From contig NZ_AZFZ01000005.1 in the NCBI RefSeq assembly GCF_001435895.1, positions 41,290 to 86,841 of the forward strand: a stretch of 45,552 bases of DNA. The letters are read 5' to 3'. The notes beneath the pieces are model-generated. The model searched no databases. It worked only from the letters and a program-made list of their open reading frames with translations, and was not told the DNA's origin. Below, piece after piece: positions 1-45,552 of the stretch. A program made the position numbers and the translations under genes. This stretch comes from Lentilactobacillus parafarraginis DSM 18390 = JCM 14109. GTDB taxonomy: Bacteria; Bacillota; Bacilli; Lactobacillales; Lactobacillaceae. Positions within the stretch are counted from its first letter, which is position 1. Each line of letters opens with the position of its first letter.

Positions 1-72
1 AAAACACGTTGTCGGTATCAAACCAACGAATATAATAATACAAAATTATTGGTATTTCGTCAAGCGGAATTT

Positions 73-897
73 TCAAAAAAGTTGAATCGTTTTAAGCTGA
101 TTGCGCCACTCACTTAAAAAGTCTGTTGTTCGCCACTCATTGTGATGGTGGTTGTTATTATACCCCACAGCAGCGTTGTAATACCAGGTATTCGCAATTT
201 TAACGGGGGCAATCCGGTTATGAATGTGACCAAAGACAACGGCCGCCATGGCGGATTGATCAATCACCTTCGTTATTCGCTGACTGCCTAACATCGCATT
301 TGCCATGTTCCAGAACCGATTATCGTTCGTGGTGTGAATGAAGTAGCCATTCGGTACGAAGTGGGTCACTAAAATGGTCTGCTTGCCGCTTCTTTGGGCC
401 GCCTGCAGCTGCGTGGTTAATTGGTCAATCACAATCTGTTCGCGCTGAGGATCGCTCATAGGCTGTTTGATAAGGCTATCTACCCAATACGCCATCTTCC
501 ACTGGTGAATCTGCTGATCGCTGCGGCCGGTTTGGGCGGCAAACGAATAGTCATACCATCCGTTCAAACCAATAATCCGGTAATTAGTGCCCAGAATATC
601 AACGAAGCGATTGTTCAAGTACCCAGGCCAGGTGCCCGTTTCAAGTTCCTCGTAAGTGACGCCGTTTAACATATCGTGGTTCCCGGCAATGAAGAACACC
701 CTTGTATCTGGTAGTTATGCCTGAAGCAAACGCACATAGTCAGCCGATTTGGTAAAACTGTTAAATAAATCCCCCGCAATCAGATAGTATTGAATCTGGT
801 GCCGACGCAAATAATCTGCCTGTTGCCGAATCGTTTCCGTTAAAGGAACCTTATTGATATCGAAATGATTATCACTGGAAAACGCTACATTTACCAT
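73..897 (-). pseudogene. metallophosphoesterase, interrupted by an in-frame stop
   Basis: Calcineurin-like phosphoesterase whose frame is cut by one TAA at 715-717. The first part (ATG at 895-897, GGAG 7 nt upstream) carries SDNHFD and AGDLFN. After the stop the same frame runs on as LPDTRVFFIAGNHD and carries GNHD, THF and GHIHNR. All five metal-binding motifs of the family are therefore present only if the halves are joined, which gives about 274 residues, a normal length. No bases are lost, so this looks like a point nonsense change such as CAA to TAA rather than a frameshift. The second part could start at GTG 697-699 but would lack the first metal ligands. The substrate is unknown; relatives are cytoplasmic hydrolases of phosphomono- or diesters. 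A sequencing error at one base cannot be excluded. Confidence 0.85.
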
Positions 898-914
898 AAC
901 TACTCCTTAACAAA

Positions 915-943
915 CAAAAAATGCCATCCAAGTTAGGATAGCA
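915..943 (-). terminator. intrinsic terminator after the peptide transporter gene
   Basis: Hairpin with 8-bp arms 922-929 and 936-943 (one G-U pair in the minus-strand RNA) and a 6-nt loop, followed on the minus strand by a run of six T. It lies 20 bp past the transporter stop and just before the start of the phosphoesterase gene, so it separates the two transcripts. Confidence 0.85.
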
Positions 944-962
944 CATTTGTGATCATTGATAA

Positions 963-2456
963 CTAATTGACACCTTCCATTAACCGCTTAATTGGCTTAA
1001 CAAGAAATGCCAAGACAACTCCGGCTAAAATGGCGACGAGGCCGACAATCAAGAAGTACTTGATTTCGTTCTCGGGGGTGTAGAACTTAACAATTTGCGA
1101 GTTAACCGCTTGGCCAGCGGAATCCGCCAAGAACCACATACTCATCATTTGTGATTCGAAGGCCTTTGGGGCCAACTTAGTGGTAACCGAAAGCCCAATT
1201 GGTGAAATCAACAGTTCAGCAATTTCAACGATTGCCCAACTTCCAAGTAACCAGAACGGACTTACTTTAGCCGAGGAACCAAATAACATGACTGGTAATA
1301 CCATGAACAAGTATGATAAACCGGCAATCCATAACCCCATCGAGAACTTGGATGGTGAACTGGGTTGCTTTTTACCTAATTTAATCCACATCCACGCAAA
1401 GAATGGCGTGTACAGCATAATGAACAATGGATTTAAGGACTGGTACCAGCCAGCTGGAATGTTGAAGATTCCAAAGAAGTTATTGTTGGTCTGGTTTTCG
1501 GCAAACAGTGCCAGAACCACCGAACCCTGTTCCTCAATTGCCCAAAAAATTGCGGCAGCGATGAACAATGGGATATAAGCAATTGCACGGGAACGTTCGG
1601 TAGCCGTAATTTTTTTACTGGAAATAATAATCACAAAGTACACGATTGGGGTTGCAATGGCAATAATACTTAACAGTGAAATAAATGAACTCAATGATAA
1701 GCTTCCCATTACTTGCATCAATATAAGCACTAAAGCAAAGACAACGATTCCTAATCCAATCCGGATTGAAAGTTTCTTTGCATCGTTTGGTTCCAGCGGA
1801 TCGCTTGGGTAGAGACTTGAACTTGGTAAATGTTTCTTGCCGCCACGAATGTATTGTAACAGACCGAAGAACATCCCGATGGCTGCCAACGAGAATCCAA
1901 GGTGAAAGTTAACGTTAAATCCAAGCCAGCTAACAAGTAGTGGCGCAACGAATGATCCTAAATTAATCCCAAAAACGAAAATGGTAAATCCAGAATCCCG
2001 GCGACTATCTGTTTCGGTATAGAGACCCCCAACCATTTCGGAAATGTTGGGCTTTAACAGACCAGTTCCTAAAGTGATTAGAATAATCGAAGTGAACAAC
2101 GCTGACGCGCCTAATGGCAATGATAGTGAAATGTGCCCTAACATTATCAAAATCCCACCATAAAAGACTGTGCGGCGACTTCCTAAAATTCGATCACTGA
2201 CAAAACCACCAATAACGGATGTTAAGTATACGAGTGATCCATAGATTGCCATGATTGAAGCGGCAAGCGACTGATCAAATCCTAATCCGCCCTTTGTAAC
2301 ACTGAAATACATGTAGTATAGAAGAATAGCCCGCATCCCGTAGTAACTGAACCGTTCCCACATTTCGGTGAAGAACAGTGTCGACAGTCCTCGAGGTTGG
2401 CCAAAGAACGATGCATCTGCCCTTCGTTCCTGATCGGTTTGATCTTGTTGTTGCAT
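963..2456 (-). CDS. dtpT: POT/PTR2-family di/tripeptide:proton symporter
   Basis: Integral membrane transporter that imports di- and tripeptides with protons, a major nitrogen route in lactic acid bacteria. The protein has 497 residues from the ATG at 2456, which is preceded by GGAGGG at 6-nt spacing. An upstream in-frame start would add 15 unlikely residues. The POT signature ExxERFxYY is at residues 31-39 (EMWERFSYY). Strongly hydrophobic segments follow throughout, in keeping with the 12-14 helices of the family, and the length is normal. It is transcribed alone from a good promoter about 100 bp upstream and ends in a clear terminator. Identification as DtpT rests on family recognition; substrate range is inferred. 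Confidence 0.92.
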
Positions 2457-2559
2457 GTGACACCCTCCAAAAAATAAATCTAATCCGTTTAAGAAAATCA
2501 TTAGCGGGATTAGATCTTTATTTACTTATCCTCAGAATTAAGAATAAACCATAAAAGCT

Positions 2560-2588
2560 ATTATAAGCTAGATACATACTGAATTCAA
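2560..2588 (-). promoter_or_regulatory. promoter of the peptide transporter gene
   Basis: On the minus strand TTGAAT (2588-2583), a 17-bp spacer and TATAAT (2565-2560). This predicts a start near 2553 and a leader of about 97 nt before the dtpT start codon. No binding motif is recognised in the leader. Confidence 0.7.
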
Positions 2589-2671
2589 CAAAGCGTGCCA
2601 AGCAATCAGCTTAAATGACAACGCAAAATGCCGTAAATTCAGGGATTATTCTTCTCCGTGAATGAAGATGA

Positions 2672-2977
2672 TTATTTTTCTAAGAGGGGTAGCAATTTTG
2701 AAACTAAGAAATAAATGGTTTCCGTGTTCATTAAAGTATCCTGAGCATGGGTTAATAAAAGCGAATATGGCACCCTTTCAGCATCCTTCATGAGCTTGTT
2801 CTGTTCAACATGGGCCTTAACGAGCCATTGGTGAGCAGTTGCCATCTGACGTGAAATTTCGTCAGAATTCATGGGCCGATCTGTTAAATGATCCAACTGG
2901 GCGGAAATAATCTGTTTGGCATGTCCGGCAGCCAGCAACATTGTCATCGCAATTTGGTTGCGATCGTCATCAGTCAA
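2672..2977 (-). CDS. PTS lactose/cellobiose-family IIA component (orphan)
   Basis: Small helical phosphocarrier of the lactose/cellobiose PTS family, 101 residues, the usual length. In the family this protein takes phosphate from HPr on a histidine in the motif HAQDHLM and passes it to IIB. Here the motif reads THAQDTLM at residues 76-83. The phosphorylated histidine (H77) and the aspartate (D80) are kept but the second histidine is threonine. The start is TTG at 2975-2977, directly after the IIB stop, with GAGG 8 nt upstream; an ATG at 2970 is out of frame. It is cotranscribed with IIB. No IIC permease or glycosidase is in the window, so the sugar is unknown, and a regulatory rather than transport role is possible. 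Confidence 0.85.
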   Translation of the reverse strand: MTDDDRNQIAMTMLLAAGHAKQIISAQLDHLTDRPMNSDEISRQMATAHQWLVKAHVEQNKLMKDAERVPYSLLLTHAQDTLMNTETIYFLVSKLLPLLEK

Positions 2978-3295
2978 TTAGATCGCCTCAGCAGGTGCAA
3001 AGGTATTCATAATTAATTTAACAAGTTTCTCTCCGTTGGCCCAACCATAGACATCATCGGGAATTGTCATTACAGGCGCCCGACCATCAATCATCTTAAC
3101 TTCTCGATTGTGATAACTCGCCTGTGGGGCAATTAATACTAAGTCAATTTGATTATCCAGGTATGTATCAGCTTGAGTGTAGTCGGATGAAATCAGATTA
3201 AATGAAACATCGTAGGCTTCCATAAATGATTTGGCGGATTTAACCAGAAAATTACTCGAAATACCATTTTCACATATTAATAGCACATTTTTCAT
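2978..3295 (-). CDS. PTS lactose/cellobiose-family IIB component (orphan)
   Basis: Cytoplasmic IIB phosphocarrier, 105 residues. The N-terminal strand and P-loop read VLLICENGISSNFLV, with the phospho-accepting cysteine expected at C8. The family usually has C-S-x-G-M-S-T/S-S here, so the loop is a divergent version. It starts at ATG 3293-3295 behind AAGGAG and its stop abuts the IIA start, which makes a two-gene unit. In complete systems IIB hands phosphate to sugar bound by IIC; no IIC is visible nearby, so it must work with a remote permease or in regulation. Family membership is well supported, function less so. Confidence 0.85.
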   Translation of the reverse strand: MKNVLLICENGISSNFLVKSAKSFMEAYDVSFNLISSDYTQADTYLDNQIDLVLIAPQASYHNREVKMIDGRAPVMTIPDDVYGWANGEKLVKLIMNTFAPAEAI

Positions 3296-3540
3296 GATAA
3301 AAATCTCCTTTTTGTCTTTCGTTCACTTATACAGATTATCATAATGTCGGATTATTATCAAGTACCAATATTTTAAATATGGTTTTAATCGCCCTTATTA
3401 TGGCAATTAAAAGGTTTTTAATGTGTATACCAATTTAAAGATAGATGGCTATACCAATTCCGGCTTTAAAAGTTTTCCGCTGCTCGCTAACCTATCAAAA
3501 TTAACGAATTCATTAAACTATCAGAATGGTTACTCATCTA

Positions 3541-3571
3541 TTGGATTTCTAAAGGTTTCATGGCATATAAT
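3541..3571 (+). promoter_or_regulatory. weak promoter candidate in the 3296-3646 intergenic region
   Basis: TTGGAT (3541-3546) and TATAAT (3566-3571) with a 19-bp spacer, 75 bp upstream of the secreted-protein gene. The long spacer makes this a weak match. The rest of the 350-bp region between the divergent genes shows no gene, repeat or RNA that can be recognised. Confidence 0.4.
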
Positions 3572-3646
3572 AATGTCCCGTGGGAAAGACTGTATTTCTC
3601 AGGATCGTCACATTTATCAGACCATATTGAAGGGAAGAAACTTAAT

Positions 3647-4273
3647 ATGAAATCTGCAACATTACTTTTAGGCCTAGGCCTGGCATTGCCATTATTTTAT
3701 TCGGCCCCAGTCAGTGCGAGTTATGTTAATTCCGCTCCCGCTGCCCTTAAATTAAAGATTCAGCCGGTTAACAACTCCCAAACTAAAATTACCGGTTCGG
3801 TAACGAAGGGATCATTGGTCAAATTGTACCAGGACGGGGCTTACGCAAAAAAGGCCGTTGTCCAATCAAACGGCCGGTTCGTGATCAATTTAAAAAGTCC
3901 GCTGTCACACATCGGCAGCTATCAGTTAACGGCAACCAAGGTGAATTTCAAGCCGCTGACAGAATCATTTAAGGTCACTTCATATCCATACACAAACCAA
4001 ATCAAACCACTTCAAACGCAAGTAACGGCCCTGCAGAAACAGTTGACCTCAATCCAGTCACAATTGTCGACAATGCAAAGTACGGCAGATGGCTTGACCA
4101 ATCAGGATACGACATCCAGTGACTACCAGCGGGCCTTAACAACCGCCGGAAACAATCCTCAGGCCTATCAGGCAACTTACCTGTCTTTGGAGCAACAGGC
4201 CATTGATTTACAGAATCAAATGAACCAGATTCAAACTCAAATTCAGCATTATCAGGATTTGAGTAACTTTTAA
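3647..4273 (+). CDS. secreted protein with Ig-like domain and coiled coil
   Basis: Protein of 208 residues with a typical signal peptide (MKSAT, then a hydrophobic stretch to PVSA) and predicted cleavage near SAS-Y. About residues 25-110 form a beta-rich domain of the bacterial Ig-like kind: ITGSVTKGSLVKLYQDG, then GRFVINL and GSYQLTAT. Residues 115-208 are Gln/Leu-rich heptad sequence (LQTQVTALQKQLTSIQSQ), a probable coiled coil. There is no LPXTG motif, so it is probably released or held non-covalently at the cell wall. The start is ATG 3647 with GAAGGGAAG upstream; the longer open frame before it is not coding-like. The single gene ends in a strong terminator. Function unknown; a surface or adhesion role is inferred. 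Confidence 0.75.
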   Translation: MKSATLLLGLGLALPLFYSAPVSASYVNSAPAALKLKIQPVNNSQTKITGSVTKGSLVKLYQDGAYAKKAVVQSNGRFVINLKSPLSHIGSYQLTATKVNFKPLTESFKVTSYPYTNQIKPLQTQVTALQKQLTSIQSQLSTMQSTADGLTNQDTTSSDYQRALTTAGNNPQAYQATYLSLEQQAIDLQNQMNQIQTQIQHYQDLSNF

Positions 4274-4299
4274 GATCAATTTTGCATATGATTTTACAT

Positions 4300-4345
4300 A
4301 TCTGTCATTGGTAATAGTGTTTCCCTATTGCTGATGACAGATTTT
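4300..4345 (+). terminator. intrinsic terminator after the secreted-protein gene
   Basis: Long hairpin with 18-bp arms 4300-4317 and 4325-4342 (four wobble pairs), loop TGTTTCC, followed by TTTT on the plus strand. It lies 26 bp past the stop codon. Confidence 0.85.
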
Positions 4346-4490
4346 GTATGGAATAATTACGTTTCTAGTAGATTGGTCCAGAAGGTTCCAGAAGTATTTT
4401 CTAATTTTGAAGATGTATGGGGTCATTGACAGAAATCGCTAAGATAATGGTTCAGAATCTGATGTCTTTTAGTGGTTTATTTTGAGACAC

Positions 4491-4539
4491 AAAAATAGGA
4501 ATGTCGCTAAATTAACATTTAGCGCATTCCTATTTTTTT
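4491..4539 (-). terminator. original host terminator of tRNA-Thr, now separated from its tRNA
   Basis: Hairpin with arms 4494-4512 and 4517-4534 (18 bp with one bulged T at 4504), loop TAAC, and T-runs on both strands, so it may work in both directions. It lies just outside attL. Before integration the tRNA-Thr gene now at 45402-45474 would have ended here. The prophage has moved it about 41 kb away and supplies a look-alike terminator at 45340-45373. Confidence 0.8.
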
Positions 4540-4553
4540 AATTTCTACTCATA

Positions 4554-4566
4554 TGCCGACTGCAGG
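4554..4566. other. attL: attL, left prophage attachment site
   Basis: The 13-mer TGCCGACTGCAGG is identical to the 3' end of the tRNA-Thr gene at 45402-45414. To the right the sequence departs from the tRNA and is phage DNA; to the left is host DNA with the old tRNA terminator. The pair of 13-mers, the integrase gene beside the right copy and the intact tRNA there fix these as the prophage ends. Confidence 0.85.
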
Positions 4567-4614
4567 CACAAGTGCCCCTTACAAACGTTGATATAAGGGC
4601 ATTTATAATTTTAA

Positions 4615-4636
4615 TTGACCGTTATTTGACCGTTAT
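4615..4636. repeat. integrase arm-site repeats, left end
   Basis: Two head-to-tail copies of TTGACCGTTAT (4615-4625 and 4626-4636), 48 bp inside attL. The same unit recurs in the same orientation at 45273-45283 and, with one change, at 45284-45294 near attR. Repeats on both arms of an attP are the usual binding sites for the N-terminal domain of tyrosine integrases. The AT-rich stretch 4637-4783 shows no gene; it contains a C7A8 run at 4746-4760. Confidence 0.75.
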
Positions 4637-4783
4637 TAGCTATTTTGTCCTCAAAAATGATAGTTCAATAACCAAAAGCTAATATATGCATAATATTATC
4701 AAAAGCACAAAATAATATTAATTAATATATACCAATATATGTATTCCCCCCCAAAAAAAATAATTATCCAAGGGGGATTTATC

Positions 4784-5035
4784 TCACATAAATCTCTCAA
4801 TTAAATAAATAATCAACGGTACAATAATTCCCGTTGCCACTAAAGAAATTAATGCATAGTTTATGTGAGTTAAATTATCAATTCGATGTTCATTTTCAAT
4901 GGACTTGGCCAAAGCTTTATCCGCTTTTTCATTTAAATCCGCTTGGTCGCTTAGCTGTTGCTTAATAGAAGAAATATCTTCTTTAATTCCAATTAACATC
5001 TCAGTCATGTTAATTTCGTCAGGAACTGCCGTCAT
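4784..5035 (-). CDS. XhlA-like lysis-associated membrane protein
   Basis: Protein of 83 residues: an N-terminal amphipathic coiled coil (about 10-58, IKEDISSIKQQLSDQADL) and one C-terminal membrane helix (about 60-80, ALISLVATGIIVPLIIYLI). This matches the haemolysin XhlA family found beside phage lysins, where it helps holin-type lysis at the inner face of the membrane. The ATG at 5035 overlaps the endolysin stop, with GGTGGT just upstream, so the two are translationally coupled. It is the last gene of the late operon. It may act as holin accessory or second holin; this is inferred from family and position. Confidence 0.8.
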   Translation of the reverse strand: MTAVPDEINMTEMLIGIKEDISSIKQQLSDQADLNEKADKALAKSIENEHRIDNLTHINYALISLVATGIIVPLIIYLIERFM

Positions 5036-5859
5036 TATTTACCACCAGCCTTTACCGCAAAGATAAACTTAACCTTGTCCTTATTAGCTGTATAGTACCC
5101 AGTTGGCGTAGAAAGTCGATAAATCTCACCATATTTAATTGGTGTAGCGTAAAATCGGCTCCCTTTAATCAGACGTGTATGACGTTTAGATTTGAATTGA
5201 ACGTCGTTAAATTGGTGAATTACGCTTTGTGTTGCTTCGTATAGGCCTGGAGTCTGATAATATTCCGGTTTAGCAGGTTTAATAACTACCCCACTTCCGG
5301 ACAGTGAACCATCAAAATCTAAACTAGCGTCAACCTTTAATCCATCATAGTTATCAGTATATTGCCAAGCATTCACATTATCAATTCCCGGTTGACTAAC
5401 GCCATACGCTGCTACCCAAATATGTTTATCAATAAGTTCAGCTCGATCAATTCGCTTTTCAGCAAACCATGAACCGGATCCATAAGTAATAACGTTGGTA
5501 AAACCGTTGGCTTTTAACTCCTTTAAAAAGACATCTACTTCGGCTGTGGTCTTCCAAGGAAGGTCTTGTGCTTCCACATCTAGGGCCAAGACTGTGGATT
5601 TATCCAACCCAAAGCTTTTTACCCAAGCTAAGAAATACTTAGCTTCTGATGAACCATGACCATGAAAGAAATGATAAACACTAACACTACCAAATACTTT
5701 GAATCCGTTAGCCACTTGCTCTCTAGCTTTAGGGTTAATGTATCCAGTGCCTTCCGTCAATTTAACCACCGTGGTATCAATTCCGTGACTTTTTAGAGAT
5801 TTCATGTAGGTCTCAGAACTGCCTTGGTAAACAGATAAATCAGCAACCTTTTTTGTCAT
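5035..5859 (-). CDS. phage endolysin, GH25 muramidase
   Basis: Wall hydrolase that cuts N-acetylmuramic acid-beta-1,4-N-acetylglucosamine bonds to release progeny. It has 274 residues from the ATG at 5859, chosen because AGGAAG lies 8 nt upstream; a GTG at 5868 sits on top of that signal. The GH25 domain fills about residues 1-190: VADLSVYQG with the first catalytic-site aspartate (D7) and LALDVEAQD with D94 and E96. A linker around residue 200 leads to a C-terminal SH3-like/DUF5776-like wall-binding region ending YYTANKDKVKFI. There is no signal peptide, so export needs the holin. It lies between holin and XhlA. Confidence 0.92.
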   Translation of the reverse strand: MTKKVADLSVYQGSSETYMKSLKSHGIDTTVVKLTEGTGYINPKAREQVANGFKVFGSVSVYHFFHGHGSSEAKYFLAWVKSFGLDKSTVLALDVEAQDLPWKTTAEVDVFLKELKANGFTNVITYGSGSWFAEKRIDRAELIDKHIWVAAYGVSQPGIDNVNAWQYTDNYDGLKVDASLDFDGSLSGSGVVIKPAKPEYYQTPGLYEATQSVIHQFNDVQFKSKRHTRLIKGSRFYATPIKYGEIYRLSTPTGYYTANKDKVKFIFAVKAGGK

Positions 5860-5871
5860 TTTCGTCACTTC

Positions 5872-6339
5872 CTACTTTTGTTCAGATGATTGGGGTTCGT
5901 TAAATACTTCCGGATCGTCATCGACTGGAACGTCGGGTGTAACGTCATTTGTAGGCGCCGGAGTAACAGGTGCTTTGTGATTATCTCCCTTTAGAGTGTG
6001 TTTATAATACTGGTAAGCTTGTTCTGCTAATCCTTCAATTGTTTCTGCTTTAAAATTAAAGCCGGACTCCTTTAAGCCAGAATCAACAAATTGATTGACC
6101 ACTTTTTTACGATCAGAATTACTTAAAGCTGGCATACTTGCCACCACAGGTACAAAAGCGTTCGCTAATTTCAAGCCTAATTCCATTCCTTGCTTAATAT
6201 GAGTATTCTTTTCAGTTTTAATTTTAGCTTCAATCAGTGGTTTAACCAATTTATAGGTTGCTGGAATAACTGCAATTAAAAAAGCAACCAATCCGGTTGC
6301 CTTCAAAGAATTAAAAACATCTAAAATATAAGTAAACAT
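5872..6339 (-). CDS. phage holin, LLH-like family
   Basis: Protein of 155 residues with a single hydrophobic segment near the N-terminus (about 10-33, ATGLVAFLIAVIPATYKLV), a charged helical middle part and a Pro/Asp-rich C-terminal tail (APVTPAPTNDVTPDVPVDDD). This layout matches the LLH group of holins with one N-terminal membrane helix and a cytoplasmic tail. The start is ATG 6339 behind AGGAGG; the 15 residues upstream in frame are discarded. It precedes the endolysin by 12 bp. A terminator-like hairpin lies about 30 bp upstream of its start, so expression may depend on read-through or on a promoter close by. Family assignment is moderately sure; the lysis role is strong from context. Confidence 0.75.
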   Translation of the reverse strand: MFTYILDVFNSLKATGLVAFLIAVIPATYKLVKPLIEAKIKTEKNTHIKQGMELGLKLANAFVPVVASMPALSNSDRKKVVNQFVDSGLKESGFNFKAETIEGLAEQAYQYYKHTLKGDNHKAPVTPAPTNDVTPDVPVDDDPEVFNEPQSSEQK

Positions 6340-6368
6340 AAAAAAGCCTCCTGATTTTTTGGGTAAAA

Positions 6369-6404
6369 TAAGAGCACTTATCAAAAATTAGATAAGTGCT
6401 CTTA
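6369..6404 (-). terminator. strong hairpin upstream of holin (terminator or attenuator)
   Basis: Perfect 14-bp inverted repeat, arms 6369-6382 and 6391-6404, 8-nt loop, followed on the minus strand by TTTTA. It sits between the small RNA/receptor-binding region and the holin ribosome binding site. Either the lysis genes are reached by read-through or the hairpin limits their expression. A TATAAT at 6472-6467 (minus) could be part of a promoter feeding this hairpin, but no matching -35 is seen. Confidence 0.65.
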
Positions 6405-6484
6405 AATGTAAATAAAGTTAGTAAAAGTATAAGGGCAAAAGGTCAAATTTGTAGCCCTCTAATTTTATTATAATACTTTTCATA

Positions 6485-6632
6485 AATAAAAGCACCTATC
6501 CAACAGACAGGTGCCAATTCATATATGGGGGTATATGAATAAGAAATATGAACACAACTCGGAAGATATATTCTGAGGGGAATATATTCTTTAAAGTATG
6601 GATAGTAGCTTTTGGGGGCGCTACTATCCACA
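6485..6632 (-). ncRNA. candidate prophage small RNA with three C-rich-loop hairpins
   Basis: A stretch between the receptor-binding protein and holin genes is organised like a bacterial sRNA. In transcript order the hairpins are: 6630-6620/6609-6599 (11 bp, loop containing CCCCCA), 6591-6580/6573-6563 (11 bp with one bulge, loop CCCUCA), 6540-6532/6525-6517 (9 bp, loop CCCCCA), then 6514-6492 followed by TTTTATTT, an intrinsic terminator. All three loops thus share CCC[C/U]CA. A promoter with extended -10 ends 7 nt before the first stem. C-rich loops in Gram-positive sRNAs are known to pair with Shine-Dalgarno sequences, so a translational regulator is the favoured guess. A 62-codon open frame crosses the region but has no ribosome binding site. 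Not matched to a known RNA family. Confidence 0.6.
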
Positions 6633-6638
6633 AAAAAT

Positions 6639-6666
6639 ATTATAGCATTTTTTCACAAAGGTTCAA
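6639..6666 (-). promoter_or_regulatory. promoter of the candidate small RNA
   Basis: TTGAAC (6666-6661), 16-bp spacer, TGCTATAAT (6647-6639), an extended -10 with a perfect TATAAT. It predicts a start near 6632, directly before the first hairpin. It is a vegetative-type promoter and could be active in the lysogen, independent of late control. Confidence 0.65.
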
Positions 6667-6740
6667 GCTCCTTTCTATCGATATTAGTTGTGGAACTTAC
6701 TGGCTAAAACGTAATATATAAACGCTGTTTACAGTTTCCT

Positions 6741-9446
6741 TTATAAATTTAGCGGAATCGCTGCATTAATAAAGCCACCCGCCATTGATGCCCCGTATGT
6801 GACATTTAAATCATATGGATTAGTAACACAAGTAATTTTCCCATCGCTTGTTAAACTGATCATAAACATTGATGCTTGTTGTGCTAATGCTTGTAGAATA
6901 CCAATTGGAAACTTATTTGTGCTTGGAAAACTAATTTTGGAAGTAATATCAGAGGAAAGTTGAAATAATGTTGTACTATTATGAGAGCTATTTCCGCCAT
7001 TGCCTAACATAATATACTGCCCTGTAAGATAAAGCGTACTATTATATATACGATATTGTAAATTGGTTGTACTTGGTTCCCAGTCGCTATTTTCAGTTTG
7101 ACTACTATCAACATTTAAGCTTGTCCAATTTGTATTAGTATTTAATGGACTTACAACTGTATTAATTGTATTGTTTACATCAGTTGTAGTTGCCACGTCA
7201 ATTCCAGACTTTTGAAGTTTTCCTGTAAAATTGGCATCCTTAGTGGTGTCCGCCAAAGTATCAGGAACTGCTGGTACACTGTCTTTAGTAATGTACGGAT
7301 GACCAGTTGTCTTGTCAATTGGCGCAGTATCAAAGGTGTTCTTACCCGTAAACTCTTGATCTGAACCCGTTCGTGCTAGGTCAGACGGTAAACTGCTTGC
7401 GAGTAATAACGGATTATTGTTAACAGTTGGAACAGTATCAAAATTGTTAGCACCAGATAGGTGGGCAACTTTGGAATCGTTAGCTATTTGAGTATAGGTC
7501 ACTGTTTCCAATAGCGTTATTATATAAGCCTTTTTGTCTTCACTGAACAATATCCCAGACCCTGCTCTTGTTGAAGCAGTAATATGGATGATACCTCTTA
7601 TTGGAGAAGCAGAAGGATTGTTTAACGTTTCAGCAGTGCAGTAAATTGTAAAGTATCCATTTGGCAATATGCTTATTTTAGCGCTTAAATCATCGGTGTC
7701 TCCCAACATTAATAAGGGCATACCGGTGTCATCGGTTACCTTAGATTTTTGCCAGTTTGATGTGTCTGTACTGTGAACAACTTTACTGTCATCAGCAGGT
7801 GTAATAGAGCTGCCATTAACTTCAATTGAGCCATCCTTATTATCAGTAACCTTATCCTCTGGAGCTGGTAAATGTGTGACTGGGACTGAGCCAACAACTA
7901 TCATTAAATTCGTTAGTTGATATGTTGCATGTGAACCATCAATTGTTGCGTGTATTTTTTGACCACTAACAATATCTTTGTCGGGAATAGTAGCAGTTCC
8001 TTGGAAATGATGAATACCATCTGTTGTAATATGTTGGTTATTTACAAAAGCATTCCAATTTAAAGCCCAGCCTAACCAATGTACACCACCATCAGCATTT
8101 TTAACTACTAAATCATATGAGTAATAAATTTGCGTGCCAGAAGGTAAGGATGAAAATCCGCTGTATAGTGGAAAATTTTGAATGGTTTCTCCCACTCCAC
8201 CTTGTGCAGTATAAGATAAAACATTATCCGTTTGCAGCACAATATTTCTTAAATTCGTTATGTCACTTAGCTTATTATATGGCTGTACCTTAACCCCATT
8301 AAGTTGTTCAGTTCCATCTTTGTTATCAGTAACTTTAGTACTCAATCCATTGTTTAAATCAGTAACAGTAACGTACTTACTTAAATCTGGACTTACACTT
8401 CCACAATTTTTCCATGTTCCGGCATCCCAAACATATAAATCAGTACCAACAAAATAACAATAACCTTCTTGATTTCCAGTCGTTGGAAGTTGTGAAGCAT
8501 CATTGACTGTACCTTTAACAACTAATCCAGCACCAACAGGACCTTGTGGACCAATTGGTCCAGTAGCACCCGTTGCACCAGTATCACCTTTATCACCCTT
8601 TTGTGAAACAAGGTAAAAGTCTTTTGTTGTGTCATCAGTGTAGTTTAAAGTAGCTTTCATCCACAAATAGGGATTTGTAGTCGTTGTAGCAACGATGTTA
8701 TTTGACCAAGTTCCTGTTGGAGCAGTAGTTGCACTATTTGAAATTTGATATTGAATTGTAGTTGAAGAAACACCTGTGCCAGTATTTCCTTGAATACCTT
8801 GATCACCTTTAGGTCCTTGTAATGGTCCGCAATCTTTCCAAGCACCGTTCACCCAAACATATAATTCTTCACCAACTAAATAGCCATCACCTTCATTTGC
8901 TGTTGAGGGTAAATTCGAAACTGATGAAACTTTGTCTTTGATTTCAAGACCAGTACCAGTATCACCTTTGTCACCTTTATCACCCTTTTGAACATTATGA
9001 ACTGCATTCTCCATTTGGCTACTTAGATCATCAAATTGTTGCTTAAAATCATTTAAAGTAATAACTGGGATCACTTCACCAGTATCACTCATGAGGTTCT
9101 CTTCAATTGAAAATCCTAACGTTCCATCGCTTGGAAAGATAGCCTGCGTACCATCATTCATAGTAACCCAAACTTCAATATCATAATCATCCGGAACCAA
9201 TGTGTTCATAATATCCTGATTAATTGGAAAGCTTAGTGTTCCACCAAGCGGACTAGTTACAGTGGTTAAATCAATAGTTTGTTGCATGATATAGCCATCA
9301 TCGTTAGCTATTTTTACCAAAATTGACTTAGCATTAGTTAAATCAAAGGCTACCCCGTCGGCCGTGAGTGCCAGATTAAAAGCAGTGGTTGTATCTAAAT
9401 ATTTAACCACATCATTATCATCCGTGAATGCGAGCTCCTTACTCAT
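6741..9446 (-). CDS. baseplate/receptor-binding protein with BppU-like N-terminus and collagen-like segments
   Basis: Likely host-recognition protein at the tail tip, 901 residues from ATG 9446 (AGAAGG upstream). Residues 1-115 resemble the N-terminal domain of lactococcal BppU, which anchors the protein to the baseplate. Then come three collagen-like Gly-X-Y stretches (GDKGDKGDTGTG near 155, GPKGDQGIQGNTGTG near 212, GATGATGPIGPQGPVGAG near 290) alternating with two copies of a 45-residue module ending in LYVW-x3-W-K-x-C-G. The middle repeats VTDNKDG; the C-terminal half is beta-rich and probably contacts wall polysaccharide. The gene overlaps the small coiled-coil gene upstream by 8 bp. It is the last structural gene; about 335 bp without protein genes follow. 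The receptor is unknown. Confidence 0.8.
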   Translation of the reverse strand: MSKELAFTDDNDVVKYLDTTTAFNLALTADGVAFDLTNAKSILVKIANDDGYIMQQTIDLTTVTSPLGGTLSFPINQDIMNTLVPDDYDIEVWVTMNDGTQAIFPSDGTLGFSIEENLMSDTGEVIPVITLNDFKQQFDDLSSQMENAVHNVQKGDKGDKGDTGTGLEIKDKVSSVSNLPSTANEGDGYLVGEELYVWVNGAWKDCGPLQGPKGDQGIQGNTGTGVSSTTIQYQISNSATTAPTGTWSNNIVATTTTNPYLWMKATLNYTDDTTKDFYLVSQKGDKGDTGATGATGPIGPQGPVGAGLVVKGTVNDASQLPTTGNQEGYCYFVGTDLYVWDAGTWKNCGSVSPDLSKYVTVTDLNNGLSTKVTDNKDGTEQLNGVKVQPYNKLSDITNLRNIVLQTDNVLSYTAQGGVGETIQNFPLYSGFSSLPSGTQIYYSYDLVVKNADGGVHWLGWALNWNAFVNNQHITTDGIHHFQGTATIPDKDIVSGQKIHATIDGSHATYQLTNLMIVVGSVPVTHLPAPEDKVTDNKDGSIEVNGSSITPADDSKVVHSTDTSNWQKSKVTDDTGMPLLMLGDTDDLSAKISILPNGYFTIYCTAETLNNPSASPIRGIIHITASTRAGSGILFSEDKKAYIITLLETVTYTQIANDSKVAHLSGANNFDTVPTVNNNPLLLASSLPSDLARTGSDQEFTGKNTFDTAPIDKTTGHPYITKDSVPAVPDTLADTTKDANFTGKLQKSGIDVATTTDVNNTINTVVSPLNTNTNWTSLNVDSSQTENSDWEPSTTNLQYRIYNSTLYLTGQYIMLGNGGNSSHNSTTLFQLSSDITSKISFPSTNKFPIGILQALAQQASMFMISLTSDGKITCVTNPYDLNVTYGASMAGGFINAAIPLNL

Positions 9447-9579
9447 TAGTTTTCGCCTTCTTTCTAAGCTGATTATTTTCAATTTTTAATAACGCAATTT
9501 GTTGATTTTTTGCTGCCATATCTTGACTGTACTCATTAACTAATTGGTTAATTAAATCTTGTGCGTTAATATCATTCAT
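9439..9579 (-). CDS. small coiled-coil protein of the baseplate region
   Basis: A 46-residue protein starting MNDINAQDLINQLVNEYSQ, with heptad-like sequence through KNQQIALLKIENNQLRKKA. The start ATG 9577-9579 has AAGGTGAT upstream, formed across the stop of the previous gene, and the end overlaps the start of the receptor-binding gene. Such tiny coiled-coil genes between baseplate and fibre genes are common in Lactobacillus phages and may help trimer assembly, but no function is known. Confidence 0.7.
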   Translation of the reverse strand: MNDINAQDLINQLVNEYSQDMAAKNQQIALLKIENNQLRKKAKTNE

Positions 9580-9588
9580 CAGATCACC

Positions 9589-10422
9589 TTACATCTTCAA
9601 TTTCTTTTCAATCTTATTAATTTCATCAAGTAAATTAGTTCCATGTGAAATGACATCACCAGCATGAAGATCAATTGTCGTACCAGCCTCATTGTGGAAA
9701 TAAATATCAGTTCCTGAAACTGATGAAATATAACCTCCAGGACCACATTTAATTCCTTCCGCTAAATACGTCCATGCATTTGCACTACCAATATGAGTAT
9801 TGTTGCCGCCATATGCTTGAAAAGTTTGTCCTTCAATAACTGAAGCCCCAACATTAATTGAATCAACATCCAAGCCACCACGGATTTTAGTGTACCCATT
9901 ACTATTTCCAGATACGAATTGAAGATAACTCCCATTACTAATGGCGCAGAATCCACCTTGGTCTAATGTAATCTTTCCATTACTACTATTCTCTTCGATT
10001 GAAGCTCCTGTAATTGTTGAAGTTGCATCAATCTTGGCAGCTTTAATGATTGATGAATCAATTTCTACCGAATTCAAATATCCGGCTTCAATAGTTCCCA
10101 AATCAGCAGTTAATGCTGAAAGCTGTCCAACCGATAGGACAGTTTGAGACATTTTAGTCTTAACCCAGTCCGAACCATCGTAGGTATACATTTCACTAGT
10201 CATATGGTTACTGTCTTGAACATACCAAATATCACCTTCATCATGACTTTTACCATCATCAAAAGGTTCTTGCGATGAAACGGTAATTTTTCCATCGAGC
10301 GAAGTTTTTACTTTACCCGCTTCATCAGCCGCAGAATTTGCAGCATTTTTTGCATCGTCAGAGGCTTGTTGAGCAAGCTTAGCATTTTCATCAATATTCA
10401 ATGTTCCCGTTGCAATAATCAA
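9589..10422 (-). CDS. phage tail/baseplate protein, beta-rich
   Basis: Structural protein of 277 residues starting at TTG 10420-10422, which overlaps the stop of the tail lysin/Tal gene by 4 bp (TTGA), with GGTGAT upstream. The N-terminus has an Ala-rich helical stretch (KLAQQASDDAKNAANSAADEA). A short domain follows with GDIWYV and MYTYDGSDWVKTKM, a pattern seen in many tail-tip proteins. The rest is a regular repeat of short beta strands (LSALTADLGTIEAGYLNSVEID, SSIIKAAKID) of the beta-helix kind. It ends in a short coiled coil (LLDEINKIEKKLKM). It lies between Tal and the receptor-binding gene, so it is likely part of the baseplate. No exact family is recognised. Confidence 0.7.
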   Translation of the reverse strand: MIIATGTLNIDENAKLAQQASDDAKNAANSAADEAGKVKTSLDGKITVSSQEPFDDGKSHDEGDIWYVQDSNHMTSEMYTYDGSDWVKTKMSQTVLSVGQLSALTADLGTIEAGYLNSVEIDSSIIKAAKIDATSTITGASIEENSSNGKITLDQGGFCAISNGSYLQFVSGNSNGYTKIRGGLDVDSINVGASVIEGQTFQAYGGNNTHIGSANAWTYLAEGIKCGPGGYISSVSGTDIYFHNEAGTTIDLHAGDVISHGTNLLDEINKIEKKLKM

Positions 10423-13001
10423 TTGCTATCACCATCCTCAATTTTGGTTCCTTCACCAGTTGATTCATCCCCATCTTCATCACTATCAGAACTATCATCT
10501 GAATCATCAGCATTATCATTTCCGGTAATTACTGGTTGTTCAGTCTCATCATTCTCGCCTTCATCTTGTTCAGGATATTCAACAACTAAATCTTTAGAAT
10601 CATCACGGATTCCAAGTGGAGCTGTATATAGGGCACTATGAGCAATAGAGACAGTATGTGCAGCATCCCTATATTCAGAAACGTTAAAGCCAACAATTAA
10701 CCTAGAATTATTAACATCTTCATATATGCCCTCCGGCTCCAAATGACCGCCATTTTCCAACGGCACTGTTAACTTAATATCCTGCATTGGTTCCACCACA
10801 TAATCAAATACCATTGACTGTGTAATTAAGTTAATACACATAACATGTTTGTCATCAGCATTGTTAGCATCACCCGCCGTAAAAAAAGCAAATGGATAAC
10901 TAATCCCATTCGCTTGAAGAGTATTATAAGTGCCATTATTAATGGTTCCAGCTGGTAATGGTTTCCAGCCAAAGTCTTGCAGATTAAATTCAATAATAGG
11001 AGTAAAGTTTCCAGCTTGTAAATCGCTAATTTGACAAACATATACTTTCCCACTTGTCGTACTTCCTAGCCACAGATTGTTCTTCAAATCAACGTTAACT
11101 CGAAAATATTGTTTTACTTGGCACCACTTGGTTATATTACTAGCACTTGTATTGGCTTGATATGCCATTGTTACCAAATAATATTTCCCATCAATTGGAT
11201 CTTTTATTTCTGTATAAATTGTGTTGGAACCTTCATCATAGCCAAACGATCCGCAATGGCCACCTCCAGTTACAAACATCATGCTTTGTAATGTTCCATC
11301 AGCGTTCCATTTAATAAATTCACAATCTGAATGGTTTTTGTCTTTAGAATAGTGATAACTAGACAACACCGAACCATCACTCAATAAATATGAAAATTGT
11401 AAGGCCCCAATATGCTGATCACCATTAAAATCTTTATTGGCAGCGTCCTTAGTTTCCCAAAGCTTCTGCCAAGATCCATCAACTGAATTACTGGTATCAA
11501 TCCACATTTCAGCTTGATCTTTGACGTAAGCATCATCAATTGTTACAAGTAAAGTACCTACAAATGGTGGTTCAATAGTAACCTGATAACCATCTTTTGC
11601 ATGGTCAGCTTCCCACCCAATATCACGGGTACCGTCCATATTAATTTTTTGCCAATTAAACGCTTGTGGTGACAGATAAGAAGTCACGTTTTCACCTTCA
11701 ATAAACAATCTCGCAATCACCCGTTTGGAAGTATCCGTGTTATACCAAGTTGAACCTAATGGCGTAATCAAGCTGACTGTGGCCGCATTGGCATTTTCTC
11801 GGGCTTCTTCAAATAATTTTTTAACATGGTCATTCCAACGCTGTTCCATATTACGGATAAACGCCGGCGTAATTACTTTAACTGTGCTAAACTCTCCCAA
11901 GACGACTTTATTTTGACTTGGATCACTCTCTGAAGTGGTTTGCTGAATGACTCGCGCTTCCGTTGTCAAAATTGGGTTCATGGATAAATCAATCACCTTA
12001 ATAGTATCGCCCAAGTTAGCTTGAAAATCTTGAGTAACCTCCACAGCGTAGTTGATTCGTGGATGATTGTACAATCTTAATTCCCGCAATCCCCAATCAA
12101 GTAATGCTTTAGGTTCAGTAATAGTGTCACTAGTAATCGTTCCTTCCAGCCAGGTGTTCTGATCAGTGTTATAAAGAGAATTTGCTGAAACGTCAGTAAT
12201 ATAATTCTTGCCGTTGTTAACCGAGGCAATTGAAGCATTATTTGCGCCCACAATGTAAAGCTTGGTTACTAAATTAGTATCAACTGTTTCTCGTTGGACA
12301 GACAACATGTTTTGCCCATAGGTAATTGATTTACCTTCATCTTCTCCCAATTGATCAGCTAATTCTAAAATCAGGTCAGTCACAATACCATTAGTGTCAA
12401 TATGGCAATAAGCATCAGCTTCCGCATCGTAAGTTGATAGAACCGTCTGCAAGGCAGATTGACTAGAAGCCGTACCATCAAAGTTAATATCAGCAAACAA
12501 GCCCGAAGAACAATTATTTTGTAAATCCCAACCAGTATCAGCCATAATCCACTGCATGGCTTGATCTAATTTACAATCTTTAATTTCTTTTTGGGGTGGA
12601 ATGGTCTTATTTAATTTATAGATTGCTAGGTTAATAGCATCAACCGTTACTAAGTGAGCCCCACTAGTGGCATCAATAGTTTCATCAACCTGATAAATTC
12701 GATAAATACGCCAATGATTATGCACATCATCATACACAGCGACACTATTACCAACCGTTAAGTATTGAGCCGCAGGGGCACTTTGCAACATGGTTAGTCC
12801 TGTTAATGTATCATTCCAACTTTTGGAGTTAGCATTCGGATCCGTACTATTAAAAGTGCTAACGCCAGTAATGCCATCATCCGAGTTACTGTTATCATCG
12901 GCAATTTGGCGTTCAACTACTTCACCCCAAAACGGGTTGGCGTCTGAATTAGTTGATAACGTAGCAACTCGCTTTAAATTTTTATCCAGGATAATATACA
13001 A
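10419..13001 (-). CDS. tail-associated protein Tal (prophage tail endopeptidase-like)
   Basis: Central tail-tip protein of 860 residues. The chosen start is TTG 13001, preceded by AAGGAGG at 8 nt; an upstream TTG at 13076 would overlap the previous gene and a hairpin and has no such signal. The N-terminal 400 residues match the Tal/prophage endopeptidase fold that forms the hub under Dit (YIILDKNLKRVATLST near the start, then SAPAAQYLTVGNSVAVYDD). The part from about 450 to 800 is Trp- and Gly-rich with repeated strands (GTLLVTIDDAY, LWLGSTTSGKVYVCQI) and may be a beta-propeller or carbohydrate-binding region. The last 60 residues are Asp/Glu/Ser-rich (DDSDDSSDSDEDGDES). No catalytic motif was identified, so enzymatic activity is unproven. 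Confidence 0.8.
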   Translation of the reverse strand: MYIILDKNLKRVATLSTNSDANPFWGEVVERQIADDNSNSDDGITGVSTFNSTDPNANSKSWNDTLTGLTMLQSAPAAQYLTVGNSVAVYDDVHNHWRIYRIYQVDETIDATSGAHLVTVDAINLAIYKLNKTIPPQKEIKDCKLDQAMQWIMADTGWDLQNNCSSGLFADINFDGTASSQSALQTVLSTYDAEADAYCHIDTNGIVTDLILELADQLGEDEGKSITYGQNMLSVQRETVDTNLVTKLYIVGANNASIASVNNGKNYITDVSANSLYNTDQNTWLEGTITSDTITEPKALLDWGLRELRLYNHPRINYAVEVTQDFQANLGDTIKVIDLSMNPILTTEARVIQQTTSESDPSQNKVVLGEFSTVKVITPAFIRNMEQRWNDHVKKLFEEARENANAATVSLITPLGSTWYNTDTSKRVIARLFIEGENVTSYLSPQAFNWQKINMDGTRDIGWEADHAKDGYQVTIEPPFVGTLLVTIDDAYVKDQAEMWIDTSNSVDGSWQKLWETKDAANKDFNGDQHIGALQFSYLLSDGSVLSSYHYSKDKNHSDCEFIKWNADGTLQSMMFVTGGGHCGSFGYDEGSNTIYTEIKDPIDGKYYLVTMAYQANTSASNITKWCQVKQYFRVNVDLKNNLWLGSTTSGKVYVCQISDLQAGNFTPIIEFNLQDFGWKPLPAGTINNGTYNTLQANGISYPFAFFTAGDANNADDKHVMCINLITQSMVFDYVVEPMQDIKLTVPLENGGHLEPEGIYEDVNNSRLIVGFNVSEYRDAAHTVSIAHSALYTAPLGIRDDSKDLVVEYPEQDEGENDETEQPVITGNDNADDSDDSSDSDEDGDESTGEGTKIEDGDSN

Positions 13002-13026
13002 ATCTCTAGCCTCCTTAATGTATGTA

Positions 13027-13054
13027 TGAAAAAAGTAGTCGCTTTCGTGACTAC
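13027..13054 (-). terminator. intrinsic terminator inside the late operon
   Basis: Nine-bp hairpin, arms 13034-13042 and 13047-13055 on the plus strand with loop TTTC and one wobble pair, followed on the minus strand by TTTTTT. The stop codon of the Dit C-terminal gene lies within the stem. Transcription of Tal and all genes after it would have to pass this hairpin. Confidence 0.7.
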
Positions 13055-13800
13055 TTAATTGCTGGTCGATATTCAATTGTTACATCAGCATTTTTGGGAT
13101 CCGGGAAAAAGTGTAGAGTTTGTGGAACCCCACCGGTTAATTTAGGGAAGGTCGATAACCATGAAACGTATTTATCGGCCGGTTTTCCATCAATAGTAAC
13201 TTTATTGTTGGCCGTATCAATAATAATTTCTTGACCAGCCTTGGCAATAATATGTGGCGTATCATCTGGATCAGTAGAGCCATCACTGCGCCATTCTTCA
13301 TAATTGGTTAAAGCTTCATAATCTGACTTATACGCCACCACTGGATTAACTAAGTCCTCTTTAATATCATGCTTACCAAAGAAAACGCCTAAGTTGGCTA
13401 AAGCAAAACCAAACTTACCGGATTTATCCAACTTTTCCTTATGCATGTGAGTTTTACTTGTATTGTTAACACTATATGGCTCACCGGTTTTAGGATCCCA
13501 CTGGTTAATTTCTGCTACCCAGTTGTCGTAAACATTCCCCGAACTATCCGATTTTTTCTGTCGTTCAAGAATAAATTCACCATAAAAATTCGAGTAGGCA
13601 TCCTTATTCATATACGAGGTTTCAGTTACATATTCTTTTTCCTTTTTCTTCTTTGTTGTAGCTTTGGGAGCTGATGTTTTTTTGCCCCCTTTACTACTAC
13701 TCTTCTTGCCACCCTTTTTAGATTTCACAACTCGTTTCTTTTTAGTCTTAGTCTTCTTACGAGTTTTTCGTTTCTTCCGCGCAAAGAATTGTAGATTCAT
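13051..13800 (-). CDS. Dit C-terminal part with lysine-rich N-terminus
   Basis: Protein of 249 residues in three parts. It begins MNLQFFA, a short leader that I recall at the start of various Gram-positive phage virion proteins. Residues 8-60 are extremely basic (KKRKTRKKTKTKKKR and KSKKGGKKSSSKGGKK). From about 65 on it is an ordered domain whose last 60 residues (EIIIDTANNKVTIDGKPADKY, then FPKLTGGVPQTLHFFPDP) match the usual C-terminal end of siphovirus distal tail proteins. The gene starts 6 bp after the preceding Dit N-terminal gene, in another frame, with only AAGAAG as ribosome signal, so coupling is likely. The two genes together look like one large Dit split at a lysine-rich linker. 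Function as Dit part is inferred from sequence and order. Confidence 0.7.
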   Translation of the reverse strand: MNLQFFARKKRKTRKKTKTKKKRVVKSKKGGKKSSSKGGKKTSAPKATTKKKKEKEYVTETSYMNKDAYSNFYGEFILERQKKSDSSGNVYDNWVAEINQWDPKTGEPYSVNNTSKTHMHKEKLDKSGKFGFALANLGVFFGKHDIKEDLVNPVVAYKSDYEALTNYEEWRSDGSTDPDDTPHIIAKAGQEIIIDTANNKVTIDGKPADKYVSWLSTFPKLTGGVPQTLHFFPDPKNADVTIEYRPAIK

Positions 13801-13805
13801 TTATA

Positions 13806-15035
13806 TCACTTCTTCTTTTTAGTCGTCTTCTTAACGGTGACTGTTTTGGTGTAGGCAACTTTAACATGTTTGGTAGCCTCATTTTGTTTCTGCTGACCAT
13901 TACCTTCATCAAACAGCAATGTCAAATAACTATCAGAGTTACTACTATCAAAATTATTGCCTAATTGAATAAACGCCCGTGGATAACGGCCCATTGAGTA
14001 ATCTTCAATCCCCATCCGGCCACAAACATTACCATTATTATCCAATAAATAAGCTTCAATCTTTCCCATTGCCCGCTCATTTTTCATTCGTTTAACATGA
14101 TGCAAACGCACCGAAACTTTCCAATAAGGAGTTATCTTAGGTAAGCCATTATGCATAACTGCGGGGCCGTAAAAGTTCTTGTGTTTACCACGAGTGCCCC
14201 ATTCATAATGGTCATCTTTATCTTTAGCCACCATAATTGAAGTACCGGTGGCCGCTGAGCTTCCATCTATCTCGCCCTTATAAATTGGAAAGGCTTGCGT
14301 ATTTTCACTACATTGAATCCACGTAGCTAATGAGTTACATGGATCGTCAACCTGTTGAGTTTGGGATTGTCCCATGACTGTGACGTTGCCATCACTATCC
14401 GTAGTCGTATCACCGTCATCAACGTTATATCCAACCGCTACATAGTCATCATTTGTTTCATAACCCACATAATAAAGATCAGTTTTCGGAATAATATGAA
14501 TAATTGGATCAACTTCCGTATTTCCTTCAGGAATAATTTGCTGATCATTGTCTGTAATTTTTATTTCCTTTTGTGGTAAAAATCCGCGTGGATCCGCCAG
14601 CATGAAGACTAACGTGGTTTGAAAGTCCTGAACACCTTCATTAATAAATGTCGGTGTTGGAATACTTGTAAAGTGTCCATAATAAGTTACATCTGGATCA
14701 TCATTAAACCTCAGCGGATATTCAGTATCAGCATCACTGCTGGTATTGACTAAAACATTAGTTAATGTTTTAATTCGTTCGTTATATTCATCGCGGGTGG
14801 TACAGAAACAGGTAATCGGAATGTCAAATTCTTTTTCACCATAGTCTGTTCCCAAGTACACACCACCATAACGTTTAGGGACGTCTTGAAATGACTCAGT
14901 AATATTGGGGGCTAACGGTTTCGATACATGATTTAGAAATATGCCCAAATCGTCTTCTGAATTAAAACCACCGTTCCCATCTTCATCAAAGGCAAAATCA
15001 AATGTGTTTACATCATAATTATCGTTATTAGCCAA
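13806..15035 (-). CDS. distal tail protein (Dit), N-terminal part with inserted domain
   Basis: Protein of 409 residues that should form the ring joining tail tube and tip. Residues 1-160 are the Dit N-terminal belt domain (FDIPITCFCTTRDEYNERI, then FQTTLVFMLADPRGFLPQ). Residues 170-395 are an inserted domain as in evolved Dits (GPAVMHNGLPKITPYWKVSV, AYLLDNNGNVCGRMG), which probably binds carbohydrate. It ends in TVTVKKTTKKKK and stops before the usual Dit C-terminal domain, which is found in the next gene. The start overlaps the tape-measure stop by 8 bp. Two stop codons separate the halves in the first frame and one precedes the second ATG, so one sequencing error would not explain the split. 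Confidence 0.8.
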   Translation of the reverse strand: MANNDNYDVNTFDFAFDEDGNGGFNSEDDLGIFLNHVSKPLAPNITESFQDVPKRYGGVYLGTDYGEKEFDIPITCFCTTRDEYNERIKTLTNVLVNTSSDADTEYPLRFNDDPDVTYYGHFTSIPTPTFINEGVQDFQTTLVFMLADPRGFLPQKEIKITDNDQQIIPEGNTEVDPIIHIIPKTDLYYVGYETNDDYVAVGYNVDDGDTTTDSDGNVTVMGQSQTQQVDDPCNSLATWIQCSENTQAFPIYKGEIDGSSAATGTSIMVAKDKDDHYEWGTRGKHKNFYGPAVMHNGLPKITPYWKVSVRLHHVKRMKNERAMGKIEAYLLDNNGNVCGRMGIEDYSMGRYPRAFIQLGNNFDSSNSDSYLTLLFDEGNGQQKQNEATKHVKVAYTKTVTVKKTTKKKK

Positions 15036-18000
15036 AGGTTACACCTCTTCCCCAATTATTCTTAGCAGTTGTCCGTTTGTTATGTTTATTGACTGCCTGG
15101 ACAACTTGCTTGTCAGTCACTACTGCCGGAATCGGATTGTTTTGGCCATCGACCAATTGACTCATAAGTTTAATCATTGTATCAAACTTAGCTTCAAGTC
15201 TTTTGACAGCCTGAACATCTGAATTGCTTGATTGGTTGGTATGCTGATCTGTCTGTTTAAAATGAGCCATAGTATCGGCTAACAATTCATAGGCTCGTCC
15301 TCGTTTATTAATATCCCACGGAATGATGGTTTCCGGTTTGTTACGTTCGGCTACTTTAATTAACTGTTCTTGATCAACCAAGCCACCATTCGCATATCCT
15401 AAATAATTAGCAACTTTCTTCGCACCGTTAACGTGTTGCCCCGTATAGCCACCACGTTCCCAATCTTCAGAAAATTGACTGGCTAACGAAGCAATCGAAC
15501 CATGACCCTCAAGGATTCGTTTAAATACAGAAGAATCAGAACTGTCATCGCTTAACGCAAACTTTAATTGGGTAGCTGCATTGCGCCAGTTTTCACCATG
15601 ACGATGAGCATATGATTTCAAATGATTCAGTCTACCACCTAACCACTGCCCAAGCCCAGAAGCTCCACCAGATGAATTTCTTGCGTTAGGATTTAATCCT
15701 GACTCAAATTCCCAATTACCAAGAATTGCAGCAATTCCTGCTTTAGTTGCGCGTGGATCCAGCTTTTTCAATGCTTTAGCTAAGGTTTTAGCTCTAGCTG
15801 CCACATCGCCACTTAATCCAAAGCTGCTTAAACTACCAAACAATTTTTGCCATAATGGTTTTAAATTTTTCGATACCCAACTCCAAACCCCGGAATGCTT
15901 TAATTGAGATTTTACTAGTGTTTGTAACCCAGAACTTTGTTTATGAGATTTAGTTGACTTTTTAACTTTGTCAATCAACCCAGGCACTCTTCGAATCCCA
16001 ACAAAATCACCGAAGCCCTTGATGGTAGAATATTTAATCCCGTCCTTTGGATTTTCAGCACTGAACATATGCCCAGAACCACTATTATCGACCACAATAC
16101 CAACGTGTTGACTTCCTCCACGACCGAAGAATGCTAAATCACCAGTCTTAGCATTCTTCCAAGATACAGGCTTAGAAAAGTTGTATTCAGGGACAGTAGT
16201 CGAGCCACCTGGAACTGTAATTCCCATGTGCTTCAAAGTCTCATAAACTAAGCCAGAACAATCATAATAATTCGGTCCTAAGCGGACATTAGAGCCTTCA
16301 GAATATCGGTGATGGGCACGATTTGCCAATTTCTTAGCTTCATTCAAAAATGCTGAATTAGTCTGACCGCCACCTTCGGAAACCATGCCATGTAACATAT
16401 TCCAGGCCGTATCCCACCAAACCGAACCCTGTTGCTTGTCGCGTTTGCCAAACATATTGGCAAAGTTCTCTCCAACAGTTCCCTTTATATCGCCAAAGTT
16501 AGGTTGAAAAACTTGTTTGAAAGTTGCATCAGAATGCTTAGCAATATGTGATAGTGCCGACAGCTTCTGCTTTAAAGAACCCCAAATACCTTTAAAGAAT
16601 TTCCCGATACCACCAAACAAACCAGTTCCTGACGCAAAGTGCTGCATGCCATTTAAAGCCATTAACATCTTAGACTCTGTCGCATTTAAAACGCCGGAAC
16701 CAGCTTCTAGGAACCGGTGAGTATCTTTACCTTCAACTGGTTCTAATTGCCCATCTGCGTGGACAATGATTTCTTTATTATGTGTTTCTGGTGAATCGTG
16801 ACCATCATTAAGCTTAGCCAAAACCGGTTGGGTTAATAAACCATTTTTCAACAATCCGGTACCTGTTGCCCACGCTACTGTTGGTATCGGATCTAAAGTT
16901 TGTGAACCCCCGTATTGTTTAAAAACTTTGTTCTGGGCTGAAATGGCATTTTTATTCATCCCGTTGACTAATTTGCCAATCCAATTACCAACTGACTTCC
17001 AAATTCCATGCCAAGAAAGACTGTAATTATCTTTAGTTTTGGAATTGTTTTTCTTAATATTCTCATACTGAGAAACAGCCTGAGCCGTTACTTTACGATT
17101 TTGATTATGTGCATAATCGTAAACCTTATCAGACTGCTGTTTGGCTTTAGTGATTGAATCGTTCTTTTGCTTAGCGGCGTGATTAATTACACCAATTCTC
17201 TGTTTACGAGCTTCTTCAATAATCTTTTGGCGTTGAGCTTTGGCAGCTGAACTATTTCCCTTATACTCTTCGTCTGCTGCTTTAACTGTATTTTTATATT
17301 TCTTCCAAGCCGCTTTATAAACACTATGATATTCATCGTTAGCTTTTTTGCTGACAGACTTTTGTTCTTCATCAGCGTTTGCCACCAATTTAATCATTTT
17401 TTCTTTAGAATACTTTTTACCCTTTTCAGTAAGAGTTTTGTAATCTTTTGCAATCTTGTTAGTAGACAATTTAATCTGACCAGCTAAGGTTGTATGCAGT
17501 TTGGCTTCTTTAGCAGTCACTTGAGTAGCAAATTTAAGATGTTGTTTCTCAAGTGCTTCTTTCTTTTCCTTCTGCATTTTTTCAACTTGAACGGATCCTT
17601 TACCGTATTTATTCTCAGCTTTTAGAATCTTTTTATTCCACGATTCGGTTAATCGTTGCCGTGATTGCGCATAATATTTGGCAATTGCCTGCTGATCCTT
17701 TTGACTCATCAGAGTTAATCGGTTGGCTTTAGATCCTTCACCCTTAATAATTTGTAGGCGTTTTTCGTACTCTTTTTTAGTAATGTCCCCGTTTTTATAA
17801 AGTAATTGTAAGTTCTTCTTGTCCTGAGCTTCACGGTTTTTATAATAGCTTGTCGCTTCATCAGAAAGTTTCTTGAAAGAAGACTTAGTAGATAATTTAG
17901 GTGTATGGATTTTTTGTGCTGAAAGTCCTTTTTGAATAGCTTTACCAAACTTACGACCAACACCTTCGCCAACCAAGCCACCCAAACCAGCGCCAACAGC

Positions 18001-20604
18001 TGTGCCAATTCCAGGTAAAATAGCTGTTCCAATTGCTGCACCTGCTGCAGTACCACCTAATGAACCAGTAGCAGCGCCAATGTGTGAACCGGCAGTCTTC
18101 TTTTTCATGCCAATTAAATCAGTTGCCGAATTTAAAACGTCTAAGACACCGACAGAACCAGCCGCAACCTTTCCGAATTTGCTAACACCTTTAAACTTTT
18201 CAGCTAATTTAGCGAATCGGCCAACTTTTCCGGAGTCTTCGGCAACTTTACTTGTATCATCTATATCGTGGATGGCCGTTTTACCATCTTTTTCAGCACC
18301 TTCGGTAATCTTACCTTCGCCTCCAGCACTATCAGCAACATTATCAATTGCACTGGTACCATTTCCGGCATCCACATTAGCTTCTTTAGCCTTAGTGTTA
18401 CGTTCAATAGCTAGGGTCTGATCATCATATGCTGATGTTAATCGGTTCACCTTTAATCTTTGACCACCAAAAACAGAGGTAATGTCACTAAATATTTTGA
18501 AATATTTATAAACTTTACCAACTGCCCAAATTGCAGCTAATGCTTCACCGAAATGTTTGACACCTTCATAATGCTTAACAGCAAAAATACCAATATTGGC
18601 AATTCCTACTGCAACATGTGCAGTTAAAGTAGCCGTTTTACCAATATCTTTCTGAAATCCTTTTTCACCAAAAAGCTTGGTCATTTGATTAGCCGCTTTT
18701 GTCATGTAGGGCAGTAACTTAGACCCAAACATAATTGATAATTGATCCCAGGCTTGCTTGAATCGCTTCTGGGACATTTGGGCAGTTTGTGCATTCTTGT
18801 TAGCTAATCTTTGAACGTAAGTCCCAGCTTTGCTTGCTTTAGAAACATTGTTGGTTAAATCAGCCAACTGACCATTATATCTAGCTAAGATTTGAGCTGC
18901 TTGCATACCAGTTTGGCCAAAAATCGTTTTAAATATGCGTGCTGTATCAGCTCCACCAAGTTTTTTAGTATGTTCTTCGATAATTTTAAAAATTGCAGGC
19001 AATGTTTTGAAATTACCATTGGCAGTCTGGAATATTTTAGTTGATTTAATCCCAATGTCATTCAAAGCACCCATAGCTGAATTAGTTGGTGCTGCTAAAC
19101 TAGTAATAATTTTTCGTAGACCCGTTCCGGCTTTATCAGCTTCCAAGCCGTGGTTACTTAATTCACCTAAAGCAGCAGAAGTTTGCTCAATACTAAACCC
19201 CGCATTATTAGCTGAATCGCCTACATATTCCATACCTTTACCTAGACTGTGGAAGTCAGTGGCAGTCATATCAGCAGAATAGGCCAATGCATTAACTACA
19301 CGTTTAGTGTTGTGCATCATTTTTGCCGTATTATTGGTTTTCATGCCAAATGCTTCGATCGCCTGGCTTGATACTTTAACCACATCTTTAAAGTCATCAC
19401 CAGAAGCCACACTGGCTTGTAGTTCAGTTTTCATAACCGCTAATGATTCAGCACCTGTATGACCACGCTTGATTAAATCCTGGTATTGATCAGCAATTTC
19501 TTTTTGACTAACCCCATATTTGAGAGCGTACTTAGTCCCATCTTTTTGCATTTCGGTGACGGTCTTAATGGCAGTTTTAGTCTTATCACCACCCGTAACT
19601 AACAAGTTCCGGTTTACTTTATAAACATTTTGAAGTTCAGTTGCTTTTTTAGCGCCAGAAAATGCAGCTGCTCCCAATGTCCCCATCGCTACGCTAGCAC
19701 CTAGTAAACTCCCTTTAATTGATCCAAACGCATTTTTAACCTTACCTTTAGCAATGTTGGCTTTATCGCCCATTCGAGCCATGGCATCACTCATGTGACC
19801 GACTTGTAAGTCGTATTTAACCACATCTGAACGAACGTTAGCTAGTGAAGCAGCTGTTTTGTTGACTCGCACTTTCTGGGTGTTAAAAGCTTCATTGGCA
19901 ATGTCCAAGCTACCTTTTAATTGATTGAGTTTTTCCTTTTCTTGGGCATACTCATCTGCATTCTTGTGGGTATCATTGGCAAGTTCATGAACAACATTTC
20001 GTTGCTTTTCATAAGCTAACTGGGCTTGTCTATAAGTCTGTGAATTTTTATTAAGTTCATCATTTTGCAATTTATACTGATCGGATAAACTACTCAGGCC
20101 TTCTTTAAGTCCCTTGAGCTTTACTTGACCCGCTTGGTTAATCTTTCCCTGAGCCTTTAAGGCATCTACATAAGAATTGGTTACTTGATTAAGGCTATGA
20201 TAGTTACGCTGCAATCCAGATAGTCCTGAATTAAGGTATTCAAATTGCTTTTCCGCTTTAGACTGTTGATCATTTAAACCAGCAATCTTCTCTTGTGCTT
20301 TAGCAATCTGATTAGCATATTTGGCATATTTTTCTGAACCTTGGTTGGTCGTTTGATCGAGGCCTGACTGTCGACGCTTCAACTCATCAATTTTTAAGTT
20401 ATAACCTTTAATTTCTTCTGATATTCCTTGATACCTAGTTTTTAAAGCATCTAGCTTATCTCCAGAAGATTTTAAGGCCACCTCCTGAGAACGCCATGCA
20501 TTGGTAGTAGCTTTAATGTAATTGGTTAAAGTCTTTAATGACCGTGCTGGTTGTACTGCATCCAAGCGAATTGAAGTACTCATTACATCATTAATAGTAG
20601 CCAT
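15028..20604 (-). CDS. tail tape measure protein with NlpC/P60 and lysozyme domains
   Basis: The longest gene, 1858 residues; its length sets tail length. Residues 30-280 are coiled coil, and about 330-560 is the TP901-type tape-measure core (GLEADKAGTGLRKIITSLAA). Then follow hydrophobic Gly/Ala segments near 860 and 910 (GTAAGAAIGTAILPGIGTAV) that may insert into the membrane, and a long Lys-rich helical part. Two wall hydrolases sit near the C-terminus. One is an NlpC/P60 peptidase with its cysteine near 1447 (YDCSGLVYETL) and histidine in QHVGIVV. The other is a phage tail lysozyme-like domain near 1630 (GNWEFESGLNP, with the probable catalytic Glu, then GASGLGQW). These would open the wall during DNA entry. 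The start overlaps the gpT stop (TAATG). Confidence 0.93.
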   Translation of the reverse strand: MATINDVMSTSIRLDAVQPARSLKTLTNYIKATTNAWRSQEVALKSSGDKLDALKTRYQGISEEIKGYNLKIDELKRRQSGLDQTTNQGSEKYAKYANQIAKAQEKIAGLNDQQSKAEKQFEYLNSGLSGLQRNYHSLNQVTNSYVDALKAQGKINQAGQVKLKGLKEGLSSLSDQYKLQNDELNKNSQTYRQAQLAYEKQRNVVHELANDTHKNADEYAQEKEKLNQLKGSLDIANEAFNTQKVRVNKTAASLANVRSDVVKYDLQVGHMSDAMARMGDKANIAKGKVKNAFGSIKGSLLGASVAMGTLGAAAFSGAKKATELQNVYKVNRNLLVTGGDKTKTAIKTVTEMQKDGTKYALKYGVSQKEIADQYQDLIKRGHTGAESLAVMKTELQASVASGDDFKDVVKVSSQAIEAFGMKTNNTAKMMHNTKRVVNALAYSADMTATDFHSLGKGMEYVGDSANNAGFSIEQTSAALGELSNHGLEADKAGTGLRKIITSLAAPTNSAMGALNDIGIKSTKIFQTANGNFKTLPAIFKIIEEHTKKLGGADTARIFKTIFGQTGMQAAQILARYNGQLADLTNNVSKASKAGTYVQRLANKNAQTAQMSQKRFKQAWDQLSIMFGSKLLPYMTKAANQMTKLFGEKGFQKDIGKTATLTAHVAVGIANIGIFAVKHYEGVKHFGEALAAIWAVGKVYKYFKIFSDITSVFGGQRLKVNRLTSAYDDQTLAIERNTKAKEANVDAGNGTSAIDNVADSAGGEGKITEGAEKDGKTAIHDIDDTSKVAEDSGKVGRFAKLAEKFKGVSKFGKVAAGSVGVLDVLNSATDLIGMKKKTAGSHIGAATGSLGGTAAGAAIGTAILPGIGTAVGAGLGGLVGEGVGRKFGKAIQKGLSAQKIHTPKLSTKSSFKKLSDEATSYYKNREAQDKKNLQLLYKNGDITKKEYEKRLQIIKGEGSKANRLTLMSQKDQQAIAKYYAQSRQRLTESWNKKILKAENKYGKGSVQVEKMQKEKKEALEKQHLKFATQVTAKEAKLHTTLAGQIKLSTNKIAKDYKTLTEKGKKYSKEKMIKLVANADEEQKSVSKKANDEYHSVYKAAWKKYKNTVKAADEEYKGNSSAAKAQRQKIIEEARKQRIGVINHAAKQKNDSITKAKQQSDKVYDYAHNQNRKVTAQAVSQYENIKKNNSKTKDNYSLSWHGIWKSVGNWIGKLVNGMNKNAISAQNKVFKQYGGSQTLDPIPTVAWATGTGLLKNGLLTQPVLAKLNDGHDSPETHNKEIIVHADGQLEPVEGKDTHRFLEAGSGVLNATESKMLMALNGMQHFASGTGLFGGIGKFFKGIWGSLKQKLSALSHIAKHSDATFKQVFQPNFGDIKGTVGENFANMFGKRDKQQGSVWWDTAWNMLHGMVSEGGGQTNSAFLNEAKKLANRAHHRYSEGSNVRLGPNYYDCSGLVYETLKHMGITVPGGSTTVPEYNFSKPVSWKNAKTGDLAFFGRGGSQHVGIVVDNSGSGHMFSAENPKDGIKYSTIKGFGDFVGIRRVPGLIDKVKKSTKSHKQSSGLQTLVKSQLKHSGVWSWVSKNLKPLWQKLFGSLSSFGLSGDVAARAKTLAKALKKLDPRATKAGIAAILGNWEFESGLNPNARNSSGGASGLGQWLGGRLNHLKSYAHRHGENWRNAATQLKFALSDDSSDSSVFKRILEGHGSIASLASQFSEDWERGGYTGQHVNGAKKVANYLGYANGGLVDQEQLIKVAERNKPETIIPWDINKRGRAYELLADTMAHFKQTDQHTNQSSNSDVQAVKRLEAKFDTMIKLMSQLVDGQNNPIPAVVTDKQVVQAVNKHNKRTTAKNNWGRGVTFG

Positions 20605-21196
20605 TAGTCAGTCCCCTTTCGTTTATTTAATAACTCGACAACCGGATCTGTTACTTGTTTCTTCTTATCCTTAGCATTTAAGACTGCCATAAATTCAAAG
20701 TAATCTTGTCGGTTTAACTCATCTGGTAAGATTCCTTGCTTCATCATTTGTTGTTTAAAAAAAAGCATATCTTGTTGGGATATGCTTAAATCATTGATTA
20801 ATTTAGCTAATCTTAATTGTTTTCTTTTGGGTCAGCTGATTCCTCACTTTGCTGTTTGGTGACAGTCTCCCAGTCTTCATCACTCATACCTTGAAACCGG
20901 AATAATACATAGGCCATGAAATTTTGAAAGTCGGTGAAGTCCAAAGTTGATTTAATCTTTTCAACTTCTTGATCAGTCAACTTAAAAATATCAATCATAA
21001 ATTGCAATAATCCTTGAACCATTTTCTTTTGCGTTTCCAAAACTGCTAGTGGGTCATCATTAGTAAAATCAACTGCATCTGATTTCAACAATTGAATTTG
21101 TAAATTTTGGGCTTTCTCAACAACACCCACAGTGGTTTTAACTTCAGCTGACTTTTTACGTAAACCTAATTTTGTAATATTAATTTTCATGATCAA
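20604..21196 (-). CDS. tail assembly chaperone fusion made by -1 frameshift (gpGT type)
   Basis: The zero-frame chaperone gene contains C-CCA-AAA at 20831-20825 (minus), a canonical X-XXY-YYZ slippery site, four codons before its TAA. Slipping back one base opens a frame that runs without a stop to the TAA at 20606-20604, overlapping the tape-measure ATG. The extension adds 73 residues (RKQLRLAKLINDLS at first, NRQDYFEFMAVLNAKD near the end), for a total of 197. Position, lengths and arrangement are those of lambda gpG/gpGT: both forms bind the tape measure and help polymerise the tail tube. A hairpin with a T-run lies in the extension at 20787-20757. Confidence 0.85.
20757..20787 (-). terminator. 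terminator-like hairpin inside the gpT frame
   Basis: Nine-bp perfect stem, arms 20763-20771 and 20779-20787, 7-nt loop, followed on the minus strand by eight T. It starts 37 nt downstream of the slippery site. That is rather far for a classical frameshift stimulator, but it has every property of an intrinsic terminator within translated sequence. Confidence 0.6.
20813..21196 (-). CDS. tail assembly chaperone (gpG type)
   Basis: Zero-frame product of 127 residues, mostly helical (MVQGLLQFMIDIFKLTDQEVEKIKSTL with breaks), ending in an acidic tail (SEESADPKENN). Small acidic proteins of this size between major tail and tape-measure genes are the gpG chaperones of siphoviruses; they coat the tape measure before the tail tube forms and are absent from the finished virion. 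The ATG at 21194-21196 follows AAAGGAG, 53 bp after the major tail gene. Most ribosomes should end at TAA 20813-20815; a minority are expected to shift into gpT. Confidence 0.82.
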   Translation of the reverse strand: MIMKINITKLGLRKKSAEVKTTVGVVEKAQNLQIQLLKSDAVDFTNDDPLAVLETQKKMVQGLLQFMIDIFKLTDQEVEKIKSTLDFTDFQNFMAYVLFRFQGMSDEDWETVTKQQSEESADPKENN

Positions 21197-21248
21197 AGCT
21201 CCTTTATTTTATTTGATTATGTATGCGGGGAATATCCCCCGCCTTGAT

Positions 21249-21899
21249 CTATTTTCCTGGTGTTGTACCGCCAGTTGTTGAACCAGTCGTGCTACTACCG
21301 GTAGTTGCTGAATAACCACCAAAGACTTCAGCCAGCATTTTGGCTTTATCAAAGCCAGCATCTTGAGACATCCAAATCTTGTACGGTTCTCCGTTGAAGA
21401 TGGTATTGTCAGCCGGTGTTAATGCTTGGTAAGTTAACGCCGTATTGGCATCAGTTTCAGCATTATTATCCGTTGCATGAGAACTACCAGTTTCAATTAG
21501 TTGACCATTAGCAAAGCCTTCGTACATATCAATATTCGTGTATGAACGAAAATGTAACAACATTGCTACATGGGGCTTTGGCAATTGACGTGTCCAACCA
21601 CCATTAGCCGCATCCTGAATATATCCTTTGAGTTTTTGCAACTCGTCAAAATCAATATCCAAGAATTCCAATGCGACCTGTGGTTGTGCCTGACCATTTG
21701 AAACTCGTTTTGCTTCATCATTAGCATAGGCGACAGTACCCTCGGCTTCCAAGCCAGAAACTGTGGCCGTCGTAGCACCTTTAGCATCGCCATCAACTAA
21801 ATAGATACCATTAGTTCCTACTCCTGCATCGCTAGTCAGTAATTTACCATTAGCATCAACTAAACCAAAGGTGACATCTTTAATACCATGTGTTGACAT
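21249..21899 (-). CDS. major tail protein
   Basis: Tail tube subunit of 216 residues with the beta-rich make-up of the phi13/TP901-type major tail proteins: GIKDVTFGLVDANGKLL at the start, PQVALEFLDIDFDELQKLKG in the middle and YQALTPADNTIFNGEPYKIW towards the end. The last 20 residues are a low-complexity Ser/Thr/Gly tail (TTGSSTTGSTTGG), much like the tail of the major capsid protein in this phage. It starts at the ATG abutting the DUF806 gene stop region and lies between the tail-completion genes and the chaperone, the standard order. The assignment is firm from context and length. Confidence 0.87.
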   Translation of the reverse strand: MSTHGIKDVTFGLVDANGKLLTSDAGVGTNGIYLVDGDAKGATTATVSGLEAEGTVAYANDEAKRVSNGQAQPQVALEFLDIDFDELQKLKGYIQDAANGGWTRQLPKPHVAMLLHFRSYTNIDMYEGFANGQLIETGSSHATDNNAETDANTALTYQALTPADNTIFNGEPYKIWMSQDAGFDKAKMLAEVFGGYSATTGSSTTGSTTGGTTPGK

Positions 21900-22289
21900 T
21901 TAAAATCCTTCTTTCTTCATTGTAATTGTCTTAGAAACTGAAAAAGTTGCCGTAATTTGATCGGTATCTGGATCCACAGTGTTAGGCTCATGTGAGCTAA
22001 CCAGCCAATCCTGATTTTCCAAATTATTCATTAAAGTAACTTCTTCATTAAAAATATTTTCTTGTGTTTCTTTTTTCCAAAATATTTGAATTTGAATATT
22101 AGCTTGCATATTGCTAAATCGATCGTTCCGATATCCGCCCAACGGTTCAGTAATGGAAGTAACTAATACAATGGTCTGCTTTCCAGAAGTATCAGCACCA
22201 GGAGGAATGTTCATGGGATAAAGCTGATCAATCCAACCATAATGTAAAGACTGAACCAAATGATAAACAGTCATAACTGGTAACTCCAT
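21900..22289 (-). CDS. DUF806-like tail terminator/completion protein
   Basis: Protein of 129 residues recognised as DUF806-like, a family found in Lactobacillus phages between the gp10-like gene and the major tail gene. Visible features are YPMNIPPGADTSGKQTIVLV, then NDRFSNMQANIQIQIFW. The start ATG 22289 overlaps the previous stop (TAATG), with AAGGAG about 12 nt upstream. The position corresponds to the tail terminator (gpU-like) that caps the tail tube and joins it to the head; this role is inferred, not proven for the family. Confidence 0.72.
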   Translation of the reverse strand: MELPVMTVYHLVQSLHYGWIDQLYPMNIPPGADTSGKQTIVLVTSITEPLGGYRNDRFSNMQANIQIQIFWKKETQENIFNEEVTLMNNLENQDWLVSSHEPNTVDPDTDQITATFSVSKTITMKKEGF

Positions 22290-22687
22290 TAGTGACCCAA
22301 CTCCTTCCATTTAATATATTCAGCTTTTAATATATCAGAACGAGCTTCCTCACGGGTCTTTTCCACAAAGTGGTCACCGACAATGTAAACAGTGCCATCA
22401 TTTAGCCAGCGAGCAATCACTGCTTTTTTCTTGACCCAGCCAACTGTCGCTGTCCCATCCACATCACCATCAACATTTTTCGAACTAACTAATACACTAT
22501 CAGCCAAGTGAGGATCATTTCCGGTAGCAATTCGATTACTATAATGTAGCCGTTTAGTTTCATCAGCTAATTTCTTTTGTAAAACATCGGCACCGGCTTT
22601 AGTGATTATAGTTCTTTCCGCCCGGTTGGGTACCAGTCGCTTTATTTTCGCTAAATAATCGTCTAATTGTTCGGCCATACTAACCAT
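22289..22687 (-). CDS. HK97 gp10-like tail/head completion protein
   Basis: Protein of about 132 residues matching the HK97 gp10-like tail component family: QLDDYLAKIKRLVPNRAERTI, then AGADVLQKKLADETK, SVLVSSKNVDGD, and KKAVIARWLNDGT followed by FVEKTREEAR. Such proteins sit at the head-tail joint. The start is uncertain: ATG 22687, ATG 22678 and ATG 22708 are in frame and none has a strong ribosome signal. The gene overlaps both neighbours, which indicates coupled translation. Confidence 0.8.
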   Translation of the reverse strand: MVSMAEQLDDYLAKIKRLVPNRAERTIITKAGADVLQKKLADETKRLHYSNRIATGNDPHLADSVLVSSKNVDGDVDGTATVGWVKKKAVIARWLNDGTVYIVGDHFVEKTREEARSDILKAEYIKWKELGH

Positions 22688-23042
22688 GTTTTTTACCAAC
22701 CCTCTCATTAATCTGTAGAGTCAAAATGTCATAAGTCACAATTTTATTGCTATCATCTAAACTCAAATTAACGATTTGATACAGTTGGTCTTGATATTGA
22801 ACTAACAGACCTTTGTCAATTAACGGATTGTGTCGAATAACAATTTGAATAGTATCTTCAAAATCTGTTCCCAAAAGCGAAACGTTCTGTGTGTTAGTTC
22901 GCGTATAAGGCATGCACCATAACACGAACTGTGGTTTAAATTGCGTTCCTGATGCACCAGTATTAGGATTAATTGTTGGTAAAGCCGTTCCAAACTGGGC
23001 TTGCCGATTAAACTGCTCCGGACTAAATTTATTAAGTGCCAT
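22680..23042 (-). CDS. head closure / head-tail joining protein (SPP1 gp16-like)
   Basis: Protein of 120 residues with a small beta-barrel pattern (NRQAQFGTALPTINPNTG, then LGTDFEDTIQIVIRHN, LVQYQDQLYQIVNLSLDD, YDILTLQ). This is the usual pattern of phage head-tail joining proteins that close the portal channel after packaging. ATG 23042 has AGGAAGTGA upstream; three further residues upstream in frame are discarded. It overlaps the connector gene by 11 bp and the gp10-like gene by 8 bp. Confidence 0.8.
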   Translation of the reverse strand: MALNKFSPEQFNRQAQFGTALPTINPNTGASGTQFKPQFVLWCMPYTRTNTQNVSLLGTDFEDTIQIVIRHNPLIDKGLLVQYQDQLYQIVNLSLDDSNKIVTYDILTLQINERVGKKHG

Positions 23043-23322
23043 CCGGATCACTTCCTGAAACCATTCCTTGGAGTTGATCTAGCATCATCAACAAACCAGC
23101 CGACATCCCCCTAGATAATTCCCGATCATAATATAATTGAGTTGCCAGTGTTTTTATTGCTAAGTCGTAAATTGATGAGGCTTGATATTGGGTTTCAGTT
23201 GAACTGACTGAATGATTGACAATCTCAGTTGCCTCATTAATCAAATTGGTAACAGTCGTTAATTCAGTCGGACTTTGGTCAATATGCAACTCATCCATTA
23301 ATTCTGTCGGATTAACCGTCAC
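23032..23322 (-). CDS. head-tail connector (HK97 gp6-like)
   Basis: Helical protein of 96 residues (TELTTVTNLINEATEIVNHS, then YDLAIKTLATQLYYDREL), the pattern of gp6-like adaptor proteins that form a ring under the portal. The start is GTG 23320-23322 with AGGAGGGG 6 nt upstream. It follows the major capsid gene after a 63-bp gap in which no further gene is seen. The function follows from family resemblance and its standard place in the head-tail module. Confidence 0.8.
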   Translation of the reverse strand: MTVNPTELMDELHIDQSPTELTTVTNLINEATEIVNHSVSSTETQYQASSIYDLAIKTLATQLYYDRELSRGMSAGLLMMLDQLQGMVSGSDPDGT

Positions 23323-23385
23323 ATGACACCCCTCCTAACAGCCGCCCATCACTGTATTGTTTATTTCATTGGCGACTTATTTAAA

Positions 23386-24627
23386 TTACTTGCCAGTTGA
23401 ACTAGTAGTCCCACTAGTCTTTGCAGCAGGAGTTAAATCTGCTAATCCAGTAAATGGCGCATAAATGACCGATTCAGTATCCCACAACTCAACATCAAAG
23501 CGATCAATGGCACGAATCTTAGTCAAGTCACTTTCAAAAGAACCAGCACCAATATTAGTAGCCAACAAAGACATCTGTTGGAGATCGAAAAGTCTAACTG
23601 CTTCTTTCAAAGCACCGATGTACAGTGGGAAACTGTTACCATCGTTTGGCAGAAAGGCATCGGCAATAACTGTAATTGTCTTACCAGCCAACATTTTTTG
23701 TGATGGATTAAGCGGGTTAGGTTGAATGACGTATTGTCCGTTATTATCCTTGACTTTATCCAGAACAGCAAAGCCTGATTGGTTAGTAACAAATGCAGAT
23801 TCATTCCAAATCAGTGGATCCAATTCCTTGTTGTAAATATCCTTAATGGCGTCAAAACTATCAACTGTGGTTTTTTGTGCGCTTGGTAACTTAGCCAATG
23901 CTTGCAAAATTTCACTGTTCCGGGTAATAACATCCTTCTTGGCAATCCAGTTTTCCAAATATGATAATAGATTTGCATCACTATCATTCATCAAAGTATT
24001 TGTAATACTAGAAATTCCGGCATATCGATGAATTTTATAATTTAATGGCTTAAAGGCTGCCGGATCATCATTATTCCCAATTTGGGCTGTTTCATCATCC
24101 AAGTTGGCAAATGGGGTCACTGACTGTCGTGGCTCAATAACTCGTGATCCCGAAGGTGCATTAACTCCTTCCACAGTTACTAGTGGCTCCAATGATGTAA
24201 AGGTTTGTTTTAAAGTATTGATGGCCGTTTGGACATCTTCTGGAATTGTCAAGCCAACACCATTTCCGTTGGCATCAAGTCCACTAGACATCAAATTCAA
24301 AAACTTTGGATCACCCTTTAAGGCTCCCTTGACAATATTAATAAACTTAGGCTTGTCTTTTGGCGTAACATCTTTTTGACCACCTGCAGCTGGTTTATCA
24401 GGCTTTACTAATTTAGCCGTTGCTAAAGCATCATCATATGCACCTTTAGCAAAATCTCGGGTCTTCTTTGCTTTATCAATTGAATCAGCAATTTTAGTTA
24501 GATCCTCATCTGAATATTTTTCAGGAGAATCGTTCAGTTCAACTGCCATTTGATTACGCTTTTCTTGAAGGTCCGTTACTTTTTGACCAGCTTCAAGCCA
24601 AGCATCGTGCAGCTTATTTAAATCCAT
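23386..24627 (-). CDS. major capsid protein, HK97 fold
   Basis: Capsid subunit of 413 residues. Residues 1-75 are a charged coiled coil (WLEAGQKVTDLQEKRNQMAV), the delta domain that acts as built-in scaffold and is removed by the protease encoded just upstream. The HK97 fold follows from about 105: GVGLTIPEDVQTAINTLKQ, PSGSRVIEPRQS, a long spine helix near 230 (ITRNSEILQALAKL) and NPSQKMLAGKTITVIADAF. The C-terminus is a Ser/Thr/Gly tail (TSGTTSSTGK) resembling that of the major tail protein. Order and 3-bp spacing from the protease gene are standard. Confidence 0.92.
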   Translation of the reverse strand: MDLNKLHDAWLEAGQKVTDLQEKRNQMAVELNDSPEKYSDEDLTKIADSIDKAKKTRDFAKGAYDDALATAKLVKPDKPAAGGQKDVTPKDKPKFINIVKGALKGDPKFLNLMSSGLDANGNGVGLTIPEDVQTAINTLKQTFTSLEPLVTVEGVNAPSGSRVIEPRQSVTPFANLDDETAQIGNNDDPAAFKPLNYKIHRYAGISSITNTLMNDSDANLLSYLENWIAKKDVITRNSEILQALAKLPSAQKTTVDSFDAIKDIYNKELDPLIWNESAFVTNQSGFAVLDKVKDNNGQYVIQPNPLNPSQKMLAGKTITVIADAFLPNDGNSFPLYIGALKEAVRLFDLQQMSLLATNIGAGSFESDLTKIRAIDRFDVELWDTESVIYAPFTGLADLTPAAKTSGTTSSTGK

Positions 24628-24630
24628 AAT

Positions 24631-25332
24631 TTAATTTCCTTCTTTCTTAAATAAAATAGCCAACTTATGTGATCGTAATTGGTCACTAGTTTGGCTATTA
24701 GTTTCTTTAGGCTTTTCTTTTACTTTGGTTAACAATGATTTAATTTTACTAATTGCCTGATTACTCAACATAACCGGCGAGAGCATATTAGTAACTTTGG
24801 CTGGTTGATCGTCAAACATCATTTCGTCTGCAAATCCTTGCTCAACGGCATCTTTTGCATTGATATAAGTTTCCTTGGCCATCATTTGCATGACTGTTTG
24901 CGGATCCAGTCCTGTTCGTTGCACATAAACATTTGCAATTGATTGATCAGTCGAGTTCAAGCCTTGTAAATCGCTGGATAAATCATCTGCATTCCCTTGA
25001 GATACAGTGGAAGCCCGATGAATCATTAATTGAGCCGTTGGCGAAATTTTAATCGTATCACCAGCCATTGCAATGACACTGGCCGCACTCGCTGCTAATC
25101 CAACAATGTCAACTTCCACATTACCGGTATAATTCTTAAGTGCGGTATATATCTCAGAACCGGCAAACACATCGCCACCCGGTGAATTAATTTCGGCAAC
25201 AATATTTTGACCATTTGCAGTGCTTAACGCATCTTTAACTGCGGAAGGAGTAACTGTTGAATAGCCAAAGAATTCATATACTTCAGCATCATCATCACTA
25301 GATACAACACCTTTAATTGGTACTGTTGTCAT
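24631..25332 (-). CDS. ClpP-like prohead protease
   Basis: Serine protease of family S14 that trims the capsid delta domain during maturation, 233 residues. The ClpP pattern is clear: EINSPGGDVFAGSEIYTAL, then GLAASAASVIAMAGD with the nucleophile serine, and LMIHRAS with the histidine. Residues after about 190 are a charged extension of a kind common in phage ClpP proteins. ATG 25332 was chosen because GGAGG lies 8 nt upstream; GTG and ATG codons at 25341 and 25338 overlap that signal. It overlaps the portal stop. Confidence 0.9.
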   Translation of the reverse strand: MTTVPIKGVVSSDDDAEVYEFFGYSTVTPSAVKDALSTANGQNIVAEINSPGGDVFAGSEIYTALKNYTGNVEVDIVGLAASAASVIAMAGDTIKISPTAQLMIHRASTVSQGNADDLSSDLQGLNSTDQSIANVYVQRTGLDPQTVMQMMAKETYINAKDAVEQGFADEMMFDDQPAKVTNMLSPVMLSNQAISKIKSLLTKVKEKPKETNSQTSDQLRSHKLAILFKKEGN

Positions 25333-26461
25333 TATCATCACCTCCTTCCACTGCTGAAACTTTCAAATCAGGAAAAACTCCCGCTTGTTTCAGAATTGTT
25401 TGTGCTTGTTGTGGCGTTAATGCTGGTGACTGACCAGTACTTAATTTAGTAATATTACTAATTAATTGCTGATGATCAACATCAATAGCCGAATTAATAT
25501 CCATTTTAATGTCGATTCCCAACTTTAAAGACAATTCTGATTCAATTGGCCGAATATATAGGCTCAAACTATTTTGATACAAAGAACGAATCATCTCAAT
25601 TGATGATTGTTCGTCACCTTGACCATTTAAATAACTATCTGGAACACAAAAAGCCTTGGCAATCTGGGTCTGACTAAACGTGGCATTATTTAATAATTTA
25701 GCTATATCCGGATTAATCTGTAAGGAATCAAGCTGAGCAGATTGATCCAAAACAATTGGTCGACCAGCATTCGAACCAGAATTCTGATTCTCAAACGATT
25801 TTCTAATATTTTCTTTAGCTTCCGGTTCCAATTTGGCCGCCGGAACCGTAATCGTATAACTAGGCGCAATTGCATTCTTTAAACTGCTCAGTGACAATTG
25901 ATTACTATAGTTCTGGATGTTAATTTCTTTAGCTAAACTGTTTAGCGGACTGCTACCAACCAATTCAGTGGCAACTTGTCCGGAAACAAACAATCGGAAA
26001 TGTAAAACGTCGGCAGCTAAATATGTCACCTGCCCTCGGTCATCACCGTAATTAACTGTGTAATAAAGAACATTTTGTTGATTATCTAAAGTAATGCTGA
26101 CCTGGTAAAACGGGATTAAGGTCAACCCTGCTGGACTTCCATTGCCATTTCGCTGAATTAGAACAAAGGCGTTGCCAGTTAACATCATTTGAGCACTAAC
26201 TGCTTGCCAAAAATTATAAGCACTCAATAATGTGCTGGGCTGATTTAGCATGTTGCTATATTGGTCTGTTTTAAATTCACAGCTGGCCACATCACCTGCA
26301 ATTCGATTAATCACCGCATAAATATCACTATTTTGCAGTGCTCCGTCTGCATCCACAGTGTTAGTGGATAACAATGTACCATTTAACATAAATGGTGAAT
26401 ACCCGGTGGTACTAATTGTTTGTGTTTGTTTTGACATAAAATTTTTAAAGGGGTTCAGCAT
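25313..26461 (-). CDS. portal protein, HK97 family
   Basis: Portal subunit of 382 residues, part of the 12-fold ring through which DNA enters and leaves the head. Family features: SDIYAVINRIAGDVAS near the start, LTGNAFVLIQRNGNGSP, DVLHFRLF, LSSLKNAIAPSYTI, and FCVPDSYLNGQGDEQSSIEM near 280. Residues 325-365 form a helical end (QQAQTILKQAGVFPDL). The ATG at 26461 follows AAAGGAGG by 6 nt. It lies between DUF1056 and the protease, the usual order in this phage group. Confidence 0.92.
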   Translation of the reverse strand: MLNPFKNFMSKQTQTISTTGYSPFMLNGTLLSTNTVDADGALQNSDIYAVINRIAGDVASCEFKTDQYSNMLNQPSTLLSAYNFWQAVSAQMMLTGNAFVLIQRNGNGSPAGLTLIPFYQVSITLDNQQNVLYYTVNYGDDRGQVTYLAADVLHFRLFVSGQVATELVGSSPLNSLAKEINIQNYSNQLSLSSLKNAIAPSYTITVPAAKLEPEAKENIRKSFENQNSGSNAGRPIVLDQSAQLDSLQINPDIAKLLNNATFSQTQIAKAFCVPDSYLNGQGDEQSSIEMIRSLYQNSLSLYIRPIESELSLKLGIDIKMDINSAIDVDHQQLISNITKLSTGQSPALTPQQAQTILKQAGVFPDLKVSAVEGGDDNDNSTN

Positions 26462-26474
26462 TCAACGCCTCCTT

Positions 26475-26639
26475 TCACGAAATGACATAGGCTAAAACGA
26501 TTAAAGCAATCCCGGCCACTACCCAACCTACAATAAAATTAATAAGGCTTGCGGCAACCACAAATGCAATTAACCCAAATAAAAATAATATAAAAGACAG
26601 GTTAGTGATTAAACCTGTCCATAGTTGTTTCAGATTCAA
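26475..26639 (-). CDS. DUF1056-like small membrane protein
   Basis: A 54-residue protein, MNLKQLWTGLITNLSFILFL at the start, with two hydrophobic helices (about 13-33 and 35-53). It begins at TTG 26637-26639 with GGGAGG 8 nt upstream and ends 13 bp before the portal gene. DUF1056 proteins of this size occur at exactly this place between terL and portal in Lactobacillus and Lactococcus phages. Their function is unknown. Confidence 0.75.
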   Translation of the reverse strand: MNLKQLWTGLITNLSFILFLFGLIAFVVAASLINFIVGWVVAGIALIVLAYVIS

Positions 26640-26699
26640 CTAATCTGCCTCCCTAATAATTTATTCACTACATATATCACCCAACAAGTGTTGAAAATA

Positions 26700-28595
26700 T
26701 TAAAAACTAAAATGATCACTGGTAAAGAATTCGTTGACCTCCTCATTACTCATTCCATTAAATGGATTCTTTTTATCTTCTTTAAGGCCATGATTAGGAT
26801 TTTCAAAATAAAAAAGGGCTTGAGACATGGCATCGATAGTGGCATCGGCACAATCAATTTTCGAAGTCAACGCCGTTCGATCAATTTTAATACCATATGG
26901 ATTAGCCACTGTTACAGCGTTAGCCAAGCAGGTCTGCAAAATCGGATCAGCCAGCATCTCAATATTTCCCGCAATAAACTGATTTCTCAAAAATACTGTG
27001 GGCGAGCTCAAACTAACCGTCCCTTGCTTTAAAGTAATAAAAGGCACTTCTGGCATATTATTATCCAACCAATCAGTAATTGCACTAGCCTGATAAGGAT
27101 CATAAATGAAGGCCTTAACTTTCAAATGATGATCGTTAACAAAATCCAGGAACCAGCGTCCAACAAAATCTTCATCAATTAAGCCATAAGAATTTTGCGA
27201 AATATCACAAAAGCCTAACTTTTCTGCGTTTGAGTAATTAATTCCATCTTGTTTTTCTTTCACAATAATGGAATTATCTGCTCGGGCTAACGGAACAAAT
27301 GAATGCTGCAAGATGAAATATTTCTTTTGTTCGCCATTCAAATGTGGGAAAACAAAACTATAAGCCGTATCATCTGAAGCATGTGATAAATCAAAACCCA
27401 CATAGCAATCTTGATTATCAATTTCGAAATCAGAAACAACTGACTTTTGAATATCATCTAGTTTCAAATATTTATCTTTAGCCGTCTGCAACCACATATT
27501 GAGGTTACGGTTAATGAAATCATTTAACGTACCGTCTTCCAGCTTAGAATCACGTTCACTAATTAACCCTTTCAGTAGGGTATCATGCTTAGCCGGTAAA
27601 TCTAGTAATGGATTACTTTTCACCCATGTTTCGGGGTTCTCAACTTCATCTTGGTCATCCTGCTGCCAAATTAATGCCAACGTTGAATCTTCCGTTCGGT
27701 TAGAATCTTTTTCCATCACCTTAGTGAGTCGTCTAACATCACTATACATCGGGACTTTAGGGTTACTGTATGCCGTACTGATAAAAAATGTTTGTCGGTT
27801 ACTGGTTTGAACTTGTCCAGAAGTGACCTTAGAAATCACATCTGAATTAAAGTTTTCATCCCCGTATTCATCCACAGTAGCAAAGAGGAAATGAAAGGCA
27901 TCTAATTGTGCACTACCAGCTGTCATTCGTAATATCTGGTTTTGAGTCTTCGTGGATTTCAAAACATCATCATTAATCGCAATATTCTGATCCTTGATTA
28001 ATTTACGAAATCCAGGCATTTCTTGTAAGCTGTTAAAAGTCTGTTTAATGTAACGCCAAGACTTCTTAGACTGCTTATCAACCGGCGCCAAGTAACATAA
28101 ATCGGCGTTAAACTGGTCACTAGCCTCGACCAAGTAAGCGTAAAGGATCAAGATATTCAATAAATATGACTTACCATTAGTCCGAGCCACTGAAACCATA
28201 CATCGCTCAAATCGCTTCTGCTTGTCTTCCTTTGTTCGCCATCCCTGAGAAAGGCACAAGATTGCTTGTTGCCAAATCATCAGTGGTATCGGCTTGTTTT
28301 GAGAAACATCAGGGCACATGCGTGCGAAGTTACAGATATTTCGGCATTTATCCAAATCATAGTAATACGGAAACTTATCCTCCGTAGATCGTTTTAAATC
28401 ATTCAAATGTCTAAACGCTGCTAGTTTAATTGTTTTGCAGGCTAACTGTTGACCAGTTAATACCCGGTAACAATAAACAGTGGCCGGATCACGGTATTTG
28501 CTTTTGATTTCATCAAAGTAGCCTTTCCCATCAAGCTGCTGAAAGATTTTATCCAAGTTAGTATTTCTTTGAGTAAAATCAAATTCCTGTACCAC
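26700..28595 (-). CDS. terminase large subunit
   Basis: Packaging motor and nuclease, 631 residues. The ATPase domain has a deviant Walker A at 135-143 (SVARTNGKS) and Walker B with catalytic acid LFATVDEYGDE (D242, E243). The RNase H-like nuclease follows, with its first metal aspartate in CYVGFDLSHASDD (D402), and a later aspartate is likely in KIDCADATIDAMSQALFYF. The start is GTG, overlapping the terS stop by one base (TAGTG), with GGGGGAAGTGA upstream. With the P27-like small subunit and HNH gene upstream this is the set typical of cos-cutting HK97-like phages. Confidence 0.93.
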   Translation of the reverse strand: MVQEFDFTQRNTNLDKIFQQLDGKGYFDEIKSKYRDPATVYCYRVLTGQQLACKTIKLAAFRHLNDLKRSTEDKFPYYYDLDKCRNICNFARMCPDVSQNKPIPLMIWQQAILCLSQGWRTKEDKQKRFERCMVSVARTNGKSYLLNILILYAYLVEASDQFNADLCYLAPVDKQSKKSWRYIKQTFNSLQEMPGFRKLIKDQNIAINDDVLKSTKTQNQILRMTAGSAQLDAFHFLFATVDEYGDENFNSDVISKVTSGQVQTSNRQTFFISTAYSNPKVPMYSDVRRLTKVMEKDSNRTEDSTLALIWQQDDQDEVENPETWVKSNPLLDLPAKHDTLLKGLISERDSKLEDGTLNDFINRNLNMWLQTAKDKYLKLDDIQKSVVSDFEIDNQDCYVGFDLSHASDDTAYSFVFPHLNGEQKKYFILQHSFVPLARADNSIIVKEKQDGINYSNAEKLGFCDISQNSYGLIDEDFVGRWFLDFVNDHHLKVKAFIYDPYQASAITDWLDNNMPEVPFITLKQGTVSLSSPTVFLRNQFIAGNIEMLADPILQTCLANAVTVANPYGIKIDRTALTSKIDCADATIDAMSQALFYFENPNHGLKEDKKNPFNGMSNEEVNEFFTSDHFSF

Positions 28596-29113
28596 TAAAA
28601 CTCACTTCCCCCATTTAACATCTCTTTAATATTGGGTTCCTCATCGTTGTCATCTGAGAGTTGCAGTAATGAGGCTCGTGCAGATGGTGTTAAGCCTAAT
28701 TCGTGTGCTAAGCTGTTTAATTTTGCCGTAGCAGAATCAATAATTTGTGATGCCGGATTACGTTTCCAGCCTGCGTTGTCTTCATATGTTTCTCCAGTTC
28801 GTTGATTGACCACAGTTTTAGAAACTTTGGTGACAACACCATCTGTTTTAATTGAGTCATAGCCTTTCCGCAATAATTGATAGTTAATACAAAACGCTTC
28901 AATTGTTCCCTTGTCGGCCTGTTTAACATATCCTGATGCTTGCAAAATTGGTACAAGTTTCGTCCACATTGCTCGCGCATAACTTGACAGATATTTTGGA
29001 CAACTCTTTTGAATCAAATCCATTCCAGAAGTTTCCGTTATTAGTTTTTGAGTTCTAACTCGCTGATCCTTGCGAGCATGCTTGTCTGTAGTTAGTTTCA
29101 TTTGTTTTGGCAT
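28595..29113 (-). CDS. terminase small subunit, P27 family
   Basis: DNA-recognition subunit of the packaging enzyme, 172 residues. P27-family features are CPKYLSSYARAMWTKLVPIL, KADKGTIEAFCINYQLLRKG, and RNPASQIIDSATAKLNSLAHELGLTPSAR. The basic N-terminus (KLTTDKHARKDQRVRTQK) may contact DNA. The ATG at 29113 is preceded by TTGGAGGTGA. A Rho-independent terminator ends only about 15 nt before that ribosome binding site, so the gene is reached by read-through or by antitermination. It should bind a site in the gene-free stretch just upstream. Confidence 0.9.
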   Translation of the reverse strand: MPKQMKLTTDKHARKDQRVRTQKLITETSGMDLIQKSCPKYLSSYARAMWTKLVPILQASGYVKQADKGTIEAFCINYQLLRKGYDSIKTDGVVTKVSKTVVNQRTGETYEDNAGWKRNPASQIIDSATAKLNSLAHELGLTPSARASLLQLSDDNDEEPNIKEMLNGGSEF

Positions 29114-29128
29114 TTTTTAGTTCACCTC

Positions 29129-29163
29129 CAAGCAATAAAAAAGAGCCCCCAATAGGGACTCTT
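29129..29163 (-). terminator. intrinsic terminator immediately upstream of terS
   Basis: Nine-bp hairpin, arms 29141-29149 and 29155-29163 (one G-U pair in the minus RNA), loop of five, followed on the minus strand by TTTTTTATT. Just before it in the transcript is a second perfect hairpin (29192-29185/29178-29171, 8 bp, 6-nt loop). Together they form a two-hairpin block at the entrance of the late operon. Confidence 0.75.
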
Positions 29164-29291
29164 TCAATCTGATTCATTTAGACTAATGAATCACAAAAAA
29201 ATCATTAAACACACTGTTCGAACGTATACACCCTACAATCGTGAAAAAACGTCTAATTATATTAACTTTTAGGAGGGAAATATACATAGTC

Positions 29292-29319
29292 ATTATAGTA
29301 GGGTTATTCATATAAGCAA
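29292..29319 (-). promoter_or_regulatory. late promoter candidate
   Basis: TTGCTT (29319-29314), 16-bp spacer, TATAAT (29297-29292) on the minus strand, reading towards terS. The inverted repeat 29316-29332 overlaps the -35 box and extends upstream, where an activator or repressor could bind. It predicts a leader of about 170 nt containing the two hairpins before terS. Confidence 0.5.
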
Positions 29320-29737
29320 TTTGTGAAATTGCGTGCACCCAGTTATAGTAAGCCCATAAAAAAGTTTTGAATTTACAACTTTTAACGTGCGCTACTGCTG
29401 GGCGTGCGCTCCCCTAGGCTTTCACCACCCCGGGGGTGTTTAAACATTCACCTAAATTGTATATTTTTTGTAAGATTCAAACAGTAAGCTTTAAACAATT
29501 TTTTCTTTATATCTATATCACCCAAAGGAGGTTGAAAAAATTGTTTTTAATAAGTAAACCTCATCAGAAATATTTATTCCGATTACCTACATGATACCAC
29601 CTGAAAAACACTTTGTCGTTTCACAAAGACATCTTTTTTTAATTTTGTTGATGAAGATCCCCACCATCCAAGAAACGGTACCCACCCCTGAAATTATTAC
29701 CATCCAAGCTGGCAGGAGTTTCCTACATCAGGGATGT

Positions 29738-30193
29738 TTATTTCGTGCGTTCAGATAATACTTTAATCCACCAACGTTTGCTGCAGTGTTTGAGTTGGTT
29801 TTGATTGAGTGATTGTTCAATCTTGGTTTTCGTATTATGCGTAGTCGGTGACAAGCACCATAAGTTATCCATGTCTAACCATTTATCAACAGATAGTACA
29901 CGTCTAGGCACAATGTGGTCAACAATAATCTTATCGTTTGAGACTGGCAAGCCAGTGACTGCATCTAAATAATAATCTCGTGCAGCAACAAATTGCCGAA
30001 TCTTTTTCCATTCCTTTGAGTGATAAAACTGATTCGCTGTTTGATCACGATAGTACATATTGTACTCTCGGTTTCGTGCAGAACTGACTGCATGGTTGGG
30101 CTTCTGGTGCTGTGTAACGTGCTCACTGCAATACCTTTGCCCCATTGGTATCAATGCTTGACAGCCAACCTCATGACAGATATGTAGCTTCAT
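29738..30193 (-). CDS. HNH endonuclease, packaging-associated
   Basis: Protein of 151 residues. The HNH motif spans about 91-122: VDHIVP (D92, H93), DNLW (N110) and SPTTHNTKT (H119). A Cys/His group near the N-terminus (C6, C11, C22, H25) probably binds zinc. Small HNH proteins coded beside terS/terL are known parts of cos-type packaging machines, where they are needed for specific cutting of cos DNA by terminase. The ATG at 30193 follows AGGTGAGC, and the gene overlaps the upstream unknown gene by 23 bp. A homing role is less likely since the gene sits in the normal position and the terminase genes are intact. Confidence 0.88.
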   Translation of the reverse strand: MKLHICHEVGCQALIPMGQRYCSEHVTQHQKPNHAVSSARNREYNMYYRDQTANQFYHSKEWKKIRQFVAARDYYLDAVTGLPVSNDKIIVDHIVPRRVLSVDKWLDMDNLWCLSPTTHNTKTKIEQSLNQNQLKHCSKRWWIKVLSERTK

Positions 30194-31067
30194 ATAAGCT
30201 CACCTGTCCTTCTTTCGGTACGAACTGTTTACTTAATTCCTGCTGTAAATCAATGATTGAATCAATTAATTTGTATTCATCCAGTTTCAATTGATGATCA
30301 TTAATTAAACCAAACGATTTCCAAACAATGCCTTGGTATTTCATTCCATATACTTTAGTTGCGTAATCGAATATATCATTGAACAATTCGCTATTGCTGA
30401 TAAATAAGGTGTGAACTTCGCTGTTTAATGTCATTGGATCGGCGTATTTATTAAGGCAATATTCAAAATCACCTAATACCTTTAGCTTATCTAACGTATC
30501 CTGATGATCGAAGACACTTAACTGTTCAGTAAACATTTGTGCATTTGATTTAACGTAAGCTATACGATCATACAATGCATGTTCAAACTTTTTATCAGTC
30601 ATTGAAAAAATATCCATTGTAGCTATTTTTCCATATTTAAGCAGGCTTTTTACAAACAGTTTGGTTTTATCCGTCGGGAATAATGAAATAACCTTATTCA
30701 CCAATGAATTCTCAACCGACACTGAACTTTTACAATTTATAGGCACCAATTGTCCAAGTTCATCAGATTTATCAAAATTCTCTACCAATAACGTCTTGTG
30801 ACCATAATAATCTTCAACCACATCTTTAGCAGCATAGGTAATTGCCCATTGCTTATTTTTAAATTCAGGATTGCTCTTATCAGTAAAAGCTGCGATTAAA
30901 TTAACTTTGTCTTTGCACTCCCAGTAATGAACTCGTTTTAGCGTCTGCTGTAATAGTAAGTTAAACGCATCATTGGTTGAACAATAAATCGCATAATGAA
31001 TTCGATTAACCCCATTTCTAAAATTTCGACAATTAGTAATTGAATTAACTAACACTTCATCTTTCAA
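30171..31067 (-). CDS. unknown 298-residue phage protein before the HNH gene
   Basis: Not recognised. The protein is soluble and mixed alpha/beta, with no signal peptide, membrane segment or clear nucleotide-binding motif; cysteines are few and scattered. Notable stretches are GVNRIHYAIYCSTNDAFNLL, YAAKDVVEDYYGHKTLLVEN and YGMKYQGIVWKSFGLINDH. The start is TTG 31065-31067 with GGTGG 7 nt upstream. It overlaps the HNH gene by 23 bp, so the two are coupled. In related phages this place, at the end of the early/middle genes, often holds a late transcription regulator, but 298 residues is long for an ArpU-type protein. A regulator or anti-host function is possible. Confidence 0.65.
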   Translation of the reverse strand: MKDEVLVNSITNCRNFRNGVNRIHYAIYCSTNDAFNLLLQQTLKRVHYWECKDKVNLIAAFTDKSNPEFKNKQWAITYAAKDVVEDYYGHKTLLVENFDKSDELGQLVPINCKSSVSVENSLVNKVISLFPTDKTKLFVKSLLKYGKIATMDIFSMTDKKFEHALYDRIAYVKSNAQMFTEQLSVFDHQDTLDKLKVLGDFEYCLNKYADPMTLNSEVHTLFISNSELFNDIFDYATKVYGMKYQGIVWKSFGLINDHQLKLDEYKLIDSIIDLQQELSKQFVPKEGQVSLYEATYLS

Positions 31068-31098
31068 AGGATCACCACCAATAATTTTGAAGTAACTG

Positions 31099-31428
31099 TT
31101 ACACCAAATGATGATATTTCATAGCTTTTAGTACAGCAGATTTACTCATCATCCGTTCTCCGTGCATATTAATTACCTCATCAGCATTTAATTGCTTCTG
31201 AATATTTTTAATATCATTGCCATTAATAACCAATTGAGTTAACTTCATCAAGAAATAACGTTGATACTGCTTACTTCTAACAGCATTCCGAGTACTTTTG
31301 ACCATTTTTTCTGGGGCTATTTGATTAGCATAAGCTTGCAAACTAGACAACTTATTTGCTGGCACATTATTCATTGAACCATTGTATTGACTTTCTAATT
31401 CAATTACTCGTTTAACTAGTTCATTCAT
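31099..31428 (-). CDS. small unknown protein with possible C-terminal HTH
   Basis: About 109 residues from ATG 31428 (GGATGGAT upstream); an ATG five codons earlier has a poorer signal. It is largely helical and basic (KSTRNAVRSKQYQRYFLMKL). The C-terminal part NIQKQLNADEVINMHGE, then MSKSAVLKAMKYHHLV, could form a helix-turn-helix. It lies between the DUF gene and the unknown 298-residue gene near the switch from early to late genes, so a regulatory role (late gene activator in the place of ArpU) is a reasonable but unproven guess. Confidence 0.6.
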   Translation of the reverse strand: MNELVKRVIELESQYNGSMNNVPANKLSSLQAYANQIAPEKMVKSTRNAVRSKQYQRYFLMKLTQLVINGNDIKNIQKQLNADEVINMHGERMMSKSAVLKAMKYHHLV

Positions 31429-31508
31429 TTTTAATCCATCCAATCTGTAATATATTCATTTCATGTGGGATTAATCTTATCACGGTTTTACATATCTGGT
31501 TACTATCG

Positions 31509-31922
31509 TCACTCCTCCACACTTTGGATACTTGAGTTATTTAATAAATCCTTCAGAAATTCAGCTTCATCCCGTGTAAATTGTTGTGTGATTTCGCCTC
31601 GATCAACGTGTGGGTTACGTACTCCACAGATGAAATACCCACCACGATCATCTACTCGTCGAGATACATACTGTTGCCCATTACTACCAACCATGCCATT
31701 CATTTTTAAACGATATTTAGGAACGGATAATTCAACCTTTTCATGATTCAAGATTGCATCCACAACGTTAGCTAAATCATCGCGGTTAGAAATAGTCTCA
31801 TCATTGGCATATTTATCAATGAATTTGGCGAATTTAGCTATTCTCTTCCAATCAGAAATACTTTCTGCCATTGTGCTTTGGTACATATTGAACAATTCCT
31901 TATCAACAATCTTTACTGTCAT
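31509..31922 (-). CDS. phage protein of unknown function
   Basis: 137 residues, ATG 31922 behind GGAGGTAAATAA, which overlaps the stop of the nuclease gene. The first half is helical (YQSTMAESISDWKRIAKFAK). The second half (QQYVSRRVDDRGGYFICGV, then ITQQFTRDEAEFLKDLL) has the look of small phage accessory proteins that end in a substrate-like beta hairpin plus helix, similar to the end of DUF1642 proteins. No function can be assigned; membership in the early/middle operon is clear from spacing. Confidence 0.65.
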   Translation of the reverse strand: MTVKIVDKELFNMYQSTMAESISDWKRIAKFAKFIDKYANDETISNRDDLANVVDAILNHEKVELSVPKYRLKMNGMVGSNGQQYVSRRVDDRGGYFICGVRNPHVDRGEITQQFTRDEAEFLKDLLNNSSIQSVEE

Positions 31923-31924
31923 TT

Positions 31925-32332
31925 TTATTTACCTCCAATTATTTTTAACGCGTCATCTACAGAACGACAAACACCATATAACACTGGATATTGCTTAATA
32001 AATTTGGCAAACCGCTTCTGATCTTCACGTAACTTGCCTCGTTCATTTTTAACTTCAATCAAAATCATTTTTCCACTATGATGTTCAAAACCGGTAATAT
32101 CCGGCCAACCTTTCGGGAACAAAGCAATAATCCGATTATCTTTGGTAATAACCTTACCTGCATTGCTCCGACACACGGTGCAGTCATGACTTGATAACGC
32201 CATTAAAATCTCGTTTTGAATCTGATGTTCTGATTTGATTTTTATCACTCCCACAGGTTGTGAAGGATGTGAAAGATAATGTGAAGGATAAACAAATCGC
32301 TGTAATCCTTGTGCCAGTAATGGATTAGCCAT
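31925..32332 (-). CDS. VRR-NUC domain nuclease
   Basis: Protein of 135 residues with a PD-(D/E)XK-type VRR-NUC fold: EHQIQNEILMAL, then CRSNAGKV, FPKGWPDITGF with the metal aspartate, and MILIEVKNERGKLREDQKRF with the E-x-K pair. Such small nucleases lie next to phage replication genes and probably process branched or recombining DNA. No ATG or GTG in frame has a good ribosome site. The first 28 residues after ATG 32332 are encoded by the iteron-containing DNA, so the true start may be one of the GTG codons at 32254 or 32248. Confidence 0.85.
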   Translation of the reverse strand: MANPLLAQGLQRFVYPSHYLSHPSQPVGVIKIKSEHQIQNEILMALSSHDCTVCRSNAGKVITKDNRIIALFPKGWPDITGFEHHSGKMILIEVKNERGKLREDQKRFAKFIKQYPVLYGVCRSVDDALKIIGGK

Positions 32333-32515
32333 TATTTTTTACGTGTGAAGGATAAACCAAAATAAAGTGTTTACTATATATAGTCTTTCTTACTTTTTAT
32401 ATATATACTTTTGATGATTCATCCTTCACATAGGGTAAAAAGAGTAATAATACTTAGGGCGACAAGGGATTTCGAGTTTAATTTATCCTTCACTTATCCT
32501 TCACACATCCTTCAC
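32260..32515. repeat. inverted arrays of a 9-bp iteron: candidate replication origin
   Basis: GTGAAGGAT occurs at 32260-32268, 32281-32289 and 32345-32353, plus a one-mismatch copy at 32269-32277. Its inverse ATCCTTCAC occurs at 32421-32429, 32485-32493, 32496-32504 and 32507-32515. The last three are spaced by exactly 11 bp, one DNA turn. The two groups face each other across an AT-rich stretch (32354-32420, long TATATA runs) without a gene, directly after the primase-helicase stop. Iterons plus an AT-rich unwinding zone beside the initiator gene is the usual form of a theta origin. Which protein binds is unknown; the primase or DUF669 product are candidates. Confidence 0.7.
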
Positions 32516-32516
32516 A

Positions 32517-34820
32517 TCACTTAATCCAATTCATATTTGGACTAACTTTCAGCTTTATTCCTTGATAAACGTTCCCAACTCTGGAATGTTTCATCTCAAA
32601 CTTCTGTTTCATTTCACGTCCGAATTTCTGTTTGCTCATTGAGTATTCAGAATTTTCTTTCGACCAGGATTGATACTTTTTGAATAGTTCACCGGCTGGG
32701 GCACGATATTCATCACCCCGATCACAACAATCATCCACAAACAAACTCACAACATCCATCTCTTCACGGTATTGCCGACTGGCACGGGTAACGCTAATTG
32801 GTGGGTTTAATCCTTCGTGTTGCCACATTAGTGCTCCCTCAACAATCCAGTTAAGAATGCCCACAGATTCACGTTGCAGTTTGTACTTCAAATCCTTATC
32901 AACCTTTTCAACTGGAATTTGAACTTTAAATGGAATCAACATTAATCGCCGCCAAATACCATCATCGGTACCCCGAATAATTGGCTTGTGGTTGGTAGCC
33001 AACCACAATTTGAACTGTGGTTTAAACTCAAACTCTTTTCCGTAAAGGAACCGGGCAGTTACTTTATCACCACCGGTCAACTGCTTAACTAATCCTTCAT
33101 CCAATCTCACACCCTCATTTGGTTCACTTGATGTAACTAACCGGGCATTTTCCAGCCGGGCAATATCGGAATTAGCACCGGAATCATTCTGCTTCACCAT
33201 AATGGATTTAGCCTGCATCGATTTAGCATAGGTTCCGAGAATATCCGAAATCATATCAGTAAAAATACTTTTACCATTGCGACCATTACCGTAAAGAATA
33301 AACATCACCTGTTCTTTAATGCTGCCTGTGGATGAATAACCCACAGCTTTTTGAATGTAGTGAATTAATTCTTTGTCACCATCAAATATCTGATTTAAAA
33401 ACTCCGTCCATTCGGGGCAGTCGATATTATCGGTGTATTCCACACTAGCTTGCTGGGAAAACATTTTATCAATATCGTGGTTTTTCAGAATGCCGTTGGT
33501 TAAATCAATGTAGCCGTTGGCAGCATTTAGCAATGTAATATCCTTATCAAACTCGCCATGTAATACCGGCACTCGATGTTGCACCTCGTTTAACATGGCC
33601 CGCTTGGCACTGTTTGAACGGCTTTTTCTTAGAAAAGTACGCCAGGCGTTTTTAGCTTTTTCAGGATCGACATCAGCGGCAACCACCAACTTTTCATTTT
33701 TCATGTTGTTAACCGTCATATCAACGAATTGGGCTACTTTGCCTTCGTTATCCATTTCCCAATAACTGCCGTTATAGAAATACCAAGATTTATCAATATA
33801 GGAATATTTAACCAGCTTGCCGAACACATCCATGAATCGATCAGCATTTCCGGTATCATCCCACGAACGAGGGGGAATTTTCTTAGCCTTTTTGGTTTTG
33901 CCAAAATTGATAATGTACTTGTTTAACGGTTCTCGCTGTGGGTTAAAAGTTTCCTGGGTTTCGTTAATGGCTTTGTTCAGCAATCCAATTCCATACGTGG
34001 TTTTGCCGTGTTTCTCGTCATATTTTGGCCGCATCAAACTGGATTTTCTGAATATCTCATCCATTTTGTTAAAATCTCGTCCCGTCCAAAACGCTAAATC
34101 GTTGGCAAATGCCATATCCGCTTCACTCTGGGATGTATAGAAACCATCCCAACCGCCCTTCATAAACATCTTGAACCGTTTGCCGGTCTTACTTAATTCG
34201 GCTCGTCTAACAATTTCATCAATGGATAAATCATTCTTACGGATTGGCGTGTGGTTGGGCAATTTAACCACGTTATCTTTACCCAAGAATTTGGTGTACA
34301 TCAGTTTAATTACTTGCGGATCCGGGGCATTGATGTGATCCGCATATCTGCCAACCGTATTACCAGTTAACGCGAAGAATCGTCCGGACTCATACATTTC
34401 AACGTTGCCTTTGCGACGTCGATCACCAGGAATTTTGCCTTTAAAAATAGCATGAATCCCGGTACCGGATAAACTAATTTCAACATATGATTTTGTCATG
34501 GTTAATACATCACGAACGGTATTTTGTTGATAATCACCAGCTTTGAATCGATCCAGTTCATCGGCGATGTGGTCAATATCCAAGCCGACATAACCATTCG
34601 CAAAATAGAATGCCAACCCATCCATATCGTACGTTTTCAATGCTCTTAACGCCGTTTGGTAATCAGTCCAACTATTTGGATCATTTGTGCGCCCAGCGCC
34701 ACCATCGATTGCATTGTGGGGAATTTTCGTGTACTTGTTGCGTTCCGGCTTCCAAATCTTTTTGAAAAGCCCCCATTGTTTCAAGGCCCGCAACTCGTTT
34801 GGTATGTTTTCATATCTCAA
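32517..34820 (-). CDS. primase-helicase (AEP-type primase N-terminus, D5/P4-type helicase)
   Basis: Replication protein of 767 residues. The N-terminal 300 residues look like an archaeo-eukaryotic primase: GLDIDH near 77 (the metal D-x-D), SGTGIH near 117 and GRFFALTGN near 145. The C-terminal half is a D5-like SF3 helicase: CPEWTEFLNQIFDGD, Walker A GNGRNGKS near 510, ARLVTSSEPNEG, and FKLWLATNHKPIIRG. A winged-helix end follows (FGREMKQKFEMKH). It should open and prime the origin just downstream. The gene starts 18 bp after DUF669 and ends within the last iteron block. Confidence 0.88.
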   Translation of the reverse strand: MRYENIPNELRALKQWGLFKKIWKPERNKYTKIPHNAIDGGAGRTNDPNSWTDYQTALRALKTYDMDGLAFYFANGYVGLDIDHIADELDRFKAGDYQQNTVRDVLTMTKSYVEISLSGTGIHAIFKGKIPGDRRRKGNVEMYESGRFFALTGNTVGRYADHINAPDPQVIKLMYTKFLGKDNVVKLPNHTPIRKNDLSIDEIVRRAELSKTGKRFKMFMKGGWDGFYTSQSEADMAFANDLAFWTGRDFNKMDEIFRKSSLMRPKYDEKHGKTTYGIGLLNKAINETQETFNPQREPLNKYIINFGKTKKAKKIPPRSWDDTGNADRFMDVFGKLVKYSYIDKSWYFYNGSYWEMDNEGKVAQFVDMTVNNMKNEKLVVAADVDPEKAKNAWRTFLRKSRSNSAKRAMLNEVQHRVPVLHGEFDKDITLLNAANGYIDLTNGILKNHDIDKMFSQQASVEYTDNIDCPEWTEFLNQIFDGDKELIHYIQKAVGYSSTGSIKEQVMFILYGNGRNGKSIFTDMISDILGTYAKSMQAKSIMVKQNDSGANSDIARLENARLVTSSEPNEGVRLDEGLVKQLTGGDKVTARFLYGKEFEFKPQFKLWLATNHKPIIRGTDDGIWRRLMLIPFKVQIPVEKVDKDLKYKLQRESVGILNWIVEGALMWQHEGLNPPISVTRASRQYREEMDVVSLFVDDCCDRGDEYRAPAGELFKKYQSWSKENSEYSMSKQKFGREMKQKFEMKHSRVGNVYQGIKLKVSPNMNWIK

Positions 34821-34838
34821 TTTTTAATACCCCCGAAT

Positions 34839-35444
34839 TTAGAATGGTAAATCATCATCAGAAATATCAATCGAATCACCGGAATTGGCGAATGGATCAT
34901 TATTGGCCGCCGGTGCATTATTCTGTGGTTCACTATTTTCAGCGAATGGATTATTGCCATTTTTTTGATCTTTCCATACATGTGCCACTTTAGGAAAATC
35001 AGACTTTTCAAAATTCCACGGGGCTACTTGGTTAACATCTTTCTTTTCACCGTTGTAATCATCAACGCCTTTTTTGACATATACTTTTGCCGGGCGGTTG
35101 GCAATCGCTTTGGTAAAATCTTCGATTGAATTAATCGGTTGGCCTTCGGGGATGCCCACAGCTTCCAAAATGTATTGAAAACTCTTGGTATCGTATTGGT
35201 TCGTTTTTTTACGCTTCCAGTTATCCATAAATACATGGCGGTTTTGGTATTTGGCGTTTGTGTTTGCCAATGCCTTCACCCCGTTCAAATCGTTACGAAC
35301 GACTAAATCCAGTTGTAAGGATTCGGCACCACTCGGTGTTGCCTTTTCCTGTGCTGATTTGATTACCATTTCATAGGTACCTGTTGGCAGTGCCCCGTAA
35401 GTTTGGTGTTCATTGTTTGAGTAGTCTGTTGTAATAAAAGCCAT
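34839..35444 (-). CDS. DUF669 protein, likely single-strand DNA-binding
   Basis: 201 residues. An N-terminal OB-like domain (GALPTGTYEMVIKSAQEKAT, then LQLDLVVRNDLNGVKA and RHVFMDNWKRKK) is followed by an Asn/Pro-rich linker (NAPAANNDPFANSGD) and an acidic end, DISDDDLPF. That last peptide is like the C-terminal tip of bacterial SSB, which docks partner proteins. DUF669 genes are regularly found between the Sak4-like/helicase genes and the primase in Gram-positive phages and may stand in for SSB. The ATG at 35444 has AAGGAG upstream. Confidence 0.85.
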   Translation of the reverse strand: MAFITTDYSNNEHQTYGALPTGTYEMVIKSAQEKATPSGAESLQLDLVVRNDLNGVKALANTNAKYQNRHVFMDNWKRKKTNQYDTKSFQYILEAVGIPEGQPINSIEDFTKAIANRPAKVYVKKGVDDYNGEKKDVNQVAPWNFEKSDFPKVAHVWKDQKNGNNPFAENSEPQNNAPAANNDPFANSGDSIDISDDDLPF

Positions 35445-35458
35445 AGTTTGTTATCTCC

Positions 35459-36820
35459 TTATTTTTTGTTTAAAAGTCCCAATCGCTTACCCTGCATATA
35501 GGCCCAACCGGGCTTATATCCACGGGCTTTTGCAATCTGATATAATTCGCTCATATTCTGGGCATTTTCCGGTTTCATCTTGCCGAGCTTAACAGTTGTG
35601 TAGTCGGTAGTTAATTTGAACTCACCAACTTTTTCAAGTTGTTTAGTGGCATCCACATCCATTTGTTCGGTTTCAACTTGAATTTCTTTCCCGCATTGTG
35701 GGCAAACATGGCACTGGGCGGGAATTACTGCCCAACAATGGGGGCATGTTTTAATCGGCGTTGACGTTGTATTATTGCTTCGTTTTTTCTTAGGTCGTCC
35801 TTCAAGGCTCCATTGTCGTGGAGTATCAGGCAGACCAAAACGGGTATAGTTAGCTGCATGATCAATGATAGTGGCCATTTTATTTGGCAAATATCGCATA
35901 CAACGCATTGTTGCTTGAATATCAAATACCAAGCTTTCAGTTGGCCGTGCGATTACACAACACGTACACTCTTTGACGTCATATCCTTCATCAACCAATC
36001 CAAAGTTACATAGAACAGTGATCTTTCCCTTTCTAAAATCACTCATAATACGTTTTCTTTCGTCACTAGGAGTTTTAGAATCACAATGTTTTGCACTGAT
36101 ACCCGCTTTTCTAAATTCAGCCGCAATTTGTTTGCTATGTTGAGTATCATGAGCATAAACAATGGTTCGCTGTCCAAATGCTTTATCCATCCAAGTTTTA
36201 ACAATATCGCCATACAGAGTGGGCTTTGCTGAATCACTAACAGATTGATTGGTATAATCGCCAGTGCTTGATTTCTTTAGCTTTTCGTCATTAAACAATG
36301 TCACACTGTAGTATTTATATGGGCTTAGTTTTTTGTGTTCAATTAACCACTTAACCGTGGGGCCTTTGACCATAGCAGAATAAATATCGTCAAACCCTGC
36401 TCCGTTCATTCGCCACGGACTGCCTGAGAATCCAAGCCTAGGAACATCCGAATAGTATTTAAAAATTTTTAAATATGTTTTTGCCCGACTATGTTGCGAT
36501 TCATCGCAAATAATTAAGTTTGGTTTAGGCAAGTGATCTAATCGATTAGCAACTTTGCCCACTGTCATGATTGTGCAATTCATCAAATCAACATCTTGTT
36601 TCTGAAAAGATTGGGTTATTTGATTCACGAGTTCCTGTCTGTGGACGAAAAACATGACTTGTCCACCTTTAGCAACTGTTAATCTGGCAATTTCTGCAAT
36701 AATAACTGACTTACCACTTCCTGGTGGTGAAACAATTAAAACACCATGATTGCCTTCAGCAAGCTTTTGACGGGTTTCGTCTACTAATCGTTGTTGATAA
36801 TCAAATAATTTAAATGGCAA
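35459..36820 (-). CDS. SF2 DEAD/DEAH-like helicase with zinc ribbon
   Basis: Helicase of 453 residues. Motif I is SPPGSGKS (31-38), motif Ia region FFVHRQELVNQI, motif II IICDESQHS (a DESQ box), motif III GFSGSPWRM, with helicase C-terminal motifs TIVYAHDTQHS, VDEGYDVKECTCCVI and RPTESLVFDIQATMRCMRY. Near 370-390 two Cys pairs (CPHCW and CPQCGKE) form a probable zinc ribbon. It probably remodels replication or recombination intermediates together with the Sak4-like ATPase coded 2 bp upstream and the DUF669 protein downstream. Confidence 0.9.
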   Translation of the reverse strand: MPFKLFDYQQRLVDETRQKLAEGNHGVLIVSPPGSGKSVIIAEIARLTVAKGGQVMFFVHRQELVNQITQSFQKQDVDLMNCTIMTVGKVANRLDHLPKPNLIICDESQHSRAKTYLKIFKYYSDVPRLGFSGSPWRMNGAGFDDIYSAMVKGPTVKWLIEHKKLSPYKYYSVTLFNDEKLKKSSTGDYTNQSVSDSAKPTLYGDIVKTWMDKAFGQRTIVYAHDTQHSKQIAAEFRKAGISAKHCDSKTPSDERKRIMSDFRKGKITVLCNFGLVDEGYDVKECTCCVIARPTESLVFDIQATMRCMRYLPNKMATIIDHAANYTRFGLPDTPRQWSLEGRPKKKRSNNTTSTPIKTCPHCWAVIPAQCHVCPQCGKEIQVETEQMDVDATKQLEKVGEFKLTTDYTTVKLGKMKPENAQNMSELYQIAKARGYKPGWAYMQGKRLGLLNKK

Positions 36821-36822
36821 TA

Positions 36823-37500
36823 CTATTCACCGCCAAACATAAATAAGTCCTTAGCAGCACACATGGTTCGATTGTCCAAACGATTTTTGGCATAAATCGA
36901 GTCATTTCCTTGCAGCATAACGCCACGACCGTTAGTCTTCGGATTAATAATCAACCGACCAACCACATCACATAATCCCAACATTCCGTCCATCACGCTT
37001 TGACGAATTTCGGGTGCATATTGATTAAATTGTTGACCATTTTCAGTGGTAATCTGGCGTTGCGTCTCCCAAGCTGTAGTTAATACATTAACTGGCAACG
37101 CGTAGATAGCAGTCATTACTCTCGAAAAATAATTAGTCCACTGTGAATAATCCTGCAATTCATTTGAGATGCCATTATGGCTACCCTTACCCTTTTCCAC
37201 AAACCAATCTTTTTCAAAGCTTGACACATTATCAATAACTAAATTGTCGTAACCAACAATCAATTCTGATGCCTGTTCAAGATACTGCTTCATGTCTTCT
37301 TCGGGGTGAGTTCGATCCATTTCATCGACTGTAACGTTGCTAATGCCAGCTAATACTTTAGCGGAGTTATCCAAATCAAAAATTCTAGTTTTACCAGGTA
37401 AATATTTAACACAAGTTGTTTTCCCAGTTCCGGGTTTAGCATATAGAATGACTCGCCAATTCAAGGTTCGCTGCAAATCTTTAGCTTCAATCGTCTTCAT
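36823..37500 (-). CDS. Sak4-like RecA-fold ATPase (AAA_24)
   Basis: 225-residue ATPase with Walker A YAKPGTGKTT (20-29) and Walker B region YDNLVIDNVSSFE. It matches the phage nucleotide-binding proteins called Sak4, single-strand annealing or RecA-like recombinases. The C-terminal half (LPVNVLTTAWETQRQITTEN, then LIINPKTNGRGVMLQGND) is typical of the group. It lies between DUF1351 and the helicase with gaps of 2 bp each, so they form one recombination unit. Recombinase activity is inferred from the family. Confidence 0.85.
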   Translation of the reverse strand: MKTIEAKDLQRTLNWRVILYAKPGTGKTTCVKYLPGKTRIFDLDNSAKVLAGISNVTVDEMDRTHPEEDMKQYLEQASELIVGYDNLVIDNVSSFEKDWFVEKGKGSHNGISNELQDYSQWTNYFSRVMTAIYALPVNVLTTAWETQRQITTENGQQFNQYAPEIRQSVMDGMLGLCDVVGRLIINPKTNGRGVMLQGNDSIYAKNRLDNRTMCAAKDLFMFGGE

Positions 37501-37502
37501 GA

Positions 37503-38360
37503 TTAAGCACCTACTCTTTGATAACGAATTTGGTTACTATCCATGAAAGCCCTCAACAGTTTCATTTGTGGAATTGTTGCCGTTATTTTTAAAGACACTG
37601 AATGGGAAACAACTTCGCCAGTGTTGGTATCAATCGTTTTACCTTTCTGCTGAACTTGATGTGTTTGTGCTTCCGCTGCTTGCGCTTCCAGAGTCTGCTG
37701 TTTTTGTTGATTTAGATTGACCTGATGATCAATTGCTGTAATTAAATAATTAACATCCTGGCCTTGCTTTAATTGATCAATCCAACCAGCTGGATCAATG
37801 TGATAAGCTTGAGCATATTTAGTAATGGTTTTAATGCCTGCTTCCAAATCATCGTGCTTCTTTTTGACATAACCCATCACGTCAGCAATGCCTTCGGTTA
37901 CTTTCTTTTTAGTGGTGGTTTTATTTAACCAAGTAGGATCAATATCAATTTCGCTTGGTTCAACATGATAATTAGGTGCCATTTCAGCAATCAGAGCATT
38001 AACATGCTTCAAACGAAGCTGACGCTGCTGCTCTTCCAATTCTTTTAGCCCAGCGTCAATTGGGTTAATCGATGAATCTAAAGTGGCTTCTAAGTCTTTA
38101 ATTTGAGCTGCAAACCGTTGATATGGTTCAGCATATTTTTTTCTAATTTCCTTACGTTTATCATCAAGAGCTTGCTTCAATTTCCGAAGCTCTGCCCGGC
38201 TAGACTTTGATTCTTTTTCTGTGGAAGCTGTTACTGCCATTCCTTGATATTTATTGGCATATGCTTCTACAGCTGTTTTTAATTGATCAAAATTATTAAT
38301 TGTAATCACAGGTAGCTGATAGTCAATCGTGTATTCTGGTAGGGATAATTCATTTGCCAT
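37503..38360 (-). CDS. DUF1351 protein, recombination-associated
   Basis: 285 residues, recognised as DUF1351 by sequence and position before the Sak4-like gene. It has a long coiled coil (SRAELRKLKQALDDKRKEIR, EELEEQQRQLRLKH pattern around 120), a middle globular region (DPTWLNKTTTKKKVTEGIAD) and a C-terminal domain of SLKITATIPQMKLLRAFMDS type, ending near IRYQRVG. The function is unknown, but its constant link to single-strand annealing or RecA-like genes suggests a partner in recombination. ATG 38360 follows GGAGGTAAATATAA. Confidence 0.85.
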   Translation of the reverse strand: MANELSLPEYTIDYQLPVITINNFDQLKTAVEAYANKYQGMAVTASTEKESKSSRAELRKLKQALDDKRKEIRKKYAEPYQRFAAQIKDLEATLDSSINPIDAGLKELEEQQRQLRLKHVNALIAEMAPNYHVEPSEIDIDPTWLNKTTTKKKVTEGIADVMGYVKKKHDDLEAGIKTITKYAQAYHIDPAGWIDQLKQGQDVNYLITAIDHQVNLNQQKQQTLEAQAAEAQTHQVQQKGKTIDTNTGEVVSHSVSLKITATIPQMKLLRAFMDSNQIRYQRVGA

Positions 38361-38379
38361 TTATATTTACCTCCATCTT

Positions 38380-38649
38380 TTAATGTAAATAGTGTCGTTG
38401 ATCAATTGAATTCTTCATTTCTGCAATTTCTTTTCTTTTAGATTTTGTGATTCTGCCACAGATTAATCTAATTGGTTCGGGATAAATTGGGACTCGTTCT
38501 TTCCGCTTCTTCATAAAATCCTTGTCGGTCCCAGTTACGACGTAAGTCGGATACTTTATGCTGAGCTTTCGCATAACGTCGGCACGAGAGACACCAGTTT
38601 CTAATATTTGGGAATCCATTACACCAACTGCTTTCCAAAATTTAGTCAT
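38380..38649 (-). CDS. small basic phage protein, unknown
   Basis: 89 residues, basic (KRKERVPIYPEPIRLICGR, then KSKRKEIAEMK). ATG 38647-38649 overlaps the upstream stop (TAATG), with GAGGTGG upstream. The segment SRADVMRKLSIKYPTYVVTGT could be a small DNA-binding unit, but no family is recognised. It belongs to the early operon. Confidence 0.65.
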   Translation of the reverse strand: MTKFWKAVGVMDSQILETGVSRADVMRKLSIKYPTYVVTGTDKDFMKKRKERVPIYPEPIRLICGRITKSKRKEIAEMKNSIDQRHYLH

Positions 38650-38807
38650 TATTCCACCTCGTGATGTAAAATATATTCAGATAGTCGTTGTTTTTCTTTA
38701 TCTAGGATAAAGAAATATGCCAACAAGCTATGATCGTTTTCCACGGGTGTGCGTCCAATAATCATATTCAAACGTTTGATACGGTTCTGTATTGTTAATG
38801 TTTTCAT
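38649..38807 (-). CDS. small early phage protein, unknown
   Basis: 52 residues (MKTLTIQNRIKRLNMIIGRT at the start, then LLAYFFILDKEKQRLSEYIL). The start ATG 38807 has GGAGGG 7 nt upstream and the stop overlaps the next ATG (TAATG), so it is clearly part of the translated operon. It is helical and basic at the N-terminus. No function known. Confidence 0.65.
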   Translation of the reverse strand: MKTLTIQNRIKRLNMIIGRTPVENDHSLLAYFFILDKEKQRLSEYILHHEVE

Positions 38808-38824
38808 TCTGATGACCCTCCAGG

Positions 38825-38873
38825 TGTTATAATATTAGTAGTTATAGTCCACCCATTTGCGGCAGTGGGCTAT
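38825..38873 (+). promoter_or_regulatory. plus-strand promoter and leader hairpin for the YozE-like gene
   Basis: TGTTATAAT (38825-38833) is an extended -10 box without a clear -35. The presumed leader contains a 9-bp hairpin, arms 38844-38852 and 38865-38873 (one wobble). A second TATAAT at 38882-38887 lies too close to the ribosome site to matter. The direction is opposite to the surrounding early operon. Confidence 0.5.
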
Positions 38874-38904
38874 TTAGTGCATATAATTAAGGTGGTGAAT
38901 TTTT

Positions 38905-39117
38905 ATGGATTTTTACAATTGGTTAATGCGCTTTAAAGACGTTAGCTTACCAGTTGGTGATGTAGCAAGAGAAATAAGATCTGATAGATCGTTTCCTAAG
39001 GGAAATTTAGATTGGAAACATTTAAAAGAATATCTTAAGTCAATTGGTTTTTCAGATTCCAAATTAGAAATTGTTAAAAACGTCTTCAACTATTATCTAG
39101 CGGAGAAAAGTCGCTAA
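38905..39117 (+). CDS. YozE-like SAM-fold protein
   Basis: 70 residues with the pattern of the YozE SAM-like family: FYNWLMRFKDVSLPVGDVAR, then DRSFPKGNLDWKHLKEYLKS. These are small all-helical proteins of unknown function found in Bacillales and Lactobacillales and in some phages. AAGGTGGTGA lies upstream of ATG 38905, and it has its own promoter. It is one of only two genes on the plus strand within the leftward early region. Its last 32 bp overlap the convergent gene 39086-39280. It could be expressed in the lysogen. Confidence 0.8.
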   Translation: MDFYNWLMRFKDVSLPVGDVAREIRSDRSFPKGNLDWKHLKEYLKSIGFSDSKLEIVKNVFNYYLAEKSR

Positions 39118-39280
39118 TTAATAAAATCCAGTAATCATTTGGAAGCTTCATATTTTCTTGGCCATATTTGCCTCGTATTTCAGTATTGGCATAAAGGCCA
39201 CCATGGAACAGTTGGGCTTCCTTTCTTTTTCTTAATTCACCTATTAATTCAGATGTCGAATACTTTTGCAATTTATTCAT
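39086..39280 (-). CDS. small phage protein, unknown
   Basis: 64 residues: MNKLQKYSTSELIGELRKRK, then AQLFHGGLYANTEIRGK and DYWILLISDF. The S-T-x-E-L-x-x-E-L-x-x-R start is common among small phage proteins, but no function is known. AAAGGA lies 9-10 nt before ATG 39280. The end overlaps the convergent YozE-like gene. Confidence 0.65.
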   Translation of the reverse strand: MNKLQKYSTSELIGELRKRKEAQLFHGGLYANTEIRGKYGQENMKLPNDYWILLISDFSPLDNS

Positions 39281-39302
39281 CGATATGATTCCTTTCTATT
39301 TT

Positions 39303-39383
39303 TTAGTGACGCCCAGTTGGTATAAAGTATTCAATGACCAAGGCTACCAAAAATAATAAAATTAGTACTTCCAAAGATTCCAT
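39303..39383 (-). CDS. 26-residue single-helix membrane peptide
   Basis: MESLEVLILLFLVALVIEYF followed by IPTGRH. The ATG overlaps the stop of the upstream small gene (TAATG) and an AAGGGG lies upstream, so translation is likely. It is essentially one membrane helix. Such mini-proteins are frequent in early regions of Lactobacillus phages; function unknown. Confidence 0.5.
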   Translation of the reverse strand: MESLEVLILLFLVALVIEYFIPTGRH

Positions 39384-39508
39384 TAATCAAACCACCCCTT
39401 CCAAAAGGTTTTTGGATTCGCTTTATACTTCATATACTCAGTCCCAACCCAAAAACCAATCGCACTAAAAATTACATAGTCTAACCACTGTGGTAAAATT
39501 AGAACCAT
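39383..39508 (-). CDS. 41-residue membrane protein
   Basis: MVLILPQWLDYVIFSAIGFW, then GTEYMKYKANPKTFWKGWFD. One membrane helix and a basic/aromatic end. The ribosome site AAGGAGG, 7 nt before ATG 39508, is excellent. It is coupled to the next mini-gene by TAATG. Function unknown; superinfection exclusion is one possibility for small membrane proteins of temperate phages, without direct evidence here. Confidence 0.6.
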   Translation of the reverse strand: MVLILPQWLDYVIFSAIGFWVGTEYMKYKANPKTFWKGWFD

Positions 39509-39520
39509 TTTTATACCTCC

Positions 39521-39847
39521 TTACCAGTTAAATTCATTCCAATGATCTTCCAAAAACTGTTGCATTCTGGTAGCTTTAAATAGCCACGGACTACCTTTAC
39601 TTCCACGATGAATCAACTCTCCGCGATCAATCATTGTTTGTATTTCTCTTGAATATTTTGGATTTTCCAAGAAATTTTCTTTTAACCATTGTGGTGATTT
39701 GTTCCCACACCATTTACGAAGATCGTTTAAATTCCAAGTCCGTCCAAAGGTTGATTCCCGTTTTAACTTTTGGTAATCTTCCTTATTTATCAATTCAAAA
39801 TTATCAGGAATTTGAATTGATACTTTAGCACTAATGACTTGAGACAT
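39521..39847 (-). CDS. DUF771-like phage protein
   Basis: 108 residues, recognised as DUF771-like: VSIQIPDNFELINKEDYQKL at the N-terminus, then TWNLNDLRKWCGNKSPQWLK and GSPWLFKATRMQQFLEDHW. The family is restricted to phages and early operons of lactic acid bacteria and staphylococci; its winged-helix-like second half suggests DNA binding, but the role is not known. ATG 39847 follows AAAGGAAGTGA. Confidence 0.78.
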   Translation of the reverse strand: MSQVISAKVSIQIPDNFELINKEDYQKLKRESTFGRTWNLNDLRKWCGNKSPQWLKENFLENPKYSREIQTMIDRGELIHRGSKGSPWLFKATRMQQFLEDHWNEFNW

Positions 39848-39904
39848 TTTGTCACTTCCTTTAGTTGTATACTTGAGTTATTCCAATTGATTGAGGTGAA
39901 AATT

Positions 39905-40129
39905 GTGACAAACGATGAATTTGATGAAAAATACGCTGAATTTTTAAACAAGTTTGACGACATGTTTGATGATGAAGAGAACATTGAGCGGATACGTGAA
40001 GATGTCAAAAATGGCAATCCCAACGACGACTGGACGAACAAAATGTTTAAATTTATTCAGCAGTATGAGAATGAACGAACTAACAATTTGGTTCGTATAG
40101 CTCTGAAAGAATTTTTGATAAAAGATTAA
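39905..40129 (+). CDS. small acidic protein on the opposite strand of the early operon
   Basis: 74 residues from GTG 39905 with GAGGTG upstream. The product is strongly acidic (FDEKYAEFLNKFDDMFDDEE) and predicted helical. It is one of two plus-strand genes among minus-strand early genes. Its 3' end overlaps by 50 bp the 3' end of the small gene 40080-40232. No family is recognised. Small acidic phage proteins include DNA mimics and inhibitors of host enzymes; that is only a possibility here. Confidence 0.55.
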   Translation: MTNDEFDEKYAEFLNKFDDMFDDEENIERIREDVKNGNPNDDWTNKMFKFIQQYENERTNNLVRIALKEFLIKD

Positions 40130-40232
40130 ATGCTCTTTTACGCGATTCTTTTGTCATTGGCACGATTTTTTCCTTATTGCACTCCTTGCTACCACAAATG
40201 GCTCGGGGTGTTTTTTCTGCGTCTTGGTTCAC
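40080..40232 (-). CDS. 50-residue protein with Cys pair
   Basis: MNQDAEKTPRAICGSKECNK, then MTKESRKRAFNLLSKILSEL. It starts at GTG 40232 with GAGG 8 nt upstream; the ribosome signal lies just after the antirepressor stop. The C-x4-C motif may bind metal. It is basic in the middle and helical at the end. It overlaps the convergent acidic gene by 50 bp. Function unknown. Confidence 0.55.
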   Translation of the reverse strand: MNQDAEKTPRAICGSKECNKEKIVPMTKESRKRAFNLLSKILSELYEPNC

Positions 40233-40248
40233 TTTATTCACCTCTTCT

Positions 40249-40869
40249 CTATGCTGGCTGTGCCTTCGCTAAACTTGCATAAATCGCCTTACTTACAGAC
40301 AACCCCAGGTTATAGCGATCATTAACTTCCATCAGCTTCACGGTGTCGTCTAAAACAGTTTCCCGATCAACTAACATTGCTGGCGTCATTTCTCCTTTCT
40401 TTATCATCTTTGGATAGCCATATTTTGTTGAAACTGCTTTATTGGCCACAGTGTTAGCTTTGATAAAGTTAACTCTTACTGGCCGTTTCAAGCCGTCTCT
40501 CAATCGTTTCATGGCATCCTTCTGGTGTTGTTTGTCCATCATGCGAAATACTTCGAAGCCCTCGATTCCAGCGGATTCACGTAATTGCTTAATGACGTTG
40601 AAGACCCATCGTTTAAATGATTTGGCCTCTGGCTTACGGCTCGAAAAGATTGCATCGTAAATACCAAATTCACTAACTACAGAAGTCAACTGCTTTCGAT
40701 TCAAGGAATCTAAGATGGGGTACTTTGAAAGTACGTCATCATCAAGACGTTGATTCAGTTTTCGAGTATCCAGAGACAATGCTTGCGCAATATCTGATAG
40801 TACTGCCCACCACTCACCTTCTACTTCCACAAAACGAATCTCATGATCGTTCCAATTTTCGATTTTCAT
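40249..40869 (-). CDS. phage antirepressor with Bro-N domain
   Basis: 206 residues. The Bro-N domain covers about 1-100: VEVEGEWWAVLSDIAQALSL, then VSEFGIYDAIFSSRKPEAKS and FKRWVFNVIKQLRESAGIEG. The C-terminal half is a basic helical domain (RMMDKQHQKDAMKRLRDGL) ending SLAKAQPA. Bro-N antirepressors relieve CI repression in temperate phages and act soon after Cro. ATG 40869 lies 17 bp after the cro-like stop behind GGAGATGA. A 15-bp sequence is repeated at the ends of this gene and of the cro-like gene. Confidence 0.85.
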   Translation of the reverse strand: MKIENWNDHEIRFVEVEGEWWAVLSDIAQALSLDTRKLNQRLDDDVLSKYPILDSLNRKQLTSVVSEFGIYDAIFSSRKPEAKSFKRWVFNVIKQLRESAGIEGFEVFRMMDKQHQKDAMKRLRDGLKRPVRVNFIKANTVANKAVSTKYGYPKMIKKGEMTPAMLVDRETVLDDTVKLMEVNDRYNLGLSVSKAIYASLAKAQPA

Positions 40870-40885
40870 TTAACTCATCTCCTTT

Positions 40886-41101
40886 CTATGCTGGCTGTGT
40901 GGACGAATCCGGAGTAAATAAAAACTTGAGTTCATATTCAGGAAAAAAGCTTTCTTGAATTTTTAAAGCTTCACTGAATTTGAATGATGACGTTCCATTA
41001 ATTTTGTCAGCGATAGTCTGGTAACGAACATTCAAAAGATCTGCCATATCAACTAAAGTTACATTTTTCTTCTTTCGAATTTCTTCTAAATTATTTAACA
41101 T
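40886..41101 (-). CDS. Cro-like XRE-family regulator
   Basis: 71 residues with a helix-turn-helix of the Cro/C1 type: LEEIRKKKNVTLVDMADLLN, then RYQTIADKINGTSSF. Its ATG at 41101 follows AAGGAG by 7 nt, itself directly downstream of operator copy 41119-41134. It is the first gene of the leftward early operon, divergent from cI, so it should act as the lytic-side repressor at the shared operators. The short C-terminal tail ends in STQPA, the same last residues (QPA) as the antirepressor. Confidence 0.85.
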   Translation of the reverse strand: MLNNLEEIRKKKNVTLVDMADLLNVRYQTIADKINGTSSFKFSEALKIQESFFPEYELKFLFTPDSSTQPA

Positions 41102-41118
41102 AATATGACTCCTTCCTA

Positions 41119-41256
41119 ATACGAATTTTCGTATGTTAGTTTAAAAAATAATGGCTCTTCATGAGCACATTTTTATAATATACGAATTTTCGTATTTAGT
41201 CAATACCAAAATTCGTATTTCTTTAAATTCGTTCATTTACATACGATTTTTCGCAT
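41119..41256. promoter_or_regulatory. lysogeny switch operators (four copies)
   Basis: The palindrome ATACGAATTTTCGTAT occurs exactly at 41119-41134 and 41180-41195; a one-mismatch copy is at 41203-41218 and a two-mismatch copy at 41241-41256. Half-site ATACGAA/TTCGTAT with a 2-bp centre. Copy 2 fills the spacer of the leftward promoter, copy 4 the spacer of the cI promoter, copy 1 lies in the early leader next to the cro ribosome site, and copy 3 is between the promoters. CI and Cro are the expected ligands. Confidence 0.85.
41175..41203 (-). promoter_or_regulatory. early leftward promoter (PR-like)
   Basis: TTGACT (41203-41198), 17-bp spacer, TATTAT (41180-41175) on the minus strand, driving cro and the early operon. 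The spacer is occupied by an exact operator copy, so repressor binding would block it directly. Confidence 0.8.
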
Positions 41257-41264
41257 GATATAAT
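41236..41264 (+). promoter_or_regulatory. cI promoter
   Basis: TTTACA (41236-41241), 17-bp spacer, TATAAT (41259-41264) on the plus strand, about 20 nt before the cI ribosome site. The weakest operator copy (two mismatches) lies in the spacer, as expected for self-repression at high repressor level. Confidence 0.8.
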
Positions 41265-41290
41265 AAAACATGTTAAAGGAGGAAGCAAGC

Positions 41291-41998
41291 ATGAACAAGG
41301 AAGATTATTTAAAAGATTTAATAGAAATAAAATCTGGTAACGTTAAAGCTTTTGCCGATTCTATAGGCATGGCTTATACAACTATCCGATCTATTCTGGA
41401 TCGCGGCATTATGAATGCTAAAATGGAAAATATAATAAAAATATGTGATGGATTGGGAATCAAACCAGAAGACATTGTCAAGTTAGAAAGTTCAGTCGTT
41501 AGTGATACCAATAAAATAATGCTTCAGCTCCACCCTTCACGCCAAGAAAAAGTTTACAATTATGCCAGTGATCAATTAGACGAACAGAATAATGAAAAAA
41601 TATCTTCAATGTTTGATCACAAACCTATGATTGAAATTCCTGCTGGGCGTTCAACTGCTGCCGGGTCTCCTATTAACGGTGAGGATCAAGATACCCAATT
41701 AATCCACAAACTTATTGCTGGTGAAAAAGTTCCTGCCGGTGCAGATGAATTAATTACTGTGGATGGTGATTCAATGGAACCGCTCTTAAAAAAGGGTAGT
41801 CAAGTTTTTATCCACTACCAGCCAGAGGTTGAGAATGGTGAAATTGCGATCGTCCACATTCGTGATGTTGGTGTTACTTGTAAAAAGTTTTATGTAAATG
41901 AGGACAATACCGTTACCTTAAAATCAATTAACAAGGCATACGATGACATGGTGTTTGATTGTGATGAAGTTAATGTAATCGGTAAAGTGATTTTATGA
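41291..41998 (+). CDS. CI-like repressor with S24 autoproteolysis domain
   Basis: 235 residues from ATG 41291 (AAAGGAGG 8 nt upstream). An N-terminal helix-turn-helix lies at about 17-55 (NVKAFADSIGMAYTTIRSIL). An Ala-Gly cleavage site sits at 124-125 (STAAGSPI). The LexA-like peptidase has serine 161 in VDGDSMEPLL and the lysine in GVTCKKFY (about 198). It maintains lysogeny through the operators upstream; RecA-stimulated self-cleavage after DNA damage would induce the phage. All catalytic residues are present, so the prophage is likely inducible. Confidence 0.92.
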   Translation: MNKEDYLKDLIEIKSGNVKAFADSIGMAYTTIRSILDRGIMNAKMENIIKICDGLGIKPEDIVKLESSVVSDTNKIMLQLHPSRQEKVYNYASDQLDEQNNEKISSMFDHKPMIEIPAGRSTAAGSPINGEDQDTQLIHKLIAGEKVPAGADELITVDGDSMEPLLKKGSQVFIHYQPEVENGEIAIVHIRDVGVTCKKFYVNEDNTVTLKSINKAYDDMVFDCDEVNVIGKVIL

Positions 41999-41999
41999 G

Positions 42000-42019
42000 C
42001 TCCCAAATGTGGGGGCTTC
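42000..42019 (+). terminator. hairpin after cI, probable terminator
   Basis: AGCTCCCA-AATG-TGGGGGCT hairpin with one mismatch or wobble just after the cI stop codon, followed by TCATTT and later TTTT. The T-run is imperfect, so termination may be partial. Confidence 0.5.
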
Positions 42020-42048
42020 ATTTAAAGTTTTAAAAGAACATATGTTTC

Positions 42049-42090
42049 GACTAACCAGGTGGTTTGCTTAGGTTCGAGTCCTAAATAGTC
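42049..42090 (+). ncRNA. tRNA-like element lacking an anticodon arm
   Basis: Within 42 nt there are: an outer stem GACTA/TAGTC (42049-42053 with 42086-42090); a short hairpin ACC-AGGT-GGT (42054-42063) in the D-arm place with GG in the loop; and a perfect 5-bp T-arm-like hairpin TTAGG-TTCGAGT-CCTAA (42068-42084) with a canonical T-loop. There is no anticodon arm, so it cannot be an ordinary tRNA. It may be a degenerate tRNA, a trace of an old attachment site, or a tRNA mimic. The outer stem lacks two pairs of a normal 7-bp acceptor. Confidence 0.4.
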
Positions 42091-42095
42091 AATAT

Positions 42096-42326
42096 TTGAC
42101 CGAAAAAAATAACCAACGTTCTCTGGATAAACGTTGGCCACAGGAAAGAATCGATCGTGAAGCAGCTAATATGTATTACAAATTTCTAGTAAACATCCAC
42201 GATAAAATCAGTAGCAATTTTAAAGGACTTGCTCAACATGATCCTAATAAATGGCGACACTTTATTTCAGTTAACGAAATGCTTGATCAGTTGGAAGAGT
42301 CAGTTGTTGAGCTAGATTTTGAATAA
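42096..42326 (+). CDS. small ORF after the tRNA-like element, possibly 5'-truncated
   Basis: 76 residues if TTG 42096 is the start; no ribosome site and no ATG are available before a stop at 42069. The sequence (SLDKRWPQERIDREAANMYY, then KFLVNIHDKISSNFKGLAQH) is protein-like, charged and helical, so it may be a real gene or the remainder of one cut by the tRNA-like element. No family recognised. If expressed it would follow cI on the same strand. Confidence 0.4.
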   Translation: MTEKNNQRSLDKRWPQERIDREAANMYYKFLVNIHDKISSNFKGLAQHDPNKWRHFISVNEMLDQLEESVVELDFE

Positions 42327-42422
42327 AAGGGCTAATACACAAGCTTTGCAGCAAACAATAATTATACACAGTAAACTTTTTCAGGTTGGTACTGTAAGGT
42401 ATCAATCTTTTTGCATGCAAAT

Positions 42423-42448
42423 AAAAAAGCACCACCTCTCGGTGATGC
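42423..42448 (-). terminator. intrinsic terminator of the S-layer-like gene
   Basis: Eight-bp hairpin, arms 42429-42436 and 42441-42448 (one G-U in the minus RNA), loop of four, followed on the minus strand by TTTTTT. It lies 110 bp past the stop of the surface protein gene. The interval 42327-42558 holds no other convincing gene. Confidence 0.85.
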
Positions 42449-42558
42449 CCGTGAATTTCATCTCAATGCATCATAATGAAATCCTTGAAATCTTAATTAA
42501 ATATGATTCAATTCCCAATGTACAAAACTAAAGGAATAAATTTCTAAAACTAAGATAA

Positions 42559-43842
42559 CTACTTACTATATACAACAGCAACATGTGAGCCATAAGTTGT
42601 ATCAGAAGGTGTCTTTAAAGTATAAGTAGTTCCATCCTTAGTTGTAATGGTACCTAAACCTTGAGCTTTAAGCGCAGCCTCAACTTGAGCACCGGTTACA
42701 GGTAATCCCTTAGTACCGGTCAAAGCAGTAACTGCCTTGCCAAACAATGAACTAGCGTTTTCTGGAGTTTTGATATCTGTATTGATGTTTAAAGGTTGAT
42801 AACCAGTGTTGTCATAAGTGTAAAAGTTAAAGTTAACTGATGCATCTGCATTTTTAGTTACATAGTAAATATAGCTTGAACCCTTTGTAGCTGCTGTAGG
42901 TTCTGTGCTCCAAACACTTGAATCATTTGCAGCTGGTCCATATCCTGCTGGTGCATTATTAATTACACTGTACTGACCATTTGCATCTTTAGAAGCGGCA
43001 AGGTTGTAAACATAATTACCGTCAGACAATTTTGTGACGTTACTACCTGTGGCTACAATTGGGAAGACATGGGTACCAACAGTCTTACCAGTTGCTTTAT
43101 CAACGTAGTTTACAGTAACACCTTCAGAAGCTGGAACATCGGAAGTTGACTTCAAAGCAGAAGCAAGAACCCAACCACTGAACTTAGCATTAGTAACATC
43201 GTTTACATATACCCAAGTATCTCCTTCACGTGTACGTGTAGCAGCCTTAGTTACTTGTAAAAGATCGTTAGCATATGGAGTACCATCAGTTACAGTACGA
43301 CCAACTTTGTATTGAGTATAACTTGGTGCTTTATAAGTAGTTGCAGTACCGTCATTTGCAGTACCGGCTTTAGCTAACTTGTAATAGCCAGTGGTTGAAA
43401 GAGTTGATGGAACAGATGCATCCTTAGTAGTAGCATATGAAGCTACACCACCAGCAAATGTTGAAGCACTCTTACCACCATAAACCCAGCCACGATATTG
43501 CTTATCGAATGATACAACTTTGTAGTAAACTGAACCACGGTTTGTAGTAGCAACACGATAAGCACGTAAGTTGTCTTGTCCTTGATTTGAAGCAGCTAAT
43601 TTCTTAGCAGTAGTTGTAGTAGCAACAACCTTAGCACCCTTCAAAGTACCAGCCTTGGTATAAAGAGCGTTAGTACCAGTAAATGTAACGTTACGAGTAG
43701 TAGCGTCTGATGTCAAAGCTTTGTTTGATGTAACTTTGGCATATGATTTTGCACTAGCATTTGTGCTAGATACACCGGCAACAGCTACAAATGATAATGC
43801 AGCTACACCAGCAAAAAGAGTCTTTTTCAATGACTTTTTCAT
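42559..43842 (-). CDS. S-layer-like secreted surface protein (lysogenic conversion candidate)
   Basis: 427 residues. Signal peptide [20 protein letters not shown], with cleavage expected after NASA (about 31). Residues 32-225 resemble the N-terminal wall-binding half of the L. brevis-type S-layer protein: [57 protein letters not shown], then [10 protein letters not shown] and [10 protein letters not shown]. Residues 235-330 look like a MucBP-type repeat ([20 protein letters not shown], then APAGYGP), and the end is another beta domain. There is no LPXTG; attachment would be non-covalent. It has its own promoter, a hairpin leader, ribosome site GGGAGG and terminator. It lies inside the prophage between cI and integrase, the classical place for morons. 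Effects on adhesion, phage adsorption or immunity are plausible. Confidence 0.85.
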
Positions 43843-43883
43843 GTGTAATTTCCTCCCAAAAAAATTGTTTTTTCAAGCTACCT

Positions 43884-43950
43884 AGGCATGCAAACACATG
43901 CCTCAACTAACTTGCTGTAAATAGTATAACATAATCAAGGTTGAATGCAA
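43884..43950 (-). promoter_or_regulatory. promoter and leader hairpin of the S-layer-like gene
   Basis: TTGCAT (43950-43945), 16-bp spacer, TGTTATACT (extended -10, 43931-43923). The leader of about 75 nt contains a 7-bp hairpin (43903-43897/43890-43884), as is common in stable S-layer mRNAs. No operator copies are seen here, so expression in the lysogen is likely. Confidence 0.7.
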
Positions 43951-44078
43951 AAGAAAACAGGAGTTGTAAAGGCTTTAACATTTTTTTGTAATCTATATGC
44001 CATGATAATTAATAAATGATCGCTCTATTAAGTAGATTCCCCACTATGTGTTAGTATATTATCCAAAGGAGGGTAATA

Positions 44079-45212
44079 ATGCCATCAATACGTAAACATG
44101 GTCATGGATACCAAGTAAGATACTACTATTATGATGCCAATGGTCAGGAACACGAGAAAACAAAGAGCGGCTTTAGAACTAAATCAGCTGCAAAACTATT
44201 TGCGAGTCAATTAGAAATCGATATCCACAATGGTTTGGATCTCGTTCCTAAAGATCCTAAGTTTGCTGACTATTTTGACTATTTTTATCACACGTACAAA
44301 GAGCCTAAGATTGAAAATCAGACTAAGAATCGCTATAAAATAACTAGTCGAGTATTGCATAATTATTTCGGTGATGTTACTTTAAAAAGTATTGACCGAC
44401 CACAATATCAAGCATTTATTAACTTCTATGGCCATTCTCATGCAAAAGATACTGTTTATAAAGTCAATTCACTAATTAGAGCAACCGTTCAAAATGCCAT
44501 CCTTGACGATCTGATTCATAAAGATTTCACCCAGCGAGTCAGTCTTATTTATGACAAGTCACGTGATAAGCATGTGGAATACCTCAACGTGGCTGAGATT
44601 AAGCGTCTCATCGCTTATTTGGAGAATCACTTAAACTATCACTTTACCTCCACCTTTATGATCCTGACGGCCGTTTTAACTGGTGCTCGCTTGGGGGAAA
44701 TTCAGGCATTAACTTGGAATGACGTTAATTTTAATTTTAAAACGATTAGCATTACTAAATCTTGGAATTCATCCGAAGGCGGTGGATTCAAAGATACCAA
44801 GACGGCTGGTTCAAATCGAATCATTGCAGTTAATGACGAATTGCTGAAATCATTAAAGGTCTTGAAGGATCACAATAATGGAGAACTAATTTTTGTTAAT
44901 CAATATAAATCCATTCCATCATCCTCTGCCGTTAATAAAAAGTTGCGTTCTATACTAAAAGACTTAGGAATTCAAAAACAGGGCTTTCACTTTCATTCTT
45001 TACGACACTCACATGTAGCTTACCTACTATCTCGAGGAATTGACATTTACATCATTTCTAAGCGTTTAGGCCATGCTGACGTATCCACAACAACAAAGAT
45101 TTATTCCTATTTAATGGATGAATATAAAGCAAAAAACGATCAACAGATTCGTGAAGAGTTAGATAACCTTTCCTCTCATGATGAAACTATACCAATCAAG
45201 CGGAACCTTTAA
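44079..45212 (+). CDS. int: tyrosine integrase
   Basis: 377-residue site-specific recombinase. N-terminal arm-binding domain about 1-60 (GYQVRYYYYDANGQEHEKTK), core-binding SAM-like domain about 62-160, catalytic domain about 165-360. The catalytic set is complete: R204 (TGARLGE), K241 (KDTKTAGSNR), H306 and R309 (FHSLRHSH), H332 (RLGHAD) and Y342 (TKIYSYL). AAAGGAGGG precedes ATG 44079. It lies next to attR and reads towards it, ending in its own terminator whose loop contains the stop codon. It integrates the phage at tRNA-Thr; no excisionase is recognised in the window. Confidence 0.95.
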   Translation: MPSIRKHGHGYQVRYYYYDANGQEHEKTKSGFRTKSAAKLFASQLEIDIHNGLDLVPKDPKFADYFDYFYHTYKEPKIENQTKNRYKITSRVLHNYFGDVTLKSIDRPQYQAFINFYGHSHAKDTVYKVNSLIRATVQNAILDDLIHKDFTQRVSLIYDKSRDKHVEYLNVAEIKRLIAYLENHLNYHFTSTFMILTAVLTGARLGEIQALTWNDVNFNFKTISITKSWNSSEGGGFKDTKTAGSNRIIAVNDELLKSLKVLKDHNNGELIFVNQYKSIPSSSAVNKKLRSILKDLGIQKQGFHFHSLRHSHVAYLLSRGIDIYIISKRLGHADVSTTTKIYSYLMDEYKAKNDQQIREELDNLSSHDETIPIKRNL

Positions 45213-45227
45213 TAAGGTTCCGTTTTT
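45201..45227 (+). terminator. intrinsic terminator of the integrase gene
   Basis: Perfect 9-bp stem CGGAACCTT-TAAT-AAGGTTCCG (45201-45222) followed by TTTTT. The integrase stop codon TAA lies in the loop. Confidence 0.92.
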
Positions 45228-45265
45228 ATTTTGTTATTTTACTCTGTATCAGGTTAAACTTCTTC

Positions 45266-45294
45266 TGCCCGTTTGACCGTTATTTGCCCGTTAT
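45266..45294. repeat. integrase arm-site repeats, right end
   Basis: TTGACCGTTAT at 45273-45283 and TTGCCCGTTAT at 45284-45294, in tandem, with a shortened copy TGCCCGTT at 45266-45273. They repeat the 11-mers at 4615-4636 in the same orientation and lie 107 bp inside attR. Confidence 0.75.
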
Positions 45295-45333
45295 TATTTA
45301 TATTTTAATACTTTCTAGTACGTTTTTATAAAT

Positions 45334-45373
45334 TAAAAAAATTAGGAATGCCTATTTAACAGCATTCCTAATT
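45334..45373 (-). terminator. phage-supplied terminator for tRNA-Thr
   Basis: Perfect 12-bp stem, arms 45340-45351 and 45362-45373, loop of ten, followed on the minus strand by TTTTTTT. It lies 29 bp past the 3' end of tRNA-Thr, inside the phage DNA. It shares TAGGAATG/CATTCCTA with the displaced host terminator at 4491-4539. Confidence 0.85.
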
Positions 45374-45401
45374 TTAATATTTCTTCTAATTTGCATAAAA
45401 C

Positions 45402-45414
45402 TGCCGACTGCAGG
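45402..45414. other. attR: attR, right prophage attachment site
   Basis: Second copy of TGCCGACTGCAGG, here forming the discriminator base, the 3' strand of the acceptor stem and the start of the T stem of tRNA-Thr. The phage end therefore restores the tRNA 3' end, so the gene stays functional after integration. Confidence 0.85.
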
Positions 45415-45474
45415 AGTTGAACCTGTGACCCTCGGTTTACGATACCGATGCTCTACCAGCTGAGCTAAGCCGGC
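45402..45474 (-). tRNA. tRNA-Thr (anticodon CGT)
   Basis: 73 nt in full cloverleaf: acceptor GCCGGCT/AGTCGGC with one G-U, D arm GCTC-GAGC, anticodon stem TCGGT/ACCGA with loop ATCGTAA, T stem ACAGG/CCTGC with loop TTCAACT, and A73. Anticodon CGT reads ACG. CCA is not encoded. The 3' end is the prophage attachment site. Confidence 0.93.
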
Positions 45475-45485
45475 GAAAGATTATT

Positions 45486-45510
45486 GAAAAATGCTAACCA
45501 GGGTTAGCAT
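45486..45510 (-). terminator. hairpin with T-run between two tRNA genes
   Basis: Perfect 8-bp stem ATGCTAAC/GTTAGCAT (45491-45498 and 45503-45510), loop of four, followed on the minus strand by TTTTT. It lies between the partial tRNA and tRNA-Thr. It may end the upstream transcript partially or be a processing signal, since only 11 bp separate its T-run from tRNA-Thr. Confidence 0.5.
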
Positions 45511-45521
45511 TTATAATCAAT

Positions 45522-45552
45522 CTCCGGCAGGCGGGCTCGAACCGTCGACAAC
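45522..45552 (-). tRNA. 3' part of a second tRNA gene, cut by the window edge
   Basis: On the minus strand the last 31 nt show a T-loop TTCGAGC with a stem that has one A-C mismatch, then TGCCGGA as acceptor strand and G73. The anticodon lies outside the window. G73 and TGCCGGA would suit a tRNA-Asn beginning TCCGGCA, but this is a guess. Confidence 0.5.

Follow-up and report, generated by a model that had tools for sequence, protein, structure and literature searches.

C-rich sites that pair with ribosome binding sites have been described, in the openly available parts of the literature, for the small RNAs LhrC, RsaE and RNAIII. LhrC of Listeria, which is encoded in several copies and has three C-rich sites, blocks lapB and oppA (PMC4132741, PMC8383071, available parts); its redundant CU/C-rich UCCC sites, loops included, were shown in the available text to bind a G-rich ribosome site. 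Small regulatory RNA genes are also carried by prophages: those found in the literature, among them DicF, AgvB, SprY and STnc6030, are single genes of enterobacteria and staphylococci as far as the available texts go, whereas the relatives of the RNA described here form islands. A word search of the available text of one 2025 review gave no Lactobacillus, no 'array' and no 'multiple sRNAs', and a 2021 paper, in its available part, gives 307 putative sRNAs in L. casei. In a literature search with most subscription papers outside its reach, no paper named a C-loop RNA or a phage sRNA island of lactobacilli. The loop mechanism is familiar; what is new here, as far as we found, is an island in a phage that holds relatives of a host sRNA.

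The RNA was analyzed in a window of 45,552 nucleotides, the whole stretch of Lentilactobacillus parafarraginis DNA under study, where it lies between the tail and lysis genes of a prophage. The features of this region are as follows.

6741..9482, minus strand: last tail gene (tail fibre), upstream of the sRNA slot; PHROGs tail fibre families
6639..6666, minus strand: promoter TTGAAC-16-TGC-TATAAT (extended −10); sequence scan, recurs in relatives
6485..6632, minus strand: predicted C-loop small RNA of about 147 nt; fold z −8.2, covariance models R1 and R2 (see below)
6598..6631, minus strand: hairpin 1, loop GCCCCCAAAA at 6619-6610 (holds CCCCCA); MFE fold
6563..6591, minus strand: hairpin 2, loop CCCTCA at 6579-6574; MFE fold
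6517..6540, minus strand: hairpin 3, loop CCCCCA at 6531-6526; MFE fold
6484..6515, minus strand: intrinsic terminator hairpin (6515-6491) and T run; sequence, MFE fold
6362..6472, minus strand: second small RNA unit, −10 TATAAT at 6472-6467, start at about 6460, long terminator hairpin 6404-6370
5875..6339, minus strand: holin, downstream of the sRNA slot; phrog_2609 holin, 2.4e-31
5035..5868, minus strand: endolysin, GH25; Pfam PF01183, 5.9e-32

The analysis confirmed a predicted free-standing gene for an RNA of about 147 nt on the minus strand at 6632-6485. The MFE of this segment was −50.7, compared with −23.7 (sd 3.3) in 200 dinucleotide shuffles, none of which was as good (z −8.2). Together with the promoter, the three hairpins and the intrinsic terminator, this bears out the original prediction of a real structured small RNA, with which our sequence and coordinates for the gene agree to 1-2 bases. 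One promoter match by itself is unremarkable (15 in 4 kb, where 14.0 are expected); the promoter carries weight because it recurs across related phage units. The best −10 was TG-extended in 31/31 of these units and at 293 of 3000 places picked at random from those loci, and the TG extension is absent from the search model. The −10 was positioned 4-8 nt before the start of the match in 28 of the 31 units, 12 nt before it in one and inside the match in two. Production of the RNA in the lysogen, predicted from its own promoter, is plausible.

Hairpins with C-rich loops are concentrated at this locus. A 401-nt interval contained three, compared with 0.41 in shuffles (1/200 as high; 0/200 when stems of at least 7 pairs were counted), and its opposite strand contained none. 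The density in the remaining window was 0.22-0.42 per kb, and a scan of both strands of the window found the RNA locus to be the sole cluster of three C-loop hairpins within 200 nt.

The CCC[C/U]CA loops support the likeness, drawn originally, to Gram-positive sRNAs that pair with ribosome binding sites. Like this class, the window RNA has its own promoter and an intrinsic terminator at its predicted ends; like LhrC, it has several C/CU-rich single-stranded sites that include loops, three of them in hairpins. LhrC1-5 of Listeria monocytogenes is likewise a multicopy small RNA with redundant C-rich sites, loops included; according to the available text, its CUCCC..UUUU sites are located in a loop, in a single-stranded stretch and in the terminator, whereas those of the window RNA are three CCCCC/CCCUCA hairpin loops. 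The terminator loop of the window copy is not C-rich, unlike that of relatives such as L039 and of the core chromosomal RNAs. The C-loop RNA differs from LhrC also in being found in prophage slots and near purB. Rfam holds LhrC; a cmscan of 6300-6750 at E<=10 returned 23 Rfam matches, none of them LhrC. Multicopy LhrC is the closest functional analogue; the window RNA probably acts in the manner of LhrC or RsaE, by analogy of its sites and not by membership of a model. RsaE, hairpins H7, H13 and H14 of RNAIII, and SprD of Staphylococcus, as well as FsrA of Bacillus, share C-rich sites that pair with ribosome sites, according to the available texts, but gave no Rfam match above the gathering score and differ in architecture and hosts.

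Only a tRNA reached an Rfam gathering score in the window. In permissive scans, tp2 (28.3 of 50 bits, E 0.012), tsr26 (29 of 141, E 0.013) and VrrA in the slot, and RsaJ, tsr26, mir-218 and ARRPOF in 12 related loci, all fell far below theirs. The multi-copy Rfam sRNA family rli28 (RF01492), found in the same genus, was considered because one paper, in its available part, links it to lactobacilli. It was ruled out by position, its two matches in the genome of the window being on other contigs, at G000:C135:329-515 and C223:6507-6690. Many rli28 copies are present in genomes G003 and G016.

The tail gene gave no Pfam match, and the Pfam match of the holin was below the Pfam cut-off. An XhlA-like gene accompanies the holin and endolysin on the lysis side of the slot. 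Units resembling the second RNA unit (about 6460-6362) are present in three other prophage slots (L037, L046 and L040). In the window, the terminator of this unit stops about 24 nt short of the holin start; since this leaves no promoter space, the lysis genes would be reached by read-through of two terminators. At the far side of the window, a tRNA gene (45402-45474) adjoins the phage integrase (44079-45212) and is likely to mark the attachment-site end of the prophage.

The RNA or diverged copies of it were found by BLASTN (E<=1e-5) in 7 of 24 genomes of the genus: at two places in the genome of the window, as a copy identical over 186/186 bases along with diverged copies in one genome, and as diverged copies only in five. 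An identical copy is present in L. farraginis DSM 18382. Among 397 genomes of the family, matches were confined to the same seven. The places inspected adjoin an apparent last tail gene, judged by gene order and look, protein families having been searched for the window alone. Among the INPHARED phages, BLASTN with the minus strand of 6720-6430 yielded four weak partial matches (E 0.08 to 1), plasmids gave no match to the RNA, and no R2 match was present in the 5.9 kb examined of the L. brevis Lb phage, whose holin is 55% identical.

We compared the interval upstream of the holin for 28 of 31 holin matches; the three left out were an identical second copy in G005, a further fragment of one holin and a G014 match that was weak. 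C-loop RNAs were present in 15 of the 28 slots (the window, L037, L038, L039, L040, L042, L043, L046, L124 and L109-L114). In L109-L114 the holins are 94-97% identical to that of the window and the RNA is of another C-loop type, which R1 barely recognizes (E 0.0019 to 0.16). No C-loop RNA was seen in the other 13 slots, which include L116, where the contig ends 121 nt upstream; the RNA is therefore dispensable. A hairpin-density count was made for 18 of the 28 slots, 14 with the RNA and four without. The former had 2.7-11 C-loop hairpins per kb, against 0-0.72 per kb elsewhere in those loci and 0-1 hairpins on the opposite strand; the latter had none. Shuffles matched the hairpin count of the slot in 0 or 1 of 200 cases for eight slots and in 0-10 of 200 for L109-L114.

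Some slots are filled with such units. Slot L037 of L. hilgardii (6120-9310, G007:C111) is 3,193 nt long, has no ORF longer than 76 aa and contains about 15 promoter-terminator units, eight of which are R1 matches at E<=0.01; slot L040 of L. farraginis (2,672 nt) contains about ten units and five R1 matches. These unit counts are approximate, as the script used was loose: some of the 15 units in L037 overlap, one or two units were called in L117, L119 and L121, which lack C-loop RNAs, the window RNA was split at a false inner terminator, and none was called in L043, where the RNA lies further upstream. In Lentilactobacillus prophages, the slot that separates the lysis genes from the last tail gene thus often appears to hold one to about ten units on the same strand. 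The original prediction of a single sRNA was right about the structured RNA, but missed both this variable island and the relationship to a chromosomal RNA family. Eight IMG/VR contigs (nine loci) included three with strong R1 matches, one of them the L. farraginis contig already counted, and four with scores of the L109 type (E 0.0004 to 0.0013); locus L195 had no R1 match at E<=1.

Conservation of the structure was examined in an alignment (A1) of 16 of the 26 extracted phage RNAs. The ten excluded were G009, a duplicate of G001a, six copies of the L109 type and three units that had diverged further. Across its 43 pairs, 88.5% of 653 cells were paired, compared with 31-50% when the structure was slid by 1-3 columns, and 22 of the 43 pairs had changed on both sides, compared with 12.9 in shuffles; none of 500 shuffles reached any of five measures. 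As the structure was taken from the window sequence, the measure of paired cells is favoured, and the double changes are less affected. The slides matter too, because related sequences can exceed such shuffles without structure. RNAalifold independently predicted the same helices (33 pairs, 18 with double changes). A lack of compensatory stem changes in homologous prophages had originally been named as a refutation; the prediction withstood this test. Double changes occurred in 8 of the 12 pairs of hairpin 1, and 95.5% of the cells of hairpin 3 were paired. G-U cells outnumbered A-C cells, 74 to 32 in A1, which fits an RNA made from the minus strand, and 46 to 11 in the chromosomal alignment described below.

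Only the 5′ hairpin bears out the idea that stems differ and loops are kept. In hairpins 2 and 3 the AU-rich stems are themselves largely conserved in relatives, and column by column the loops of the phage RNAs, which vary in length, are no more conserved than the stems. Loops in A1 were 53% C and 64% identical and stems 80% identical, the low loop identity being due in part to the variation in loop length.

An 18-mer of hairpin 2, ATATTCCCCTCAGAATAT, is also present in a chromosomal RNA. The named genome collection contained exact copies in 23 stretches, of which 17 were from Lentilactobacillus or Lactobacillaceae: 15 at the chromosomal RNA and two of phage type in L. farraginis. The remaining six, in unrelated records, we presume to be chance. 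The 18-mer led to tandem chromosomal RNAs; in L. fungorum these occupy, along with a small gene, the interval from an alpha/beta-hydrolase-like gene to purB. Among 17 loci tested, the hydrolase-like gene was beside the RNAs in ten further loci and purB in four further Lentilactobacillus loci, several of the 17 being cut off before purB could appear. Type A chromosomal RNAs have CCCCC(C) and CCCUCA loops and a C-rich terminator loop; type B have UCCCCC, UUCCCCU and UCCCCG loops. Alignment A2 comprised 21 of the 31 extracted chromosomal RNAs (13/17 of type A and 8/14 of type B). Those left out were near-duplicates, copies whose hairpin 2 carries an insertion, and L023 and L036, in which the loop of hairpin 2 has lost its C run. 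In A2, 97.7% of 598 cells were paired and 14 of 29 pairs had changed on both sides (0/500 shuffles). Its hairpin loop columns were 79% C and 90% identical, compared with 87% identity in stems and 68% in linkers.

The two groups were compared with covariance models built from phage RNAs only (R1) or chromosomal RNAs only (R2). R1 scored 142 bits on the window RNA, which is a member of its own training set. R2 matched the window RNA at 34.3 bits (E 1.5e-6) over 6663-6544. A search of 24 genomes of the genus with R1 gave 40 matches at E<=0.01, spread over 15 genomes. All 40 fall at two kinds of place. In phage slots there were 25 (16 training copies, two identical to training copies and seven new), and 15, none used in training, were at the tandem chromosomal locus near purB, 13 over places of the 18-mer and two over places of R2. 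Nine of the 24 genomes had no R1 match at this threshold. Seven of them (G008, G011, G013, G014, G018, G019 and G022) were in the R2 sample and all seven were matched by R2, G012 and G020 being outside that sample; R1 thus sees only part of the chromosomal RNAs.

In a family sample of 301 genomes, R2 matched 15/15 genomes of the genus and 11 of 286 others, from five further genera. In seven of the 11 the loops or linkers are C-rich (two genomes of g35, four of g22 and one of g20). The g20 RNA (L156) lies directly beside purB, as in Lentilactobacillus, and has several hairpins, most with CCCC loops, suggesting from its sequence and position that the core family predates Lentilactobacillus and extends beyond it. 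R2 matches in G202, G096 and G278 look like chance and that in G065 is doubtful; by locus, L163, L164 and L165 of the family sample lack the multi-hairpin C-loop layout and were attributed to chance, L162 being doubtful. Order-level R2 matches outside the family (five genomes, E 3.5e-6 to 4.8e-4) also lack this layout and were taken as chance, and an R1 match in G303 proved to be two adjacent terminators.

Phage and chromosomal members were therefore matched reciprocally by the two models, and compensatory base changes were found. Common descent is the simplest reading of these sequence comparisons; convergence remains the alternative, since what the two groups share is largely a short AU-rich hairpin with the same loop. 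From the reciprocal matches we take the phage RNA to be related to a conserved host sRNA that has C-rich loops, and probably to mimic it.

Target analysis was neutral: statistics on G-rich ribosome binding sites neither prove nor exclude targeting. The original prediction named int, the peptide transporter gene and the small gene at 38807. These do have GGAGGG sites but are weak candidates: GAGGG lies upstream of 33 of 360 sampled genes in a related species, and other window genes pair equally well or better. The best in the window were the replication protein gene (32517-34820, pairing −14.8) and the gene for the large terminase, TerL (26700-28595, −13.2), whose sites contain GGGGG. Such sites precede 2 of 47 window ORFs and 21 of 361 in a sampled chromosome, so that the window is not enriched. 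For each of the loops, matches of 6 nt or more were present on a related chromosome in 16-32 of 360 upstream regions, while 1-7 of 360 coding controls had them; letter-shuffled versions of the six loops reached the observed count in 2, 26, 46, 112, 126 and 157 of 300 trials.

We favour, with a probability of about 0.58, a prophage-borne trans-acting sRNA that belongs to a Lactobacillaceae family with chromosomal members, outside Rfam, and whose C-rich loops would block G-rich ribosome sites, imitating or reinforcing the host RNA. This reading builds on what comparison of the loci brought out: units with predicted promoters and terminators, conserved structure, C-rich loops, a constant location with tail genes on one side and lysis genes on the other, arrays, and apparent relatedness to the RNA near purB. 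Beyond this, we infer expression, pairing, repression and a benefit to the phage. By analogy with LhrC, the single-stranded C-rich loops would first contact G-rich ribosome binding sites, and translation would then be blocked, as LhrC does in Listeria. By this route the phage RNA could mimic the host RNA or strengthen its action, tuning host mRNAs in the lysogen; phage mRNAs whose ribosome sites carry a G run, for example those of the replication and terminase genes, may perhaps also be affected.

Repeated C-rich loops could instead titrate an RNA-binding protein, with phage copies adding decoy. CsrB-type RNAs titrate a protein via GGA loops, and the C-loop RNAs likewise present several similar loops on stems that vary, many copies having such a loop in the terminator too, and arrays would raise the dose. 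The available text of one report also describes binding of Listeria SpoVG to the C-rich apical loop of Rli31 in vitro. However, the context of the loops differs (CCCCC, CCCUCA, CCCCUAG), the available literature documents mRNA pairing for the C-rich loops of Gram-positive sRNAs, and we regard a protein decoy as unlikely.

It is improbable that the phage RNA or its array companions act as a sponge, titrating host sRNAs or competing with the core RNA so that the host regulon is relieved and not enforced. Phage and core RNA loops are nearly the same, so both would compete for the same partners, and sponge sRNAs of phages exist (SprY and AgvB, from the available texts); the C-rich loops of the phage RNA are, however, able to pair directly. 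We know of no G-rich partner RNA.

The position of the last terminator, so close to the holin that the lysis genes need read-through, would suit a mere transcription insulator or timer between tail and lysis genes; this explanation is very improbable, as it leaves the C-rich loops, the covarying 5′ hairpins, the units' own promoters and the chromosomal relatives unexplained. Chance or non-functional repeats are the least probable reading: AU-rich hairpins form easily and single promoter matches are at background, but the z of −8.2, the covariation (0/500) and the restriction of all 40 model matches to two kinds of place speak against them.

On the preferred reading of a phage relative of a host sRNA, a family absent from Rfam would connect a conserved RNA from the chromosome of lactic acid bacteria with islands in phages, which hold from one to about ten or more sRNA genes and always lie at the same site. 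The slots provide a natural series for the use of a host RNA regulator by phages of food bacteria, with none, one, two or many copies, and with prophages that have near-identical holins and another C-loop RNA. The models allow annotation of the core RNA in several Lactobacillaceae genera. Similar host RNAs, and the genes of related viruses at the same spot, suggest that viruses tap host gene control. A further, tentative possibility is that temperate Lentilactobacillus phages keep an expandable island of diversified copies of a core host sRNA, an RNA-only toolkit that would rewrite the post-transcriptional regulon of the host, units without C-rich loops being further, unrelated regulators.

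Several units of L037 have no C-rich loops, for example those of the GTTAAGAGG... type, which recur in L040 and L046; they may represent other sRNA families. In slot L038, a gene pair that looks transposase-like (2723-3870) lies inside the sRNA island and splits it.
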